Shown here: in pieces, positions 1 through 64,000 of the stretch
How positions within the stretch are numbered: the first letter of the stretch is position 1
Layout of the letters: each line of letters begins with the position of its first letter
DNA from: Candidatus Cloacimonadota bacterium
Lineage (GTDB): Bacteria; Cloacimonadota; Cloacimonadia; Cloacimonadales; TCS61
Direction of reading: 5' to 3'
Assembly: GCA_030445745.1 (NCBI GenBank)
Contig: JASUTE010000003.1
Coordinates: forward strand, 1-64,000
DNA: 64,000 nucleotides
Notes under the pieces: model-generated
The model's database searches: none
Told to the model about the DNA's origin: nothing
The model's input: the letters and a program-made list of their open reading frames with translations, nothing else
Made by a program: the position numbers and the translations under genes

Positions 1-30
1 GATGACAATTTCGTCCTCAAAAACCCCTCT

Positions 31-107
31 GCTCTGCTACGCTTGCCCTATGGAATGCAGCTATGCTGACGGCTTTGCCGATTCCACTAGGGCAGAGCTC
101 GCAGAGC
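31..107. repeat. Imperfect long inverted repeat (intergenic palindrome)
   Basis: The left arm begins GCTCTGCTACGCTTGCCCTA and the right arm ends GGGCAGAGCTCGCAGAGC. Reverse-complementing the right arm recovers GCTCTGC, TGCCCTA and TGGAAT in the same order as the left arm, so the stretch can fold into one long interrupted hairpin. It lies outside any recognisable gene and is richer in G+C than its surroundings, which fits a dispersed REP/MITE-like element. Copy number in the genome cannot be seen here. Confidence 0.5.
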
Positions 108-109
108 TT

Positions 110-126
110 CTCCCCTTAAAGGGGAG
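110..126. repeat. Short palindrome CTCCCCTTAAAGGGGAG
   Basis: A 17-base palindrome with seven-base arms around a TAA centre, directly after the longer inverted repeat. It is probably part of the same intergenic element; no T-tract follows, so it does not look like a terminator on the plus strand. Confidence 0.5.
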
Positions 127-302
127 CAAAAAATACTGTCGTTCTGAGGCATTCTCCGAACTCGATCGACGAAGAATCTAAATCGAAGCCCTGTGAATAT
201 GGCCAAACAATTGATGTTAAATTATTCGCAAGTGGTGAGATAGTTCACAGAACAGCCGCTGCCGTAAGTGCTATTGTAAGTGCCACCAAGCAGCCAAAGT
301 AA
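120..302 (+). pseudogene. Start-less open frame, possible 3' remnant of a gene
   Basis: This frame stays open for 60 codons to a TAA at 300-302 but has no plausible start codon with an RBS. Its last third reads like real protein (KLFASGEIVHRTAAAV, ending SATKQPK), while the first half is the repeat-like DNA after the palindrome. It may be the tail of a gene whose front was replaced by the intergenic repeat, or simply spurious. No family was recognised. Confidence 0.25.
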
Positions 303-344
303 TCGCTTTATTCCTGAGTTAGAATTAAATTTTTAGCTTTATAC

Positions 345-350
345 TTGACA
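345..350 (+). promoter_or_regulatory. TTGACA -35-like element before the lipoprotein gene
   Basis: TTGACA lies 80 bases ahead of the chosen ATG at 430, in a very A+T-rich stretch. No TATAAT sits at the usual 16-18 base spacing; TAATAG follows after 12 bases. Its weight comes from recurrence of the same hexamer ahead of most transcription units in this window. Confidence 0.3.
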
Positions 351-429
351 AATATTTTTAAATAATAGAAAAGAGATTAAAAGCATGAGGCAAGAACCAA
401 ACCAAGAGAAAAGGAGAAAAGGAGTACCT

Positions 430-681
430 ATGAAAAAAAATTTAAGATTAGGTTTAGGCTTATTATTTATAGCTACTATACTTCTTTCTGCCTGCGCTCC
501 CCCACCACCACCGATTACAAAAGACCAACTGGAGCAGGCCGAAGCAGAAGCGATTGCAGCAGAAAATAATGTAGGCCAAGGTGAACAAGAACTCAAACAG
601 CTTGAGCAAGAATTAGCAGACAAAAAAGCAGAATTGGAAAGTCTCAAGAACTATAAACAAGAACTGGAACTTCAGGAATAG
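430..681 (+). CDS. Small coiled-coil lipoprotein
   Basis: An 83-residue exported lipoprotein. The N-terminus is a lipoprotein signal (MKKN, a hydrophobic stretch, then LLSAC with the lipid-modified Cys at residue 22), followed by a proline run and a Glu/Gln/Lys-rich helical region of about 55 residues with heptad-like spacing, so a membrane-anchored coiled coil resembling Lpp or small envelope spacers is likely. The ATG at 430 is preferred over the in-frame ATG at 385 because it follows AAAAGGAG and begins the signal peptide. It ends 10 bases before the LysM gene, which shares a coiled-coil segment; the two are probably co-transcribed envelope proteins. Exact role unknown. Confidence 0.8.
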   Translation: MKKNLRLGLGLLFIATILLSACAPPPPPITKDQLEQAEAEAIAAENNVGQGEQELKQLEQELADKKAELESLKNYKQELELQE

Positions 682-691
682 GGGGGCTGCT

Positions 692-1579
692 ATGAGAAAA
701 ACACTTTTAATTGCTGTTAGTATTTTAATCCTGTTACCCGTAATGCTCAGTGCCAAAGTGGAATACATGAGCGAAGAAGAATACAAAGACCTTAGTAGAG
801 AAGAAGTTAAAAACTATTGGGCAAATTTGGAACAACAGTTAGCAGATTTTCAAGAGAGAAAAGCCAATGCTTTAGCCCAACAAAATGCATATCAAACTCG
901 AATTGCAGAGCTAAAAGAAGAAAAACAAGCAGTAGATGCTGAATATGACAGAGTTTATAATGAAATTCTCGCTATGCTTGGTGTTGACAAAACCGATTAT
1001 AGTGGAATCAGGGAAAAAATTGCTTATTTCAACAGTGAAGTTGATAATTGGCAAGGACTTTCCGATAAGGAACTGTGGAATGAAAAGAAACAAGTAAAAG
1101 AACTTGTAGCTGAATACAATCAGTATCGTAATACTCCTGAAGCTAAAGTTCCAGATTTCCGTACAGAATTTTCTGACTTAGACAATAGGATCAATAATTT
1201 AGAAAGAAGTTTAGCAGCTGCTAAACCCAAGTATTATGAAGATAGCTATACTGTAGTACGCGGGGACTGGCTTTCCAAAATAGCCGGCTATAGCTTCATC
1301 TACGATGATTACTCAAAATGGCCTATTATCTACAGAGCTAATCGTGACCAGATCAAAGATCCTAACTTGATCTATCCTGACCAAGTTCTGAAGATACCGC
1401 GTGGTCTTCCTAATACATGGAAAGTTTACAAAGGTGAATGTCTGTGGAAAATAGCTGCTTATCCTGAAGTATATGGAAGTGGTGCTAAATGGCCTGTAAT
1501 TTACAGAGCTAACAAAGACAAGATCAAAGATCCGGATCTTATCTATCCGAATCAGATCTTTGAAATTCCCAGAGACTAA
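692..1579 (+). CDS. Exported coiled-coil protein with two C-terminal LysM-like domains
   Basis: A 295-residue protein with a signal peptide (cleavage likely after MLSA, about residue 21), a predicted coiled coil near residues 40-105, and two LysM-like modules at about 185-236 and 240-293. Each module shows the pattern YTVVRGDWLSKIA / WKVYKGECLWKIA, then WP.IYRAN...IKDP.LIYP.Q...IPR. LysM domains bind N-acetylglucosamine-containing glycans, so a periplasmic or surface peptidoglycan-binding role is expected. No catalytic domain is visible. The spacing inside each LysM is longer than in the classic domain because of a YDDYSKWP / YGSGAKWP insertion typical of the variant seen in many FCB bacteria. 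A terminator follows the gene. Confidence 0.8.
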   Translation: MRKTLLIAVSILILLPVMLSAKVEYMSEEEYKDLSREEVKNYWANLEQQLADFQERKANALAQQNAYQTRIAELKEEKQAVDAEYDRVYNEILAMLGVDKTDYSGIREKIAYFNSEVDNWQGLSDKELWNEKKQVKELVAEYNQYRNTPEAKVPDFRTEFSDLDNRINNLERSLAAAKPKYYEDSYTVVRGDWLSKIAGYSFIYDDYSKWPIIYRANRDQIKDPNLIYPDQVLKIPRGLPNTWKVYKGECLWKIAAYPEVYGSGAKWPVIYRANKDKIKDPDLIYPNQIFEIPRD

Positions 1580-1595
1580 TTAAACAGAAATCTTT

Positions 1596-1623
1596 AAGCC
1601 TCTTCGCCTTTTCGGAGAGGCTT
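1596..1623 (+). terminator. Rho-independent terminator after the LysM gene
   Basis: AAGCCTCTTCG and CGGAGAGGCTT form an 11-bp stem (one G-T pair) around CCTTTT. The following sequence AATTTGTT is only moderately T-rich. It separates the lipoprotein/LysM unit from pgpH. Confidence 0.65.
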
Positions 1624-1637
1624 AATTTGTTATAACC

Positions 1638-3710
1638 GTGACCAAAAAGAAAATCTACCTGCTTTTACTAACAGCTTTGGTAATAGCTGCCTTACAATTT
1701 TTTACCAATCCTTATCGCTTTTCCATTTTAGATTACGAATTTAAATTAGGACAAATTGCGGATCGAGATATTATTGCTCCCTTTGAATTCAATATCTATA
1801 AAAGTCCAGAAACAATAGCAGCAGAACGTGAAGCTGCTGCGGCAAAAGTAAGACCAGTATATCGCGTTTCCGATAACCTCAAATATAACGCTCAAAAAAA
1901 TTTGGACTATCTATTAATTGTAAATAAAGATTCTACTATTGAAGAAAGATTACAAAAAAGCGGTTATTCTTTATCGGAGGCAGTAGTTAAATATTTAAAA
2001 AACGATAAAAACAGAATAGAGATCTACAATTATCTCACCGAGAAACTCAGTCGTATTTTCGATATTGGCATCTATCCCCAAAATTATCCCTATCAAGAGA
2101 TCAAAATAGCCCGCTACAATCGTGTTATCGATTATCATCTTTCCAGGCTTTATTCATTGGAAGAAGCAAAGGAAAAATTAATAGAAGGAATCGATTCCGA
2201 GATAAAAAAACAGACTATAACTGAAATTGCAAATTATATTTTAATAGAAAATATCGTTATCGATAACGATTTAACTCATTTGGAAAAGCAACAAGCTCGG
2301 GAGGAAATTCCACTTTCGCTTGGCAAAGTTATGAAAAATGAGAAAATAATCAGCAAAAACCAGAAGATTACAGCTAATGAACTATTAAAAATTAATTCAC
2401 TTATAAAAGCCCAACAGGAACAACAAATTTCTAAAACAGATAAAGAGATAATTTTTTCCGCTTTGGGTACTTTTATATTAGCAGCATTTTTACTTCTGTT
2501 ATTCTACTATATCCTCATAACATTTTATCGTCGCAACTTCTCATCTTATTCTCATCTCTACATACTTATTGCCGGTTTTATCCTCTCCATAATTTTCACT
2601 ATTTTTACTAATGAAGTTTTCAAAGTAAATTCATTAGCAATTCCATTTAGTTTCAGTGTTTTACTCGTTGCTATTGTTTTCAATTTGCAAGTTGGAATAT
2701 TATACAATTTTATCAGTTTAATTTTTGTAGCTCATTTTCTAAATTGGAGTTTTATAAATCCGTTACTTTTAGCGCTGGCTACTTTAGGTGGTATAGTTGC
2801 CTTAAAAGAACAGCGTAACCGCCAGAATTTTTTAAACTTAGCGCTTTACTTAGCTGGCACTTATTTCTTAGTGCAACTTGCTCTTAGCTTAATAAGTTTT
2901 AGCAAATTTTCTCTGTTTATCACCAATATGTTGTGGGGCCTGCTCTCCATTATAATTTCGGCAATCGGATTAATGATATTTGTTCCGATAATAGAAAAGA
3001 AACTGAATATGGCTACCAAAGGCGTGCTGTTGGAATTACTAGACTTCAATAATCCTCTTTTGAAGAAACTTTCAGTAGTAGTTCCAGGCACTTATCATCA
3101 TTCTTTGATAGTGGGAAATTTAGCTGAAAGTGCAGCAGAAGCTATTGGCGCTAATTACCTCTTAGCTAGGGTAGGAAGTTACTACCACGATATTGGTAAA
3201 ATGGAAAACCCACAAATATTTATTGAAAACAATGCTGATTCCAATGAATATCATGATAAAATGCTGGCAAATGAAAGTGCAGTGCTTATTAAAAAACATA
3301 TCAACGATGGTGTTTCAATGGCAAAAAAATATAACTTACCCAAAAAAGTTATCGATATTATCCGCCAACATCATGGAACTGGAAAGATAAAGTATTTTTT
3401 CAATAAAGCACGTGAAATGGAGCTGGATATCGATGAATCACAGTTTGAATATCAAGGACCAAAACCACAAACTAAAGAAGCAGCAATCGTGATGATAGCT
3501 GATATTGTGGAATCAACTACAAAATCTTTAAATGATTTTTCCGAAGATAAGATAAAACAGGTTTTAGATGATACAGTCTCTCGTCTTATCCAAGAAGAGC
3601 AATTAGATGAAGCACCACTAACAATAAAAGAACTAAAAATTATTAAGAAAAATATGCTTCCTATTTTATTAGGAGTCTATAGGAAACGTCTTGAATATCC
3701 GGAAAACTAA
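1638..3710 (+). CDS. pgpH: 7TM-HD family cyclic-di-AMP phosphodiesterase (PgpH-like)
   Basis: A 690-residue membrane protein of the 7TMR-HD family, whose studied members (Listeria PgpH) hydrolyse c-di-AMP to pApA. One N-terminal membrane segment is followed by an extracytoplasmic 7TMR-HDED region (about 35-265), several membrane spans (about 270-460) and a cytoplasmic HD domain (about 475-685). The HD metal ligands are visible as YHHSL near 486 and YYHDIGK near 517, and IADIVE near 615 completes the site. Translation appears to start at a GTG with no obvious Shine-Dalgarno sequence. The next gene, ybeY, starts inside its 3' end, the pgpH-ybeY order found in many bacteria. No diadenylate cyclase is present in the window, so the ligand is inferred from family. 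Confidence 0.88.
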   Translation: MTKKKIYLLLLTALVIAALQFFTNPYRFSILDYEFKLGQIADRDIIAPFEFNIYKSPETIAAEREAAAAKVRPVYRVSDNLKYNAQKNLDYLLIVNKDSTIEERLQKSGYSLSEAVVKYLKNDKNRIEIYNYLTEKLSRIFDIGIYPQNYPYQEIKIARYNRVIDYHLSRLYSLEEAKEKLIEGIDSEIKKQTITEIANYILIENIVIDNDLTHLEKQQAREEIPLSLGKVMKNEKIISKNQKITANELLKINSLIKAQQEQQISKTDKEIIFSALGTFILAAFLLLLFYYILITFYRRNFSSYSHLYILIAGFILSIIFTIFTNEVFKVNSLAIPFSFSVLLVAIVFNLQVGILYNFISLIFVAHFLNWSFINPLLLALATLGGIVALKEQRNRQNFLNLALYLAGTYFLVQLALSLISFSKFSLFITNMLWGLLSIIISAIGLMIFVPIIEKKLNMATKGVLLELLDFNNPLLKKLSVVVPGTYHHSLIVGNLAESAAEAIGANYLLARVGSYYHDIGKMENPQIFIENNADSNEYHDKMLANESAVLIKKHINDGVSMAKKYNLPKKVIDIIRQHHGTGKIKYFFNKAREMELDIDESQFEYQGPKPQTKEAAIVMIADIVESTTKSLNDFSEDKIKQVLDDTVSRLIQEEQLDEAPLTIKELKIIKKNMLPILLGVYRKRLEYPEN

Positions 3711-4125
3711 ACTAAATATTCAAAACAGGACAAATTTCCAAGTATCTGCTGAACTCCTGTGGCCGGTTTGGAAAGTAGTACAGCAACAAGAAAATCTATC
3801 GGAGCAAGAGATTAATATTGTGATCTGCAACGACCACCAGATGCAGTATTATAATAGAAAATATCGTGGGAAAAATAGCAGCACTGATGTTCTTTCGTTT
3901 CCCATGGATATTGCCGAAATTCCCGTTTTGGGAGATATTGTTATTGACATTGAAGCTGCTGACAGGCAAAAGGGAGAAAATTCCATAAAAATAGAATTGC
4001 AAAGGCTTTTTTTGCACGGATTATTGCATCTTTTAGGATACGATCATCTATCAAAACAGCAAGAGAAGATAATGAAAGATAAAGAGATAAGATATTGGGA
4101 AATTATAAGAAAAGGAGATAAATAA
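3691..4125 (+). CDS. ybeY: Endoribonuclease YbeY (rRNA maturation)
   Basis: A 144-residue single-domain metalloprotease-fold RNase involved in 16S rRNA 3' processing and ribosome quality control. The zinc-binding signature HGLLHLLGYDH is complete (His109, His113, His119), and the STDVLSFP motif near 64-71 is intact. Length matches the family (about 150). Translation starts at TTG, 20 bases inside pgpH, behind AGGAAAC, so translation is probably coupled. It is followed after 5 bases by the corC-like gene. Confidence 0.93.
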   Translation: MNIRKTKLNIQNRTNFQVSAELLWPVWKVVQQQENLSEQEINIVICNDHQMQYYNRKYRGKNSSTDVLSFPMDIAEIPVLGDIVIDIEAADRQKGENSIKIELQRLFLHGLLHLLGYDHLSKQQEKIMKDKEIRYWEIIRKGDK

Positions 4126-4130
4126 GTCCT

Positions 4131-5387
4131 GTGGACGAGAGTTTTTCGTATTATACGTTGATTATTTTCTTAGCTTTATCAGCTTTTTTTTCTGGTTCGG
4201 AAACCGCTTTTTTCTCGTTATCTAAAATCCAACTGAAAAAGTTGGAACAAGATAAAACCCGTGCCGCCAAAATTATCTTCAATTTATTGAAAAAACCACG
4301 CGAACTGCTTATTTTGATATTGTTGGGTAACACCATTGCCAACATTGCTGCTGCTACCACTGCTGCTCTAATTGCTATTAATATTGGAAGCAGTATTTTC
4401 ACTGCAAATGCTGCCTTATATTCTATTCTTATCGAAATTGTACTGATGACGATTTTATTAGTAGTTTTAGGCGAGGTTGCACCAAAGTTGTTATCTTTTT
4501 CCTCCCCTATAAAAGTAGCCAAACTTGCCAGTTTTATTCTGTTACCTTTGAAATATATACTCTGGCCGCTAACCCATATTTTGCTATTTATCAGTAATTT
4601 GGTATCCAAAAAACCTCAACAGGAAAATGAAACCGAATTGACTTCTGAAGATTTTAAAAAACTGGTGGATTCACAAGCAGCCCAAAACTCTTTGGAAGAA
4701 AAAGAAAAAAAGATAATAAGAAGCGTTTTCCGCTTTTCTTCTACTATTTCTAAAGAAATTATGATACCAAGAGTAGACATAGTAGCCTGCGATATTACCG
4801 AAGGCATTGAAAAGGTAAGAAAACTCATTATAAAATCAGGACACTCTCGAATTCCCGTGTTCAAGAACACCATCGACAATGTTATTGGAATCGCTTATGC
4901 GAAAGATATTTTGCTCAATCCCAATTTAAAAAGTCTGAATTCCCTGCTCCGACCAGCCTTTTTTATCACAGAAAATGTTAAAATTCAGCATGTATTGAAT
5001 CAGTTTAAAACCAAAAAAGTTCAAATTGCTATTGTAGTTGATGAATACGGCGGGACTTCCGGCATGTTGACTTTAGAAGATATTTTGGAAGAACTGGTAG
5101 GTGAAATAATGGATGAATATGATAAAGAACCGCCCATGTTCTCTCGTATCTCTCCTAATAAATTCTTAATTAATGGCATGTATTCTATTGCTAAATTGAA
5201 TAGCCAATTCAACTTAGATATACCAGAATCTAAATATAGCAATGTTTCTATCTTTTTGTTGGATATGTTTAACAGAGTACCCAACAAAAATGAAGTTTAT
5301 ATTTACCAAGACAAGGCTAAATTCACTATTAGAAATATTAAATCTCAGCGTATTAATTATGTAATAATGGAAATTTTAAAACCTTGA
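4131..5387 (+). CDS. CNNM/CorC-HlyC family membrane protein with CBS pair
   Basis: A 418-residue integral membrane protein. Residues 1-180 form a DUF21/CNNM transmembrane domain with the FSGSETAFFSLS signature near 20-31. A paired CBS region (about 200-325) contains IPVFKNTIDNVIGIAYAKDIL and QIAIVVDEYGGTSGMLTLED, followed by a CorC_HlyC domain (about 335-415). Relatives are linked to Mg2+/Co2+ efflux or transport. Translation begins at GTG behind AAAGGAGATAAATAAGTCCT. ybeY-corC adjacency is common in bacteria and supports the call. Substrate is not shown by the sequence. Confidence 0.88.
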   Translation: MDESFSYYTLIIFLALSAFFSGSETAFFSLSKIQLKKLEQDKTRAAKIIFNLLKKPRELLILILLGNTIANIAAATTAALIAINIGSSIFTANAALYSILIEIVLMTILLVVLGEVAPKLLSFSSPIKVAKLASFILLPLKYILWPLTHILLFISNLVSKKPQQENETELTSEDFKKLVDSQAAQNSLEEKEKKIIRSVFRFSSTISKEIMIPRVDIVACDITEGIEKVRKLIIKSGHSRIPVFKNTIDNVIGIAYAKDILLNPNLKSLNSLLRPAFFITENVKIQHVLNQFKTKKVQIAIVVDEYGGTSGMLTLEDILEELVGEIMDEYDKEPPMFSRISPNKFLINGMYSIAKLNSQFNLDIPESKYSNVSIFLLDMFNRVPNKNEVYIYQDKAKFTIRNIKSQRINYVIMEILKP

Positions 5388-5388
5388 T

Positions 5389-6105
5389 ATGAAAAAAATA
5401 ACTATCTTATTTCTCCTATTGGGCACTACTATTCTATTTTGTATAGAAAAAATGCAGCTTTCCATTCGCTATTTAGGTATTCCCGTGGTAGATGTCTCGA
5501 TGGAAACAAGTTCAGACCGTCTTGTGGTGCAAGCTGAATCTACAGCATTAGCCAGTTTAGCTGCCGATATGAATAATTCATATATAATAAACTATGAAGA
5601 CAATTTTCTACCAAAATCCTATAAAAAAATTATTAAACAAAAAGATTATCGGGAAAACCGCATAACTTCCTACAACAGAAAAGACCAAACCGCTAATCGG
5701 GTTAGTTTTATTGATTCCACTCTAAGTGTGCACTACCCTATACTGCCGGATACCCGAGATTTCTTCTCCGCCCTTTCCTACCTAAGATATGTGCAACAGG
5801 AAAGTGGAACTATTACTTTGGATGCCAATAAGTTACTGTGGTCTGCTAAATTCCGGTTATTAAAAAATGAGACCTTAAAAACAAATATAGGTAAAATAAA
5901 ATGCGATAAATATCTGGTGGAATTTACTAAACTTACAGATGCTAAACGTGAACGCAGTGATATGCTGACAAATAATTTGGTAGATGAAGAAAAACGACTT
6001 TATTTGTGGTTAACAAAAGATAACAAAAGAATTCCAGTAAAAGTTAAATTTCAAATGAGCCCGTTTTCTGTTTACTGGCACTTAACTGAATATGAAAATT
6101 TATAG
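5389..6105 (+). CDS. Exported DUF3108-type protein
   Basis: A 238-residue protein with an N-terminal signal peptide (about 1-18) and a beta-rich body of the DUF3108 type: repeated strands around LSIRYLGIPVVDVSM, YRENRITSYNRK, and a C-terminal LYLWLTKDNKRIPVKVKF motif. Family members are periplasmic or outer-membrane associated and of unknown biochemical function. It starts one base after the corC-like stop and overlaps the next gene by 14 bases, so it belongs to the same transcription unit. Confidence 0.7.
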   Translation: MKKITILFLLLGTTILFCIEKMQLSIRYLGIPVVDVSMETSSDRLVVQAESTALASLAADMNNSYIINYEDNFLPKSYKKIIKQKDYRENRITSYNRKDQTANRVSFIDSTLSVHYPILPDTRDFFSALSYLRYVQQESGTITLDANKLLWSAKFRLLKNETLKTNIGKIKCDKYLVEFTKLTDAKRERSDMLTNNLVDEEKRLYLWLTKDNKRIPVKVKFQMSPFSVYWHLTEYENL

Positions 6106-6415
6106 ATACCTGTTTTATATCTGGTTAGTTACCATTATCACCCTAACTTCTTGGCCAACCTTGGCCTTGCCTTCCCACAAGATATTAGGAATAGATAAAC
6201 TGGCTCACTTTTCTGTATATCTAGTTTTAGCCTTTCTGATGCTGAAAAAAGATAACAGCGTTGTAAGAAAAAAACACTACTTTTTAGCTGTCATAATTCC
6301 CGTTTTAGACGAACTGCACCAAATACCCATTCCCGGCCGTTACTTTGACTTTAGCGATATTGTTGCTGACCTGTTAGGATTTGCTATAATTTTCCTGCTA
6401 ATTAAGTTTCTCTAA
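6092..6415 (+). CDS. VanZ-like membrane protein
   Basis: A 107-residue protein with about four membrane helices and the VanZ-like landmarks DKLAHFSVYLVLAFLM (35-50) and a charged YFDFSDIVADLLG near 84-96. VanZ-like proteins are small membrane proteins of mostly unknown role; a glycopeptide-resistance function should not be assumed. It overlaps the previous gene by 14 bases, and its 3' end overlaps the convergent minus-strand gene by 14 bases. Confidence 0.75.
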   Translation: MKIYRYLFYIWLVTIITLTSWPTLALPSHKILGIDKLAHFSVYLVLAFLMLKKDNSVVRKKHYFLAVIIPVLDELHQIPIPGRYFDFSDIVADLLGFAIIFLLIKFL

Positions 6416-6776
6416 TTCGTTTAAGCGAAATTACCACTTCATAGCGATAGGGTGGTTTTTCCCAAATTTGCTTATCTAAATACTCTTGTGGATTATCTAA
6501 AAGCTCTTTTTCGCTAACTTCTGTAAAGGTTTTGTCGTCATTCAATACCCAAAAACGTTTTTCTTTTTTACTAGTTTTTTTTGTTGCCATAAGCTCTCCT
6601 ACAATTTTATATTCAGGATGTTGTTGCACGAATTTATCCAGCATTTCATAGGAAATCGCCTTATAGTACTCCTCACAGCGATTTTTACAGCTAGCAGCGC
6701 ATACTATAAGATCGGTAAACTGCTTCGTGCGTGGACAAATAATTAGATTTTGATCTTTTCTTTTTTCTCTTCTCAA
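6402..6776 (-). CDS. Small cysteine-cluster protein, function unknown
   Basis: A 124-residue protein with an N-terminal basic stretch and four cysteines, C14, C26, C30 and C34 (pattern C-X11-C-X3-C-X3-C), which could bind zinc or a small Fe-S cluster. The middle is Lys-rich (TKKTSKKEKR) and the C-terminal part ends KPPYRYEVVISLKRIRET. No known family recognised. The only available start is TTG at 6776, three bases after the dapA stop and without a clear RBS, so coupling to dapA is probable. It is the last gene of the long minus-strand operon. Confidence 0.55.
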   Translation of the reverse strand: MRREKRKDQNLIICPRTKQFTDLIVCAASCKNRCEEYYKAISYEMLDKFVQQHPEYKIVGELMATKKTSKKEKRFWVLNDDKTFTEVSEKELLDNPQEYLDKQIWEKPPYRYEVVISLKRIRET

Positions 6777-6778
6777 AT

Positions 6779-7654
6779 TTAAATTAATTTACTTTCTTCT
6801 AAAATTTTCCTTAATTTAGCTTGGTTGGCTGGGGAAATAAAATAGAGTGGTAAGCGAATTTCACGTTCTATCATTCCCATCATGTACAGTGCTTCTTTCA
6901 CTGGAATAGGATTGGTTTCCAAAAACATAGCGTAGTTCAACTGTACCAATTGTTGGTGAATTTTTAGTGCTTTATGATATTTATCTTTTGTTGCTAATTC
7001 AATAAGTTCATGCACCAATTTAGGCACAATATTGGCTGTAACAGAAATCGCTCCTTTACCACCACAACTCATTATGGGAAGATTCAAAGCATCTTCTCCA
7101 GACATTACAGAAAAATTTTCGGGAGCATCCATCACAATTCTGGAAATTTGTTGCAAATCTCCACTTGCTTCTTTTATTCCCACAATATTGTCGAACTCTT
7201 TTGCTAAGCGCAAAGTTGTGTTGGCTGCAATATTTACCCCAGTTCTGCCAGGAACATTATAGATCACAATTGGAATTTCAGTATTTTGTGCCACCTCTTT
7301 AAAATAATAATACATACCTTCCTGGGTAGGCTTATTATAATAAGGGGTTATCACTAAAGCGTAATCTGCTTTCCATTCTGCTGCTTTGGTGGTAGAGCTT
7401 ATGGTGTGAGCAATATTATTGCTTCCAGTACCCACCATTACTGGTACTCGCCCCTTTATTTTTTGAATCCCAAACCTCACAAATCTCTCTTTTTCATCGT
7501 TAGCTAAAGCGGGCGATTCTCCTGTAGTTCCGCAAAGTAAAATACCATCTGTGTGGTTCGTTATTTGAAATTCTATCAACTTTTCATAGGCATTGTAGTC
7601 GATCTCTTTATCTTTAAACGGGGTTACAAGAGCAACATAAGATCCTTCAAGCAT
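6779..7654 (-). CDS. dapA: 4-hydroxy-tetrahydrodipicolinate synthase
   Basis: DapA condenses pyruvate with aspartate semialdehyde, the committed step to meso-diaminopimelate and lysine. The 291-residue TIM barrel shows CGTTGES (41-47), YNVPGRTG with catalytic Tyr132 and Arg137, and the Schiff-base lysine Lys161 in GIKEASGDL. The ATG at 7654 is chosen over an upstream in-frame ATG because it follows a near-perfect AGGAGGT; the upstream option would run into trmL. It fits the dcw cluster in this window, where MurE carries the meso-DAP type DNPR motif. Confidence 0.95.
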   Translation of the reverse strand: MLEGSYVALVTPFKDKEIDYNAYEKLIEFQITNHTDGILLCGTTGESPALANDEKERFVRFGIQKIKGRVPVMVGTGSNNIAHTISSTTKAAEWKADYALVITPYYNKPTQEGMYYYFKEVAQNTEIPIVIYNVPGRTGVNIAANTTLRLAKEFDNIVGIKEASGDLQQISRIVMDAPENFSVMSGEDALNLPIMSCGGKGAISVTANIVPKLVHELIELATKDKYHKALKIHQQLVQLNYAMFLETNPIPVKEALYMMGMIEREIRLPLYFISPANQAKLRKILEESKLI

Positions 7655-7662
7655 ATTACCTC

Positions 7663-8127
7663 CTAATTTAAATTTGGCCAAGCTAATTGCCTAAGCGCTT
7701 CATATAACACGATACTCACGCTATTTGCCAAGTTTATCGACCTAATTTGGTCAGACATTGGAATTTTTATCGTTTTCGTCCAGTTTTTTTCCAATATTTT
7801 CATTGGAATTCCACGCGATTCAGGGCCAAAAACAAAAAAATCTTCATCTTTATATTCAAATTGAGTGTAAATATTCTGCGATTTAGTTGTACAGTAATAA
7901 ATATTATTCTGGGAATGTGCATCTAAAAAATTTTCCCAACTATCATGCAAGATCAGATGCAGATCTTGCCAATAGTCCAAGCCAGCACGACGGAGATATT
8001 TGTCGTTAAGCAAAAACCTCATTGGTTTTATAATATGCAGGGTTGCATTTGCGCCCACGCACAATCTGCCGATATTTCCAGTATTAGCTGGTATCTCTGG
8101 TTGGAATAACACTATATTCAAGCTCAT
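7663..8127 (-). CDS. trmL: tRNA (cytidine/uridine-34 2'-O)-methyltransferase TrmL
   Basis: A 154-residue SPOUT methyltransferase modifying the wobble base of certain leucine tRNAs. It shows the family N-terminus IVLFQPEIPANTGNIGR, then FGPESRGIP and a C-terminal trefoil knot segment IPMSDQIRSINLANSVSIVLYE. The ATG at 8127 is preferred: it overlaps the upstream stop as ATGA and follows CAGGAG, giving a length equal to E. coli TrmL (157). Confidence 0.92.
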   Translation of the reverse strand: MSLNIVLFQPEIPANTGNIGRLCVGANATLHIIKPMRFLLNDKYLRRAGLDYWQDLHLILHDSWENFLDAHSQNNIYYCTTKSQNIYTQFEYKDEDFFVFGPESRGIPMKILEKNWTKTIKIPMSDQIRSINLANSVSIVLYEALRQLAWPNLN

Positions 8128-9125
8128 TGTTCTATAATCTCCTGCCATCTGGAAAGATATATCTTCTGGTTATAATTAATTATCTTCAAGGGAAGTTGCA
8201 TGGTAACATCTTTTGGGGGAAGTTCAATGTATTTTTCATCTATTTCATAATTTACATCGCTGCGAGCCGGATGCATAAACATTTGGGGAATAGTATTTTG
8301 CTGGAATTCTAAAGATAATATTTGTTTAAGAATTTGCTCAGCTTGCTTTTTATAAGCACAATCTTTTGATATTGCAGCAAATTTTATTATTTTATAGCTA
8401 CCTTCAGCAGGAATGGTCATTCCAAGTTCACGGCGACCTACTAGCTGATTATGGTAAAAAGGTAGTGTATCGTATGCTAAAATCAACTTAGATTCACCAC
8501 TTAAAAACATATCATAAGCCTGCTCTAAACTGGTGGTAGTAATTTTGATATTATCTGCCACACTGCGCCAAAAGTGACGGTAGCCACCATGATTGAAAAG
8601 CGCAATAGACCACCATAATATTCCCCGACCTACTGTTGTTGTTTGAGCATTAGGCATAATAATATTTCTGTACCAATCGGGATTTTGTAATTCTCCGAAA
8701 CTGGTAGGGAAATGTTGGTTTTCTTTATAAATTACAGCTAAGTAATTGAAACCATACGGTATCAAGCAGCCGCTGGGATCCAACTGTAATCCTTTTTGCA
8801 AAGGAAAATCGAACTGGGGGTTGTAAAAAAGACTATCTATTTCTAAATTGCCGCAACTAGTATTATCTAATCCAATTACCAGATCCGGACGAGGGTTTGC
8901 TTCCTGGAGTGCTGCAGCCATTAGCAAAGAATTTTCAAACCGATGTAGATTCACTTCTAAATTTTTAAAATAACTATCCCATTTTCCCTGATTCAGGAAA
9001 TTTTCCGCTATAAAAACTTCTATTGTATAACTTGTTTCTGAATCTTGTTTTTGTGTAGAAGGAGTATTTTTACAACTTCCTATAAACAAACTTAAAAATA
9101 TTAAAACTACCAAAAGCCTTTTCAT
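8124..9125 (-). CDS. Periplasmic solute-binding lipoprotein (iron/thiamine type ABC family)
   Basis: A 333-residue lipoprotein (lipobox LFIGSC, Cys18) with the fold of extracellular solute-binding proteins related to thiamine (TbpA) and ferric iron binders: PDLVIGLDN near 81, a hinge strand LIPYGFNYLAVIYKE near 121-135, NPDWYRNIIMPNAQTTTVGRG near 148-168 and WRSVADNIKITTTSLEQAYDMFLSGE. No ABC permease or ATPase for it is encoded nearby; the adjacent MlaE-type permease belongs to a different transporter class. Ligand is therefore unassigned. It is 5 bases after mlaE and overlaps trmL by 4. Confidence 0.72.
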   Translation of the reverse strand: MKRLLVVLIFLSLFIGSCKNTPSTQKQDSETSYTIEVFIAENFLNQGKWDSYFKNLEVNLHRFENSLLMAAALQEANPRPDLVIGLDNTSCGNLEIDSLFYNPQFDFPLQKGLQLDPSGCLIPYGFNYLAVIYKENQHFPTSFGELQNPDWYRNIIMPNAQTTTVGRGILWWSIALFNHGGYRHFWRSVADNIKITTTSLEQAYDMFLSGESKLILAYDTLPFYHNQLVGRRELGMTIPAEGSYKIIKFAAISKDCAYKKQAEQILKQILSLEFQQNTIPQMFMHPARSDVNYEIDEKYIELPPKDVTMQLPLKIINYNQKIYLSRWQEIIEQ

Positions 9126-9130
9126 ATTTT

Positions 9131-9886
9131 TTAGATATTACCAAAAAGCAAGGCAGCTACAATGAAATCCATACATAAAATGAGGATGGAGCTATACACT
9201 ACAGTGATAGTTGCCACTTTACCAACACCTTCTGCTCCATGAGAAGCCTTGCTGCCAGCAAAACAGGCTACCGAAGTAATAATAATTCCAAAGAAAAATG
9301 CTTTTACTAAACCACCCCAAAGGTCGGAAGGCAAAAAATAATCACGCATATTAATAAAGAAACTATGGGCATTTATACCATATTTAGTTACCGAAAGTAC
9401 AAAAGCAGAAATAATACCAATAAAATTGGCATAGATAGTAAGTAGTGGCACCATTATCGCTCCTGCAATTATTCTGGGAAGATAGATATAATCGATTGGT
9501 TCTATCGCCATTGTCTCTAAGGCATCTATTTGCTCACTTACCTTCATAGTGCCAATTTCTGCAGCAATGGAAGCTCCAACCTTACCCGCCAAAACCAGTC
9601 CGGTAAGTACAGGTGCCAGTTCAATCATAGTAGATTTACTCACTAACACGCCGATAAGCCTTTGCGGAATATAGCCGCTGGTCTGGTAGGAAGCTTGTAC
9701 AGATGTAACTAAACCAGTGAAAGCTGAGGTGATACTTATCAGCAGTATAGAATCAAAGCCAATTCTCTTCATCTGTTTCAGCAGCTCGGGAAAACGTTTA
9801 CCAATTTTACCAAAATGGGTCAGAAGATCCTGGAAAAAAAGTACAAATTCACCAATAACAGCAAAGAAACTTCTGAGCTTATTCAT
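9131..9886 (-). CDS. mlaE: MlaE-type phospholipid ABC transporter permease
   Basis: A 251-residue integral membrane protein of the MlaE/YrbE/TTG2 permease family, which moves lipids between inner and outer membranes with an MlaF ATPase and an MlaD MCE protein. The diagnostic core is present: VLAGKVGASIAAEIGTMKVSEQIDALETMAIEPIDYIYLPR is recognisable near residues 98-140. The ATG at 9886 overlaps the dnaB stop region (ATGAATAA) and begins MNKLRSFFA; a longer in-frame start inside dnaB is less likely. MlaF and MlaD are not in the window and must be elsewhere if the system is complete. Confidence 0.88.
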   Translation of the reverse strand: MNKLRSFFAVIGEFVLFFQDLLTHFGKIGKRFPELLKQMKRIGFDSILLISITSAFTGLVTSVQASYQTSGYIPQRLIGVLVSKSTMIELAPVLTGLVLAGKVGASIAAEIGTMKVSEQIDALETMAIEPIDYIYLPRIIAGAIMVPLLTIYANFIGIISAFVLSVTKYGINAHSFFINMRDYFLPSDLWGGLVKAFFFGIIITSVACFAGSKASHGAEGVGKVATITVVYSSILILCMDFIVAALLFGNI

Positions 9887-11222
9887 ACTCGGCATAATTA
9901 TCGAAAGAGGTGGTCTCACCAAAGAATTTCAAATTGATAGTCCCCTGGGGCCCGTGTCGGTTCTTTTGAATAATAATTTCTGCTAATCCCTTGTTTTCCT
10001 CTTTATCTCTATTATAAACTTCATCGCGATAGATAAACATCACCACATCAGCATCCTGTTCTATTGCACCCGATTCACGTAAATCAGCTAACTTTGGTCT
10101 TTTATCATCTCGATTTTCCACCCCCCGGTTTAACTGGGAAAGGGCAATAATAGGAACTTGCAGCTCTTTAGCCAAAACTTTCAGGGATCTGGAAATTTCG
10201 GCTATCTCCTGTTGCCGATTTTCTTTGTTGTTACCACTTGAACTCATTAATTGCAAATAATCGATGATTACCAAATCCAATCCGCCCAATTCCGCTTTCA
10301 ATCTGCGTGTTTTAGCCTTGATATCAAAAATGGTATTAGCTCCGCTGTCGTCTATATAGATTTCTTTTTCCGAAAGTGCATCTGCTACACCAGAAATGCG
10401 CATCACTTTACGCTCATCCATGCCATAACCTTTTAGCATATTGGACATACTAACCCCTGAAGCTGAAGCTAACATTCTCATTAAACATTCTTCTGCTTCC
10501 ATCTCCATAGTGAAAATTCCAACCTTCTTATCATGCCTTACCGCTGCATTGGAAGCTACATTTAATGCAAAAGAGCTTTTCCCCATTCCAGGACGTGCTG
10601 CTACCACTATGAATTGGCCAGAGCGAAAACCGCCTAATTGTCTATCTAAATCGGTAAACCCAGAAGGCACTCCCAATATAGCTTTTTTAGAACGCGCAAT
10701 TTCATCTATATGCTCAAGAGTATTCTTCGCGATATCTTTTACACTGGTAAAAGTCTTTTCTCCCCTATTTTCGGCTATGCGGAAAATATTTTGCTCTGCT
10801 TCATCCAGCAGATCTTCCACTGACCTATTAGCTTCATAGCAAGATTTAATAATCTCACGCGAAGTATCGATAAGATTCCTAAGCACTGCTTTATTGCGCA
10901 CAATTTTCATATGATAGTCTATATTGGCGCCACTAATCACCACATCGGAAAGCTCATTGATAAAAGCTTTACCACCTACTTTAGCTAGGTTATTATCTTG
11001 TTTCAATCTATCGATTAGTGTGATAATATCTATCTCGATACCTTCATCGAATAAACTTCTGATTGTTTCAAATATTATTTGATGCGAAGTCTTGCTAAAA
11101 TGATCTTTTCTTATCTTTTCTAAACAATGCGCTACAATGCCGCTATCAACTATCATAGCCGATAGTATAGCAGCTTCTGCATTTATATCTTGTGGTTTGA
11201 TTCTACCGCTTTCTTCAGTCAT
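9879..11222 (-). CDS. dnaB: Replicative DNA helicase DnaB
   Basis: A 447-residue hexameric 5'-3' replicative helicase. An N-terminal DnaB domain (about 8-110) begins PQDINAEAAILSAM. The RecA-like motor has Walker A ARPGMGKSS (209-217), Walker B LVIIDYLQLM near 315, and the DVVMFIYRDEVYN C-terminal motif. No intein is present. It overlaps the uracil-DNA glycosylase gene upstream by 8 bases and the mlaE gene downstream, so all are read on one transcript. Confidence 0.96.
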   Translation of the reverse strand: MTEESGRIKPQDINAEAAILSAMIVDSGIVAHCLEKIRKDHFSKTSHQIIFETIRSLFDEGIEIDIITLIDRLKQDNNLAKVGGKAFINELSDVVISGANIDYHMKIVRNKAVLRNLIDTSREIIKSCYEANRSVEDLLDEAEQNIFRIAENRGEKTFTSVKDIAKNTLEHIDEIARSKKAILGVPSGFTDLDRQLGGFRSGQFIVVAARPGMGKSSFALNVASNAAVRHDKKVGIFTMEMEAEECLMRMLASASGVSMSNMLKGYGMDERKVMRISGVADALSEKEIYIDDSGANTIFDIKAKTRRLKAELGGLDLVIIDYLQLMSSSGNNKENRQQEIAEISRSLKVLAKELQVPIIALSQLNRGVENRDDKRPKLADLRESGAIEQDADVVMFIYRDEVYNRDKEENKGLAEIIIQKNRHGPQGTINLKFFGETTSFDNYAEYE

Positions 11223-11880
11223 CTAAACTCTCGTAGTCTTTTTGTAATTTTTGCAAATCAATCCAAGCAGGCTTTTTCCATTGCGGGTTACGTAGCAATG
11301 CTGAAGGATGGTAAGTTACATAAGTTTTAATTCCATGATACTCTAAATTGCTTTCACGAAAACTATGTAGAGTTCGATTTTGCTTAAAAAGAGCAACAGC
11401 AGCCACTTTTCCCAATAGCAACAGCAATTTCGGTTTTATTATCTCAATCTGCTCTTCTAAATAAGGTAAGCAGCACTCTACTTCCTCAGGTTTAGGGTTT
11501 CTGTTGCCCGGAGGACGACATTTTACTACATTGGTGATATATACTTCATTACGTTCCAAATTGATAGCTTGCAACATCTTCGTGAGCAGTTGTCCTGCTC
11601 TTCCCACAAAAACTCTCCCAGTTCTGTCCTCGTCGGCACCCGGCCCTTCGCCAATTAACATTAAATTGGCATCGGCATTGCCATTACCATACACAAATTT
11701 ATTTCTACCAGCTGCTAAATCACATTTTTGGCAGACATGGTATTTTTTGCGTAATTCTTCTAATTGGGAAGCTTTATCAGGGGATTTACTGCCGGGAGAA
11801 ATAAACTTATCATCTTCAAAAAAAATATCCTGAATTCCTGAGAGCTGTAATAATTCAAGATATTGTTGAAGTGATTTCAT
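11215..11880 (-). CDS. Family 4-type uracil-DNA glycosylase (Fe-S)
   Basis: A 221-residue uracil-DNA glycosylase of the iron-sulphur family 4 type, removing uracil from DNA. The active-site motif GEGPGADED (77-85) and the C-terminal motif HPSALLRNP are intact, as is KCRPPGNRNPKPEE. Cys50, Cys53, Cys121 and Cys137 are placed as expected for the 4Fe-4S cluster ligands. An N-terminal extension of about 40 residues resembles that of phage SPO1-polymerase-related UDGs. It starts at an ATGA overlap with rpoZ and overlaps dnaB by 8 bases. Confidence 0.9.
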   Translation of the reverse strand: MKSLQQYLELLQLSGIQDIFFEDDKFISPGSKSPDKASQLEELRKKYHVCQKCDLAAGRNKFVYGNGNADANLMLIGEGPGADEDRTGRVFVGRAGQLLTKMLQAINLERNEVYITNVVKCRPPGNRNPKPEEVECCLPYLEEQIEIIKPKLLLLLGKVAAVALFKQNRTLHSFRESNLEYHGIKTYVTYHPSALLRNPQWKKPAWIDLQKLQKDYESLDD

Positions 11881-12104
11881 GATTCATCTGTTTGTTCATT
11901 TTCGGGAACACCGTCAACAACATAATCTGGAATTTCTCCTTTAGCTACATGTTCCAAAGCCATCTCGGTGATTCTTTTATCAAATTTCTTTCTTAAAGTA
12001 TAAGGAAGATTGGATAATCTTTCTACTTCCAAATTGGCTAAAAGTAAAAACAGATAATCCATATTGTGCTTTTCCAAAAATTCATCAACTATTTTGCTAC
12101 TCAA
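11877..12104 (-). CDS. rpoZ: RNA polymerase omega subunit-like protein
   Basis: A 75-residue protein matching the RpoZ pattern: a hydrophobic helix NMDYLFLLLANLEVERLSNL (a degenerate version of the usual LVLVAAKRARQL), then DKRITEMALEHVAKGEI corresponding to KPVTIALEEIAAGKI. Omega stabilises the beta-prime subunit. The start is TTG with a GGAGG six bases upstream that lies in the last codons of gmk. The gmk-rpoZ order is conserved in many bacteria and supports the assignment. Confidence 0.78.
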   Translation of the reverse strand: MSSKIVDEFLEKHNMDYLFLLLANLEVERLSNLPYTLRKKFDKRITEMALEHVAKGEIPDYVVDGVPENEQTDES

Positions 12105-12105
12105 T

Positions 12106-12723
12106 TTATACCTCCATAAAATTTTCTATAATCTTTTTTTTCCTGCATATCCTCATCTCCTCTGTTTTAATTATTCTTTCCACATCTTGCACAGCTTGCT
12201 CTAAATCGTCGTTTATCACCAAAAAATCAAAATTATCTACTTCTGCAATCTCTCGTCGCGCATTTTGCAGGCGCAAAGCGATAACTTGCTCGCTATCGGT
12301 ACCACGCGCACGTAATCTTTTTTCCAATTCTGAAATTGTTGGTGGTAAAATGAACACTGTTACGCAATCCACACCACTTTGCATTACCTGCATAGCTCCT
12401 TGAACATCGATATCCAATACAATATGCTTACCGGCAGCTAATTTTTTTTCGATAAATTTCCGTGAGGTGCCATAATAGTAGCCATGCACTAAAGCAGATT
12501 CCAAAAAACCGTTTTGGGCAGCTATCTCTTCAAATTCCTGCTGGGAAATAAAGAAGTAATCGACGCCATGCTGTTCCTTACCACGAGGTTTTCTGGTTGT
12601 ATAGGAAATTGAATAAGTGGTGCGGTTAAAATCCTCTAGAATACGTTTGGCGATGGTAGATTTACCACCGCCAGAGGGAGCTATCAAAATTATTAGGAAA
12701 CTACGAGAACCGTATTTTTCCAT
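12106..12723 (-). CDS. gmk: Guanylate kinase
   Basis: A 205-residue enzyme converting GMP to GDP with ATP. It contains the P-loop APSGGGKS (15-22), the GMP-binding stretch SYTTRKPRGKEQHGVDYFF, and a lid region ending LRARGTDSEQVIALRL. The ATG overlaps the gcvH stop by one base (TAATG). Length is normal for Gmk. Confidence 0.95.
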   Translation of the reverse strand: MEKYGSRSFLIILIAPSGGGKSTIAKRILEDFNRTTYSISYTTRKPRGKEQHGVDYFFISQQEFEEIAAQNGFLESALVHGYYYGTSRKFIEKKLAAGKHIVLDIDVQGAMQVMQSGVDCVTVFILPPTISELEKRLRARGTDSEQVIALRLQNARREIAEVDNFDFLVINDDLEQAVQDVERIIKTEEMRICRKKKIIENFMEV

Positions 12724-13100
12724 TATTCTTCGATAAGTTCCTTATAGGCTTGGGCATCTAATAGGTTTTCCAACTCATCTTTATCCGAAATTGTCATTTT
12801 GACCAGCCAACCATCATCATAGGCATCCTGATTTATAATCTCAGGCTTATCTTCCAAAGCTTCGTTGATTTCCAAAACTTCTCCACTAATAGGAGAAACG
12901 ATGTCTTCAACTGCTTTAACCGCTTCTATGGAGCCCAGTGTTTCACCCGATTCCAGCTCATCCCCTACCTCGGGTAATTCCACAAATACAATGTCACCCA
13001 GTTCGTGCTGAGCATAATCGGTAATGCCAATATAGGCATCGTTACCTTCTACTCTGACCCATTCATGAGATTCGGTATAGTAAAGATCTTCTTTAACCAT
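12723..13100 (-). CDS. gcvH: Glycine cleavage system H protein
   Basis: A 125-residue lipoyl carrier. The lipoyl-lysine is Lys62 in SIEAVKAVEDI, framed by ESHEWVRVEG, ITDYAQHELGDIVFVELPEVG and the Gly-rich C-terminal part. The ATG at 13100 is chosen because GGAGG precedes it and because a longer in-frame version adds 11 residues with no family match. GcvP and GcvT are not in the window; H protein may serve glycine cleavage or lipoate relay. It is the first gene of the long minus-strand operon running to 6402. Confidence 0.94.
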   Translation of the reverse strand: MVKEDLYYTESHEWVRVEGNDAYIGITDYAQHELGDIVFVELPEVGDELESGETLGSIEAVKAVEDIVSPISGEVLEINEALEDKPEIINQDAYDDGWLVKMTISDKDELENLLDAQAYKELIEE

Positions 13101-13149
13101 TATTGCCTCCGAAATATTTTTGAAGTTATGCACTCACCTCCTGATTATT

Positions 13150-13155
13150 TGTCAA
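13150..13155 (-). promoter_or_regulatory. gcvH: TTGACA -35-like element before gcvH
   Basis: Read on the minus strand, TTGACA lies 50 bases before the gcvH ATG and is the only promoter candidate for the ten-gene minus-strand operon. No good TATAAT is seen at 17 bases. Confidence 0.3.
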
Positions 13156-13218
13156 GTTTTTCTATTTTTCCAAAAAACCTCATTTTTCTCAAAAACTTCT
13201 TGACTACCTTCTAAATTT

Positions 13219-13264
13219 TCTCACATTTGACATTGTGATTCTCAAAATTACTCATTTTTTCTCA
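13219..13264 (-). promoter_or_regulatory. mraZ: Predicted MraZ operator: 10-bp-phased TGAG(A/T) repeats
   Basis: On the minus strand TGAGA at 13264-13260, TGAGT at 13254-13250 and TGAGA at 13244-13240 follow each other at exactly 10 bases, and a further TGAGA at 13223-13219 lies 21 bases on. MraZ is known to bind directly repeated short boxes (TGGGN in E. coli) spaced 5 bases apart, i.e. with the same 10-base period, upstream of its own gene. The array surrounds the TTGACA at 13227-13232, which fits autorepression. The altered box (TGAG instead of TGGG) is inference. Confidence 0.6.
13227..13232 (+). promoter_or_regulatory. mraZ: TTGACA -35-like element before mraZ/dcw cluster
   Basis: TTGACA lies 50 bases ahead of the mraZ ATG and inside the TGAG repeat array, so a regulator bound there would cover the promoter. 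This is the only evident promoter for the dcw cluster, whose genes follow with gaps of at most 14 bases. Confidence 0.35.
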
Positions 13265-13281
13265 TAAACTTGGGGGCGAAT

Positions 13282-13725
13282 ATGTCAGGTGAATTTTTAG
13301 GAACGTTCACGAACTCGGTGAATAAAAGCAAATGGATCACCATCCCAGCTGCTTTTAAAAAGAAATTTAGTCTCAATGCCAAACAGCAGGTAATCATCAC
13401 AATAGGCCCCGAAAACAACATAGCTATCTATCCTGTGGACAACTGGAACCATAAAATTTCAAAATTAAAGCAAGGCGGAGAACGGGACACACAACTTTTG
13501 CTGAATTTACGCACATTCGCCTCTGCAGAGCAAAAACTAGAAAGTACTGGTAGAATTAAGCTAAGCGATGAACTGATAGAAATCGCAGGTATAGAAAAGC
13601 AGGTTATAATCAAAGGAGAGGGTACGTTCATCTCCGTGTGGTCGCCGGAGCGTTATAAACAATATCGCAGGAAGAAATTGGAAGAACATCAAAAAACATT
13701 TAATTCATTGGATTATCAAGAATGA
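13282..13725 (+). CDS. mraZ: Transcriptional regulator MraZ
   Basis: A 147-residue AbrB-fold DNA-binding protein that forms ring oligomers and autoregulates the dcw operon. Two SpoVT/AbrB-like repeats are visible: GTFTNSVNKSKWITIPAAFKKKF near 6-28 and ESTGRIKLSDELIEIAGIEKQVIIKGEGTFISVWSPERY near 92-130. In the first repeat the usual D-KGR is changed to NKSKW. The ATG at 13282 follows GGGGGCG; an upstream in-frame TTG would only add four residues. It overlaps rsmH by 4 bases. Confidence 0.92.
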   Translation: MSGEFLGTFTNSVNKSKWITIPAAFKKKFSLNAKQQVIITIGPENNIAIYPVDNWNHKISKLKQGGERDTQLLLNLRTFASAEQKLESTGRIKLSDELIEIAGIEKQVIIKGEGTFISVWSPERYKQYRRKKLEEHQKTFNSLDYQE

Positions 13726-14651
13726 GACAGTATCATATTCCCGTCATGTTAAAAGAAAGTGTGCAGGCTTTGCAACTGCAACCTTATGGTGTTTATGTAG
13801 ATGCCACAGCTGGAGGTGGTGGACACACCAGAGAAATTTTGCGAAGTGAGCCAACTGTTCAGGTTTATGCTTTCGATCGTGATGAGGAAGCTTTAGCAGA
13901 AACAAAGAAAAATTGTAATCAATACGCCAATAGACTGCATCTAATTAAAGATAATTTTGCAAATTTGCGTACACGTTTAGCTTTGGAAAAGGTGAAATTA
14001 ATCGATGGAATACTATTTGATCTGGGTGTTTCTTCTCATCAGATAGACAGCTCTGAAAGGGGTTTCAGTTTTCGTATGGAAGGTAATTTAGACATGCGCA
14101 TGGATGCTTCCCAAACAAAAACTGCCAGTGATATTGTTAATAAATTTCCCTATGAAGAACTAGTTCGCATTTTCAGAGATTATGGCGAAGAACGCGAGGC
14201 AACGAACATAGCCAAAGCTATTGTGAGTTATCGTTTAAATAAAAAAATAAAAACTACAGAAGAACTAGCAGACATTATCGATAAAGCTACTTATAGCAGG
14301 CGCAAGATCAAAGCAAAGGCTCGAATTTTCCAAGCAATCCGTATCTTTTTAAACCGCGAGCTTGAATCTTTGGAAACTGCGTTAAAAGAAGCAGTAGATA
14401 TTCTTAAACCAGGTGGTAGAATCGCTGTTATTTCCTATCATAGCTTGGAAGATAGATTAGTGAAAAAATTTTTTAAATTTGAAGAAAAGAGCTGTATTTG
14501 TCCGCCTAATTTTCCGAAATGTGTGTGTGACAAAAAATCTAGATTAAAAATTTTAACCAAAAAGCCCATTATTGCCACCCAGCTGGAAGTAGAGAGCAAT
14601 AGCAGGGCTAGAAGTGCTAAATTAAGAATAGCAGAAAAAAAGGAGCTATAA
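13722..14651 (+). CDS. rsmH: 16S rRNA (cytosine-1402 N4)-methyltransferase RsmH
   Basis: A 309-residue SAM-dependent methyltransferase of the MraW family acting on C1402 of 16S rRNA. It begins YHIPVMLKESVQAL and shows the SAM loop DATAGGGGHT near 27-36, DLGVSSHQID, and the C-terminal motif ISYHSLEDRLVKKFF. A Cys cluster (SCICPPNFPKCVC) near residue 260-272 is also typical of the family. ATG overlaps the mraZ stop by 4 bases; the stop overlaps ftsL by one base. Confidence 0.96.
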   Translation: MRQYHIPVMLKESVQALQLQPYGVYVDATAGGGGHTREILRSEPTVQVYAFDRDEEALAETKKNCNQYANRLHLIKDNFANLRTRLALEKVKLIDGILFDLGVSSHQIDSSERGFSFRMEGNLDMRMDASQTKTASDIVNKFPYEELVRIFRDYGEEREATNIAKAIVSYRLNKKIKTTEELADIIDKATYSRRKIKAKARIFQAIRIFLNRELESLETALKEAVDILKPGGRIAVISYHSLEDRLVKKFFKFEEKSCICPPNFPKCVCDKKSRLKILTKKPIIATQLEVESNSRARSAKLRIAEKKEL

Positions 14652-14980
14652 TGTTAAAAAAAATTTTATTAGTTAGTGTTTTAATATCCGGCTTCATCTT
14701 CCTACACTATTATAACAAACACACTATCTTACGTTATGCTCGCATGTGTGAGAAGATCGAAGTTCAACAGATGGCACAGAAAGACATAAACACTTATCTA
14801 AAAGGCGAAAATAACACACTCAGTTGTCGTGCTCGCATTCAAAAAATAGCTCATGATCGTCTTAATATGTTCTACCCCTCCACAACCGAAAATATTCACA
14901 CTATCACTACCGATGCTGAAGAAAATAATTTTTGCCTAATCGATTACATAGTACCTAAAGCCCAAGCACTTACCAAATAA
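14651..14980 (+). CDS. ftsL: Cell division protein FtsL
   Basis: A 109-residue bitopic protein: one N-terminal membrane helix (about 4-20), a short periplasmic coiled coil, and the FtsL hallmark RIQKIAHDRLNMFYP near 63-77. Sequence conservation in FtsL is low; the assignment combines this motif, topology and the position between rsmH and ftsI. FtsL links FtsB/FtsQ with the FtsW-FtsI synthase at the septum. No separate ftsB is visible in the cluster. Confidence 0.82.
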   Translation: MLKKILLVSVLISGFIFLHYYNKHTILRYARMCEKIEVQQMAQKDINTYLKGENNTLSCRARIQKIAHDRLNMFYPSTTENIHTITTDAEENNFCLIDYIVPKAQALTK

Positions 14981-17142
14981 TGAAAACCAGGTTCGTATTG
15001 TTTGTACTCATTGTATGTGTATTAACAATAATCTGGATATCCTATCTATTTTCAGTACAGTTACTTGATCCTCATAACTTTAAAGATGTGGTAAATTTAC
15101 GTCTTCATCCTGCTAAAATAATAATTCCAGCATATCGTGGCAAGATTTTCGACTCTCAAAATGAACTCTTGGTAAGTTCAACGAAATATTATCAGTTGGA
15201 TATCGATAAAGCGACAATTTTACAGAAAACTGAAAATGCTAAGGCAACTTTGCGGCAAGCAGCTACTATTATCGCCCGAAATTCTAACTTAGAAAGAAAT
15301 ATTATAGAAGAAAAACTGTTTACAGCCAGTTCTAATAGTGTTTATATCGATGATGAATTTAGTGAATCGCAGATAAGTGATATTCAAGCTGAATTCCAAA
15401 AAGAAAAAATACCGGGTTTGGTAAAATCTTTTAGTAAAATTAAGCGAAGCTATCCTAAAGGCAGATTAGCTGCTCGTCTATTGGGAATGGTAAAAGAGAA
15501 AAAAACAGGGGATCGAGATTCGAACAACAACTCAATTTATACCCAGGAGGGAATTTGTGGCTTGGAAGCTACCTACAATAGAGAATTGTCTGGTGAATAT
15601 GGTTGGAAGGAAGTAATTAGAGATGCTAAAAATAACCGTTTCCCGGCTCTTTTCTTGCATGAAAAACCACCGCAAAATGGATATTCATTGCATCTAACTA
15701 TAGACAATCGGTTTCAGGAGATTTTGGAAGAGAACTTATTAAAAGGCTTGCAAGAATATAAAGCAAAGCACGCAATCGGGATTATCATGCAACCCCAATC
15801 CGGAAAAATAATAGCGATGGCTGGAATTGCAGCTTCCGATACAACTAAAGCTGCTGCGCAGTTACGAGCTATGCCAAATCTACCAGTAGCATTTATGTTT
15901 GAACCCGGTTCTAGCTTGAAGCCAATAACGGCCCTATTAGCTTTAGAAAAAAAACTTTATACCCCCACCCAGAAAATCGATTGCCGAAAATATGTAATGG
16001 AAAACAGAACTATTACCGACGATCACAACTACGACAAACTTACATTGCGTAATATTATAGCATATTCCAGCAATGTAGGAATTAGTAGAACTGTTGAAAA
16101 AATTGGTGCTAAAGCTCTGTATAACAGATTAATAGCAATGGGATTCGGACATAAATCTGGATCTAATCTTTTTGGCGAAGAATCTGGTATCTTCCGAAAA
16201 TTAAGCGATTGGCAGGGTTTCAGCTTGCACTCTATCTCTTTTGGCCAGGAAATTGCTGTAACAGCGCTGCAGTTAGCTAATGGATATTGTACTTTGGTAA
16301 ATGGCGGTAAGGTAATGCGTCCTTATATAGTAGAAAAAATTACTGATGAACAACAAAATATTATACAACACAATAGTCCAAAAGTTTTAAGAACTATCTC
16401 GGAACCTGCTGCTTTAGATACATTAAAATCATTTTTACAAAGCGTAGTAGATTATGGTACAGCTACAGGGGCCAAACTTCCTCACATAACAATCGGCGGT
16501 AAAACTGGTACAGCTGAAAAAATTATTTCAGGCCAAGCGGGCTATAGTGAAGAAAAATACACCTCTGTATTTGCCGGTTTCTTTCCAGTAAAAGAACCAC
16601 AATATGTGATGGTAATAGTTTTCGATGAAGCTGATTATGATTCTTATGCCTACTATGCCTCGATGTCATCAGTTCCAACTTTTAAGGAAGTACTTCTGGA
16701 TATCGACCGTTTGAATGACATTAACATAACAGCGAAAGCAAAATTGAATGAAACAGAATACATAAAAATGCCGGATCTAATCGGTCTTTCTAAACAACAG
16801 GCCATAGAAAAGCTGCAAAAGAAAAATATACATTACCATTTACGTGAATTAGCAACTGCGGGCCAGGTGATGAACCAATTTCCTAAAAAAGGAGTTTTGT
16901 TTGAAGCTAACAAAAAAGTGATAGTTATACTTGACACTAAGAAGCAAAAACATAAGCAGGAATATAGTTATGATTCCCAAATGCCAGACCTGCGGGGTTT
17001 GAGCATAAAAAAAGCATTAGCCCGGGCTAACCAAGCAAAAGTGAAGTTGGTGATAAAGGGACGAGGACAAGTTGTCGAGCAGTCTATAGCCCCCGGGAAT
17101 AAGACCAAATTTGGAGAAAAATGCCAAATAACAGCTCAATAA
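14980..17142 (+). CDS. ftsI: Septal peptidoglycan transpeptidase FtsI/PBP3 with two PASTA domains
   Basis: A 720-residue class B penicillin-binding protein. An N-terminal membrane helix (about 5-25) is followed by the pedestal domain and the transpeptidase domain with all three active-site motifs: SxxK at Ser311-Lys314 (GSSLKP), SxN at Ser363-Asn365, and KTGT at 508-511. Two C-terminal PASTA repeats (about 595-655 and 668-720) begin MPDLIGLSKQQA and MPDLRGLSIKKA. PASTA-bearing FtsI/SpoVD proteins occur in Gram-positives and in several FCB lineages. The gene starts at a TAATG overlap with ftsL, and the next gene starts 22 bases before its stop. Confidence 0.94.
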   Translation: MKTRFVLFVLIVCVLTIIWISYLFSVQLLDPHNFKDVVNLRLHPAKIIIPAYRGKIFDSQNELLVSSTKYYQLDIDKATILQKTENAKATLRQAATIIARNSNLERNIIEEKLFTASSNSVYIDDEFSESQISDIQAEFQKEKIPGLVKSFSKIKRSYPKGRLAARLLGMVKEKKTGDRDSNNNSIYTQEGICGLEATYNRELSGEYGWKEVIRDAKNNRFPALFLHEKPPQNGYSLHLTIDNRFQEILEENLLKGLQEYKAKHAIGIIMQPQSGKIIAMAGIAASDTTKAAAQLRAMPNLPVAFMFEPGSSLKPITALLALEKKLYTPTQKIDCRKYVMENRTITDDHNYDKLTLRNIIAYSSNVGISRTVEKIGAKALYNRLIAMGFGHKSGSNLFGEESGIFRKLSDWQGFSLHSISFGQEIAVTALQLANGYCTLVNGGKVMRPYIVEKITDEQQNIIQHNSPKVLRTISEPAALDTLKSFLQSVVDYGTATGAKLPHITIGGKTGTAEKIISGQAGYSEEKYTSVFAGFFPVKEPQYVMVIVFDEADYDSYAYYASMSSVPTFKEVLLDIDRLNDINITAKAKLNETEYIKMPDLIGLSKQQAIEKLQKKNIHYHLRELATAGQVMNQFPKKGVLFEANKKVIVILDTKKQKHKQEYSYDSQMPDLRGLSIKKALARANQAKVKLVIKGRGQVVEQSIAPGNKTKFGEKCQITAQ

Positions 17143-19856
17143 ATAGCAACGAAATAATAAAATTTCTCAAGAAAAGCGGGTTGGAAATTGAGACCCGTAA
17201 TTTTTGTGAAAAAATGATAAGTAACATAGAAACAGATTCGCGTAAAGTTACCACCAATTCTCTTTTTATCTGTATTCCCGGTTTGGTTACTGATGGCCAT
17301 AATTTTGCTGAGGATGCTATCGCAAATGGAGCTGCTGTTTTGGTTGTAGAACGTTTTTTACCTTTATCAATTTTTCAGATAAAAGTACAAAATGCACGCA
17401 TAGCAGCTGCTTGGCTAGCGCAACTTTTTTACCACGACCCTTCTGCTAATTTTAAATTAATTGGAATAACCGGTACAAATGGTAAAACCACTGTTACCGA
17501 TATTATTTTTCAACTTTTAAGAAATAAGGGGGCAAGGGTTGGTAAAATTGGTACTTTGGGCTATAGCATTAATGAAAAAAACTTCAAAACTAATCATACC
17601 ACACCCGATATCCTGGAATTAAACCAGATTCTGAAAAAAATGGTGTGTGAGAAGGTTGAATATGTGGTAATGGAAGTATCTTCGCATGCTATCGCTCTAC
17701 ATCGTACTTTCGGTTTGAAATTTGATTTGGCACTTCTGACCAATATCAGTCAAGACCATTTAGATTTCCATGGAAATATGCAAAATTATGCTGAAACTAA
17801 GTTTCGTTTTTTAAAGCAAGTTCTTAATCAAAATCAACCTGTTCTGGTAAATATTGATGATGAATTTGGCAATAAATTTGCCCAAAAATATCCCGCCAGA
17901 ACAATTTCTTTTGGCAAAGCAGATTATTCTATCAACCTACAGCAAATCTCTTCTCAACATAGTAAATTCAAGCTTAACAATATAGATTTTACAACTCAAC
18001 TGATTGGGAAGCATAATGTTTTTAACTTGGCAGCAGCAATAATAGCTGTAGAAATAATTTCGAATAAAAAAGTTGAAACTGCTGAAGTTTACGTAGTGAA
18101 ACCTGTTCCTGGCCGTTTACAAAAGGTAAATACAGCAAAAAATGTTTTTGTCGATTACGCCCATACACCTGCAGCTCTGGAAAATGTGCTTTCCACCCTG
18201 AAGCAATTGCAAACTGGTAGAATTATCACTGTTTTTGGCGCTGGTGGCAATCGCGATGTCAGCAAACGTCCTTTGATGTATAAAGCTGCAAATAAATTTT
18301 CCGATTTCTGCTTGATTACAAACGACAATCCGCGCTGGGAAGATCCTGAGCAAATTATTCAAGATATTATCTCAGAAACCGCACCTGAAGATAATTTTTG
18401 GATACTACCAGATCGCAAAAAAGCTATTAAAACAGCCATAGCACTTGCCAAGCCACAAGATATCGTCTTAATTGCTGGCAAAGGACACGAAAACTACCAA
18501 GAAATTAAGGGTAAAAAACTATATTTCAGCGATGTGGAAATAGCAGAGCAAAATATCAAATCCCCCTCTACCTCACTTTTAATACCAATTCATACCTTGT
18601 TTTTGCAAAAGCTCTTTCATTGTAAACTGCCCAGTCAATATCTCAATGCAATCTCTACCGATTCTCGCAAGATAGAACCTAATTCTCTTTTTATTGCTTT
18701 GGAAGGAGAAAATTATGATGGCCACGACTATATCGAAAATGTTCTATCTGTTCCAAATTGTTTAGCAGTAGTAAAAAAAGATTTCCCAAGCAACGATATC
18801 AGATTAATCAAAGTAAAATCTCCTTTAGCAGCTATGGGTAAACTGGCGAAAAAATATTTAGCATTGTTCAATCTTACCAAAATAGCACTAACGGGAAGTG
18901 TGGGTAAGACTACTTGTAAGGAATTTATCTATAATATTTTATCGGAATCTGCACCCACTCAGAAAACCTGTGCCAATGAAAATAATCAGATAGGTTTGCC
19001 TCGAACGATTTTTCGCATGAAACCGGAAACTCAATATGCTATATTAGAACTTGGAACCAATCATTTTGGTGAAATTGAATATTTAACTCAAATCGCTCAA
19101 CCAGATATTGGCATTATCACCAAAATAGGAGCTACTCATTTGGAATTTTTAAAATCTATTGAGGGAGTTTTTCAGGAAAAAAGTGCGTTATTGCGTTTCC
19201 CTTTAAAACTACGCATTTTCCCAGGTGACGACAACCGTTTTAGTGAATTTGAGGGCGTAACTTTTGGCAAAAATGCTGATAACGATTTCCAAATAGGAAA
19301 GATAGAAAGTAAAGGAGACAAAACCATATTTTGGCTAAACAAGGAAAAATATCAAATTAATTCTCCTTTCACGGTACATGCCTGTAATGCAGCTATAGCG
19401 GTTATTTTAGCCAAAAAGTTAAAGATAGAAGATAAAATAATTAGACGTGGATTAGCTAAACCTTTGCAAGTAAATTATCGCATGCAAATATTGCAGATTA
19501 GTGGACAAATTTACCTAGCCGATTGCTACAATGCCAACCCCGATTCTATGCAAGCTGCCATAGAATTTTGGCAAAATTATTTGCCCCATAGACCTCATGT
19601 AGCTATTTTAGGCGATATGCTGGAGCTGGGTAAATACAGCGATAAACACCATAAAGAAATTTCTGCCAAAATGAAAAACGAAAAATTTGACAGCTTCATT
19701 TCGATAGGAAAATATGCTACTTTATATGAAGCAGATATGCACTTTGATTCTGTAAACGAATTTCTGCAAGCAGATATAAAATTTCCGCCTGAGGCGGTTA
19801 TCTTGCTGAAAGCTTCACACAGCCTCGGATTAGAAAAAATAGTCGAAAGGAAATAA
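17121..19856 (+). CDS. MurE-MurF fusion: two successive Mur ligases in one polypeptide
   Basis: A 911-residue bifunctional protein. Residues 1-478 are MurE (adds meso-DAP to UDP-MurNAc-L-Ala-D-Glu): TDSR near 38-41, ATP loop TGTNGKTT 117-124, the carbamylated-lysine motif around Lys227, and DNPRWED at 402-408; DNPR is the motif typical of meso-DAP ligases. Residues about 482-911 are MurF (adds D-Ala-D-Ala): STDSRKIEPNSLF near 512, ATP loop TGSVGKTT 591-598, then GTNHFGEIE, YNANPDSM and GDMLELG. Both halves look catalytically complete. There is no internal stop or separate RBS at the junction. It starts inside ftsI behind GGAG. Confidence 0.93.
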   Translation: MPNNSSINSNEIIKFLKKSGLEIETRNFCEKMISNIETDSRKVTTNSLFICIPGLVTDGHNFAEDAIANGAAVLVVERFLPLSIFQIKVQNARIAAAWLAQLFYHDPSANFKLIGITGTNGKTTVTDIIFQLLRNKGARVGKIGTLGYSINEKNFKTNHTTPDILELNQILKKMVCEKVEYVVMEVSSHAIALHRTFGLKFDLALLTNISQDHLDFHGNMQNYAETKFRFLKQVLNQNQPVLVNIDDEFGNKFAQKYPARTISFGKADYSINLQQISSQHSKFKLNNIDFTTQLIGKHNVFNLAAAIIAVEIISNKKVETAEVYVVKPVPGRLQKVNTAKNVFVDYAHTPAALENVLSTLKQLQTGRIITVFGAGGNRDVSKRPLMYKAANKFSDFCLITNDNPRWEDPEQIIQDIISETAPEDNFWILPDRKKAIKTAIALAKPQDIVLIAGKGHENYQEIKGKKLYFSDVEIAEQNIKSPSTSLLIPIHTLFLQKLFHCKLPSQYLNAISTDSRKIEPNSLFIALEGENYDGHDYIENVLSVPNCLAVVKKDFPSNDIRLIKVKSPLAAMGKLAKKYLALFNLTKIALTGSVGKTTCKEFIYNILSESAPTQKTCANENNQIGLPRTIFRMKPETQYAILELGTNHFGEIEYLTQIAQPDIGIITKIGATHLEFLKSIEGVFQEKSALLRFPLKLRIFPGDDNRFSEFEGVTFGKNADNDFQIGKIESKGDKTIFWLNKEKYQINSPFTVHACNAAIAVILAKKLKIEDKIIRRGLAKPLQVNYRMQILQISGQIYLADCYNANPDSMQAAIEFWQNYLPHRPHVAILGDMLELGKYSDKHHKEISAKMKNEKFDSFISIGKYATLYEADMHFDSVNEFLQADIKFPPEAVILLKASHSLGLEKIVERK

Positions 19857-19857
19857 G

Positions 19858-20973
19858 ATGTTTTATCACATTTTTGCACCTCTAGCTAATACTCCCATTT
19901 TGGGATACAATATTTTCAATGTATTCCAATATGTTACTTTTCGTGCCATAGCTTCTTTCATCACCGCTTTGTTATTTTCGATGCTCATTAGCCCTCAAAT
20001 TATTAAAGTACTTAAAAAGAATAAGTTTGTGGAATCTATAAATGAATATCTCCCTCGTAAACATTTACAAAAAAAAGGAACTCCCACTATGGGTGGCCTT
20101 ATCGTTTTATGCGGTTTGCTGATCTCTTCTTTACTTTGGAATAATCTGGTAAATACATATGTACTAATAATGTATCTAACAGCCATATGGCTTGGTGGAA
20201 TTGGGTTTTTGGACGACTATTTAAAAAATATAAAACACACACGTAAAGGTTTGATAGCTAAATACAAACTTATGGCACAAATTTTACTAGGTTTAATAAT
20301 AGCCTGTATGCTCTATTTTGGAACGAAAGACAAATCGAGTATCACAGCTATTCAATTACCATTCATAAAAAACGCCTTTTTGCAGCTGGGTTGGTTTTTT
20401 ATACCCTTTGTTGTATTTATGGTAGTAGGAACTTCCAATGCTGTGAATTTAACAGATGGTTTGGATGGCTTAGCTACGGGTGTGGTGGCCTTTTCTGCTT
20501 TTGGGTTAGGTGTTATGACCTACATAAAGGGTAATTTTGTGTTAGCCGATTATTTAAACTTAGATTACATTGCAAATGCTGGTGAACTGGCAGTTTTCTC
20601 TGCTGCTCTAATAGGAACCTTGCTGGGATTTTTGTGGTTTAATGCCAAACCCGCCCAGATATTTTTGGGTGATACCGGTTCATTAGCTTTGGGCGGCATT
20701 TTAGCTGTACTTTCGGTTTTACTACGTGAGGAAATTTTCTTTGCTATAATTGGTGGTATTTTTGTAATTGAAGCACTTTCAACTATTATTCAGCATTATT
20801 TTTTCAAATATACTCGCAAAAAATATGGAGTTGGCAGAAGAGTTTTTCGTTGTGCTCCTTTGCATCATCATTTTGAATTAAAAGGAATAGCGGAAGAGAA
20901 AATAGTTGTGCGATTTTGGATCGTAGCTGCACTCTTAGTGGCAATTGGTTTAGCAACCTTGAAATTACGTTAA
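19858..20973 (+). CDS. mraY: Phospho-MurNAc-pentapeptide transferase MraY
   Basis: A 371-residue polytopic membrane enzyme moving phospho-MurNAc-pentapeptide from UDP to undecaprenyl phosphate, giving lipid I. It shows KKGTPTMGG, FLDDYLK near 118-124, NLTDGLDGLA near 197-206, FLGDTGSLALGG and the cytoplasmic loop RRVFRCAPLHHHFEL. Length and order are normal. It starts one base after murEF and is followed by murD after one base. Confidence 0.97.
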   Translation: MFYHIFAPLANTPILGYNIFNVFQYVTFRAIASFITALLFSMLISPQIIKVLKKNKFVESINEYLPRKHLQKKGTPTMGGLIVLCGLLISSLLWNNLVNTYVLIMYLTAIWLGGIGFLDDYLKNIKHTRKGLIAKYKLMAQILLGLIIACMLYFGTKDKSSITAIQLPFIKNAFLQLGWFFIPFVVFMVVGTSNAVNLTDGLDGLATGVVAFSAFGLGVMTYIKGNFVLADYLNLDYIANAGELAVFSAALIGTLLGFLWFNAKPAQIFLGDTGSLALGGILAVLSVLLREEIFFAIIGGIFVIEALSTIIQHYFFKYTRKKYGVGRRVFRCAPLHHHFELKGIAEEKIVVRFWIVAALLVAIGLATLKLR

Positions 20974-20974
20974 C

Positions 20975-22303
20975 ATGAAACTTAAAAATAAGAAAATAGC
21001 AGTTTTAGGAAGCGCTCGCAGCGGACTTGCCGCTGCCAGAAAAGCCAAAAAACATGGTGCTAAAGTTTTTATTAGTGAATGCAAAGAAAAAGCTGACCTG
21101 GAAAATGCTTCCCAGCTGGAAAAAGAATTTAGCTGTGAATTTGGCGGTCACACAGAAGAAATCTTGAAAAATGAAATTATCGTGGTAAGTCCAGGAGTGC
21201 CAACCACTTTACCGGTTTTACAAAAAGCCAAACAAAAGCAGCTGGAAGTAATGTCAGAAATCGAATTTGCCTATCGGCTCAAGCATAAAAATAGCAAGAT
21301 CATCGCCGTTACTGGTTCCAACGGTAAAAGCACCACGGTTAGCCTTATAGCAGCTATTCTGGAAAATTCTGGTTACAAAACTATTTTAGCTGGCAATATT
21401 GGTAATGCTTTCAGCGCTTTTCCTATCGAGGAAGAGGGTATCGATTTCATTGTGTTGGAACTTAGCAGCTTTCAACTGGAATTATTGCAAAAATTTAAAG
21501 CTGATGTAGCAGCCGTGCTTAATATCACTCCCGACCACCTAAACCGCTATGAAAACTTCCAAGATTACGCCCTTACTAAATTCAATATTTTTAAAAACCA
21601 AGATAAAAAATATATAGCTGTTCTAAATTTCGATGATCATTTCTGCAGAAAACAGGCTGATAATTTGAAAGCAGAACTTAAATTTTTCTCTCTACAAAAG
21701 CAAAAAGATATTTTTTTCCAAAACAACAAAATATATTGGGAAAATACAGAATTAGATATTTCTCAAGCTAAATTACAAGGCCCACACAATGTTGCTAACA
21801 TAATGGCCGCTATTCTGTGTACACAAAAATTTGATATTAAAAACTTGGAAGATACTATTTTGAATTTTTCTCCGTTACAACATCGTTTGGAAAAAGTTGC
21901 TGAGATACATGGAATCTCTTTTATTAACGATTCCAAAGCTACTAATACAGAATCGGTGAAATATGCACTGCAATCTTTCCAGCGTCCTATTCGCATTATA
22001 ATGGGTGGTAGAGGCAAAGGTGAAGATTATTCTGTTTTGAATAAACTACTGAAAAAACATGTATGTAAGGCATATCTCATTGGAGAAGAGGCCGAACAGA
22101 TAAGAAAGGCAATAGCTGCTTGGGTGGATACAACTAAATATGATAGTTTTTCCCAAGCAATAAAAACCGCATTTTTGGAAAGCAAAAAAGGTGATGTAGT
22201 GCTACTCTCTCCTGCCTGCACCAGCTACGATATGTTTCAAAATTTCGAAGAACGCGGCCAAGCTTTTAAGAAAGTGGTGAAAGAACTGGAAGATGAGCAA
22301 TAA
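20975..22303 (+). CDS. murD: UDP-MurNAc-L-alanine:D-glutamate ligase MurD
   Basis: A 442-residue Mur ligase adding D-Glu. Rossmann-type start VLGSARSGLAAARKAKKHGAKV, ATP loop VTGSNGKSTT near 111-120, LELSSFQLE, NITPDHLNRY, NDSKATN, and the C-terminal LLSPACTSYDMFQNFEERGQAF are all present. No clear Shine-Dalgarno precedes the ATG, consistent with translational coupling to mraY. Its 3' end overlaps ftsW by 11 bases. Confidence 0.96.
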   Translation: MKLKNKKIAVLGSARSGLAAARKAKKHGAKVFISECKEKADLENASQLEKEFSCEFGGHTEEILKNEIIVVSPGVPTTLPVLQKAKQKQLEVMSEIEFAYRLKHKNSKIIAVTGSNGKSTTVSLIAAILENSGYKTILAGNIGNAFSAFPIEEEGIDFIVLELSSFQLELLQKFKADVAAVLNITPDHLNRYENFQDYALTKFNIFKNQDKKYIAVLNFDDHFCRKQADNLKAELKFFSLQKQKDIFFQNNKIYWENTELDISQAKLQGPHNVANIMAAILCTQKFDIKNLEDTILNFSPLQHRLEKVAEIHGISFINDSKATNTESVKYALQSFQRPIRIIMGGRGKGEDYSVLNKLLKKHVCKAYLIGEEAEQIRKAIAAWVDTTKYDSFSQAIKTAFLESKKGDVVLLSPACTSYDMFQNFEERGQAFKKVVKELEDEQ

Positions 22304-23429
22304 AACCTACATTGTAAAATATGATTATTTTATCCTCCTTTCCTACCTAGCACTGGTATTATTCGGTTTGTATATGCAACTGAATATTAGCTCAGTACGC
22401 CCCACTATGAGCTTTTTTTTCAAACAGTTCTTATGGTTTGTTATCTCGATAGGTACTATGTGGTTTGCCTTTAAAGTTATTAATCTCCAGAAAATCCGCA
22501 ATTTCATATTTATATTTGTGTTACTAACACTGGCTTTATTGGTTTTGGTTCTTATTTTTGGTCAAGGTCCCAATAACACTAAGCGCTGGCTTAGCATAGC
22601 TGGCTTTAATATCCAACCCAGTCTTATAGCTCGAATAGTACTAATTTTTTATTTTGCGCACATTTTAGAGAAAAGAAAGCAGAAAATATCGCAAACTACT
22701 CCCAGGGGTTTTATAAAATATTTTTTTCCATTAATTTTGATGTCTGCCCTCTTTTTTACTCTTATTCTAATGGAAAAACATCTGAGCATTTTAATTATTT
22801 TGGGTCTTACCCTATTTTCACTACTGTTTTTGGCTAATATCCGTTTTCTTACTCTAATTTTAATAGTTGCTATTTTGGCTACCTCAGGATGGCTGGTTTT
22901 AAGCAGAGGAGCTGAATATCGCAGCAAGAGAATGGATATTTATGCTAAATACTCACTTTTCCATCGCTTATTAGACAAAAACAAAGAAGGTGAAATCGAG
23001 GGTGAATTCCAAATAAAACAAAGCCTCATCTCTTTAGCCTGTGGTAAATTATTTGGAACAGGAGCTGATAGAGGCACGGGAAAACTCTATTTTTTACCAG
23101 AAGCTAAAACAGATTATATCTATGCTATCATAGGCGAAGAATTTGGATTTTTGGGAGCTTTACTAGTTCTTTTGCTATATTTTACTCTTTTTATTCGCAG
23201 CTTCATCAGTTCAAATAGAAATAAAGACCTTTTCTTGCGCTTTGCCGGTTATGGCTTAGCTTTAAATATTTTCCTGAATGCGCTGGTTAATATTGGAGTT
23301 AGCATTTCAGCTTTACCTTCCACAGGAGTAACCCTACCCTTCATAAGTTATGGTGGCACTTCGCTGCTGGTTAATTCATTTTCTATTGGCTTGCTTTTGA
23401 ACATTAGCTCCAAAAGGGTAGCATTATGA
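22293..23429 (+). CDS. ftsW: SEDS-family peptidoglycan glycosyltransferase FtsW
   Basis: A 378-residue protein with about ten membrane spans. FtsW polymerises lipid II at the septum as partner of FtsI. SEDS landmarks are present: NNTKRWLSIAGFNIQPS near 90-106 and the C-terminal STGVTLPFISYGGTSLLVN near 348-366. It is called FtsW rather than RodA from its dcw position. The ATG overlaps murD by 11 bases, and the stop overlaps the murG start as ATGA. Confidence 0.93.
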   Translation: MSNKTYIVKYDYFILLSYLALVLFGLYMQLNISSVRPTMSFFFKQFLWFVISIGTMWFAFKVINLQKIRNFIFIFVLLTLALLVLVLIFGQGPNNTKRWLSIAGFNIQPSLIARIVLIFYFAHILEKRKQKISQTTPRGFIKYFFPLILMSALFFTLILMEKHLSILIILGLTLFSLLFLANIRFLTLILIVAILATSGWLVLSRGAEYRSKRMDIYAKYSLFHRLLDKNKEGEIEGEFQIKQSLISLACGKLFGTGADRGTGKLYFLPEAKTDYIYAIIGEEFGFLGALLVLLLYFTLFIRSFISSNRNKDLFLRFAGYGLALNIFLNALVNIGVSISALPSTGVTLPFISYGGTSLLVNSFSIGLLLNISSKRVAL

Positions 23430-24475
23430 AACAAAAAAAGATAATAATCTCAGCAGGAGGAACTGGTGGTCACATAACACCAGCAATTGCTTTAGCAAAA
23501 GAGTTCTTAAAACAGAACTGCCAAATACTCTACATTGGCAATAAAAACAGCTTAGAAGAAAGTATTGTGACTTCCGAAAATATCAAGTTTAAAGCTATTG
23601 ATGTACAGAAATTATATCGAAAACTTACCTTTAAACATCTACTTTTCCCAAGTAAGTTTATAAGAAGCGTAATTAAAGTTCTACACATTTTTAAAGAATT
23701 CAAACCAGACGCTTTTATTGGTATAGGCGGCTTTGTTAGCGGTCCAGCAGCTTTGGCAGCTTCTCTGCGAAAAGTCCCTATCTTTTTACAGGAACAGAAT
23801 AGTATTCCCGGACTCACCAACCGCCTAATTGGGAAAAAAGCAGAAAATATTTTTTTGGGGATAAATAATAACGAGTTCCCTGCTGAAAAAGTGATTTTTT
23901 CTGGTAATCCTGTATTATTACAAGATCACAAAGAAAAAATAGCATATCAAGAATACGGACTTAACCCGCATAATAAAACAATTCTTATATTGGGAGGAAG
24001 TCAAGGTTCCTATTTTATCAATAAATCATTCGAACCAATCGTTGATGAACTACTTAGCAACAATCTGAATATTATCTGGCAGTTGGGAAACTACAGTTAC
24101 CAGGAATTTTCTGAGAAATTGCACGGGAAACAGGGCGTATATGCCTTTGCCTATACGAATGAGATCGAAAAGATCTATAATTCCAGCAATTTGGTAATAG
24201 CTCGTGCTGGAGCGCTAACTTTGGCAGAGATAGAAACCAAAAGGATTCCTGCTATCCTTATTCCTCTACCCACTGCAGCGAAAAATCATCAAGTTCATAA
24301 TGCACTCGCCCTGAAAAAACAAGCTATTATCCTGCCACAAAACCAAGTTACTTCGCAAAGTTTGCTAGAAAATATAAAAAAGATTCTGCAAAAGCCTCCT
24401 CAGAATATTCCCTACTGTTCCCGACACTTAAATGCAGCTAACATGATAGTGAAAAATGTTTTAAGAAGGATATAA
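23426..24475 (+). CDS. murG: Lipid II synthase MurG
   Basis: A 349-residue GT-B glycosyltransferase adding GlcNAc to lipid I. It shows SAGGTGGHITPAIALA at the N-terminus, GIGGFVSGPAALAA, the QEQNSIPGLTN loop, ILGGSQGSYFINKSF and RAGALTLAEIETKRIPAILIPLPTAAKNHQ is recognisable near 256-287. It starts in the ATGA overlap with ftsW. Length is slightly short but normal. Confidence 0.96.
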   Translation: MKQKKIIISAGGTGGHITPAIALAKEFLKQNCQILYIGNKNSLEESIVTSENIKFKAIDVQKLYRKLTFKHLLFPSKFIRSVIKVLHIFKEFKPDAFIGIGGFVSGPAALAASLRKVPIFLQEQNSIPGLTNRLIGKKAENIFLGINNNEFPAEKVIFSGNPVLLQDHKEKIAYQEYGLNPHNKTILILGGSQGSYFINKSFEPIVDELLSNNLNIIWQLGNYSYQEFSEKLHGKQGVYAFAYTNEIEKIYNSSNLVIARAGALTLAEIETKRIPAILIPLPTAAKNHQVHNALALKKQAIILPQNQVTSQSLLENIKKILQKPPQNIPYCSRHLNAANMIVKNVLRRI

Positions 24476-24477
24476 AA

Positions 24478-25842
24478 ATGTTAGGAAGAACAAAAAAAAT
24501 TCACTTTGTAGGAATAGGCGGTATTGGCATGAGTGGAATAGCCGAACTGCTATTAAACCAAGGATTTCAAATAACTGGTTCCGATTTAAAAGATTCTGCT
24601 ATTGTAAAAAAACTAAAGGCTAAAGGAGCCAAGATTACCATTGGCCACGATGCTAGCCTTGTAGGCGATGTAGATGTAATAGTGAAATCTTCGGCTGTAC
24701 ACAACGACAATCCCGAGATTGCAGCTGCTTTACAGAAAAAAATACCAGTTATTCGCCGAGCAGAGATGTTGGCAGAAATTATGAGAATGAGCTATGGAAT
24801 AGGCATTGCGGGCACTCATGGAAAAACTTCTACCACTTCAATGGTAGGAAGTATTTTAACTGCAGCAAATTTGGCTCCCACAATTATCGTGGGCGGTATT
24901 GTGAAAAATTTTGGTTCCAACAACCTACTTGGCTCAGGCAAATACATTGTGGTAGAAGCTGATGAATTCGACCGCTCATTTTTAAGCTTAAGCCCTATAA
25001 TTGCTGGTATAACCAACATTGAAGCAGACCACCTGGATTGCTATGCAAATCTGGATAATGTAAAAGAAGCGTTTGTGGAATATGCAAATAAAGTTCCCTT
25101 CTTCGGTTCGGTTATAGCCTGTCTGGACGACTTAGGTGTTCAATCGATATTACCGCATATAAACAAAGAAATTCTTACCTATGGTTTTTCCAAACAAGCT
25201 CTTATTCGTGCCCATCATTTGCAAATGGAAAACTTTCGTGCTTCCTACCAGCTAATTGTAAATGGCGAAAATAAAGGTGCAGTTGAGTTGAATGTTATGG
25301 GAGAGCATAATGTACTGAACTCACTTTTGGCTATTGGAGTAGGTTTAGAGTTGGAAATTCCCTTGGAAAAAATTAAATTGGGACTTAAACAATACAATGG
25401 AGTGTTTAGGCGGTTTGAATATAAAGGTAGTTGGCAAAACGTGGATATTTACGATGATTATGCTCATCATCCCACAGAAATATCTGCTACTTTGAAAGGA
25501 GTGAAAGCTTCCACCGATCGTAGAGTTGTAACAGTTTTTCAGCCACACCTCTACTCTCGTACCCGAGATTTTTATGAAGATTTCGGTCGTTCCTTTTTTC
25601 AATCCGATGTACTCATTATCACCCCTATTTACCCAGCCCGAGAAAAACCCATTTCTGGAGTTAGTGGTAAATTGATAGCTGATGTGGCTATACAAAGCGG
25701 GCACAAAAATGTTATATTTGTCGAAAAAAACAAAGATATTATCGAAACTATAAAAGAAGCTATTAAACCAGATGATATTGTCATAACCATGGGAGCCGGC
25801 AATATCTATAAATATGCAGAAAAACTATTGGAGCAAAAGTGA
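24478..25842 (+). CDS. murC: UDP-MurNAc:L-alanine ligase MurC
   Basis: A 454-residue Mur ligase adding the first amino acid of the stem peptide. The N-terminal HFVGIGGIGMSGIAELL, ATP loop GTHGKTSTT near 112-120, VEADEFDRSFL, NIEADHLD and YDDYAHHPTEI motifs are all intact. It follows murG with two bases between, and its stop overlaps the murB GTG start. Confidence 0.97.
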   Translation: MLGRTKKIHFVGIGGIGMSGIAELLLNQGFQITGSDLKDSAIVKKLKAKGAKITIGHDASLVGDVDVIVKSSAVHNDNPEIAAALQKKIPVIRRAEMLAEIMRMSYGIGIAGTHGKTSTTSMVGSILTAANLAPTIIVGGIVKNFGSNNLLGSGKYIVVEADEFDRSFLSLSPIIAGITNIEADHLDCYANLDNVKEAFVEYANKVPFFGSVIACLDDLGVQSILPHINKEILTYGFSKQALIRAHHLQMENFRASYQLIVNGENKGAVELNVMGEHNVLNSLLAIGVGLELEIPLEKIKLGLKQYNGVFRRFEYKGSWQNVDIYDDYAHHPTEISATLKGVKASTDRRVVTVFQPHLYSRTRDFYEDFGRSFFQSDVLIITPIYPAREKPISGVSGKLIADVAIQSGHKNVIFVEKNKDIIETIKEAIKPDDIVITMGAGNIYKYAEKLLEQK

Positions 25843-26705
25843 TAGCTATTCCTGTAGAATTGAAAAAATTAAAGGTAGAAGATGAATTTAGCAAATTCTC
25901 TCATATCCGCATTGGTTCTACTCTACCCTATTTTTTTGCTCCCCAAAACTATAACCAACTTCGGAATATTATTTTATGGGCAACAAAAAACAATTTAGAA
26001 GTTCTACCCATCGGTGGTTGTTCAAATATATTGATGGGAAAAGCACATAATACAGCTGTAATTTCAGACCAAAACCTACCTCGCAAATTAGAGTTCCGTA
26101 CAGATAGCGCAATCTGCAGTGGAAATTTAAATATCAACTACATTTTAATGCAAGCTGCTAAGCAAAATTTAAGCGGTTTGGAATTTCTAGCTGGAATCCC
26201 AGCCAATTTAGGTGGCGTCATAAAGATGAATGCGGGAGCAGACAACCAGAATATTTCTAATATTTTACAGAAAATCACTGTTATGAATTTGGCTGGTAAA
26301 ATTGTAGAATATGATGTTTCTGAATTGGAATTTGATTATCGAAATTGCAAAATAGAGGGTTTTATTTTAGCTGCTAGCTTGAAGCTATCTGCCCATACCG
26401 ATTCCTATAAAAAAATTAAAAAGTATTTGCAAAAAAGAAAAGCTTCCCAACCGCTGAAAAGTAATAATTTAGGTTGTTTTTTCAAAAACCCTACCTTTGC
26501 TTCAGCTGGGCAACTTATAGATAAAGCTGGATTGAAAGGATTTTCCTACAAAAATATGCAAGTTAGCAAATTACATGCTAATTTTCTAATTAATAACGGT
26601 AGTGCCAACTTTCAGCAAGCTACACAACTTATAAAAATAGTAAAACAGAAGGTGAAGGAGAAATTTTCTGTAAACTTAGAATTAGAAGTGAAGGTGATAG
26701 AATGA
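25839..26705 (+). CDS. murB: UDP-N-acetylenolpyruvoylglucosamine reductase MurB
   Basis: A 288-residue FAD enzyme reducing enolpyruvyl-UDP-GlcNAc to UDP-MurNAc. FAD-binding motifs GGCSNILM (59-66) and LAGIPANLGGVIKMNAGA (118-134) are present, as is FFKNPTFASAGQLIDKAGLKG near 214-235. The position of the usual catalytic Ser in G-S-x-F-K-N-P is Cys213, and the GGGSN motif reads GGCSN. The lack of an extra loop before that motif gives it the short, type II look. Start is GTG overlapping the murC stop; murA is not in the window. Confidence 0.9.
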   Translation: MIAIPVELKKLKVEDEFSKFSHIRIGSTLPYFFAPQNYNQLRNIILWATKNNLEVLPIGGCSNILMGKAHNTAVISDQNLPRKLEFRTDSAICSGNLNINYILMQAAKQNLSGLEFLAGIPANLGGVIKMNAGADNQNISNILQKITVMNLAGKIVEYDVSELEFDYRNCKIEGFILAASLKLSAHTDSYKKIKKYLQKRKASQPLKSNNLGCFFKNPTFASAGQLIDKAGLKGFSYKNMQVSKLHANFLINNGSANFQQATQLIKIVKQKVKEKFSVNLELEVKVIE

Positions 26706-27454
26706 GTAAAAAAAGAAGAGGCTACAGTCGCTATTTCTTCCTATTTTTACTTATTATTATTTTGCTTGTTTCAGCTTATTATGGTGTGCGCAGTTTATTG
26801 GTTTCTTGGAATATTTTCCAAATAGAAAAAATAGAAATAAGTGGGTATGAGAATTTGGAAAAGGACTTTTTATTATATTTTGCTCGCGATTTTTTAGGCA
26901 AAAACCTATTTTCCATCTCTCAACAAGACGTGCTAAATAAATACGATAATATCGTACGGGTAAAATCGGTAGAGATGAGTCGCCATATTCCTAATGTACT
27001 CAAACTGAAATTCCAGGAAAGAAAAGGTATTTTCCAAGTTAAAACAGCTGAGGGTAATCTTTTTCCTATTGATGAAGAAAAGATAGTTTTGGACAACGAC
27101 AATTTCTATAATTCTGAAGTTTTACCTGTGATAGATACAAATATAAAAACTGCTGAGATAAAGATAGGTGAGGTAGTTGATGATTTTTTTGTGGACAGAA
27201 TTTTGGAACTATATGAAAAAATCTTAGCTGCAGATAAGAATTTCATTGATAAAATCTCGGAATTTTATCTTGATGATAACCAGATAGTTTTGGTAGAAGC
27301 AAGTAAGGGATATAAAATAATTTTGGGAGAAGAAAATATAGCTTCTAAGCTAAAAAGATTTTCTTTTTTGGAACAGCATCGTACTTTCGAAGCAGGCATC
27401 GTGGTGGATCTACAGTTTCCCAATTCCCTAATCATAAGAACGGAGGATGAATGA
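26702..27454 (+). CDS. ftsQ: Cell division protein FtsQ/DivIB
   Basis: A 250-residue bitopic protein: basic cytoplasmic N-terminus (MSKKRRGYSRY), one membrane helix (about 10-32), a POTRA domain starting WNIFQIEKIEISGYENL, and a FtsQ beta domain with VKSVEMSRHIPNVLKLKFQERKGI near 82-105. FtsQ scaffolds FtsL/FtsB at the division site. Position between murB and ftsA is as in many dcw clusters. It overlaps both neighbours by 4 bases. Confidence 0.9.
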   Translation: MSKKRRGYSRYFFLFLLIIILLVSAYYGVRSLLVSWNIFQIEKIEISGYENLEKDFLLYFARDFLGKNLFSISQQDVLNKYDNIVRVKSVEMSRHIPNVLKLKFQERKGIFQVKTAEGNLFPIDEEKIVLDNDNFYNSEVLPVIDTNIKTAEIKIGEVVDDFFVDRILELYEKILAADKNFIDKISEFYLDDNQIVLVEASKGYKIILGEENIASKLKRFSFLEQHRTFEAGIVVDLQFPNSLIIRTEDE

Positions 27455-28701
27455 AATCAGGACAAATTTTCACAGCTATAGATATAGGAACCACCAAAAT
27501 TTGCACTATTATTGCCATGATCAATGAAGAAGATAAACTGGAAGTAAAGGGAATAGGTAAAAGTAGAACTCGCGGTATGGAAAATGGACGTGTTATCGAC
27601 ATGCAACTTGCTACCATCTCTATAAAAGAAGCTATAAATGCAGCCGAGGAAAAAGCTGAAAGAAAAGCAAAAAATATCTATGTGGGCATTGCCGGAGAAC
27701 ATATTCGCAGTTTTAACGCTTTAGGACGTATTTCCATTGCCGATGAAGGTGCCGAAATAACACCTGAACACGTAAGCATGGTGATAAAAGATGCCAAAAC
27801 TAATATCAAAAGAAAACCTGGTGGTAATAAACTGGAAATTATTCATGCTATTCCCCAGTATTTCGATGTAGACGGCCAAAAAGGTATTATGAATCCTATT
27901 AATATGAATGGTTATAACCTCTCGGCTTTTGTCCACGTGGTAATGGCAGATATTCACAGTATGGAAAACATAAAAAAATGTGTAGAAATGAATCATTACA
28001 AAGTAAAAGAGATCTTTTTAGAACCCATAGCATCGGCTCATGCTGTATTAAATGAAGTAGAGAAAAAATTGGGTTCTATCTTAATCGATATTGGCGGAGG
28101 TACAACAGATATAGCTGTATTTTATAAAGGCAGTATTCGTTTTAGCGCTGTTTTACCCCTAGGTGGAGAAAAAATTACCCAAGACCTTTCCATCGGTCTG
28201 AAAACATCTCCACAAATTGCCGAACAAATAAAAATAGAATATGGAAATGCTTTGGTGGCTAATAAAAACAGCAAAGAACAGATCGAAATAGAAGGCATTG
28301 GGGGCAGACCCAACCGTAAAAAATCTCTCTACTATATCTCTTCAATAATAGAAGCCAGAATGCGGGAAATTTTCGAGCAGGCCTATAATTTGCTAAACGA
28401 CAACAACAACCTGAGCTTGATAAGTGCTGGACTTACAATAAGCGGCGGAGCTTCCCAATTAAAAAACTGCGCAATTTTAGCCGAAAAGGTGTTTAATCAG
28501 TCTACCAAAATAGGCTACCCCGACCTAAGCAGGTTGGCGGGGCCTACCGAAAGCTTGAACAGTCCTATGTATGCCACTACAGTTGGAATTCTATACCATG
28601 CCTACGATCAGAAAAAAAATGCTCGTTCGCAAATAAATCAGTCGCGACAAAATGATTCTTTTTTGAATTTTTTTAAAAGAATTTTTGCTTATTTTAGTTA
28701 A
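27451..28701 (+). CDS. ftsA: Cell division actin-like protein FtsA
   Basis: A 416-residue actin-fold ATPase tethering FtsZ to the membrane. Phosphate 1 loop AIDIGTTKICTII near 7-19, the 1C subdomain, phosphate 2 loop LIDIGGGTTDIAVF near 210-223, and adenosine motif SGGASQLKN near 331 are present. The C-terminal end QNDSFLNFFKRIFAYFS is an amphipathic membrane-targeting helix. Starts within the ftsQ end. Confidence 0.96.
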   Translation: MKSGQIFTAIDIGTTKICTIIAMINEEDKLEVKGIGKSRTRGMENGRVIDMQLATISIKEAINAAEEKAERKAKNIYVGIAGEHIRSFNALGRISIADEGAEITPEHVSMVIKDAKTNIKRKPGGNKLEIIHAIPQYFDVDGQKGIMNPINMNGYNLSAFVHVVMADIHSMENIKKCVEMNHYKVKEIFLEPIASAHAVLNEVEKKLGSILIDIGGGTTDIAVFYKGSIRFSAVLPLGGEKITQDLSIGLKTSPQIAEQIKIEYGNALVANKNSKEQIEIEGIGGRPNRKKSLYYISSIIEARMREIFEQAYNLLNDNNNLSLISAGLTISGGASQLKNCAILAEKVFNQSTKIGYPDLSRLAGPTESLNSPMYATTVGILYHAYDQKKNARSQINQSRQNDSFLNFFKRIFAYFS

Positions 28702-28715
28702 AACCGGGAGGAAAT

Positions 28716-29873
28716 ATGTTAGATCTTGATTTAACAGCCGATGAAGTGCCCATAGGCACGAATATAAAGGTAATTGGAGTAGGTGGAGCAGGCGGAAATG
28801 CTGTAAACACAATGATAGAAAACAATTTAAGTGGTGTAGAATTTATAGCTGCTAATACCGATCTCATCAATTTGAAAAATTCCAAATCGAAAATTAAATT
28901 GCAGCTAGGAAAACAGACTACCAAAGGTTTAGGTACTGGTGCTAACCCCGAAATAGGGAAAAAATCAGCTGAAGAATCTAGCGAAGAGATACGCGAATAC
29001 CTGGAAAATACCGATCTACTTTTTATAGCAGCTGGCATGGGTGGTGGTACTGGTACTGGTGCTTCCCCTGTTATCGCTCAAATAGCCAAAGATATGGAAA
29101 TTCTCACAGTTGCAATTGTCAACCGCCCCTTTAGCTATGAAGGACGCAATCGACTGCATAATGCTGAAAAGGGAATTAAAGAATTAACTGAGCTGGTAGA
29201 TTCTATTATGGTAATACCAAACGATAAAATTTATGAAGAATATCCCTCTTTGACTGTAAAAGAAGCGTTTAACAAAGCCAACTTGATATTATTGGATGCT
29301 GCCAAAGGAATTACGGAAATCATCAATAGCAGTGGTCATATAAATGTCGATTTTGCTGACGTGAAAACAGTGATGGCCAATCGTGGACTTTCGATGATAG
29401 GAATTGGTATTGGTGAAGGCGAAAATAGGGCTGCAGAAGCGGTTGAAAAAGCCATGAACAATCCATTATTAACCGATGTGGAACTAAGTAATGCCAAAGG
29501 CATTCTCATCAATATAACAGCTGGCGAAGATTTTCGTATGAGTGAATTTAAAGAAATTTCACAGAAAATTGCTGAGAAAACCGGCGATCAGGGTGAATTC
29601 TTTGTGGGTTTGGTAAATTCTGACGATATGGAAGATAAGATAAAGATAACCCTGATAGCAACTGGTTTGAACGGAGAACCAAGCATCGATTTTGAATCGG
29701 AAATGCCCGATTTCCCCACTGTTAAAGATGAAGAAGAAGAATTGGGAGAAGTAGCAGAAAAAATTAAATTGGCCGATTCCATGGAATTGGATAAAAAAGA
29801 TGAGAAAAAAAAGAATGATAAAAATAATTTACAAATGGAGATTCCAGCTTTTCTAAGAAAATTTTCTAATTAG
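28716..29873 (+). CDS. ftsZ: Cell division GTPase FtsZ
   Basis: A 385-residue tubulin homologue. It has GVGGAGGNAVNTM near 22-34, the tubulin signature GGGTGTGASP near 108-117, and NRPFSYEGRNRL. A Glu/Lys-rich linker (about 325-370) leads to the conserved C-terminal peptide IPAFLRKFS, the site bound by FtsA. A strong RBS (GGGAGGAAAT) 14 bases after ftsA suggests separately boosted translation. Confidence 0.98.
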   Translation: MLDLDLTADEVPIGTNIKVIGVGGAGGNAVNTMIENNLSGVEFIAANTDLINLKNSKSKIKLQLGKQTTKGLGTGANPEIGKKSAEESSEEIREYLENTDLLFIAAGMGGGTGTGASPVIAQIAKDMEILTVAIVNRPFSYEGRNRLHNAEKGIKELTELVDSIMVIPNDKIYEEYPSLTVKEAFNKANLILLDAAKGITEIINSSGHINVDFADVKTVMANRGLSMIGIGIGEGENRAAEAVEKAMNNPLLTDVELSNAKGILINITAGEDFRMSEFKEISQKIAEKTGDQGEFFVGLVNSDDMEDKIKITLIATGLNGEPSIDFESEMPDFPTVKDEEEELGEVAEKIKLADSMELDKKDEKKKNDKNNLQMEIPAFLRKFSN

Positions 29874-29885
29874 AAAGTGGAAAAA

Positions 29886-30245
29886 ATGGAATATTTAGCT
29901 GTTCAGGTAATTTTATTAGCTGTTTCAATTTATCTGGTAGAACGTCTAACCAAACTTTTCTACATCGAAGATTTTTTATATTCACTTCTGGCTGCTTTTG
30001 TGCTAGCCTTGGTAAACAGCTTCATTCGTCCTGTACTCTTGTTTATCTCATTTCCCATCAATTTTCTTACTTTGGGACTATTTACATTTTTCGTAAATGG
30101 CTTTTGTTTGCAAATTGCTGCTATGCTAATTCCAAAATTCAAAGTAAAAGGATGTTTTTCTGCAGCCTTAGCTGCTCTTTTGATATCTCTGGTGAAGATG
30201 CTATTAACAAATTTAAAATTTGGTAGGAAATGTGAGTTGAGTTGA
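29886..30245 (+). CDS. Four-TM phage-holin-like (PF04020-type) membrane protein
   Basis: A 119-residue protein with about four membrane helices and the family pattern SLLAAFVLALVNSFIRPVLLFISFPINFLTLGLFTFFVNG spread over residues 33-75. Despite its holin-like name the family is widespread in chromosomes with no known role; no phage genes are near. A GTG nine bases upstream is an alternative start. It lies 12 bases after ftsZ and is probably on the dcw transcript. Confidence 0.72.
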   Translation: MEYLAVQVILLAVSIYLVERLTKLFYIEDFLYSLLAAFVLALVNSFIRPVLLFISFPINFLTLGLFTFFVNGFCLQIAAMLIPKFKVKGCFSAALAALLISLVKMLLTNLKFGRKCELS

Positions 30246-30261
30246 TTGGAAAGGAAAAGTT

Positions 30262-30690
30262 ATGGAATATAAATTTTACTCTAATGCAGATTACGAAAAA
30301 ATGATAGAGTTGTGGGAAGCTGCTCAACTTCCTTATAAACCTAACGGACGTGATAGCAAAGAGAAAATCGCCTCGTCTTTGAAAAATTCCAATTTACGCA
30401 TATTGCTTGCCTACATTAATTCGCAGCTAGTTGGCTCTATCATTGTTACCCACGATGGACGTAAAGGCTGGATTAATCGCTTGGCTGTGCACCCAAATTA
30501 TTGGCACAAAGGTCTTGCTAGCAAATTGATACAAAAAGCTGAGCAAATTTTGCAAGATATGAATATCGAGATCTTCGCCTGCCTTATAGAAGATTGGAAT
30601 AAAGCTTCGCTACAGCTTTTTCAGAAAAATGGATATACCAAACACGAAGATATATTTTATCTAACCAAAAGAAAGCACCCAGATGTATAA
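30262..30690 (+). CDS. GNAT-family N-acetyltransferase
   Basis: A 142-residue acetyltransferase with the acetyl-CoA-binding core INRLAVHPNYWHKGLASKLIQKAE near 72-95 (the R/Q-x-x-G-x-A loop reads HKGLAS) and the GNAT C-terminal strand LFQKNGYTKHEDIFYL. Target is unknown: could be an amino-acid, protein N-terminus or small amine. A purine-rich GGAAAGGAAAAG precedes the ATG. Last gene of the plus-strand dcw run. Confidence 0.82.
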   Translation: MEYKFYSNADYEKMIELWEAAQLPYKPNGRDSKEKIASSLKNSNLRILLAYINSQLVGSIIVTHDGRKGWINRLAVHPNYWHKGLASKLIQKAEQILQDMNIEIFACLIEDWNKASLQLFQKNGYTKHEDIFYLTKRKHPDV

Positions 30691-30707
30691 AAACAGCATG
30701 CAGTTAA

Positions 30708-30929
30708 TTACAAATTTTACAATCAGCAGTTTTATTTTCACACATAACAACTGCAAAATATTTTAATTTAAATAAAGAGCGAAAAAAGGCGCTCGATTCT
30801 TATATCATCGAAAATTTCGGGGAAACAGTAAGTAATACAACAGAAAAATTGCAAGAGAGATGCGGTTTGCCACCAGAATATCCACTTGTGCCGAAATCTG
30901 TAAGTACAGCAATCAATTGCTTTGATTGA
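30708..30929 (+). pseudogene. Start-less open frame, probable gene remnant
   Basis: A 73-codon open frame with no start codon, ending at TGA 30927-30929. It reads as protein-like (KERKKALDSYIIENFGE, then LQERCGLPPEYPLVPKSVS). The GLPPEYPLVP stretch resembles the C-terminal part of Ros/MucR regulators, but the zinc-finger half is absent, so this is only a hint. The segment up to about 31100 contains no complete gene on either strand and looks like decayed DNA. Confidence 0.25.
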
Positions 30930-31103
30930 CGATATGGACATCGAAAAAGTTACGAGTATACAAAATACTAGATAACGTCCAGAAAGAGTTGTAAAAATAG
31001 TTGAGCCAAAATTCGATCCTCATAATTTGGTTAAGCAAAAATCTTTTATGAGGAATTTACATACTTTTTTGGACTTGACTTCTTCACCATCTCTGTTATC
31101 ATT

Positions 31104-31268
31104 CTAATATCTGCCATACATTCGTGTAAATACAATATCTCCTCCAGTACAAGCATCATATAGCTGTTGAAGTTCTGTGTTATTCATAGTTGCCGTAGAT
31201 TAAACTACCATTGAAAATAAGTTAAAACAAAATAGCAATACAAACATAATTGATAAAAAATTCTTCAT
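31104..31268 (-). pseudogene. Broken exported-protein gene (signal peptide, then stop codons)
   Basis: A strong RBS (AGGAGGAAACG) and ATG at 31268 open a clear signal peptide (MKNFLSIMFVLLFCFNLFS), but TAA occurs at codon 23 (31202-31200). The same frame continues NNTELQQLYDACTGGDIVFTRMYGRY before a TAG at 31106-31104. The ...ACTGGDIVF... part resembles the opening of parallel beta-helix proteins (GDTIYLHEG-like). It follows the exported protein at 31278-32678 by 9 bases and was probably its operon partner. Confidence 0.5.
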
Positions 31269-31277
31269 CGTTTCCTC

Positions 31278-32678
31278 CTATTTAATTAATGATACTTTTT
31301 TAATACATTTTAATTTATCGTTTTGGATTAATTGAATAAAATATACTCCTGAAGTATAACTACTTGCATTCCAAGTTATCGAATGAAATCCACCGATTTT
31401 CTGTTCTTGAAGAATAACATCAGCTAATTGCCCTTTTACATTAAATACATTTATTTCAATGTCTGTCGGTTTGGAAATTGTATAAGAAATCGTTATTTCC
31501 GGATTAAAAGGATTAGGATAACACCTGAAATCAATTACATCAGGTAATACGACGTTTTCATCTATCGCTGATACTTGCCCCATTGCATCACATTTTACAA
31601 TTGTTATATAATCGCTCCAATAATCTTTTCCAAGATATATTATATATTGGTCGGTACGCTCTAAGATAGTTCTATCACCTTGAGCATTTAATCCAACCAA
31701 TCTTGGAACTTGCCAGATAATTTCACGATCATTATTAAACTTAGTAATATTATCTCCACCTTGAATAAGGTAATTACTATCTTGAGTGTGAAACATCGAA
31801 GTTATACCACCAACATTATTGACCTTTTCTGTCCAAATTGTATCTCCAATTGCATTCATTTTTATCAAATATCCAAAATATTCTCGTTCAACAGTATTAT
31901 TGATATGACCACCAATTAGAAGTTCACTTTCTGAATTCTCAATTATACATTTTGCTAAGTCAATCGAATTTGCAGTACCATTATATGTCCAAGTCCATAG
32001 AGAATCACCTGTTGCATTAGTTTTTATCACAAGTATGTCGCGGTGATTAATTCCAAAAACATAACCGGTTAATGCATATCCTTCGTCTGAAGTTTGAATA
32101 ACCGAATATCCTCCTCCATATCCAAAGCCATCCGGTAAATATGTCTCTCGCCAGATAAGATTTCCGTTCAAATCAAATTTCTGTAAACTAATAGAACCAT
32201 CCATAGAACCACCAGTAGTTACCATATTTCCGTCAATGGTAAGTTCAATGGCTTCTGTTCCGTAATCGTTATCTAATTGTACAACCCATTCAATAACACC
32301 GTCAGGATATCGCTTCAGTAAATATCGTCCGCCACCCCAGAAATTATTTCCTATAGTAATAAAACTACCGTCAGCTAAAACTATAAAACCGGAAGGTTCC
32401 GGTCCTGTGATAAAATCTACCATATCTATATTTGCCCATTCCAGGTTGCCATCACTATCAGTTTTCATCATAAAACCTTGGTTTGAAGTAAGTTCATCAC
32501 TCCAAATTGAGCCAATAACAGCATATCCTTCATCCGGACATACTCTAATATCTTCTACGAAATAAGATACATCTTCTCCGAATGGTTGGTAGTTTTTAAC
32601 CCAAGTGTCTTGCGCAAACAAGCCAAAAGCCAAAAGCAAAAAATAAAAAATAAAAATAATAGATTTTCTTCGGTTCAT
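31278..32678 (-). CDS. Exported propeller-like repeat protein with C-terminal sorting/FlgD-Ig domain
   Basis: A 466-residue secreted protein. Signal peptide about 1-22 (LLLAFGLFAQ). The body has at least six repeats of about 50 residues with the pattern DEGYALTGY...VIKTNATGDSLWTWTY, a delta-60/beta-propeller-like arrangement. The C-terminal 80 residues begin CYPNPFNPEITISYTI and end SGVYFIQLIQN...KVSLIK, the FlgD-Ig/type A sorting domain seen in proteins exported by type IX-like routes. Function unknown; surface or extracellular location is inferred. It is a close paralogue of the gene at 38384-39802 (shared QDTW...YQPFG...DEGYAV). It is preceded by the duplicated leader module and a strong AGGGAGG. 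Confidence 0.75.
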   Translation of the reverse strand: MNRRKSIIFIFYFLLLAFGLFAQDTWVKNYQPFGEDVSYFVEDIRVCPDEGYAVIGSIWSDELTSNQGFMMKTDSDGNLEWANIDMVDFITGPEPSGFIVLADGSFITIGNNFWGGGRYLLKRYPDGVIEWVVQLDNDYGTEAIELTIDGNMVTTGGSMDGSISLQKFDLNGNLIWRETYLPDGFGYGGGYSVIQTSDEGYALTGYVFGINHRDILVIKTNATGDSLWTWTYNGTANSIDLAKCIIENSESELLIGGHINNTVEREYFGYLIKMNAIGDTIWTEKVNNVGGITSMFHTQDSNYLIQGGDNITKFNNDREIIWQVPRLVGLNAQGDRTILERTDQYIIYLGKDYWSDYITIVKCDAMGQVSAIDENVVLPDVIDFRCYPNPFNPEITISYTISKPTDIEINVFNVKGQLADVILQEQKIGGFHSITWNASSYTSGVYFIQLIQNDKLKCIKKVSLIK

Positions 32679-32688
32679 TTTTCCCTCC

Positions 32689-32766
32689 CTAATTTATTAA
32701 GGTTATCTTCCTATCACGGCTGCAAGCTAAAAAATAGTTAGAACCGTGATTTCCTGAGCTACACAT
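32689..32766 (-). CDS. Conserved 25-codon leader frame, copy 1
   Basis: A 25-residue frame beginning MCSSGNHGSNYFL, with AGGAG eight bases before its ATG and its TAG stop touching the AGGGAGG that serves the exported-protein gene. An equally long frame with the same first 13 residues precedes the exported gene at 39898-41397. The second half differs mostly at non-synonymous positions but keeps length, frame and stop position (TAG here, TGA there). It may be a leader peptide with translational coupling, or a hairpin RNA that happens to be open. Confidence 0.4.
   Translation of the reverse strand: MCSSGNHGSNYFLACSRDRKITLIN
32713..32750 (-). promoter_or_regulatory. Leader hairpin before the exported-protein gene, copy 1
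   Basis: On the minus-strand RNA AUCACGG and CCGUGAU form a 7-bp stem enclosing UUCUAACUAUUUUUUAGC..., with a possible inner CUAA/UUAG pairing. In copy 2 (41474-41509) the right arm carries U for C, giving a G-U pair, so pairing is kept despite the change. Confidence 0.45.
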
Positions 32767-32854
32767 ACACTACACTCCTATAACATCCCGCATTTTTTGC
32801 AAAATTTACCGATCACAGTCCTCTCATACCGGAAAATAGTTATTGTAAAAGTTG

Positions 32855-32860
32855 TGTCAA
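32855..32860 (-). promoter_or_regulatory. TTGACA -35-like element in leader module copy 1
   Basis: Minus-strand TTTGACACAACTTTTACAA is identical in both module copies and lies about 90 bases before the leader frame. Transcription from here would include the 25-codon frame and hairpin in a 5' leader of roughly 150 bases. Confidence 0.35.
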
Positions 32861-32937
32861 ATAATTTCTTAAAAATTAGTTGCAGATAAATAATTGCTAG
32901 GTTGTTAATATCATTGATTAAATTTGTAAATGTAATA

Positions 32938-32971
32938 AAAAAAGCCACCCTGGCTGGCAAGAGTGGCTTTT
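32938..32971 (-). terminator. Terminator after the heparinase-like gene
   Basis: Minus-strand AAAAGCCACTC and GGGTGGCTTTT pair over 11 bases and run into a T-tract of seven. It starts 16 bases after the stop of the 32987-37558 gene and forms the outer end of the duplicated module. Confidence 0.85.
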
Positions 32972-32986
32972 GGTGCTAGTTTTTCT

Positions 32987-35900
32987 CTATTTCAGCAACA
33001 AGCATTTGCGGGTAGCCTGGGTTTTGCCATCCACCTGCAGGCGATAGAAGTATACTCCCGAGCCAACCGGTTGGCCATTATCATCCCGTCCGTTCCACAT
33101 AACATTATGGTTACCCTGCGGATAGATTGAATTAGTTAAGGTTTTTACTTTTTGACCTTTGATATTATAGATGTTTAGCTTAATTTCCGCTTCTGCTGGA
33201 AGCGAAAAACTGATGTTTGTGGTTGGATTGAAAGGATTGGGGTAGTTAGCTTTTAGCTTGTATTCAAACATTTCTGGTGAATACACGCTTCCATCTGAAT
33301 CTGTTTTTTCACGCATTAGCTTCCATAACATTGCTTCGCGGTTTTGTGCTTGTTCCAAACTTTCTATACTATTGCTTGGATTAAGAAATCTTAAGCCACT
33401 ACTTCTACCATCGGATTCTGCTTCCATATAAGTATAAACAATATCTAACTGGGTGAAAACAGAATCGATGAAAGTTATATCATCTTCCAGGTGAAGCTCA
33501 TATTCTGTAATAGCATTCTGATAGTTTGATGATTTACGATTGCAATAGATACTCAATATTGAGCTCATCTCGCTGAGTTTGCTATTTTCGTTACTTTGTG
33601 ATAATTCCAGATAAAAATCTCTGAGTTGTGAATAATCTGAATTGGAAGTACTGCAATTCAATAGCCTATTAGCAGCCCACAAAGCTTCGATATCATTGGC
33701 ATCGGTATCGATACACTCATAATATTTAGCCTTTGCGGTTACCAGATCACCCATTTCTTCAGCTTCTAAACCTTCCCAGAACAAACCAGTATTTGAACGT
33801 GGAGTATAGCCTACATTGGGGGCAGAAGCAATAGGACTTATAGTAACAGACCAACTTGATGGATAAAATGAATTACTTATATCTGTAATATCAGTGGTTC
33901 CCCACCAGTTTGTCCTACTATTGTAAGCAACGGGATTCGTATCTGCATTATAGATTGAATAACCTGCTCCAAATATAATATCGTTATAGGTTCTGTCGGT
34001 TATGGGATAAGAACCATCTGATAGTTTTATTTCAGGATTATCATTGGGGCTGTTCATGGTAGAACTAACAGATGTTTGCTTTACAACAGGATTGGAGTAT
34101 CTATTGCACATTATACCGGCTGCTTCGTTTGCATACAGAGTATCTGCTGAAACATTGCCAGAAGCGTTGTAGAACCAGATGCCGTAAGTATTATATCTTA
34201 TAAGATTATTTTTCAAGTAGGATTTATCCGAGATTAGGTGTGAATTTCTTAGTAGTACTCCAAATGATCCGCATCTATCTATTTGGGTGTTTTCAATTTG
34301 ATAACCCGATGGCGTATCAAGTAAAATACCTGAAGTATTTTCATAGAAAAAGCAACTATCTACACTTACATAACCTTTATTTTGAAGTGGATAGAGACCA
34401 TTATATATATTACAATGTTTAAAGCTGGCATTACCGCCGTTGGCTATCTCTATTTTTTGCCAATTTGTAGATGAATATTTATCGAAAGAAATCTTGTTTT
34501 CAGCTTCACCCAAAGCGGTAAGAGTACCATCTACTGTAAGTTCGAAATCCGACTTAAGCTGAGGATGTGCACCTGGCTTAAAAACAATTTCAGTATCTAC
34601 AGGAACCGTAATCTCATCACCTAAAACTATATCACCCCTACCAAATTGAGTAGTATCCTGAATGGTTATACCATCAAATGTACCTTGATATATCACCAAA
34701 TCCGTTGTTAACAAATTTTTACCCGCTAAATCGGCATAACTATAATTCACGTAGAAATAGTCATCATCGTAAGCTAGTGACGCGATATTGTTGTTAATAA
34801 TACCACGCTCTGGATTTGTTGAATCATTAGAATAATATTGCGTTTTAGATATCAATTTTTCTGGTGAAACTCCATTGCGCAATATTTTAAATCTGGGTTT
34901 AGGTATTGGCAGAGGAATTGGGTTGGAAAAACTCATAACTGTTGTTATCTCCAGTTCACCTGTAGATGTCCATTCTGCAATGACCTCTTCTGAATCGTAA
35001 TCAGAATCATAAACAAGAATATCAGGAAAACGAGTACCTACAAGATCGTGAACTTCAAATGAATTATCGCCATTCAAGATAAGTTTTTCTATACTAGAAC
35101 AGTCTTCATTGGTTTTTATTAAAAAGAAATCAGCGGCAGTATTGAATTGCATTTCATCCTGATAGAATCTGAAGAAAGTATCACCTGAGTATACAGCAGC
35201 ATAAGTTTTAAAAGAATCATTGGGATCAAAATCATAATTAACACCGTAGCCATTGGAATAGTTCTCTACATATTCAATTGCACTTGAGTCTGATTCCGAA
35301 GGAATTAGTAGGGTGAGGAATTTTTCATTTCCAGGTGTTTCGGTAAACAATCTTAAGTCACGATGCTCTCTACGTGCCTCATAATCTGAAGTTTTTAAAA
35401 TACCACTAGGTAAATGAGTTCTTCTAGAATAGGATGAAAACATATTTTGACTACCTAAAGACACATGTAGATATATCGGATCATTCCTATATTGATAACG
35501 ATATATACTTACATCTAAACTATCTAAAGAATCATCAAGAAGACCATTAGAATCAACAGGGATGGAACCAAAATGTAACTGATTGCAAAATTCATTTTGA
35601 GAATTAGGATCATAGCTTGTAACATCATCATAGATAATAAAATATAAATCATCAACCATAAAATAGTTACGGTCAATAAGAATATCATCATCACAATTAA
35701 GAGGTTGTCCGTTCAGCTCATAATGATCTTGTTCATGGTCATATTCTATATGGGACTTTAAATGCTGTATTTTATTATTTTGTATAAAATAATTTTTATA
35801 ACAGGGTGTTAATAATTCTGCATCGGTTATTGAACCATGGTCACCTACTGGTTCATACCAATCAGGATGAAAATCTGACCAATCCCAATCTATGTTATCA

Positions 35901-37558
35901 TCACCAGCCCAGATTGAATCTACATTTAAATCCTCCAATATATCATAATAATCTGAATCCAAAGCAGCTTTTTCTCTTAATCTATCAGGATTTACAGTAA
36001 TCAAATTGTGAGCATATGGTGATTCTAGCCATTTTTTAGCTATTTTATAACGTTTAGCAGGACCATATCCAGGATCGATCAATAATTGCTTACCTTTGTA
36101 ATACAATTGAAAGCTACTCTGGTCACTATGTTCATGCATTAATGCAAGCGAATTCTCGTGATTAATAATCATTGTTGGATTATTAATATATTCTTGAGTT
36201 GTATTTATTTCATCTCTCATAATTGTCATTTCTTCATCCGAATAGCTACCCACTGATAATGATGGAGGAATACTATTATTATAGTTAGCCATATTGATAT
36301 TAGGATTGAAATTAAAAATAATTTTATAAGGATTATAATAACAAGGATATCCATTGAAGCCTGAAATAGCTTCTTCTTTAGATTTATTTGCATACCATTT
36401 CATTTTTTCTATCATTTCGTTATTTATATCATCGCTTTGATATAGATAACGAATAAAAAGTTCATAAGTATAACTGATAGAACAATATTGTTTATAGGTA
36501 TCATCTTGTGTTATCGCTTTAAAGTCCGGAGAAATATACTTTAAGCTGTTTTCAAATATTGATTTCATATAAGGATGATCATAAAGATTTCCATAATCTG
36601 GAATTTCAAGTCTTTTTAATGCTGTAAAAAATAAGGTGACTCCGTCAAAAGCATAGTTTGTATAAGCCGGTCCCTCTCCATAATCTAAAGAATTCGTAAA
36701 ATTTAACCCAATAAATCCAGTATTTGTTATTGATGTCTGCGAATGCTGATAAGTAAATAATTCATCATAAGCATGATCAATATAGTCTAAAGCTTGAGTA
36801 TTGTAATCAGTATTAAGCAATACACAACCTGCATAGCCCAAAGCACCGGCAAGACGTATTCTGCCATTATGATAATAAATTATGGGATTTTCCCATTCTC
36901 CTGATTGTGGTTCTGTAATCCATACTTCAACATTATTGTTTATTCCATCTTCACCTAAAGCACACATTAAAGAATCTGTATAAGATGCCAAAGAATCCAC
37001 TTTGGCTGCTAGCTGGTTTTGATAAGCACCATCTTGATAATTCCACAACATATCTACCATAAAAGACGTATTCTCTAAAATACGTACTAAATCAAGGCAT
37101 TTCTGAAAACCATTAATATCAGAACTATGCAGATACTCATCAACTGCTTCAAGAGATAAATAATTAGGTTGAAAATTTGGAACAAGTAGATGTCTTCTGG
37201 CTAACTTAAGTTTCTTATCAGGATCCATAGGTTGTTGAGTTTCAGGATCAAAAGGCATATCATGTCCAATTGCTCCCCAAAAGGCTTCTCTAACATAGGT
37301 TCCTGTATTAAAAGTTTCTCCTCTTTCACCACTTTCATCCAAATATCTTAAAGTATCTGGAATATTGAGGTAATCAATCCAATACTGCCGCATTATTTGT
37401 GCATAACCTGTATGTCCCGAATTCGGATGACAAGCATCTCTGATTTCATTCAGAGTTTCTAATTCAATTGTTTTTGTGCCGGGTACCCTGTCTTCATATT
37501 CAGCAAAAATTGGTATTGCTGAAATCAAGATAAAAATAAGTAATAATATCTTTTTCAT
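32987..37558 (-). CDS. Large exported heparinase II/III-like protein with beta-helix and sorting domains
   Basis: A 1523-residue secreted protein. Signal peptide about 1-19. Residues about 20-440 form an alpha-helical toroid-like region typical of polysaccharide lyases. Residues about 470-860 match the heparinase II/III beta-sandwich, with [19 protein letters not shown], then [14 protein letters not shown] and [10 protein letters not shown]; the His and Tyr residues here are candidates for the catalytic centre. From about 990 to 1230 there is a right-handed beta-helix ([38 protein letters not shown]), then a helical TPR-like stretch, then a C-terminal [15 protein letters not shown] sorting/FlgD-Ig domain ending CLLLK. 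Likely acts on an acidic polysaccharide outside the cell. The ATG at 37558 follows GTAGGAGGAAAA and opens the signal peptide; the longer in-frame ATG is rejected. Confidence 0.75.
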
Positions 37559-37580
37559 TTTTCCTCCTACATATAAATAT

Positions 37581-37598
37581 GGTTCTGTAAACTGAACC
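37581..37598. promoter_or_regulatory. 18-bp near-palindrome upstream of the heparinase-like gene
   Basis: GGTTCTGTAAACTGAACC is symmetric except for one base pair. It lies 23 bases before the start codon, in the 5' leader, and could be an operator or a small RNA hairpin (GGUUC/GAACC). No second copy was seen in the window. Confidence 0.4.
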
Positions 37599-37677
37599 TT
37601 GTTCATTTAGATTTAAATTATTATTTCCTATACAAATAAATCACAGTGGGAAAATCTCCCCCAAAAAATTAATCAAA

Positions 37678-38235
37678 ATGGCTAAGAATTCATTTGGCAG
37701 CGAAGACAAATACCTAAAATCTGTCTTGATCTTGAAAATTCAAATGTTGTTGTTCATTCAAAAACAGAAGAACGATTTAGATGAGAAAATCAAAAAATAT
37801 GTAGATGAAAATCTAAGTCAGGAATTCAGTATAGTTACATCTATTGCCGGAGTTGGACAAAATACAGCTGAAAAGTTTCTTATTGAGATCGGGGAAGATA
37901 TAAACATCTATAAATCACACAAGCAATTAAGAGCATTTATGGGTATGGATCCGACAATTAAACAGAGTGGCTCTTCTATTAATGTAAATGGAAAAATCTC
38001 TAAAAGAGGAAATGCCCATCTGAGAAGAACTCTTTGGCAAATGGCCTCTGCTGTTAAAAGATACTCACCGACTTTTGAAGAGTATTATCAAAAGAAAAGA
38101 AATGAAGATAAGAAATACAAACAAGCTGTGATCGCTGTTGCTAATAAACTCATTAAAACACTTTATGCACTTTTAAAGAACAAATCTCACTACTCTGAAA
38201 ATTACAGAAATCAATTAAAAGTTATTTATAATTGA
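37678..38235 (+). mobile_element. IS110-family transposase, C-terminal fragment
   Basis: A 185-residue remnant corresponding to the C-terminal half of IS110/IS116/IS902 transposases: a coiled-coil region, then TSIAGVGQNTAEKFLIEIGED, LRAFMGMDPTIKQSGSS and GKISKRGNAHLRRTLWQMA. The serine-recombinase-like Transposase_20 signature (G-x-x-x-K-R-G) is intact. The N-terminal DEDD catalytic domain (about 200 residues) is missing; only 119 bases separate it from the heparinase start and these do not encode it. It is therefore inactive on its own. It lies between two exported-protein genes on the opposite strand and may mark how this region was assembled. Confidence 0.85.
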
Positions 38236-38253
38236 CTCCAAACAGCTGTGTTT

Positions 38254-38376
38254 TGAGAGAAAAAAGAACTTGATCTCTTTGCTTGACCTGAACCTCAAAT
38301 ACCAATTATTTGGCATTGAGGAAAGGGGAATTAAAAACTTTCTGGTGAGTTGGGCTTTGTGCAAGTTCTCTTTTCC
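38254..38376. repeat. Inverted-repeat-rich flank downstream of the IS110 fragment
   Basis: Two nested palindromic elements. The outer arms read AGAGAAAAAAGAACTTG and CAAGTTCTCTTTTCCTCT, complementary with two mismatches or gaps. Inside, at 38293-38321, CCTCAA and TTGAGG flank CCAA and TTGG, giving a strong hairpin. They could be the subterminal end of the insertion sequence, or a target hairpin of the kind IS110/IS1111 elements insert near. Confidence 0.5.
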
Positions 38377-38383
38377 TCTTTTT

Positions 38384-39802
38384 TTATTTCAACAAAGTCA
38401 TCTTCTTAACTTTACTCACAAAATTATTAGTTTTTAATCTATATAGATAAATTCCTGATGACACTTGATTACGAAATTTATCGGTTCCATCCCAGACTAT
38501 GGGTATTTGATTTTGATAGTTAATGGTTCTAACCCTTTCTCCTTTGATATTAAAGATTTCAATAATCGGATTTTCGATAGTAGCAGGTAAATTGAAAATA
38601 ATTTTTGTTTCGGGATTGAACGGGTTTGGATAATTTGTAAGGGATATATCATTAATATTTGGAATTTCAAATTCATCAATTGAAACAACCTGACCCTGTG
38701 AATCAGTTTTGGCTATTCCAATATTGTCTTCCATTATACCGCCTACTCTTTCAAGACAGCAAATATAGCCAATGTTTTGTAAAATTCTTATAGGTTTATC
38801 ACCTCTTCCAGACCATCCAGTAAAAACATTATCCCAATTTAAAAAATAATTAACATCATAGTTATAGAGTTTTGCTCCTGATGAGGTTTGACATATCGTG
38901 GTGAATGAACCATTAGGAATACTCAGAACAGAATAATGAGAATATCCAACACTACTTTCAACTTCTTGTGTCCAAAGTGTATTGCCATCTTCATCTAAAT
39001 ACCATAAAAAACCTACAATAGAATTTGAGTCATCAAGTTCACCGGCAATCATTAAATTTCCATCTGAATCTTCAGTAATACTTTTACCTTCAGTCTCATA
39101 TCCATCATAAATTCTTGCCCAAAGCGAATCACCATTTGAGTCAGCTCTAATAACAAAAATATCTGAATGAGAATCATCATCAAAATAACCATAACCTGTT
39201 AAGGCATATCCGCCATCATTGGTTTGTATAACGGAATTACTAACAGCATAGTTTTCATTAATTTGAAAAGATTTAGTCCAAATTTCATTACCGTCATTAT
39301 CGATTTTTCTTAAACCAATGCCATTATATCTACCACCTAATACAATATTGCCGTCTGCAGAATTACACATGGAGTTTACTCCAAAATCATATTCATTTTC
39401 CCAAATTTTATTTCCCCAAGAATCCCTCTTTATTATATAGTTAATATTAACATTATTCCAACCAATTGAGATAAAACCTCCGTCACTTGTTTCGACAAAG
39501 GCATTAGAGCGAGTTTGACTTAAAAAAGATACCATATCTCTTTTGGCCCATTCAAAATTGCCATCTGTATCTACTTTAATTAAGAAACCCCATTGTTCAT
39601 CAATTCCAAATTCGGGATCGTAATAACTGTAATAGCCATTCACGGCATAACCGCTGTCGGAGCAGACAACAATGTCTTCGGGATAATAATCAACATCACC
39701 AAAGGGTTGATAGGTATTAATCCAGGTATCTTGGGCGGATAACCCAATGAAAAATGTAAAATGTAAAATGAGAAATGTAATAATAAATATTCTTCGGTTC
39801 AT
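38384..39802 (-). CDS. Exported propeller-like repeat protein with sorting/FlgD-Ig domain
   Basis: A 472-residue secreted protein, close paralogue of the one at 31278-32678. Signal peptide about 1-23 (ending GLSAQ). The body has repeats such as DGGYALTGYGYFDDD and FVIRADSNGDSLWARIY; the C-terminal domain starts [16 protein letters not shown] and ends FVSKVKKMTLLK. Function unknown. The ATG at 39802 follows AAGGGAGGTTTCC and starts MNRR like its paralogue; the longer in-frame TTG is less likely. Unlike the other two family members it does not have the full duplicated leader, only a shorter hairpin. Confidence 0.75.
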   Translation of the reverse strand: MNRRIFIITFLILHFTFFIGLSAQDTWINTYQPFGDVDYYPEDIVVCSDSGYAVNGYYSYYDPEFGIDEQWGFLIKVDTDGNFEWAKRDMVSFLSQTRSNAFVETSDGGFISIGWNNVNINYIIKRDSWGNKIWENEYDFGVNSMCNSADGNIVLGGRYNGIGLRKIDNDGNEIWTKSFQINENYAVSNSVIQTNDGGYALTGYGYFDDDSHSDIFVIRADSNGDSLWARIYDGYETEGKSITEDSDGNLMIAGELDDSNSIVGFLWYLDEDGNTLWTQEVESSVGYSHYSVLSIPNGSFTTICQTSSGAKLYNYDVNYFLNWDNVFTGWSGRGDKPIRILQNIGYICCLERVGGIMEDNIGIAKTDSQGQVVSIDEFEIPNINDISLTNYPNPFNPETKIIFNLPATIENPIIEIFNIKGERVRTINYQNQIPIVWDGTDKFRNQVSSGIYLYRLKTNNFVSKVKKMTLLK

Positions 39803-39818
39803 GGAAACCTCCCTTGTC

Positions 39819-39840
39819 CCGGCGTAGTTACCGAAGCCGG
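39819..39840 (-). promoter_or_regulatory. Hairpin just before the RBS of the 38384-39802 gene
   Basis: On the minus strand CCGGC and GCCGG enclose TTCGGTAACTAC, ending about 16 bases before the ATG. Like the two leader modules it has TAACTA in the loop and sits directly ahead of the RBS, so it may be a shortened relative. Confidence 0.4.
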
Positions 39841-39897
39841 AATTTAACAAAATTTGATTCTGCTTCTTTTCTAAGAAACAGGATAAAATCCTGCAAT

Positions 39898-41397
39898 TTA
39901 TTTTATTAAAAGTATTTTTTCAAAATCTAATAGTTCATCTTTATTTACGAGATTGCATAAGTATACACCAGATGCAAATTCATTTGCATTCCAGCTAACT
40001 ACTGTTTGCAGATTAATAAATGTTACTTCATCGATTTTCTGGCCTCTAATATTATAAATCTCGATTCGAAGATTATCATCTATTTCAGCTTTAACTTCAA
40101 AATTTATAATAGGATTAAATGGATTAGGATAAGCCTTTAAATTCGGTTCTTGGATAACAATTACATCATCATTGACATCAGTAGAATTTCCATTTTCATC
40201 CATTTTGGTTATTACAAGAGTATCTTGATTTTTAATGCTTATACAAGCAAAGTAGCTATTCTCAACTTTCTGCAACACTTCGGGACCATCGCATAAACTG
40301 CCTTGTACTTCTCGATCCCACATTAATGTATTATTTAAATCAAACTGGCATATTTCAGCGTTATTATTTATTATTGCTGCCATAACTATATAGTTATTAA
40401 AATCAGACACAATTGATGGTAAATATTGATAAAATGTATATTCTGATTCTATAAAGTAATTATCAATTACTATTCCATTATTTGTAATATTTTCAATAAT
40501 TATACCGTAATCTTGATTTTCATTATTACAAATACCTGTCGTTAAAAATTGATTACTTGCTGGATCCAATAAAATTGAATTATAATAAAAACATTGATAT
40601 TGTTCTTCGACAAAATGTTTCCACTCTATTTCACCTTCATAGCTTAAGCCGAGAGTAAATCCTATCCAATTTAATTCTGAATTCCATGTGTGTCCAACAA
40701 TAAGAGGTTTATCCTTTTCTGTTAAAGCTATATCATAAGCATTTTTATAAATTAAACTATCCTGATAAGTTTTTGTCCACAATGTATCACCCTGAGCAGT
40801 TAATTTAACTACTTCCATGATTTTTAAATAGGAGGGGTAGAGATAATCACGGTATCCTGCTGCATAAAAATCTCCATCAGACGTTTGCTTAATTGTATTT
40901 AAATAATGGAGAGGGGGGGAGGTTTCATCAGCTAGCTGTGTATGCCACTCATATTCACCATTAGCATCGAGCTTTAGAATAAAAGAACCGGATTCCTCTC
41001 CATACCCATCACCAGTTATGGGTATAACAAATCCTCCATCATTGGTAACCGTAAAACCCCTGGCAAAATACCAACCCTGCATCACTATATAAAAATCACT
41101 GAGTGTGGGATCATTAGTAAGCATTTTGAACCATTGTATATTTCCCAATGAGTCTGTTTTCAGCAGTGCAGTACAAAAATGTGCTACCATACCTTCGGTA
41201 AGTTCTATTTTCATCAATACTGCATATCCGCCATCTGGGGTTGTTTGCAAACAGCGTGGAGTTAGCTCAGAGATATGATCACCCGTTGTAGGATAAATGT
41301 ATGGATTTAAATCGTATTCTCTTTCAAAAGTTTCGTCAGAAAAAAGGTTAAAGCATAAATTTAGAAATATCATAAAGATTAATAGTTTTGTTTTCAT
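39898..41397 (-). CDS. Exported propeller-like repeat protein with sorting/FlgD-Ig domain (divergent)
   Basis: A 499-residue secreted protein, a more distant member of the same family. Signal peptide about 1-20 (ending NLFSDE). Repeats include PDGGYAVLMKI, LKTDSLGNIQWFKML, VKLTAQGDTLWTKTY and LSYEGEIEWKHF. The C-terminal domain starts AYPNPFNPIINFEV and ends LDFEKILLIK. Role unknown. The RBS plus start region is tandemly duplicated: the first copy of the ATG (41438) opens a frame that stops after 14 codons, so the second ATG at 41397 is the productive start. Confidence 0.75.
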   Translation of the reverse strand: MKTKLLIFMIFLNLCFNLFSDETFEREYDLNPYIYPTTGDHISELTPRCLQTTPDGGYAVLMKIELTEGMVAHFCTALLKTDSLGNIQWFKMLTNDPTLSDFYIVMQGWYFARGFTVTNDGGFVIPITGDGYGEESGSFILKLDANGEYEWHTQLADETSPPLHYLNTIKQTSDGDFYAAGYRDYLYPSYLKIMEVVKLTAQGDTLWTKTYQDSLIYKNAYDIALTEKDKPLIVGHTWNSELNWIGFTLGLSYEGEIEWKHFVEEQYQCFYYNSILLDPASNQFLTTGICNNENQDYGIIIENITNNGIVIDNYFIESEYTFYQYLPSIVSDFNNYIVMAAIINNNAEICQFDLNNTLMWDREVQGSLCDGPEVLQKVENSYFACISIKNQDTLVITKMDENGNSTDVNDDVIVIQEPNLKAYPNPFNPIINFEVKAEIDDNLRIEIYNIRGQKIDEVTFINLQTVVSWNANEFASGVYLCNLVNKDELLDFEKILLIK

Positions 41398-41456
41398 TTT
41401 CTACTCCTCAATTTAAATATTAATAGTTTTGTTTTCATTTTCTACTCCTCAATTTA
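41380..41456. repeat. Tandem duplication of RBS and start codon (36-bp unit, 41-bp offset)
   Basis: The segment at 41380-41415 recurs at 41421-41456. On the minus strand each unit holds TTGAGGAGTAGAAAATGAAA, so both contain a GAGGAG and an ATG. The first ATG reads MKTKLLIFKLRSRK and stops at a TGA overlapping the true start as AAAATGA. This looks like a replication-slippage duplication, possibly recent since the units are identical. Confidence 0.85.
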
Positions 41457-41526
41457 TTAAAATTATTCCCCCCTCACGATTGCCAACTAAAAAATAGTTA
41501 GAACCGTGATTTCCTGAGCTACACAT
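41449..41526 (-). CDS. Conserved 25-codon leader frame, copy 2
   Basis: Same length and first 13 residues (MCSSGNHGSNYFL) as copy 1, then VGNREGGIILIN. AGGAG lies eight bases ahead of the ATG; TGA overlaps the GAGGAG of the next frame. See copy 1 for the evidence on coding potential, which is suggestive only. Confidence 0.4.
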   Translation of the reverse strand: MCSSGNHGSNYFLVGNREGGIILIN

Positions 41527-41613
41527 ACACTACACTCCTATAACATCCCGCATTTTCTGCGAAATTTATCATCACAGTCCTCTCATAACGAGAAGTAGTT
41601 TTTGTAAAAGTTG

Positions 41614-41619
41614 TGTCAA
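41614..41619 (-). promoter_or_regulatory. TTGACA -35-like element in leader module copy 2
   Basis: Same promoter-like block as in copy 1, about 90 bases ahead of the leader frame and 217 bases ahead of the exported-protein start. Confidence 0.35.
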
Positions 41620-41685
41620 ATAATTTCTTAAAAAATAGATGCTACTTTGTTAATAACAAAAGTATAATTTGTAAATGTCATATTA

Positions 41686-41716
41686 AAAAGCCACCCTGGG
41701 TGGCAGAGTGGCTTTT
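41686..41716 (-). terminator. Terminator after rocD
   Basis: Minus-strand AAAAGCCACTC and GGGTGGCTTTT pair around TGCCACCCA, followed by TTAAT. It begins 16 bases after the rocD stop and is homologous to the terminator of the heparinase-like gene. Confidence 0.85.
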
Positions 41717-41731
41717 GGTGGGAAATATGAA

Positions 41732-42976
41732 TTAAACCATATTTTCAATGGTATCTTTAATTATCTTAATCGCTTTGTCCAGTTCTTCTTCGCTGATTAC
41801 CAGCGGGGGAGCAAAGCGGATGATATGCTGGTGGGTTGGTTTGGCTAGTAAGCCATTTTCCTTCAGTTTCATGCATACATCCCAGGCTTCTTTGCCTTCT
41901 GTAGGTTTTATAACCACAGCGTTCAAAAGTCCTTTCCCTCGTACAAGCTCTATCATAGGTGAATCGATCTTTTCCATTTCGGCACGGAATTTTTCCCCTA
42001 GGCGCTGGGCACGTTCTGTTAGGTTTTCGTCGCGAACAACTTCCAAAGCTGCCTTGGCAACTGCGCAAGCTAAAGGGAAACCGCCAAAAGTAGAGCCATG
42101 TTCTCCCGGTTTTATGGTCAGCATTATCTCTTTGCTGGCAAGTACAGCAGAAACTGGTAGAACACCTCCCGAAATAGCTTTTCCCAAAATTACTATGTCC
42201 GGTTTCACCTCTTCGTGGTCGCAGGCCAAAAGTTTACCAGTTCTGGCGATACCAGTTTGAACTTCATCTGCCACAAACAGCACGTTGTATTTTTTACAGA
42301 TCTCATAGCATTTTTTCAGATAACCAGCATCGGGCACAAATACACCAGCTTCTCCCTGAATGGGTTCCACTATAAAGGCTGCTGTTTCCGCATGGTTTTC
42401 TTTTAGGAAATCTTCCAGAGCTTGTGGATCGTTGTAGGCAATTTTTTCTATATTAGGAAGGAAGGGGCCGAAACCTTTGCGGCAATCGGGGTCGGTAGAA
42501 GCTGAAATAATTGAAATAGTTCTACCGTGGAAATTACCTTCAGCAAACACCAGTTTCGCTTTGTTTGCGGGGATGCCTTTTACATCGTAACCCCAGCGAC
42601 GAGACAGCTTCATAGCTGTTTCCACAGCCTCTGCGCCTGTGTTCATAGGAAGCACCATATCGTAACCAAAGAATTCAGTTACGAATTTTTCGTATTCACC
42701 CAGTTTGTTATTGTAAAAAGCACGAGAAGTGAGGGTGAGAGTTTGCGCTTGCTCGGTAAGAGCCGCGATGATTTTAGGGTGGCAATGTCCCTGATTCACC
42801 GCTGAATAAGCGGAGAGAAAATCGAAATACTCATTTCCTTCTGGATCCCAAACTTTTGCACCTTTCCCCTTTGCAATTACTACTGGAAGTGGATGGTAAT
42901 TGTGAGCTCCGTAGGTCTCTTCCAATTCCATGGCTTCTTTGCTGCCAATGTGACCATAAACTAATTTTTCTGCCAT
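41732..42976 (-). CDS. rocD: Ornithine aminotransferase
   Basis: A 414-residue class III PLP aminotransferase transferring the delta-amino group of ornithine to 2-oxoglutarate to give glutamate semialdehyde. It shows [30 protein letters not shown], the FHGRT motif, DEVQTG (PLP Asp) and Schiff-base lysine near 265 in [24 protein letters not shown] is the substrate/phosphate loop typical of RocD. Alternatives such as acetylornithine aminotransferase fit less well because of the AYSAVNQGH signature. It fits amino-acid catabolism in this lineage. Confidence 0.92.
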
Positions 42977-43034
42977 AGCTACTCCTAATTATTTTATTAA
43001 AATTTTTACCTTCTCTTCAGATACTTTGCTTAAA

Positions 43035-43040
43035 TGTCAA
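43035..43040 (-). promoter_or_regulatory. rocD: TTGACA -35-like element before rocD
   Basis: Minus-strand TTGACA lies 59 bases before the rocD ATG. TATCTG follows after 11 bases; no element at the standard distance. The 143-base gap between ovoA and rocD holds nothing else recognisable. Confidence 0.3.
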
Positions 43041-43119
43041 TTAAAATCTTTATTAGATAGCTTTTTAGAGCCCAATTCCAACTTTAATTTTCTTTAGTTC
43101 TATGCTTATAACTGGGGGG

Positions 43120-45222
43120 TTATCTCCTTTTATTCCAAACAGTTACCTGGGAAGTTAAATATATAGATTTGCGAGCATTTTGGTGTAATATAAAAGGTAG
43201 CTCAACGGGCTGATGCAACAGCTTGAAGTTGGCAGACAGAATCTGTTTCATAGCATCTAAACTAGTAAAGGGTTCGCCATCTAACCTATAACCGCCTAAC
43301 CAGTTCTCTTTTTCGGTAAATTCATCTTGCCAATCGTAGGTAGAGGCTATTACTAAAACTCCATCTGGCTGTAAGCGCTGGTGGATTATTTGCAACAGAT
43401 TTTGGGGCTTGTAGGCCCTTTCCAGGGCATTTTCAATAACAATAAGGTTATAGCCAGTGTATTTGCTGAGCAGGTTGGAAATATCACCCTGGAAGAAGTT
43501 TACCCTTGCTGCAGTTTCCTTTAAGCCAAAGTCTTTCAGCAATTTTTCGTGGTAGGAAACCAGCTCGCCTTCCTCTGGCAGGGTATAGCGGATAGCTCCG
43601 TTATCTCGCATGTTCACGCCAGCTTTAAGTTGTCTAGCCGAAAAATCCAATCCCGTTACTTCGTGAAATACCTTTGCCAGCTCGAAGCTGGTACGTCCTA
43701 CTTTGCAACCAATGTTCAAAGCTTTTTCTTTGGGAATATCTTGGCTGTTTTCTATAGCTATGGTTGCTAATTTTTGCTCAAAGTTTGGCAACCCCAGTTT
43801 ATTTTTGCCCCAGTGCAGATGGCAATATGTTGTAACATCGGGTTCTTCTTCATAGGTATTCTCTTCTATTTTTACAGGTTCGCTAGTTTCCACATAACGA
43901 AATCCGGCATGTTGGAAGAAATGACGACGGAAGGCATAGCGGGCTGCCAAAGTAGCTTCGTTACCGGTAGAGATCCAGCTGCCGCCTTTCATAAGGTTGT
44001 GTTTTTTATCGAAGGTAGGCGTAGAAAAATCGTCGTAGTAGGGATGAACTTGAAATCCGGTAAAGCCGAATATCGGGGTTTCTGTCCATTGCCACACATT
44101 ACCAATAACGTCGTAAAAGTCGCCAAACTTCAATTCATCTACAGGGCAAGAAGAAGCATAGTATTCCAAGTTTATATTGCCTGGCGCTTTTTCCCAATAA
44201 GGCTGATCTGGTACTTTTTGCAAGTTCCTGAAATGTATCCATTCATCTTCGCTAGGAAGGCGGATAGGTTTGCCGGTTTGGGCACTTATCCAATTACAAA
44301 ACGCTTTGGCTTCCAAATAATTCACTACCACGGGCCAGTTCCAGGGCATATCTATGATGTGCAGCATGGTGCGCAGTTTGAAGTCAGCTTTGGTTTTAAG
44401 CCAAAATTTGGGGATAGTAGCTTGGGTGTAGTTGCGCCAGTTCCAGCCTTCTTCTGTCCACCATTTGGGATTAGTATAGCCGTTGTCATCTACAAATTCC
44501 TTAAATTCGGCATTGGAAACCAAGTATTGGGAAGCTTTAAACGGCTTGATCTCTGCTTCATGAGTGCCAAATTCGTTATCCCAGCCATATAAGGCATGAG
44601 TTTTAGATTTTCCAACCTGCAATTTACCGCCAGCTATGGGCAATAACTTGTTAGTGGGTGCACTACCAGAATTTGGACATAAATTCCAAAAATCTAGTGG
44701 CTTAACTTCCTCAATAGGCAGCTGTCTGATGAGTACAGAGGAAGTTTCCAAATGAATTCGTTCGTGTTCAATGCCCATCATAATCGCCCAAAATGGGTCA
44801 TCCCAGGTAATTGGAATTTTAAGAGGTAGTTTGGAAATAAGCTCGTCCACCAATTGGCGTACTTTATCGCGATATTCTTGAACCTGGGTTAGGGTAGGCC
44901 AATCGTAGTGGGTTTCATCCAGATCATCCCAGCTCATTTCGTCCACACCGATAGCGAATATCGATTCATACTGCGGGTTTATGCGTTTATCTATTAATTT
45001 GGCAATTATCAACTTATTTATATAAAATGCGGCAGTATGGCCGTAGTAAAAAATTAAGGGATGGCGCAAAGGATCAGGGCGCAGGTAGAAAGTTTTTTCC
45101 GATTTCAAAGTTTCGTTCAATTTTTCGTAAAGATCGTAGGTCTGATGAAAATATCTACGGATCTCTTCGCGTTTTTCTTCCGGATTACCACTATTGAGCA
45201 CGATTGTTTTGGTAACTTTCAT
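43120..45222 (-). CDS. ovoA: OvoA-like 5-histidylcysteine sulfoxide synthase fused to methyltransferase
   Basis: A 700-residue protein with the OvoA architecture. The N-terminal DinB-like domain (about 15-190) has FAIGVDEMSWDDLDETHYDWPT and the iron site H-X3-H-X-E at His153, His157 and Glu159. A formylglycine-generating-enzyme-like sulfatase-modifying domain (about 195-455) follows with KGGSWISTGNEATLAARYAFRRHFFQHAGFRYV near 408-440. The C-terminal methyltransferase (about 475-700) shows NIGCKVGRTSFELAKVF and VTGLDFSARQ. Studied OvoA enzymes join cysteine and histidine through an O2-dependent non-haem iron reaction, and the methyltransferase makes ovothiol A. It follows the PLP lyase gene by 13 bases. 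Oxygen dependence is unexpected if the host is a strict anaerobe. Confidence 0.85.
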   Translation of the reverse strand: MKVTKTIVLNSGNPEEKREEIRRYFHQTYDLYEKLNETLKSEKTFYLRPDPLRHPLIFYYGHTAAFYINKLIIAKLIDKRINPQYESIFAIGVDEMSWDDLDETHYDWPTLTQVQEYRDKVRQLVDELISKLPLKIPITWDDPFWAIMMGIEHERIHLETSSVLIRQLPIEEVKPLDFWNLCPNSGSAPTNKLLPIAGGKLQVGKSKTHALYGWDNEFGTHEAEIKPFKASQYLVSNAEFKEFVDDNGYTNPKWWTEEGWNWRNYTQATIPKFWLKTKADFKLRTMLHIIDMPWNWPVVVNYLEAKAFCNWISAQTGKPIRLPSEDEWIHFRNLQKVPDQPYWEKAPGNINLEYYASSCPVDELKFGDFYDVIGNVWQWTETPIFGFTGFQVHPYYDDFSTPTFDKKHNLMKGGSWISTGNEATLAARYAFRRHFFQHAGFRYVETSEPVKIEENTYEEEPDVTTYCHLHWGKNKLGLPNFEQKLATIAIENSQDIPKEKALNIGCKVGRTSFELAKVFHEVTGLDFSARQLKAGVNMRDNGAIRYTLPEEGELVSYHEKLLKDFGLKETAARVNFFQGDISNLLSKYTGYNLIVIENALERAYKPQNLLQIIHQRLQPDGVLVIASTYDWQDEFTEKENWLGGYRLDGEPFTSLDAMKQILSANFKLLHQPVELPFILHQNARKSIYLTSQVTVWNKRR

Positions 45223-45235
45223 GTTATCTCCTTTT

Positions 45236-46399
45236 TTAAAATGGGAAAATGACTTTTAATCTTTGCAATGCTGTTTGCAGATATTGGCGCGGACAACCAA
45301 AGTTAAGACGCATAAAACCTTTACCATTCGAGCCGTATTGAGTGCCACTTACTAAGCCTAATTTAGCTTTTTTGTAAATTATCTCTTCCAAATGGGTTTG
45401 TGATAGTCCAAAATGAGAAAAATTCAACCAGGCCAGATAGGTTCCCTGCAGGTTGGTAACTTCGATTCCTAAATTTTCACATTCTTCTTTTACAAATTTA
45501 TAATTTTCATAAAGATATTCCAGCAATGCTTCCAACCACTCTTCACCATCTTGATAGGCAGCTTGGTAGGCAGCAGTAGTAAGCGGATTTCCTAAATGTA
45601 AGGCATTTTTATCTAAGTGATTTTTCAAAAGCGCAAAGGTTATTTTATTGGGAATTACAGCAAAACCACCACCCAAACCGGCAATGTTAAAAGTTTTACC
45701 AGGCGAAGTTAAAGTTATAGTTTGCTGAGCAATGTTGCTTCCTAAACTGGCCAGGGGTATGTGTTTATTAGGAGAAAACACCAGATCAAAATGAATTTCA
45801 TCGGAAACTATCAAAACCTGATATTTAATAGCCAGATTTGCCAGTTTTACCAGTTCGTCCCGCTGCCAAACTCGTCCTACCGGATTGTGGGGACTGCAAA
45901 ACAGGATCATCTTTATCCCTTGTTTTAGTTTTTCTTCCAGCTCCGCGAAATTAATACGATACTCATTATTTTCCAAATACAAATTACTTACTTCCAAACT
46001 GCGCTGGTTAAGCTTTATAGCCTTGAAAAAAGGATCATAAACTGGTGAAAATAACAAAACTTTATCATCGGGATTGGTAAGCGCTTGAATGCAGAAATTT
46101 ATTGCTGGTACTACCCCGGGTACATCTAAAATCCAGTTAGGTTCGATCTGCCAGTTGTGCCTCTTTTGCAGCCAATGAGTAAAACTGTCGTAGTAAGTTT
46201 GCGGACGCAGGCTGTAGCCATAAACCGGATGTTGGTTTCTTCTTGCAATAGCTGCTTGAATAGGTGGAGCAATAGCGAAATCCATATCTGCTACCCATAG
46301 TGGCAACAGATCTTCATATCCAAATTTTTTATGCAGCAGCTTCCATTTAATGCTATCACTTTTATCTCGCTCTATTGGTGTATCAAAGTCAAATTTCAT
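45236..46399 (-). CDS. MalY/PatB-type PLP C-S lyase, candidate OvoB
   Basis: A 387-residue fold-type I PLP enzyme of the MalY/PatB cystathionine beta-lyase group: LPLWVADMDFAIAPPI near 28-43, YGYSLRPQTYYDSFTHWL, FCSPHNPVGRVW, SDEIHFDLVF, and Schiff-base lysine near 234 in SPGKTFNIAGLGG. Ovothiol synthesis requires a PLP beta-lyase (OvoB) to cleave the OvoA product, and this gene is 13 bases upstream of ovoA on the same strand, so OvoB is the most economical reading; general cystathionine/cysteine desulfhydrase activity is the alternative. The ATG at 46399 follows GGAGG; the longer frame adds an unrelated N-terminus. Confidence 0.82.
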   Translation of the reverse strand: MKFDFDTPIERDKSDSIKWKLLHKKFGYEDLLPLWVADMDFAIAPPIQAAIARRNQHPVYGYSLRPQTYYDSFTHWLQKRHNWQIEPNWILDVPGVVPAINFCIQALTNPDDKVLLFSPVYDPFFKAIKLNQRSLEVSNLYLENNEYRINFAELEEKLKQGIKMILFCSPHNPVGRVWQRDELVKLANLAIKYQVLIVSDEIHFDLVFSPNKHIPLASLGSNIAQQTITLTSPGKTFNIAGLGGGFAVIPNKITFALLKNHLDKNALHLGNPLTTAAYQAAYQDGEEWLEALLEYLYENYKFVKEECENLGIEVTNLQGTYLAWLNFSHFGLSQTHLEEIIYKKAKLGLVSGTQYGSNGKGFMRLNFGCPRQYLQTALQRLKVIFPF

Positions 46400-46497
46400 A
46401 AAGCCTCCTGAAACTAAAATTGAATTTTCCAAGATAATAGCAAGCATTTTTTCCACACAGTTTTGTCTAAATAAGAAATACTGGACAGTAGATTTGC

Positions 46498-46503
46498 TTG
46501 ACA
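46498..46503 (+). promoter_or_regulatory. TTGACA -35-like element before the glycosyltransferase
   Basis: TTGACA lies 44 bases before the ATG at 46542, in the divergent gap between the lyase and glycosyltransferase genes. A T-rich stretch follows but no TATAAT. Confidence 0.3.
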
Positions 46504-46541
46504 TAATTGGTGTGTTTTCTTCTTTTTAAAAGGAAATTTTT

Positions 46542-47246
46542 ATGAAAGCAGAGCGAAAAAATACAGCAATAATAGTTCCTATTTATAATTCTTATGAATT
46601 TTTGGAAGAATTATTGGTAAGAATAAAGCAGTTCACTGCTTTGGAAAATGTTTTTATTATCGATGACGGTTCGAAAGAGATCGTTTTTGGTTTGGTGCCA
46701 TCTGAAGTTCATTTTTTACAGCATAAAAAAAATTTAGGAAAGGGCGCTGCTTTGCAAACTGGTTTTAAAGCTGCCTTGGAAGCAGGATATAGTTTTGCCT
46801 TAACTATCGATAGCGATTTGCAGCATAAACCAGAAGAAATGAGAAAATTTATAGAATACCAAAATAGGAACGAATGTGATATGGTAATTGGGAAAAGAGA
46901 TTTTCAAGATGCAAAAATGCCTTGGCAGCGTAAATTAAGTAATAGCTGTACCAGCAAAATGTTATCTTGGGTAACGCGGCAGAAAATTTATGATTCTCAA
47001 TGCGGTTTTCGGCTTTATAATCTGCAAATTCTACGCACTCAGCAGTTTGTATCGCAAAGGTATCAGTTTGAAACAGAAATATTGCTGAGGTATGCTGCCC
47101 AAGATGCAAAGATTGGTTTCGTACCCATAGCAACTATCTATGGTGAGGAACAAAGCCATATCTCGCACCTGCGCGATATTTGGAATTTCTTGAAAATTTT
47201 TATAAAAGAGATAAGGAGAAATAATGAATATATTGTTAACAAATGA
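46542..47246 (+). CDS. Family 2 glycosyltransferase (polyprenyl-phosphate sugar transferase type)
   Basis: A 234-residue GT-A enzyme. VPIYNSYEFLEELLVRI near 12-28, KNLGKGAALQTGFKAAL near 64-80 and the metal-binding DSD in LTIDSDLQHKPEEM near 87-100 match the DPM1/dolichyl-phosphate mannosyltransferase-like group. There is no C-terminal membrane anchor, so it may be soluble or peripheral. Sugar and acceptor unknown. Its last 23 bases overlap surE, indicating one transcript. Confidence 0.85.
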   Translation: MKAERKNTAIIVPIYNSYEFLEELLVRIKQFTALENVFIIDDGSKEIVFGLVPSEVHFLQHKKNLGKGAALQTGFKAALEAGYSFALTIDSDLQHKPEEMRKFIEYQNRNECDMVIGKRDFQDAKMPWQRKLSNSCTSKMLSWVTRQKIYDSQCGFRLYNLQILRTQQFVSQRYQFETEILLRYAAQDAKIGFVPIATIYGEEQSHISHLRDIWNFLKIFIKEIRRNNEYIVNK

Positions 47247-47970
47247 CGATGGGATCAATGCACGAGGGATAAATGTCCTCTATGAATATCTGCAAGAACT
47301 CGGACACACACTTTTTGTGGTGGCGCCTGATAAACAGCAAAGCGCTACTTCACATTCCATTACCTTGCACAATCCTTTGCGTATTATTAAACAAAAAAAA
47401 CATTTTTATGCTGTTAATGGTACTCCCACCGATTGTGTTATTTTAGCTGAACAGGTGATAACCAAAGAAAGGATCGATCTGGTGATCTCGGGAATTAATG
47501 CAGGACCAAATATGGGTGAAGATATTCTCTATTCTGGCACAGTAGCTGCTGCACTGGAAGCTATGTTTATCAAAATACCTTCTGTTGCCGTTTCAATGGC
47601 AGCTTATACCGACCAAAAATTCAATACTGGCGCTAAGTTCATAGTAGAATTTCTAAAAAAAGGTATGGAAAAAGTTATAAAGCAAGGTGAGATGTTCAAT
47701 ATCAATATTCCTAACTTAGAATATGAAGATGTGAAAGGGATAAACATAACTAAATTAGGACATCGTCATTATGAAGACTTTGTAAAAAAACAGCAAGATC
47801 CGCGTGGCAGAAATATATATTGGATTGGTGGTAAAGCGATTTGGGGTCAAGAGGAAGGCACCGATTCTAAGTCTGTTTCCGATGGTTTTGTTTCCATCAC
47901 TCCAATGGCACCCAAATTTACTCAAGAAGATTCTTTTAAAAAACTACAAAATTGGTTGGAACAAAAATGA
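47224..47970 (+). CDS. surE: 5'/3'-nucleotidase SurE
   Basis: A 248-residue metal-dependent phosphatase acting on nucleoside monophosphates. N-terminal MNILLTNDDGINARGINVL carries the metal-binding NDD, and APDKQQSATSHSIT, VNGTPTDCV and SGINAGPNMGEDILYSGTVAAA follow as in the family. ATG follows AAGGAGAAATA. It overlaps pcm as ATGA; surE-pcm pairing is common in bacteria (stress/stationary phase). Confidence 0.95.
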   Translation: MNILLTNDDGINARGINVLYEYLQELGHTLFVVAPDKQQSATSHSITLHNPLRIIKQKKHFYAVNGTPTDCVILAEQVITKERIDLVISGINAGPNMGEDILYSGTVAAALEAMFIKIPSVAVSMAAYTDQKFNTGAKFIVEFLKKGMEKVIKQGEMFNINIPNLEYEDVKGINITKLGHRHYEDFVKKQQDPRGRNIYWIGGKAIWGQEEGTDSKSVSDGFVSITPMAPKFTQEDSFKKLQNWLEQK

Positions 47971-48614
47971 AATTTGCCGATCAGAGAAAACTGATGGTAG
48001 AACAGCAACTGATAGCAAGGGGAATAACAGACGAAAGAGTATTGGCTGCTTTTGCCAAAGTCCCTCGGGAAAAATTTGTACCCTATGAGCTACAACATTT
48101 AGCATATCAGGATGCGCCACTGGCCATAGGAGGTGGGCAAACTATCTCGCAACCATACATAGTAGCTATTATGTTACAAGAATTACATTTGCAAACTCAA
48201 GATATCACTTTGGAAATAGGCACCGGTTCGGGTTACCAGACAGCTCTTTTGGCAGAATTAACTAAGCAGGTTTATACAATAGAGCGAGTTTGGAAATTGA
48301 TAAATAAAGCTAAAAAAACATTACTGGAAATGGGCTATGAAAATATTTATTTTCGTTATGGGGATGGAAGTTTGGGTTGGCAGGAAAAGAATAAAACAGA
48401 CATGAGATTTAATAAAATAGTGGTAGCAGCTGCAGCTCCTGGTGTACCCCCTTCTCTACAGCAACAGTTAGCCAAAGGTGGGCGCTTAGTAATTCCTATA
48501 GGTTCTCGTTTTATGCAACAACTCACTGTGGTTACCAAACAAAATGGCGAAATAGCGGAATATAGCGAAGATGGCTGCACTTTTGTACCCTTAATTGGTA
48601 AAGAAGGTTGGTAG
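47967..48614 (+). CDS. pcm: Protein-L-isoaspartate O-methyltransferase
   Basis: A 215-residue SAM enzyme that starts repair of isoaspartyl residues. It shows VLAAFAKVPREKFVP near 26-40, GGGQTISQPYIVAIML near 56-71, the SAM loop LEIGTGSGYQTALLAEL and the C-terminal FVPLIGKEGW. The ATG at 47967 overlaps the surE stop; an in-frame upstream start would add five residues only. Confidence 0.94.
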   Translation: MKFADQRKLMVEQQLIARGITDERVLAAFAKVPREKFVPYELQHLAYQDAPLAIGGGQTISQPYIVAIMLQELHLQTQDITLEIGTGSGYQTALLAELTKQVYTIERVWKLINKAKKTLLEMGYENIYFRYGDGSLGWQEKNKTDMRFNKIVVAAAAPGVPPSLQQQLAKGGRLVIPIGSRFMQQLTVVTKQNGEIAEYSEDGCTFVPLIGKEGW

Positions 48615-48617
48615 TTG

Positions 48618-49253
48618 ATGAAAAAAATAGTGGTAATTTTAACACTGATAGCAATTTTATTGCCATTGATAGCTGCAACAGATTACGAACAAGATTTAAA
48701 CACAAAGATAGATAAAATGTCAGTTTCCAGCGAAGTTAAGGTATTTTTTATTTCTATGGTACCTATCTTCGAGTTGCGAGGAGCAATTCCAATAGGTATT
48801 TTGCGTTATCAACTTCCCGTTTGGAAAACATATCCAATAGCTGTAGTAGGAAATATGATACCGATTTTTTTATTGCTGCTTTTCTACGATCTTATTACCA
48901 AACTTTTTTTTCGAGTGCCTTTTTTAAAAAAAATTTTAGAAAAGCTTTTTGAGCGTACTCGTCGTAAAAGCAAGTTAGTAGAAAAATACGAAGAGCTGGG
49001 GCTGATGTTGTTTGTGTCCATTCCACTTCCGGTTACTGGCGCTTGGACAGGCTCGCTGGCAGCTTATATTTTCGGACTTAGTTTTTGGAAATCGATTATG
49101 TTTATTTTATTTGGTGTGATGTTTGCTGGTGTATTGGTAACTATTCTAACAAAGATGGGATGGTTTGGTGCTGCTTTGGCTTTTATCGCCTTCAGTGCTA
49201 TATTAATTAACTCATTTATCAAGAAGAGGAGGATCCAAAATGAGAAAATTTAG
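48618..49253 (+). CDS. Small-multidrug-export-like (COG2426) membrane protein
   Basis: A 211-residue membrane protein with the family motif ISMVPIFELRGAIPIGI near 45-61, a second half with VSIPLPVTGAWTGSLAAYIFGL, and about four to five membrane spans. The family name is historical; transport has not been established for most members. An N-terminal signal-like segment (1-21) precedes the conserved domain, longer than many relatives. It follows pcm by three bases and overlaps the beta-helix gene by 14. Confidence 0.75.
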   Translation: MKKIVVILTLIAILLPLIAATDYEQDLNTKIDKMSVSSEVKVFFISMVPIFELRGAIPIGILRYQLPVWKTYPIAVVGNMIPIFLLLLFYDLITKLFFRVPFLKKILEKLFERTRRKSKLVEKYEELGLMLFVSIPLPVTGAWTGSLAAYIFGLSFWKSIMFILFGVMFAGVLVTILTKMGWFGAALAFIAFSAILINSFIKKRRIQNEKI

Positions 49254-50703
49254 TTTTATTATTTTTTTAGTTTTTGTACCTTTGTTTTTAGGTGCAATCG
49301 AAGTGTCTGGAGAGCAATTTGGTAGCTGGGAAGCTGTTAATAATCCCTATGAAGTAGTAGGAGAAATTACGGTTCCGGCTGGAGAAACATTAATAATAGA
49401 ACCTGGAGTTCAGGTTGTGGTAAACGGCGATTTTAAAATAACTGCCTTGGGAAATATAATAGCAGATGGAAATGCAGACGAAAATATTGCTTTTGCTGCT
49501 GCTGAACGATTTTCCTGGGGAGGTATTAGACTGGAAGATGAGGCAATTGCTAGCAGTTTTAGCTTCTGTAATGTTACCGATGCCAAATATGGTATTAATT
49601 CAGTAGATTCGCCAGTAACTATTTCCGACTGCTATTTTAGTAACTGTGAAAAAGCAATTCATATTTTTGGTTTAGGAAATCCTGAGCCACCAGAAGTAAT
49701 TGTGCAAAACAATGTAATAGAAAATTGTGATCAGAACGGTATTTACATTGTGGAAAATTCTAATGCAATCATCCAGAATAACGAACTTAGCAGTTGTGCC
49801 TTAGATGAAAGTCCACGAGGTGCAATTATGCTTAGTAGCCAAGGCGGTCCTTGCAGTCCTGTTATTCAAAACAACTACATTCATCATAATGTATGGCAAG
49901 GGATCTCAGCTTTGGATATTACAGGTGGACAAAACATACTTCCCTATATAGCTGAAAATGAAATTTGCTACAATCTTACGGGAATCTATCTTTTTTATGC
50001 TAGCGGAGTTGTGGAAAACAATTATATCCATGATAATTTTGTGGAAGGTGATCCCAATTCTGGTGCTGGCATAATGGTAGGTGGTAGCAGTAGTAATCCT
50101 ATAATTACCAAAAACGAGATAACCGGAAATTTCTGTGCAGTGTTTTTGAATCAGGATGCTACAGCTAACTTGGGCAATTTGAATAACGATAGTGACGAGG
50201 ATGATGGTGAGAACTATTTCCACGATAATGTCGATGGTAGTGGCTTTAACTGGAGTATTTACAATTTTTCCAGCCAAGATGTAATGGCCGAAAACAACCA
50301 ATGGGATAGCAACGATAACACAGAAATTGCTGAAACCATTTTCGATGGAGAAGATAATTCTTCCTACGGTATTGTAGATTTCGAACCAATTTTGGTTGTA
50401 GATAACGATTCTGAAAATGTAGTTCTACCTATCGATGCAATTCAAAATTATCCAAATCCATTCAATCCTACCACCACTATCGAGTTCAATTTACTACATA
50501 ATTCGCAAGTAGAGATAGTTATTTATAATTCTAAAGGTCAAAAAATTAAAAATTGGCCTTCGCAATACCGAGAAAAAGGGAAACAGCAAGTGGTGTGGAA
50601 CGGAGTTAATAATAGCGGACAGCCAGTTGCTAGTGGAGTTTATTTCTTTAAAATTCAAACTCCCACAATTTCCCAAACAGATAAAATGCTATTAATAAAA
50701 TAA
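49240..50703 (+). CDS. Exported right-handed beta-helix protein with sorting/FlgD-Ig domain
   Basis: A 487-residue secreted protein. Signal peptide about 1-19. After a lead-in VPAGETLIIEPGVQVVVNGDFKI, residues about 90-370 are parallel beta-helix repeats (VQNNVIENCDQNGIYIVENS, IQNNYIHHNVWQGISAL, VENNYIHDNF). The C-terminal domain begins [16 protein letters not shown] and ends SQTDKMLLIK. Such proteins often bind or cleave polysaccharides, but no lyase active site is evident. It shares the C-terminal domain with four proteins in 31-41 kb. RBS GAGGAGG precedes the ATG at a normal distance. Confidence 0.8.
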   Translation: MRKFSFIIFLVFVPLFLGAIEVSGEQFGSWEAVNNPYEVVGEITVPAGETLIIEPGVQVVVNGDFKITALGNIIADGNADENIAFAAAERFSWGGIRLEDEAIASSFSFCNVTDAKYGINSVDSPVTISDCYFSNCEKAIHIFGLGNPEPPEVIVQNNVIENCDQNGIYIVENSNAIIQNNELSSCALDESPRGAIMLSSQGGPCSPVIQNNYIHHNVWQGISALDITGGQNILPYIAENEICYNLTGIYLFYASGVVENNYIHDNFVEGDPNSGAGIMVGGSSSNPIITKNEITGNFCAVFLNQDATANLGNLNNDSDEDDGENYFHDNVDGSGFNWSIYNFSSQDVMAENNQWDSNDNTEIAETIFDGEDNSSYGIVDFEPILVVDNDSENVVLPIDAIQNYPNPFNPTTTIEFNLLHNSQVEIVIYNSKGQKIKNWPSQYREKGKQQVVWNGVNNSGQPVASGVYFFKIQTPTISQTDKMLLIK

Positions 50704-50712
50704 TGAATTTAT

Positions 50713-50718
50713 TTGACA
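50713..50718 (+). promoter_or_regulatory. TTGACA -35-like element before the SPT-like gene
   Basis: TTGACA lies 58 bases before the ATG at 50771; CATAAA follows after 11 bases. The 67-base gap after the beta-helix gene holds only this signal and the RBS AAGTAAGGAAAATGT. Confidence 0.3.
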
Positions 50719-50770
50719 CAATTGTAGTCCATAAAAATGGTGATAAAAATTAGAAAAGTAAGGAAAATGT

Positions 50771-51949
50771 ATGAGTATTATCGATAAGTGTTATGATTAT
50801 GAAGATGCCAAAAAAGTTATAGCTTTGGGGCATTATCCCTATTTTCGTGTAATAAATTCTGAACAAGATACCGAAGTGATGGTGAATAATAAACGAATGT
50901 TGATGATGGGATCGAACAGTTATCTGGGTCTCACCAATCATCCGCGCGTGATAGAAGCAGCCAAAAAAGCTACCGATAAATATGGAACTGGTTGTGCTGG
51001 TTCTAGATTTTTAAATGGGACTTTAGATATTCATTTGGAATTAGAGGAAAAACTTTCGGAATTGGTTGGGAAAGAAGCCTCATTAGCTTTTGCTACTGGA
51101 TATCAGGCAAATTTAGGAGCTATCTCTGCAATTGTAGGCCGGGGAGAATACGTAATAACAGATAAATATGACCATGCTTCCATTTTGGATGGTTGCCGTC
51201 TTTCTGCTGGCACGATGTTGCGCTATAACCACAATAATATGGAACATTTAGAAAAAGTGCTAAAGAAAATTGAAGGAAAAAATTCCCTTATAGTTGTAGA
51301 TGGTATATTTAGTATGGAGGGTGATATTGCTAATATTCCCGAAATTGTTGGCTTGGCCAAAAAGTATGGAGCTGCTATTATGGTAGATGAAGCTCACTCT
51401 TTGGGTGTTTTACATAAATCAGGCGCCGGTGCTACTGCCTACTACAACAAAACCGCCGATGTAGACATCATTATGGGAACTTTTAGCAAATCTTTAGCTT
51501 CTGTTGGAGGCTTTATTGCAGGTAACAACGACCTTATTCATTTCCTCAAACATCATGCCCGTCCTCTTATTTTTAGCGCATCTCTACCACCTGCTTCTGC
51601 TGCCAGTGTTTTGGAAGCATTGAAAATTATGCAAGAAGAGCCCGAGCGCATCGAAAAACTATGGGAAAATACCCGTTATATGGCTAAATCGTTCAAGGAG
51701 ATGGGATATGATATTGGTACTTCTTGTACACCAGTTATTCCCTTGCATGTAGGAAATATGAAGAATGCTTTTAAGATGTGGAAACAACTCGATGATGAAG
51801 GTATTTTCATTAATCCGGTAGTCCCCCCAGCGGTACCACCTACAAATACACTTATCAGAACCAGTTTTATGGCTACTCATACTAAAGAACAGCTCGATGA
51901 AGCTTTACTTAAATTCGAAAAGATAGGAAAACGTGTAGGCGTTATATAA
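50771..51949 (+). CDS. Alpha-oxoamine synthase, serine palmitoyltransferase-like
   Basis: A 392-residue PLP enzyme condensing an acyl-CoA with an amino acid. It has GSNSYLGLTNHPRV near 47-60, YGTGCAGSRFLNGTLDIHLELE, TDKYDHASILDGCRLS, DEAHSLGVLHKSGAG and the Schiff-base lysine near 240 in FSKSLASVGG. The N-terminal YPYFRVINSEQDTEVMVNNKRML closely follows Bacteroides-type serine palmitoyltransferase, which makes the sphingoid base; 2-amino-3-ketobutyrate ligase (Kbl) and BioF are the alternatives. No sphingolipid partner gene is adjacent. Single-gene unit with its own promoter candidate and terminator. Confidence 0.8.
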   Translation: MSIIDKCYDYEDAKKVIALGHYPYFRVINSEQDTEVMVNNKRMLMMGSNSYLGLTNHPRVIEAAKKATDKYGTGCAGSRFLNGTLDIHLELEEKLSELVGKEASLAFATGYQANLGAISAIVGRGEYVITDKYDHASILDGCRLSAGTMLRYNHNNMEHLEKVLKKIEGKNSLIVVDGIFSMEGDIANIPEIVGLAKKYGAAIMVDEAHSLGVLHKSGAGATAYYNKTADVDIIMGTFSKSLASVGGFIAGNNDLIHFLKHHARPLIFSASLPPASAASVLEALKIMQEEPERIEKLWENTRYMAKSFKEMGYDIGTSCTPVIPLHVGNMKNAFKMWKQLDDEGIFINPVVPPAVPPTNTLIRTSFMATHTKEQLDEALLKFEKIGKRVGVI

Positions 51950-51969
51950 ATTGTTTAGTTAGGAAATTC

Positions 51970-51998
51970 GGGGCGCTTGTTGGTGCCCCCTTTTTTTT
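51970..51998 (+). terminator. Terminator after the SPT-like gene
   Basis: GGGGCGC and GTGCCCC pair around TTGTTG (one G-T) and are followed by C and eight T. Located 21 bases after the stop. Confidence 0.9.
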
Positions 51999-52058
51999 GT
52001 TATCTACTTTGAAAAAACAAGGAACTAAAACAGATATAGATAAACTGAATATTTATGC

Positions 52059-52064
52059 TTGACT
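52059..52064 (+). promoter_or_regulatory. mutA: TTGACT -35-like element before mutA
   Basis: CTTGACTTTATG lies 72 bases before the mutA ATG; TGCTAGATT, an extended -10-like element, follows after 12 bases. Confidence 0.3.
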
Positions 52065-52130
52065 TTATGCAACTGCTAGATTTTGTAACTTTTTAGAATA
52101 TGAATTATAAAATATATGGAGGGATGTTAG

Positions 52131-54224
52131 ATGTCTGAAGACAACAAAAAAACTTCGGTAATTTCTGAAAATTTATTGAAAGATTTCCCCCCTCATTCCG
52201 ATGAGGATTGGCGAAAAGCAGTAGATAAATTACTGAAGGGCAAACCTTACGAAAAAATTATGTTAACCAACACCTACGAAGGAATTCAACTTGAACCTAT
52301 CTATCGTTTGAGTGTATTGAAAGATTTGCCGCAAATAGATGACTTGCCTGGTTTTAATTCTTATGTAAGAAATACCAAACCGGAAGGTTATACAGCAACT
52401 GGTTGGCAAGTAGCACAGGAGATTAGTATCGCCCTACCGATGGAGTTAAATAAAAATTTGCTTGATGCCTTGAATCGAGGTCAAAATGCAGTAAATATTG
52501 TGCTGGACAAAGCTAGTTTGAAGGGAAAAGATCCTAAACAATCTCGGGAAAATCAAGTTGGCAAGAATGGAACTTCTATAGCCACTTTAGCCGACTTGGA
52601 AACTGCTCTGGATGATGTGGTTTTGGATGCAGTTGATATCCAAATTCAGGCATATCATATGGCTTTGCCGTATGCTACCATGCTGATGCAGCTGGCTAAA
52701 CAAAAAGATAAAAAAATAAGAGGTTGTGTGGGAATGGATCCGCTTTCCTACTTAGCCGAACATGGAACTTTACCAGCTTCTTTGAAAGAAACTTACGATG
52801 ATATGTTCCAGCTAACCAATTATGCTAAAAAGAATCATCCCGGACTTCGTACTATAGCAATACACACGCAACCCTATCATGAAGCTGGTGCCAGCGCTGT
52901 GGAAGAGCTGAGTTTTGGTTTTGCTACAGCAGTGGAATATGTGAACGAGATGTTGGACAGAGGCCTGAGTATTGATGAAGTTGCACCTCACGTGCAATTT
53001 AATTTTGCGCTTGGTTCCAATTTATTTATGGAAATAGCTAAGCTGCGCGCTGCTAGAATGATCTGGAAGAATATTGTGGAAAATTATGGCGGCAATCAAG
53101 AATCACAGAAAATTTACATGCATGTTAGAACTTCTAAATTCAACAAAACCAAATATGACCCTTATGTGAACATGCTGCGTACTACCACAGAAGCATTTTC
53201 CGGCGTTATTGGTGGCGCAGATAGCTTGCATGTTGGCTGCTTTGATGAAGTTCTGCGCAGTCCAGATGATTTTTCTCGCAGAATTGCCCGTAATCAGCAG
53301 CTAATATTAGCAGAAGAAGTACATCTAAGTAAAGTTATCGATCCTGCCGGCGGCAGCTGGTATATAGAAAAGCTTACAGATGAACTGGCGAAAACCGTTT
53401 GGAAAAATTTCCAAATAACACAGGAAGCTGGCGGAATGAGCAAATTCCTAAAAGAAAACCAAGCTCAGGAAGCAGTAAAAAAAGTAGCTACAGCCAGAAG
53501 AAAAAATATTGCCTGCCGTGAGGATGTTATTGTGGGCACAAATATGTACGCTAATATGGAAGAGAAATTCTTAACTCCCCGTAAGCGAGATTATAAATCG
53601 CTTTATGAGATACGCAGCAAAGAGATTAGAAAACCTGATTTAAAAATTGAAATAGATAAAGATGATGTGGTAGAATCTGTGATGCAATTGTGGCAGCAGG
53701 GAGCTACCATCAACCAGATTCATACAGCTCTGCATCAAGGTACAACTGAAGTACAGCCTTTGGAAATTCATCGTGCTAGTAAATTCTACGAGCAATTACG
53801 CAATAAAACGGAAAAATATTTCCAAAAAACTGGGGAACGTCCTCAAGTTTTCTTAGCAAACTATGGCACAGTTTACGACTACAAAGGACGTGCAGATTTC
53901 AGTCGTGGTTTCTTTGAAACAGCTGGCTTTGCAGTAGAAGCTGGCCAGGGTTTTGAAGAACCGGAAAAAGTTATTGAAGAGGCTTTGCAAAATTCAGTTA
54001 AAATAGTAGTAATTTGTTCCACAGATAAGAAGTACAAAGAAATAGTAGAAAAGATGTGCCAAGCTAGAGAGGAAATGGCTGCTGATAAAATTTTGATTTT
54101 GGCAGGTAATCCGAAGGCAGACGAGGAAAAGTACAAAAAAGCTGGTATCGATAAATTTATTCATCTTAGAGTTAATGCTTATGATATTCTAGCTGATTTA
54201 CTACAGAAAGTAGGAGTGGAATAA
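52131..54224 (+). CDS. mutA: Methylmalonyl-CoA mutase small subunit
   Basis: A 697-residue non-catalytic beta subunit of B12-dependent methylmalonyl-CoA mutase. It has the mutase TIM-barrel (about 90-475), with [26 protein letters not shown] and [26 protein letters not shown], and a C-terminal flavodoxin-like domain (about 565-697) beginning [21 protein letters not shown]. That domain lacks the DxHxxG cobalamin-binding motif, as expected for the small subunit. Stop TAATG overlaps mutB. A strong RBS GGAGGG precedes the ATG. Confidence 0.93.
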
Positions 54225-56398
54225 TGAAACCTGATTTTAAAAATATAGAATTTAAAATAGAAAAAGAAAAACCCGATTTTAATAAATGGCAGCAGGAATT
54301 GGAGAAGATAACTGGTAAACTTCTGGACGATCTGATGTGGATGACTAATGAGCAGATAGGCGTGAAACCACTTTATACCAAAAAAGATTATAAAGATATG
54401 CAGCATTTGGAATATACAGCTGGCTTGCCACCTTTCAAACGTGGACCCTATGCTAGTATGTATGTTATGCGACCTTGGACTGTGCGCCAATATGCTGGTT
54501 TTTCCACTGCTGAAGAGAGTAATGCTTTCTACCGCAGAAACCTGGCCGCTGGCCAAAAAGGGCTTTCAGTAGCCTTCGATTTGGCTACACACCGAGGCTA
54601 TGATTCCGATCATCCCAGGGTTGCTGGAGATGTGGGAAAAGCTGGTGTAGCTGTAGATTCTATTTTAGATATGAAAATTCTGTTCGACCAGATTCCACTA
54701 CGCGATATCTCAGTTTCCATGACTATGAACGGCGCGGTTATTCCCATAATGGCCTTCTACATCGTTACCGCCGAAGAACAAGGGGCAAAATGGGAAGAAC
54801 TAACTGGCACTATTCAAAATGATATTTTAAAAGAATACATGGTACGCAACACCTACATCTATCCACCTAAACCATCGATGCGGATAATATCCGATATTTT
54901 TGAATTCACTTCGCAATATATGCCTAAGTTCAACAGTATCAGTATTTCTGGCTATCATATGCAGGAAGCCGGCGCTACAGCAGATTTGGAAATGGCCTAT
55001 ACTCTGGCCGATGGTTTGGAATATATTCGTGCCGGTATGGCTGCAGGAATTCCTATAGATAAGTTTGCTCCCAGATTATCCTTTTTCTGGGCAGAAGGCA
55101 TGAACTATTTTATGGAAGTTGCCAAACTGCGTGCTGCTAGAATGCTGTGGGCAGATATTGTAAAACAGTTCAATCCCAAAAATCCCAAATCTATGAGCTT
55201 GCGAACTCACTCGCAGACCTCTGGCTGGAGCCTTACCGAGCAAGATCCTTACAACAATGTAGCCAGAACCTGCATCGAAGCTCTGGCAGCAACTATGGGA
55301 CATACCCAAAGCTTACACACCAATTCATTAGATGAAGCGATAGCGCTTCCTACCGATTTTAGTGCACGCATTGCTCGCAACACCCAGCTTTATTTACAAC
55401 ACGAAACTGGCATTTGCCGTGTGATAGACCCCTGGGGCGGTTCCTACTATGTGGAAGCTTTAACAACTGAACTCATGAAACGAGGCCGCGAGCATATTCA
55501 GGAGATAGAAGACCTGGGCGGCATGGCCAAAGCTATTGAAACTGGTATCCCTAAAATGCGCATTGAAGAAGCAGCTGCACGCCGCCAGGCTAAGATAGAT
55601 TCTAACAGAGAAACCATTGTGGGTATTAATAAATATCGTTTAGATAAACAGGAACCTCTGGAGATATTGGAGGTTGATAACACTGCTGTAAGAAAAGCTC
55701 AGTTAAAACGCTTGCAAAAACTAAGAGCAGAGCGCGATGAAAAGAAAGTTAAACAAACTCTGGCTGCTATAACCAAAGCAGCTAAAACCGGTAAAGGCAA
55801 TTTGCTGGAACTGGCTATTTATGCTGCCCGAGCCAGAGCAACCCTAGGAGAGATTTCGGAAGCTATGGAAAAAGAATTTGGACGCCATAAAGCTGTAATA
55901 CGTTCTATAAGTGGAGTTTACAGTGGCGAGTATGCACAGAAAGACGAAATAGAAAAAGTTAGACAGATGGCTGATGATTTTGCCGAAAAAGAAGGCAGAC
56001 GTCCTCGCATTATGATAGCCAAGATGGGCCAGGATGGCCACGACCGAGGAGCCAAGGTAGTGGCAACAGCCTATGCAGATATGGGCTTTGATGTTGATAT
56101 TGGGCCGCTCTTCCAAACACCAGAGGAAACAGCTCGCGAAGCTGTGGAAAATGATGTGCACGTGGTGGGCATGAGCTCTTTGGCTGCTGGCCACAAAACT
56201 TTATTACCAGAGTTGATGCAAGAACTAAAAAAACTGGGGCGTGAAGACATTATGGTTGTTGTTGGTGGAGTTATACCTGCTCAAGATTATGATTACCTTT
56301 ATGAAAAAGGAGCAGCTTTGATATTTGGACCGGGAACTGTACTTCCTGTGGCTGCCCGTAAAATATTGGAAGAACTTGAACGTAGGCTTGAACTGTAA
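54224..56398 (+). CDS. mutB: Methylmalonyl-CoA mutase large (catalytic) subunit
   Basis: A 724-residue catalytic subunit interconverting succinyl-CoA and (R)-methylmalonyl-CoA. Substrate barrel: [54 protein letters not shown] and [25 protein letters not shown] are recognisable near 81-270. The C-terminal cobalamin domain (about 590-724) carries the D-x-H-x-x-G lower-ligand motif in [10 protein letters not shown] near 603-612, then [10 protein letters not shown] and GGVIPAQDY. It overlaps mutA by one base and pairs with the downstream meaB. An epimerase and decarboxylase are not in the window. Confidence 0.97.
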
Positions 56399-56421
56399 AC
56401 TAAAATTAAAATACTATTTAG

Positions 56422-56454
56422 CAGGCGGAGTAGTATTACTTTGCCTGTTTTTTT
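56422..56454 (+). terminator. Terminator after mutB
   Basis: CAGGC and GCCTG pair around a 16-base loop (itself partly paired) and are followed by seven T. Stem is short but the T-tract is strong. It separates mutAB from meaB, which has its own promoter candidate. Confidence 0.65.
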
Positions 56455-56494
56455 ATTTATTAGGCACGACACTAAGCTCCAGTTAATTTTATGA

Positions 56495-56500
56495 TTGACA
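56495..56500 (+). promoter_or_regulatory. meaB: TTGACA -35-like element before meaB
   Basis: TTGACA lies 52 bases before the meaB ATG, after the mutB terminator. A run of T follows but no TATAAT. Confidence 0.3.
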
Positions 56501-56546
56501 TTTATGGCGACAAATTTTTTTCTCTAGAAAATTATTGAGGTACGAA

Positions 56547-57674
56547 ATGAGTGAGAAAAAACGCCCGGAATGGGTTCCTAAAAATGCAGGAAAAGAATAC
56601 ACCACTCGGGTGATGGAGGGTGTGGAAAGCAAACACGATGGCATGCCAGATTCTTATAAAAACAAACAGAAATCCATAAAACGCAAAAAATTGCAATCGC
56701 CAGATTATGTTAAAGGCATTTTGAATAAAGACCGTATCATACTAGCCCGTGCGATAACCCTGGTGGAAAGTAATTCCGAAAAACACATAAAATTAGCGCA
56801 GCAGGTGCTCAAAGAGTTGCTTCCATACACAGGCAACTCCATAAGGGTAGGAATAACCGGAGTTCCCGGAGCTGGCAAGAGTACGTTTATTGATGCTTTG
56901 GGTAGCCAACTAATAAAAGCTGGTCATAAACTGGCAGTTTTGGCGGTTGACCCCAGCAGCAGCATAACCAAAGGTAGTGTTTTAGGTGACAAAACCCGCA
57001 TGGAAAATTTGGCAAGAGCCGAAAACTGTTTTATTCGGCCCAGCCCTTCAGGAGGAGCTTTGGGTGGTGTGAGTCGTAAAACGCGCGAGACAATTTTGCT
57101 ATGTGAAGCAGCTGGCTATGATGTTATTTTTATCGAGACTGTGGGAGTGGGGCAAAACGAGATAACTGTGCGTTCCATGGTAGATTTTTTCCTATTACTT
57201 AAAATAGCTGGTGCTGGCGATGAACTGCAGGGAATAAAAAAAGGTGTTATCGAACTGGCTGATGCTATTTTGATAAATAAAGCTGATGGCGATAACAAAA
57301 AACGGGCAGAAGTGGCCAGACAAGATTTCGCTAGAGCTTTACACTACTTAAAATCACCTACTCCAGGTTGGCATCCGGAAGTTAAGACGTGTTCAGCAAT
57401 TCAGCAAATAGGGTTAAAAGAAATCTGGCAGATGATACAACATTTTAAGGAAAAAACTGAAGCGAATAATTACTTCCAATATAGAAGACAGCAACAGATG
57501 CTAAATTGGATGCACGATTTGATAAAGGAATATCTACAGAACGTTTTTTATCGGGACGAGAAGATTAAAACAGAGTTACCAATAGTGGAAAGCAAGGTTA
57601 CGAATGATAAATTACCACCAACAGCAGCAGCACAACAATTATTAGAGATTTTTGAAAATAGATATAAAAATTAA
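56547..57674 (+). CDS. meaB: Methylmalonyl-CoA mutase GTPase chaperone MeaB/ArgK
   Basis: A 375-residue G3E-family GTPase that protects and reactivates methylmalonyl-CoA mutase and gates cobalamin loading. Walker A GVPGAGKST near 104-112, VDPSSSITKGSVLGDKTRM, FIRPSPSGGALGGVSRKTRE and ETVGVGQNE are all intact. Older databases name it LAO/AO transport ATPase ArgK; the mutAB context supports MeaB. A Lys-rich N-terminal extension of about 60 residues precedes the usual domain. ATG follows TTGAGGTACGAA. Confidence 0.93.
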   Translation: MSEKKRPEWVPKNAGKEYTTRVMEGVESKHDGMPDSYKNKQKSIKRKKLQSPDYVKGILNKDRIILARAITLVESNSEKHIKLAQQVLKELLPYTGNSIRVGITGVPGAGKSTFIDALGSQLIKAGHKLAVLAVDPSSSITKGSVLGDKTRMENLARAENCFIRPSPSGGALGGVSRKTRETILLCEAAGYDVIFIETVGVGQNEITVRSMVDFFLLLKIAGAGDELQGIKKGVIELADAILINKADGDNKKRAEVARQDFARALHYLKSPTPGWHPEVKTCSAIQQIGLKEIWQMIQHFKEKTEANNYFQYRRQQQMLNWMHDLIKEYLQNVFYRDEKIKTELPIVESKVTNDKLPPTAAAQQLLEIFENRYKN

Positions 57675-57739
57675 ATAGATAATAATTCGCTTATTTAAAC
57701 CGTGTTAAGATTGATTATGCTTTCAGCAGGCATAAAGCG

Positions 57740-58282
57740 ATGGCAGGTGCAATTATTCATATTATAGAATTTGCCTTGAACATTTCCGCGATGGTCTTGT
57801 TAATCGTGTTTGCAGTTATGAAAGAAAATCCAAAGCAGATTGTCAGCTCTGCGCTTTATGGAGCATTTCACATTTTCTTTACTATTTTCTCCCTGTTGTA
57901 TACCACAGTTTTACTCTATAATTCCAAAAACATAATTAACCTTTTTGAAATTGGTAGTAAGTATCTGGTTTTTGCTGGAATAGCTATTCCAATAAATTTA
58001 GTAGTGGGAGGCAGTTTAGGTTGGATTTTTTTGGGAATATTTATCTTATTAAAATCTTTTGGGAATAATAATAAATATGATTTGCATAGGGTAAACAAGA
58101 ACACTTATGCTTTTTTTATAAACTTAGCATTGTTAATAGCATTTGCAGTGATGTTGAGCCTGAGTTGGTCACAATTCAATATAGGATTATTGATGTGGTT
58201 GGGATTAGCTTTCTTGGCTGCTCCTATTGGTTTAGTTTTTCATCGGTTAACGTTCCATTACCTTTCACCAGGGAATAAGTAA
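57740..58282 (+). CDS. Multi-span membrane protein, function unknown
   Basis: A 180-residue protein with about five or six membrane helices (for example ALNISAMVLLIVFAVM, YLVFAGIAIPINLVVGG, LGWIFLGIFILL, FFINLALLIAFAVMLSL). No family was recognised. The RBS is poor (AGCAGGCATAAAGCG) and lies within a small hairpin, TTATGC/GCATAA, at about 57715-57735, which might limit translation. It is followed by another small membrane frame. Confidence 0.55.
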   Translation: MAGAIIHIIEFALNISAMVLLIVFAVMKENPKQIVSSALYGAFHIFFTIFSLLYTTVLLYNSKNIINLFEIGSKYLVFAGIAIPINLVVGGSLGWIFLGIFILLKSFGNNNKYDLHRVNKNTYAFFINLALLIAFAVMLSLSWSQFNIGLLMWLGLAFLAAPIGLVFHRLTFHYLSPGNK

Positions 58283-58363
58283 CCTTTTGTATGTGGTTGC
58301 AAATGTTTGTATATTCTTTGGATTCTTTTTTCATCAATCTATTCAACTAGAAGAAGGGGCAAG

Positions 58364-58695
58364 ATGATCTTTAGGTTTCTCTATACTTTCATAGTTGGTG
58401 TTATTTGTTTAGTTGCCATCAGCCTTTTTGGCCAACTGGGATTAGTTGCTTTGGTTCCAATAGCTTTTCTGCCAATTTTCAAGTACAACACCACCTTACA
58501 TGAAAATATGTATAAATTGCTTCACAAGGTCAATAGCTATATGTTGGGCTTAATTATTTTTGGTTATTTTAAGAACAGCTAGCTAATTTAAGCAGCAAAG
58601 CAGAATTCTTCCAAAATAATTGGATAGGGCTTGCTATAGCTTTTTTAGTATTTCAAGGTTTGATAGGGTATATTATTTTAAGAAACATTAGGTGA
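58364..58695 (+). pseudogene. Small membrane protein gene, probably frameshifted
   Basis: The ATG at 58364 (after AGAAGGGGCAAG) opens 72 codons with hydrophobic segments, ending GYFKNS at TAG 58580-58582. A second frame then reads LANLSSKAEFFQNNWIGLAIAFLVFQG and ends NIRSTOP at 58693-58695; it is strongly hydrophobic yet has no start codon. A single-base shift near 58570 would join them into one membrane protein of about 110 residues. Alternatively the first frame is a complete 72-residue protein and the rest is chance. No family recognised. Confidence 0.4.
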
Positions 58696-60352
58696 TATTC
58701 TTTTGGGCCTGAGCAATATTCAAAGCATTATCGCCAATATGCTCAAAATTCTTTAACAGATCTATATATAGCAATTCTGAACGGACGTTTGCACCTTCTT
58801 GCAGGCGATAACGAGCAGCTTTTTTAAGTTTATTGCGCGATTCATTTATCTTCTGTTCCAATTTAAATGCAAGTTCCAGATCGCGTTCTTCTAAACGTGT
58901 ATCTAAGTGCAATTTATAGAATTCAATAAATTCTTTTATCAGGTTGGAATAATCGCGTATTTCCTGATCTGCTTTCGGGTGGAGTTTTATTTTCTTATCA
59001 TATTTTTTCTGAGTAAGCAGTGCCAGCTTAAAACAGCTATCGGCAACACTTTCCAGCTCGTGCACGATACGCAACATGTAGTTAATATTGTTTCGACTGG
59101 ACTCGTTCAGAGCATCGTAGGAACATTGTACCAGATATTTTGATATCTCTTCCTGCATTTGATCGGTATATTCTTCTAACTGCTTTATTTTATCTATCTT
59201 ATCACCCATTTTTTTATTGGGATTATAAAAAATTTCCAGGAAAATTTCGAACATTTCCTGGGTGATATCTGCCATTTTTATAATTTCTTTCTGAGCGTTG
59301 TACAGATTCAGCTCTCCAGTATCTTGCACGCTGGTGGAAACATATTTCAAAGAATATTTTTGCGTTAGTTTATCCGATCTGGAAGGCTTCACTAATTTTG
59401 TTACCACACTAGCTAATTGATTGATAAAACCAATAAATATAAGTGTGTTAGTGATATTGAATAAGGTGTGAAAAAGTGAAAGATTTAAGGGCAGATTAGC
59501 TTGAACATTTGGGTCCCAAGGAGCGATTTTCAGAACAAAATTAGTAAAATATTTAAATACTATAGCCATCCAAATGACACCGAAGATATTGAATAAAAGA
59601 TGAGCACGAGCTGCTCTTCTGGCGTTAACACTTGTTCCCATAGAGGCTAAATAAGCGGTAATAGTTGTACCGATATTTTCTCCTAAAACAATTGCTGCGG
59701 CTGTGGGATAATCTATCCAACCTTTAAAGGCCATAGTAACAGTAATAGCCAGAGCAGCGCTGGAAGATTGTATAACTACAGTAAGCACTGTTCCAACAAT
59801 AAGAAAAATTAAGAAAGATAAAAAACCCAAGTTGGTATAATTTTTTAAAAATTCCAGTATCTCTGGATTATGTTGGATGTCTGGTACTGCTTCTTTTAGG
59901 AACATAAGACCCAAAAATAGCAAGCCAAAGCCAATCAGGATTTCGCCAAAATCTCGCTTACGCCTGGTTTTGGCAAACATGAAAGGAAGACCGAGTCCTA
60001 TTACTGGCAGGGCAATGGCGGTAATTTTAAATTTGAAGCCAAAATAGGAAACGATCCAGGTGGTTACAGTTGTGCCAATATTGGCTCCCATAATGACACC
60101 GATAGCTTGGGTTAAGTTCAAGAGGGCAGCATTAACAAAACTTACCACCATCACTGTAGTAGCCGAAGAAGATTGAATGAGTGCGGTTATCAAAAAACCT
60201 GTTAGTACTGCCACGAACCTGTTGCTAGTCATCCAGTTCAATATCTGTTGTAGTTTTTCACCAGCAGCTTTTTGCAGGCCATCGCTCATTACGCGCATTC
60301 CATATAAGAAAATACCAAGAGAACCCAAAATATTCAATATTCCAACCAACAT
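58688..60352 (-). CDS. Na+/phosphate cotransporter (NptA/PNaS family) with PhoU-like tail
   Basis: A 554-residue protein. Two inverted NptA/NaPi repeats hold the Q-S-S-S signatures ALIQSSSATTVMVVSFVNAALL near 58-79 and TVVIQSSSAALAITVTMAF near 191-209, with GANIGTT and GENIGTT loops after each. The C-terminal 180 residues are helical and PhoU-like (EEISKYLVQCSYDALNESSRN, HIGDNALNIA). Such proteins import phosphate or, in bacteria, may balance Na+ and anion flux. Its 3' end overlaps the convergent membrane frame by 8 bases. Confidence 0.9.
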   Translation of the reverse strand: MLVGILNILGSLGIFLYGMRVMSDGLQKAAGEKLQQILNWMTSNRFVAVLTGFLITALIQSSSATTVMVVSFVNAALLNLTQAIGVIMGANIGTTVTTWIVSYFGFKFKITAIALPVIGLGLPFMFAKTRRKRDFGEILIGFGLLFLGLMFLKEAVPDIQHNPEILEFLKNYTNLGFLSFLIFLIVGTVLTVVIQSSSAALAITVTMAFKGWIDYPTAAAIVLGENIGTTITAYLASMGTSVNARRAARAHLLFNIFGVIWMAIVFKYFTNFVLKIAPWDPNVQANLPLNLSLFHTLFNITNTLIFIGFINQLASVVTKLVKPSRSDKLTQKYSLKYVSTSVQDTGELNLYNAQKEIIKMADITQEMFEIFLEIFYNPNKKMGDKIDKIKQLEEYTDQMQEEISKYLVQCSYDALNESSRNNINYMLRIVHELESVADSCFKLALLTQKKYDKKIKLHPKADQEIRDYSNLIKEFIEFYKLHLDTRLEERDLELAFKLEQKINESRNKLKKAARYRLQEGANVRSELLYIDLLKNFEHIGDNALNIAQAQKNIT

Positions 60353-60401
60353 AATCCAGTCCCTTTAGATTTTTTTGCAGAATTTTAGTTTGCTATCAGA
60401 C

Positions 60402-60407
60402 TGTCAA
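60402..60407 (-). promoter_or_regulatory. TTGACA -35-like element before the Na/Pi cotransporter
   Basis: Minus-strand TTGACA lies 50 bases before the cotransporter ATG; ACTAAAATT follows with TAAAAT at 14 bases. Confidence 0.3.
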
Positions 60408-60438
60408 ATACAAAAACAGGATATGCAATTTTCACAAA

Positions 60439-60699
60439 ATGACCAGATTAAGTAAGAAAAATAGTCTTTACCCCATTTTGAATGATATTCTTATATTTTA
60501 TAGAAAGCATTTAAATTCACACAGTGATATTTATAAAAAGGCCTACGGCGCTGAACTGTTAGCAGGTATCAAAGCTGGTTATTTCAAAAAAGTGAAGTTA
60601 ACCAAAACCTACGATTACAGCTATGAATTAGATAAAAAAGATAATTGGAAAATGATAAAAATTGGCGATTTTACTATAAAAAGAAAGATCAAATATTAA
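60439..60699 (+). CDS. Small basic protein, unknown
   Basis: An 86-residue Lys/Tyr-rich frame (HSDIYKKAYGAELLAGIKAG, then KTYDYSYELDKKDNWKM). There is no Shine-Dalgarno before the ATG, and no family was recognised; composition is protein-like rather than random. It lies between the divergent cotransporter promoter and tRNA-Arg, so it may also be a remnant. Confidence 0.4.
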   Translation: MTRLSKKNSLYPILNDILIFYRKHLNSHSDIYKKAYGAELLAGIKAGYFKKVKLTKTYDYSYELDKKDNWKMIKIGDFTIKRKIKY

Positions 60700-60762
60700 G
60701 CGTTCACCAAAATATAAAAAGCCCGTCAGTTTTAACTACTAATTGCCTCGTTAGAATAGAAA

Positions 60763-60839
<77 letters not shown>

Positions 60840-60875
60840 GCATTTAAAAGTTAAAAACGTTCATCCTACTTTTTA

Positions 60876-60881
60876 TGTCAA
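60876..60881 (-). promoter_or_regulatory. TTGACA -35-like element before tRNA-Arg
   Basis: Minus-strand TTGACA lies 37 bases ahead of the mature tRNA 5' end. The spacing leaves room for a start site 5-10 bases before the tRNA, with T-rich GTTTTTAACTTTT at the -10 position instead of TATAAT. Confidence 0.4.
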
Positions 60882-60954
60882 GTAGAAAAATTATATCTAC
60901 TTTTTCAGTAATTGCAACCTTATAATATTGCTCAATTTTCTGAATATTCTGAGC

Positions 60955-60960
60955 TTGACA
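60955..60960 (+). promoter_or_regulatory. TTGACA -35-like element before ansA
   Basis: CTTGACA lies 46 bases before the asparaginase ATG; CTATTTTTTAAG follows after about 14 bases and merges into the RBS region, so the leader would be short. Confidence 0.3.
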
Positions 60961-61000
60961 CTAAATTGGTGCACTATTTTTTAAGCAGAGAGGTAAAGTT

Positions 61001-61978
61001 ATGAAGAAAAAAATATTACTGATAACCACAGGCGGTACGATCGCCATGAAATATAACAGTCCAGTAGGTATAGTACCAGATGACGAATTCGTAGATCATT
61101 TGCGTTCCTACCCGCAATTGGAAAATCTTGCTTTTATCCATGTAGCAGAATTTTCCAATATTCCCAGCCCCTACATGAACAGCGAGCTGATGATGCGCTT
61201 GGTGAGATTTGTGGAAGACAAAATCGAAGATTACGATGGTGTAGTGATAACTCATGGTACCGATACTTTGGAAGAGAGTGCTTACTTCTTGGACTTAGTT
61301 TTAGAGACACAAAAACCTGTTGTTTTCACAGCTGCCATGCGCAGCGGCTCTGAACTTGGTTTGGATGGACCCCGTAATATTGTAGGTGCTGTGCGTGTAG
61401 CTAGCTGCCCTGAAGCTACTGGCAAAGGTGTACTTGTGGTTATGAACGATGAAATTAATGCTGCCCGCGACGTGGTGAAAACTGATTCTGGTAAAACAAA
61501 CTCCTTTATTACCCCTTCTTATGGGCTTTTGGGAACTATCGATCCTGACAGAGTAATATTTTACCGGCAATCGACTAAAATGGAAAAAATCAAAACCAAA
61601 GAAATTGAGTCTAACATCGACCTTATTCGTTGTGTTAGTGGTATAGATGGCCGTTACATCGAATGCTCCTTGCAACATCATGCTAAGGCAATCGTAATAG
61701 AAGCTTTTGGTCGCGGCAATGTTCCGCCTACCATGGTAGAACCGATAAAAAAAGCAATTGCGCAAAATGTACTAGTGGTAGTTGTCTCGCGCACCTACAC
61801 TGGAAGAGTTTTACCAGAATATGGCTATAAAGGTGGCGGTAGCATGCTGCAAAGGATGGGAGTAATTTTGGGAGAAGACTTAAAAGGCCACAAAATGAGG
61901 ATAAAATTAATGGTGTTATTTGGCAAATACAAATCTGTTGAAAAAGTAAAAAAATATTTATTAGAAAAACCTATCTAA
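61001..61978 (+). CDS. ansA: L-asparaginase (bacterial type)
   Basis: A 325-residue amidohydrolase converting asparagine to aspartate. Both active-site signatures are present: TTGGTIAMKYN (nucleophile Thr near residue 13) and THGTDTLEESA (84-94), with the catalytic lysine in a GVLVVMNDEINAARDVVKTDSG stretch near 143-164. No signal peptide, so probably cytoplasmic. GAGAGGTAAAGTT gives a good RBS. It fits the amino-acid catabolism suggested by rocD. Confidence 0.93.
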   Translation: MKKKILLITTGGTIAMKYNSPVGIVPDDEFVDHLRSYPQLENLAFIHVAEFSNIPSPYMNSELMMRLVRFVEDKIEDYDGVVITHGTDTLEESAYFLDLVLETQKPVVFTAAMRSGSELGLDGPRNIVGAVRVASCPEATGKGVLVVMNDEINAARDVVKTDSGKTNSFITPSYGLLGTIDPDRVIFYRQSTKMEKIKTKEIESNIDLIRCVSGIDGRYIECSLQHHAKAIVIEAFGRGNVPPTMVEPIKKAIAQNVLVVVVSRTYTGRVLPEYGYKGGGSMLQRMGVILGEDLKGHKMRIKLMVLFGKYKSVEKVKKYLLEKPI

Positions 61979-62007
61979 AAAAAGCCTGGCATAAAACCAG
62001 GCTTTTT
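61979..62007. terminator. Bidirectional terminator between asparaginase and pgk
   Basis: AAAAAGCCTGG and CCAGGCTTTTT form an 11-bp stem around CATAAAA, with A/T tracts on both sides. It can serve both converging genes. Confidence 0.9.
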
Positions 62008-62024
62008 ACTTTTACTGTGTCAAT

Positions 62025-63293
62025 TTATTCCAGCAAAGCTTTCACAGGCTGCAAACCAAAAGGAGAATTAGCTTCTATTGCCTTAAGAATAGTTCCTCCA
62101 CCTGTGAAAAAATAGTATTTATCATCTTGCAGAGCTTTTTCATAAACTTCCGGTAAAAGATTTTTGAATTCTTGCAAGGTATCGCCTCCACCAAAATATT
62201 TATGCGCATGTTCATTCCTATTAAGCGCTGTATCCAGAGCTATTGTCCCTTCGGCAAAGTTAGGAGTATAGCCCATCACAGCGTTTACAAAAATAGTTTC
62301 AGCTTTTTCAATAACATCTATAATCTGTGGTTCAGAAAAACTTTTAGCAGCTGCATCGAGTATGTAGTTAAGTTTCTGTCCAGCTTGCAATTGGGAAACC
62401 TTTATAGTGCAGATTTTGTCTTCATCACGCTCTTCCAACTTATCCGATTCTACTATATATGGCAATTCTATCATCTTTTGCGGATATTTTTCTGTTAGCT
62501 TTACAAATTTTTGAGCGGCTTCAATATCTTTTTCGGAAATTCCTTCGATATGCACCTGATATTTAGCACACAGATAGGCATTATAAAGCACTCCTCCTAA
62601 AATTACATTATCTGCTTTTTCTAGAAGTGCCGCAAGCGGTCCTATCTTGGTATCGAATTTGGAACCAGCTACCACTGCCAACATCGGTTTTTGTGGTTTT
62701 AGCACATTTTGCAGATTATCTATCTCCTTTTGCATAAGAAATCCAGCATAGCTTGGTAATTCTTTGGTTATTTGGAAAGTAGAAACATGAGGTTGCCAAG
62801 AGCCAAAAGCGTCATTTACAAATAAATCGGCTAGTGCAGCCAGTTCTTTTGCCAATTGCTGCGATTTTTCACCTTCTGTTTCTTCACCAGCAAACCAGCG
62901 TGTATTGGGAAGATAAATACCGTCTAATTTGCCAGATTCCAACTGTTTTTGTAGTTTACTCATATCGGGCAGATTTTCTAACCCATACTTACTTTTATTT
63001 GTAACTTCCGGAGTCGCAAAATTTAAACCCTGCTTCTGTAAGTAATCAACGATTGGCTGTACAGCAGTTTTAGAGTCTATGCTAATCTCGCCTGTTTTTT
63101 TATCTCGTGGCCGTCCTACATGACTCATTAAAAATATTTTTGCCCCTTTACCCAAAATATACTTGATGGTTTCCAAGGAGGCATCAATACGATAAGGATC
63201 TTTTATTACACCCTTCTTCACTACATTATGGTCAACCCGCATCAAAACTTTTTTTCCTTTTAAATTCACATCCTGTAATTTGCGTAGTTTCAT
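62025..63293 (-). CDS. pgk: Phosphoglycerate kinase, divergent form
   Basis: A 422-residue protein with the PGK fold: RVDHNV near 19-24, RIDASLETI, SHVGRP, an R-W-F loop, DLFVNDAFG, AGSKFDTKIG, FGGGDTLQEF and a C-terminal FTGGGT. PGK transfers phosphate between 1,3-bisphosphoglycerate and ADP. Several usually invariant positions differ: RVDFNVP reads RVDHNVV, the A-H-R-A-H-S substrate loop reads WQPHVS (substrate Arg lost), and STGGGASLE reads FTGGGTILK. It may be a diverged paralogue, or a lineage-specific PGK. RBS AAAAGGAG precedes the ATG. Confidence 0.8.
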   Translation of the reverse strand: MKLRKLQDVNLKGKKVLMRVDHNVVKKGVIKDPYRIDASLETIKYILGKGAKIFLMSHVGRPRDKKTGEISIDSKTAVQPIVDYLQKQGLNFATPEVTNKSKYGLENLPDMSKLQKQLESGKLDGIYLPNTRWFAGEETEGEKSQQLAKELAALADLFVNDAFGSWQPHVSTFQITKELPSYAGFLMQKEIDNLQNVLKPQKPMLAVVAGSKFDTKIGPLAALLEKADNVILGGVLYNAYLCAKYQVHIEGISEKDIEAAQKFVKLTEKYPQKMIELPYIVESDKLEERDEDKICTIKVSQLQAGQKLNYILDAAAKSFSEPQIIDVIEKAETIFVNAVMGYTPNFAEGTIALDTALNRNEHAHKYFGGGDTLQEFKNLLPEVYEKALQDDKYYFFTGGGTILKAIEANSPFGLQPVKALLE

Positions 63294-63305
63294 TCCTTTT
63301 CTCCT

Positions 63306-64000
63306 TTATTTTAGTGATTTAGCTGTTAAATATCCATGTACAGTGGCATAAATTATCGACCGAGTATAGCCGGAACAATCACCGATGAAAAAAAGATTTT
63401 CAAACATTTCGTTGTTCAGTTTGTTAGAATAAAATTTCACCTCTGGCGCATACACCAAGTTATCTTCATTTGCCACACCTGGCACTATTTTATCCAAGTT
63501 TTCCACAAAATCTATTATACTTTCGGTTATGCGCCTGGGAAAGGCCAAATTTATATCGCCCAAAATAAAATTATCTTCACCTAAAGTTGGTTTAACCCTG
63601 TACAGATGCTTGGTTCGCTTAGAATTCTTAAAATTATCGTAAGTTTGCAAAATCACTTTGCGGTCTCCCGCTAGAATATTGGTTAATTTAGCAATGTAGG
63701 AACCATATCCCACCGGATCATCAAAAGGAACGGTCAAGCTAACCGTGGTTAGAATGGCAAAATTTGTCGTCTCGCTTTTTTCCTTGTATTTGGAATGGCC
63801 GTTTACAGTGACAAAATCGTCATATTTTTCAGTTACCACATAGCCCGAAGGGTTATTGCAAAAAGTTCGCACCGTGTAGCCGGTTTTACTACGATAGCGT
63901 ACCTTGAATTCATACATCTCTTGATTCAGTTTTTCCACAATATGGTTCGGAAGCTCGAAGCGCACGCCTAAATCTACTTTGGTATTATCTGAAACTATCT
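63306..64000 (-). CDS. FAD-dependent dehydrogenase (COG2509 type), partial
   Basis: C-terminal part of an uncharacterised FAD-dependent dehydrogenase; the frame is open through the window end so the start is missing. Visible are VRTFCNNPSGYVV, VTVNGHSKYKEKSETTNFAILTTVSL, FPRRITESIIDFVENLDKIVPGV and NLVYAPEVKFYSNK, ending in the FAD-binding LFFIGDCSGYTRSIIYATVHGYLTA. Length of the missing part should be about 220-250 residues. It lies 12 bases before pgk on the same strand and probably shares a transcript. Confidence 0.8.
   Translation of the reverse strand, partial: IVSDNTKVDLGVRFELPNHIVEKLNQEMYEFKVRYRSKTGYTVRTFCNNPSGYVVTEKYDDFVTVNGHSKYKEKSETTNFAILTTVSLTVPFDDPVGYGSYIAKLTNILAGDRKVILQTYDNFKNSKRTKHLYRVKPTLGEDNFILGDINLAFPRRITESIIDFVENLDKIVPGVANEDNLVYAPEVKFYSNKLNNEMFENLFFIGDCSGYTRSIIYATVHGYLTAKSLK

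Follow-up and report, generated by a model that had tools for sequence, protein, structure and literature searches.

The stretch analysed here, called the window, comprises the first 64,000 nucleotides of contig JASUTE010000003.1 from a Candidatus Cloacimonadota bacterium. On its minus strand, two collinear modules (copies A and B), each with promoter-like, leader and terminator parts, read in the same direct orientation into genes A and B, which encode exported proteins (Table 1). An earlier sequence-only reading had described this arrangement as a duplicated module in front of two exported-protein genes, and we confirmed it: the resemblance between A and B is far above chance for the 2.04 Mb genome (BLASTN, E = 3e-79). 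The same reading had counted two copies. Both are real, but BLASTN of the own genome with copy A as the query raised the total to four, all on contigs of this 38-contig assembly, by adding copy C and the truncated copy D on contigs C11 and C18. Contig C18 breaks off within the module core, as is expected where an assembler meets a repeat, so further copies may exist. Between copies A and B lies an open reading frame (37678-38235, plus strand) with an IS110-family transposase domain (PF02371, 185 aa, E 1e-24); it may be a fragment, since PF02371 is the sole domain matched. The sole Rfam match within the window is a tRNA gene at 60766-60839 (minus strand).

Genes A and B are paralogous, as had been proposed, and both proteins end in a type IX secretion system (T9SS) sorting domain (Por_Secre_tail, PF18962), scoring 44.7 and 41 bits against the Pfam cut-off of 27. 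A genome search with protein A identified exactly four full-length paralogs, namely A, C, B and gene 4. The last of these is the third paralog in the window; it lies immediately behind gene B, reads in the same direction and may belong to the transcript of B. The leader heads all three transcription units (3/3) of this four-member family and was found before no other gene, occurring elsewhere in the genome only as truncated copy D, so that the suggestion of a shared control element is well supported. The proposed surface-protein regulon is also reasonable, given the T9SS tails of the four-gene family and the presence of the translocon gene SprA in the genome (SprA_N, 74.3 bits, at C27). The proteins resemble known T9SS cargo in having a signal peptide, the C-terminal sorting domain and a SprA homolog in the same genome, whereas their body is a beta-propeller-like domain without a Pfam match. 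Protein A was modelled by AlphaFold as all-beta (pLDDT 72, built from three sequences), and most of its structural matches in Foldseek were beta-propellers, CylK and the PLL2 lectin among them; a sequence search returned no solved structure for it.

Table 1. Coordinates of the module copies, their parts and the genes behind them (window positions unless a contig is named).
Feature	Position	Strand	Remarks
Copy A	32678-32975	-	BLASTN query
Copy B	41436-41716	-	BLASTN E 3e-79
Copy C	C11:7516-7778		another contig; BLASTN E 2e-76
Copy D	C18:1-162		core cut by contig end; BLASTN E 5e-56
Gene A	31278-32678	-	exported T9SS-tail beta-propeller-like protein, 466 aa; Pfam Por_Secre_tail 1.7e-11; AlphaFold/Foldseek
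Gene B	39898-41397	-	exported T9SS-tail protein, 499 aa; Por_Secre_tail 2.4e-10
Gene 4	38384-39802	-	second gene after B, without leader; 39% identical to A
Copy A terminator (intrinsic)	32940-32971	-	behind heparinase-like, T9SS-tail gene; 15-nt arms 87% complementary, then T run
Copy B terminator	41686-41716	-	behind rocD-like gene
Copy A conserved A+T-rich segment	32861-32899	-	just upstream of -35; identical at 37/39 to C, 38/39 to D, 23/25 to B
Copy A promoter, sigma-70-like	32833-32860	-	TTGACA-16-TATTTT; 10/12 consensus bases; 24-28/28 identical in other copies
Copy B promoter	41592-41619	-	TTGACA-16-TACTTC, by alignment; poor -10, missed by consensus scan
Copy A presumed transcribed leader, ~150 nt	32679-32828	-	covariance-model match 32676-32828; transcript start inferred
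Copy B leader, with leader-proximal ATG	41436-41587	-	covariance-model match
Copy A hairpin I	32785-32805	-	-5.5 kcal/mol, z -2.6; stronger in B and C
Copy A uORF	32689-32766	-	MCSSGNHGSNYFLACSRDRKITLIN; AGGAG lies 8 nt from the ATG; TAG stop directly next to the gene's ribosome site
Copy B uORF	41449-41526	-	MCSSGNHGSNYFLVGNREGGIILIN
Copy A hairpin II	32713-32750	-	within uORF; 5' arm 32740-32750 can alternatively pair with 32812-32822
Copy B hairpin II	41474-41509	-	-16.9 kcal/mol, z -7.1
Copy B 41-nt tandem duplication	41373-41454	-	ribosome site and start codon; two copies, 98% identical

We then compared the leaders with the genes behind them. From the presumed transcript start to codon 13 of an upstream open reading frame (uORF), the leaders are 92-98% identical (90-98% as far as the uORF start, 97-100% over its codons 1-13), and an invariant block of 40 nt spans the uORF ribosome site and start. 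From codon 14 to the gene start, B and C agree at 49/49 positions, their identity extending over the final ~60 bases of the module, whereas A differs from C at 16/49 (A about 67% identical). The leader, which had been described as almost unchanged, is therefore so up to codon 13, but not in its 3' third, where A departs from B and C at 12/38 positions. The downstream genes show 44-54% nucleotide identity and 32-41% at four-fold sites, which are saturated, and the proteins are 23.5-37% identical (B versus C 26%, A versus C 37%). Identity drops steeply at the start codon, while promoter and leader stay alike in all copies. The contrast that had been read as selective conservation is thus present, but it allows another reading, as the B and C leaders are identical in conflict with the gene tree, which joins A and C. 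This discordance, with A tolerating change where B and C match fully, is best explained by a recent spread of the sequences through recombination; constraint alone is disfavoured because it would need every base to be frozen in B and C, yet not in A. It is quite conceivable, though we hold it tentatively, that plain duplication and gene conversion account for the whole pattern, the promoter region having been duplicated together with the genes and kept similar through recombination, with an ordinary promoter, 5' untranslated region and ribosome site, and with the uORF and hairpins incidental. The B and C identity favours such an account, but the sharp fall at the start codon, with promoter and leader kept in every copy, argues against it, as does the invariant block holding the uORF ribosome site and start.

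The terminator had been assigned to the module as well. It is well matched between A and B only; the alignment shows a diminished form in C, and in D none can be recognised. Near an unrelated gene on contig C15 there is a similar terminator. Each copy carries a promoter-like sequence of its own, with 75-100% identity between copies in this segment, although a consensus scan such as the one that detected the copy A promoter is expected to give 1.4 sites by chance. The A+T-rich spacer had been reported as diverged, which holds for its farther part (62-79% identity) but not for the 39 bases upstream of the -35 element, which are 92-97% identical wherever aligned (14 of these are absent from B). 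This segment is possibly an UP element or an operator. Its conservation, with the inverted arms ATCACGG...CCGTGAT within the leader, could also be explained if both were DNA operators for a transcription factor, but we regard this as most improbable: the arms lie about 24 nt apart and identity is spread across the whole leader, both atypical of one operator, and several substitutions are G-U-tolerant in kind.

A shared 5' region before divergent exported proteins recalls the vpma/vsp families of Mycoplasma agalactiae and M. bovis, in which conserved 5' untranslated and signal-peptide regions precede divergent bodies and site-specific inversion shifts a single active promoter (PMC2268961). Here, in contrast, every copy has its promoter-like sequence, the signal peptides of the family members are only partly alike, and no inversion sites were found. 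An invertible promoter was rejected, the terminators being the sole inverted repeats found. More generally, the module could serve as a recombination homology block through which expressed surface-protein genes are swapped or switched in a phase-variable style. A common 5' end before divergent gene bodies, seen in several genera, and the discordant trees fit this idea. It is nonetheless very improbable, given a promoter-like sequence at every copy, the direct orientation of A and B, and promoters that are not flanked by inverted repeats; moreover, the only leaderless full-length paralog, gene 4, follows B and may share its transcript.

Within the leader, the promoter-like site is followed by TATGAGAGGACTGTGAT, hairpin I, AGGAG, eight bases and the ATG of the 25-codon uORF, which keeps the same frame and its own ribosome site in A, B and C (-7.7 to -9.6 kcal/mol against the anti-SD). 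Its stop is kept as TAG or TGA and, in A and C, lies directly next to the ribosome site of the gene. In B the first copy of the tandem duplication forms a 14-codon ORF whose TGA overlaps the true ATG of gene B, and the gene's own ribosome site is the second copy, 41 nt further on. The proposal of a leader-peptide regulator may fit the uORF and its good ribosome site, but not its second half: all seven changed sense codons among codons 14-25 (7/7) alter the amino acid, so that constraint on the peptide is possible only for the first 13 codons, of which codon 10 changes from N to D in C. The lack of a synonymous excess in this half is in line with plain duplication and conversion. Two further candidates were discarded. 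ORFs at the extreme 5' end of the leader (MINFAEN... in B) have their frame broken by indels between copies, and the uORF peptide is not a conserved protein by our searches, which gave matches in the own genome and one chance match inside a 132-codon frame.

RNA folding predicted two competing states of the leader. The best 40-nt window reached -14.1 (A), -16.9 (B) and -16.0 (C) kcal/mol, compared with shuffle means of -8 to -9.5, and the strength of hairpin II was reached by 14, 0 and 0 of 300 shuffled leaders, respectively; these, like the other helix shuffle and energy tests, were made after the helices had been seen and on three sequences that are not independent. The z-score of the full leader of A is only -0.4. 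In the alternative state, the 5' arm of hairpin II, AGGACUGUGAU, pairs over a long range with AUCACGGUUCU (10-11 base pairs), which is mutually exclusive with hairpin II. This duplex was reached in 8, 1 and 1 of 1000 shuffles of A, B and C, while a helix of at least 11 base pairs arises in 20-28% of shuffles by length alone. Constrained folds placed the two states ~1-3.5 kcal/mol apart, C preferring the long-range one, and for A, B and C alike transcripts ending at 95-105 nt are predicted to take up the long-range state. A helix predicted over the gene's ribosome site has 13 bp in B and C (-10.2 kcal/mol) but is weak in A (-6.9 kcal/mol).

Of the five variable positions in hairpin II as drawn, three keep the pairing and two break it. 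Copy A, with six substitutions, nevertheless refolds hairpin II in a shifted register at -14.1 kcal/mol; 1.8% of random mutants with six changes in this stretch do equally well (5.4% with the positions fixed). That hairpin II exceeded the shuffles and withstood the substitutions argues against plain duplication and conversion, and its survival, set against the amino acid changes in the uORF, leans weakly towards RNA structure, rather than peptide sequence, as what is maintained. The changes are one-sided and none is two-sided, among only three, non-independent sequences. The suggestion of a new structured RNA accordingly gains weak support from hairpin II and none from two-sided covariation in the three sequences, from Rfam or from 124 relatives.

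The architecture resembles that of ermCL-ermC, where a masked ribosome site is opened by a ribosome stalled on the leader peptide (PMC13410324): there is a short uORF together with RNA helices that compete, and a helix predicted in B and C would cover the leader-adjacent ribosome site. The likeness is in architecture only; here there is no known arrest peptide and no resistance gene. The uORF stop at the gene's ribosome site fits translational coupling better than stalling of the ermC type.

Next, the distribution of the module was determined. BLASTN found no copy in 98 relatives, and a covariance model found none in 124 other Cloacimonadota genomes, all of these being genomes of other genera; the model's matches in the own genome are the sequences used to build it, and all others had E values of 0.16-0.8. 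A 22-base leader pattern with three mismatches allowed occurred in the own genome only, out of 125. Rfam gave no match for the module at the gathering threshold, the best sub-threshold one (E 0.42) falling on the terminator. The search of genome and relatives that the sequence-only reading had proposed thus yielded more than two copies, but all within this genome. Searching up to 125 genomes by BLASTN, pattern and covariance model gave an old conserved RNA family no support, with no copy in 124 genomes and no Rfam family. The confinement to one genome also agrees with plain duplication and conversion. A riboswitch-like RNA that binds a metabolite or protein under strong purifying selection might be expected from two hairpins, two near-isoenergetic conformations and a near-invariant sequence despite saturated gene divergence. 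We consider it highly unlikely, because the module is limited to one genome, matches in Rfam below the gathering score are at chance level, covariation is absent among the three copies and the leader always precedes one paralog family, not a pathway. A phage or plasmid origin was likewise rejected, with no match in phage or plasmid records (BLASTN) or in viral contigs (exact patterns), and the partial matches L006 and L007 were dismissed as chance or A+T-rich. Among the papers searched, we found none joining "Cloacimonadota" and "riboswitch", and no published account of the control of the many T9SS-exported proteins in uncultured Cloacimonadota.

With about even confidence, we interpret the module as a homogenised expression cassette for the exported-protein family, possibly with uORF-coupled control of translation. 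The cassette would consist of the conserved A+T-rich segment, the sigma-70-like promoter and the ~150-nt mRNA leader; in a single Cloacimonadota lineage, these parts precede each transcription unit of one small exported-protein family. Its copies were probably spread or homogenised among the paralogs recently, via gene conversion or cassette replacement, which would have kept one control region for the family while the proteins diverged past synonymous saturation. Ribosomes would probably translate the 25-codon uORF and terminate where the gene's own ribosome site lies, so that translation of the two would be coupled. The leader RNA would fold in either of two ways, with hairpin II inside the uORF or with AGGACUGUGAU paired to AUCACGGUUCU; in B and C the long-range fold would free CUAUUUUUUAGUU to cover the leader-adjacent ribosome site. 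Translation of the uORF may influence the choice of fold, and the folds may set how often ribosomes reach the gene's site. Several observations weigh against this reading: the amino acid changes in the second half of the uORF, the weak ribosome-site helix and the full-leader z-score of A, the frequency of long helices in shuffles, the poor -10 element and displaced ribosome site of B, and leaders in relatives that have no comparable uORF. The copies and where they lie, the contrast in conservation, the discordant trees, the uORF and the predicted folds are computed results, and the cassette claim draws on these; the start of transcription, the route of recombination, translation of the uORF, its coupling to the gene, the switching and any sensed signal are inferred. 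If the cassette reading is true, these genomes co-regulate a diversifying family through one control region that is copied from paralog to paralog, as is otherwise described for mycoplasma variable surface proteins. The evolutionary pattern and its plausible control mechanism, as judged from sequence, are confined to one sequenced genome.

Finally, we turned to relatives and studied what lies upstream of their family members. The protein family is widespread, being present in 23/125 genomes at E <= 1e-20. Several pairs have leaders far more alike than their proteins: 90% over 136 nt versus 26% for G033a/b, 84% over 93 nt versus 34% for G019c/d, 100% over 39 nt versus 45% for G002a/b and 98% over 99 nt versus 60% for G011a/b, in a comparison that covered family paralogs only and was not a systematic survey with matched control families. 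Other pairs, for example G042a/b, are ordinary duplicates with proteins more alike than leaders. Judged by these alignments, lineage-specific shared leaders recur in this protein family in several genera. They are unrelated in sequence to the leader of this genome, which again suits plain duplication and conversion, and carry no uORF comparable to its uORF. A bolder form of the cassette reading holds that each Cloacimonadota lineage has its own homogenised cassette before a diversifying T9SS beta-propeller family, and that in this lineage the cassette acts as a bistable, uORF-coupled translational switch whose leader peptide (MCSSGNHGS[N/D]YFL...) would be new; we think this unlikely.

Further features were observed in these regions. 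In the G033 pair (L137, L138), the shared 136-base stretch includes a TTTGACA promoter-like site. A different leader of ~100 nt is common to family members in G011, G039 and G022 of one genus (L115, L116, L117, L142, L159); its start at ATTATATCGCATC is abrupt, and the DNA in front of it is unrelated, rich in inverted repeats and somewhat like integron attC sites. As to an integron-cassette origin of the relatives' leaders, an integron-integrase model scored above its cut-off in G033 only, with an internal stop present. An GGGGGATGTTCGC-like element noticed upstream in G002 and G022 was dropped, as the pattern search found one each in G002 and G108 only. In two species of one genus, G108 and G115 (L134, L118), the upstream regions share TGAGTGGTG..TCACACTT.GGG.ATTTTTATGATATATAAGT, possibly a hairpin-bearing leader conserved between species. 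The sequence upstream of gene 4 (39803-39897; TTGCAGGATTTTATCCTGTTTCT...AATCAAATTTTGTT) is ~80% conserved in G023 (L141, contig C296), and the gene behind it there is 67% identical to A. This placement of a gene 4-like upstream region before an A-like gene suggests a reshuffling of gene bodies with respect to control regions.
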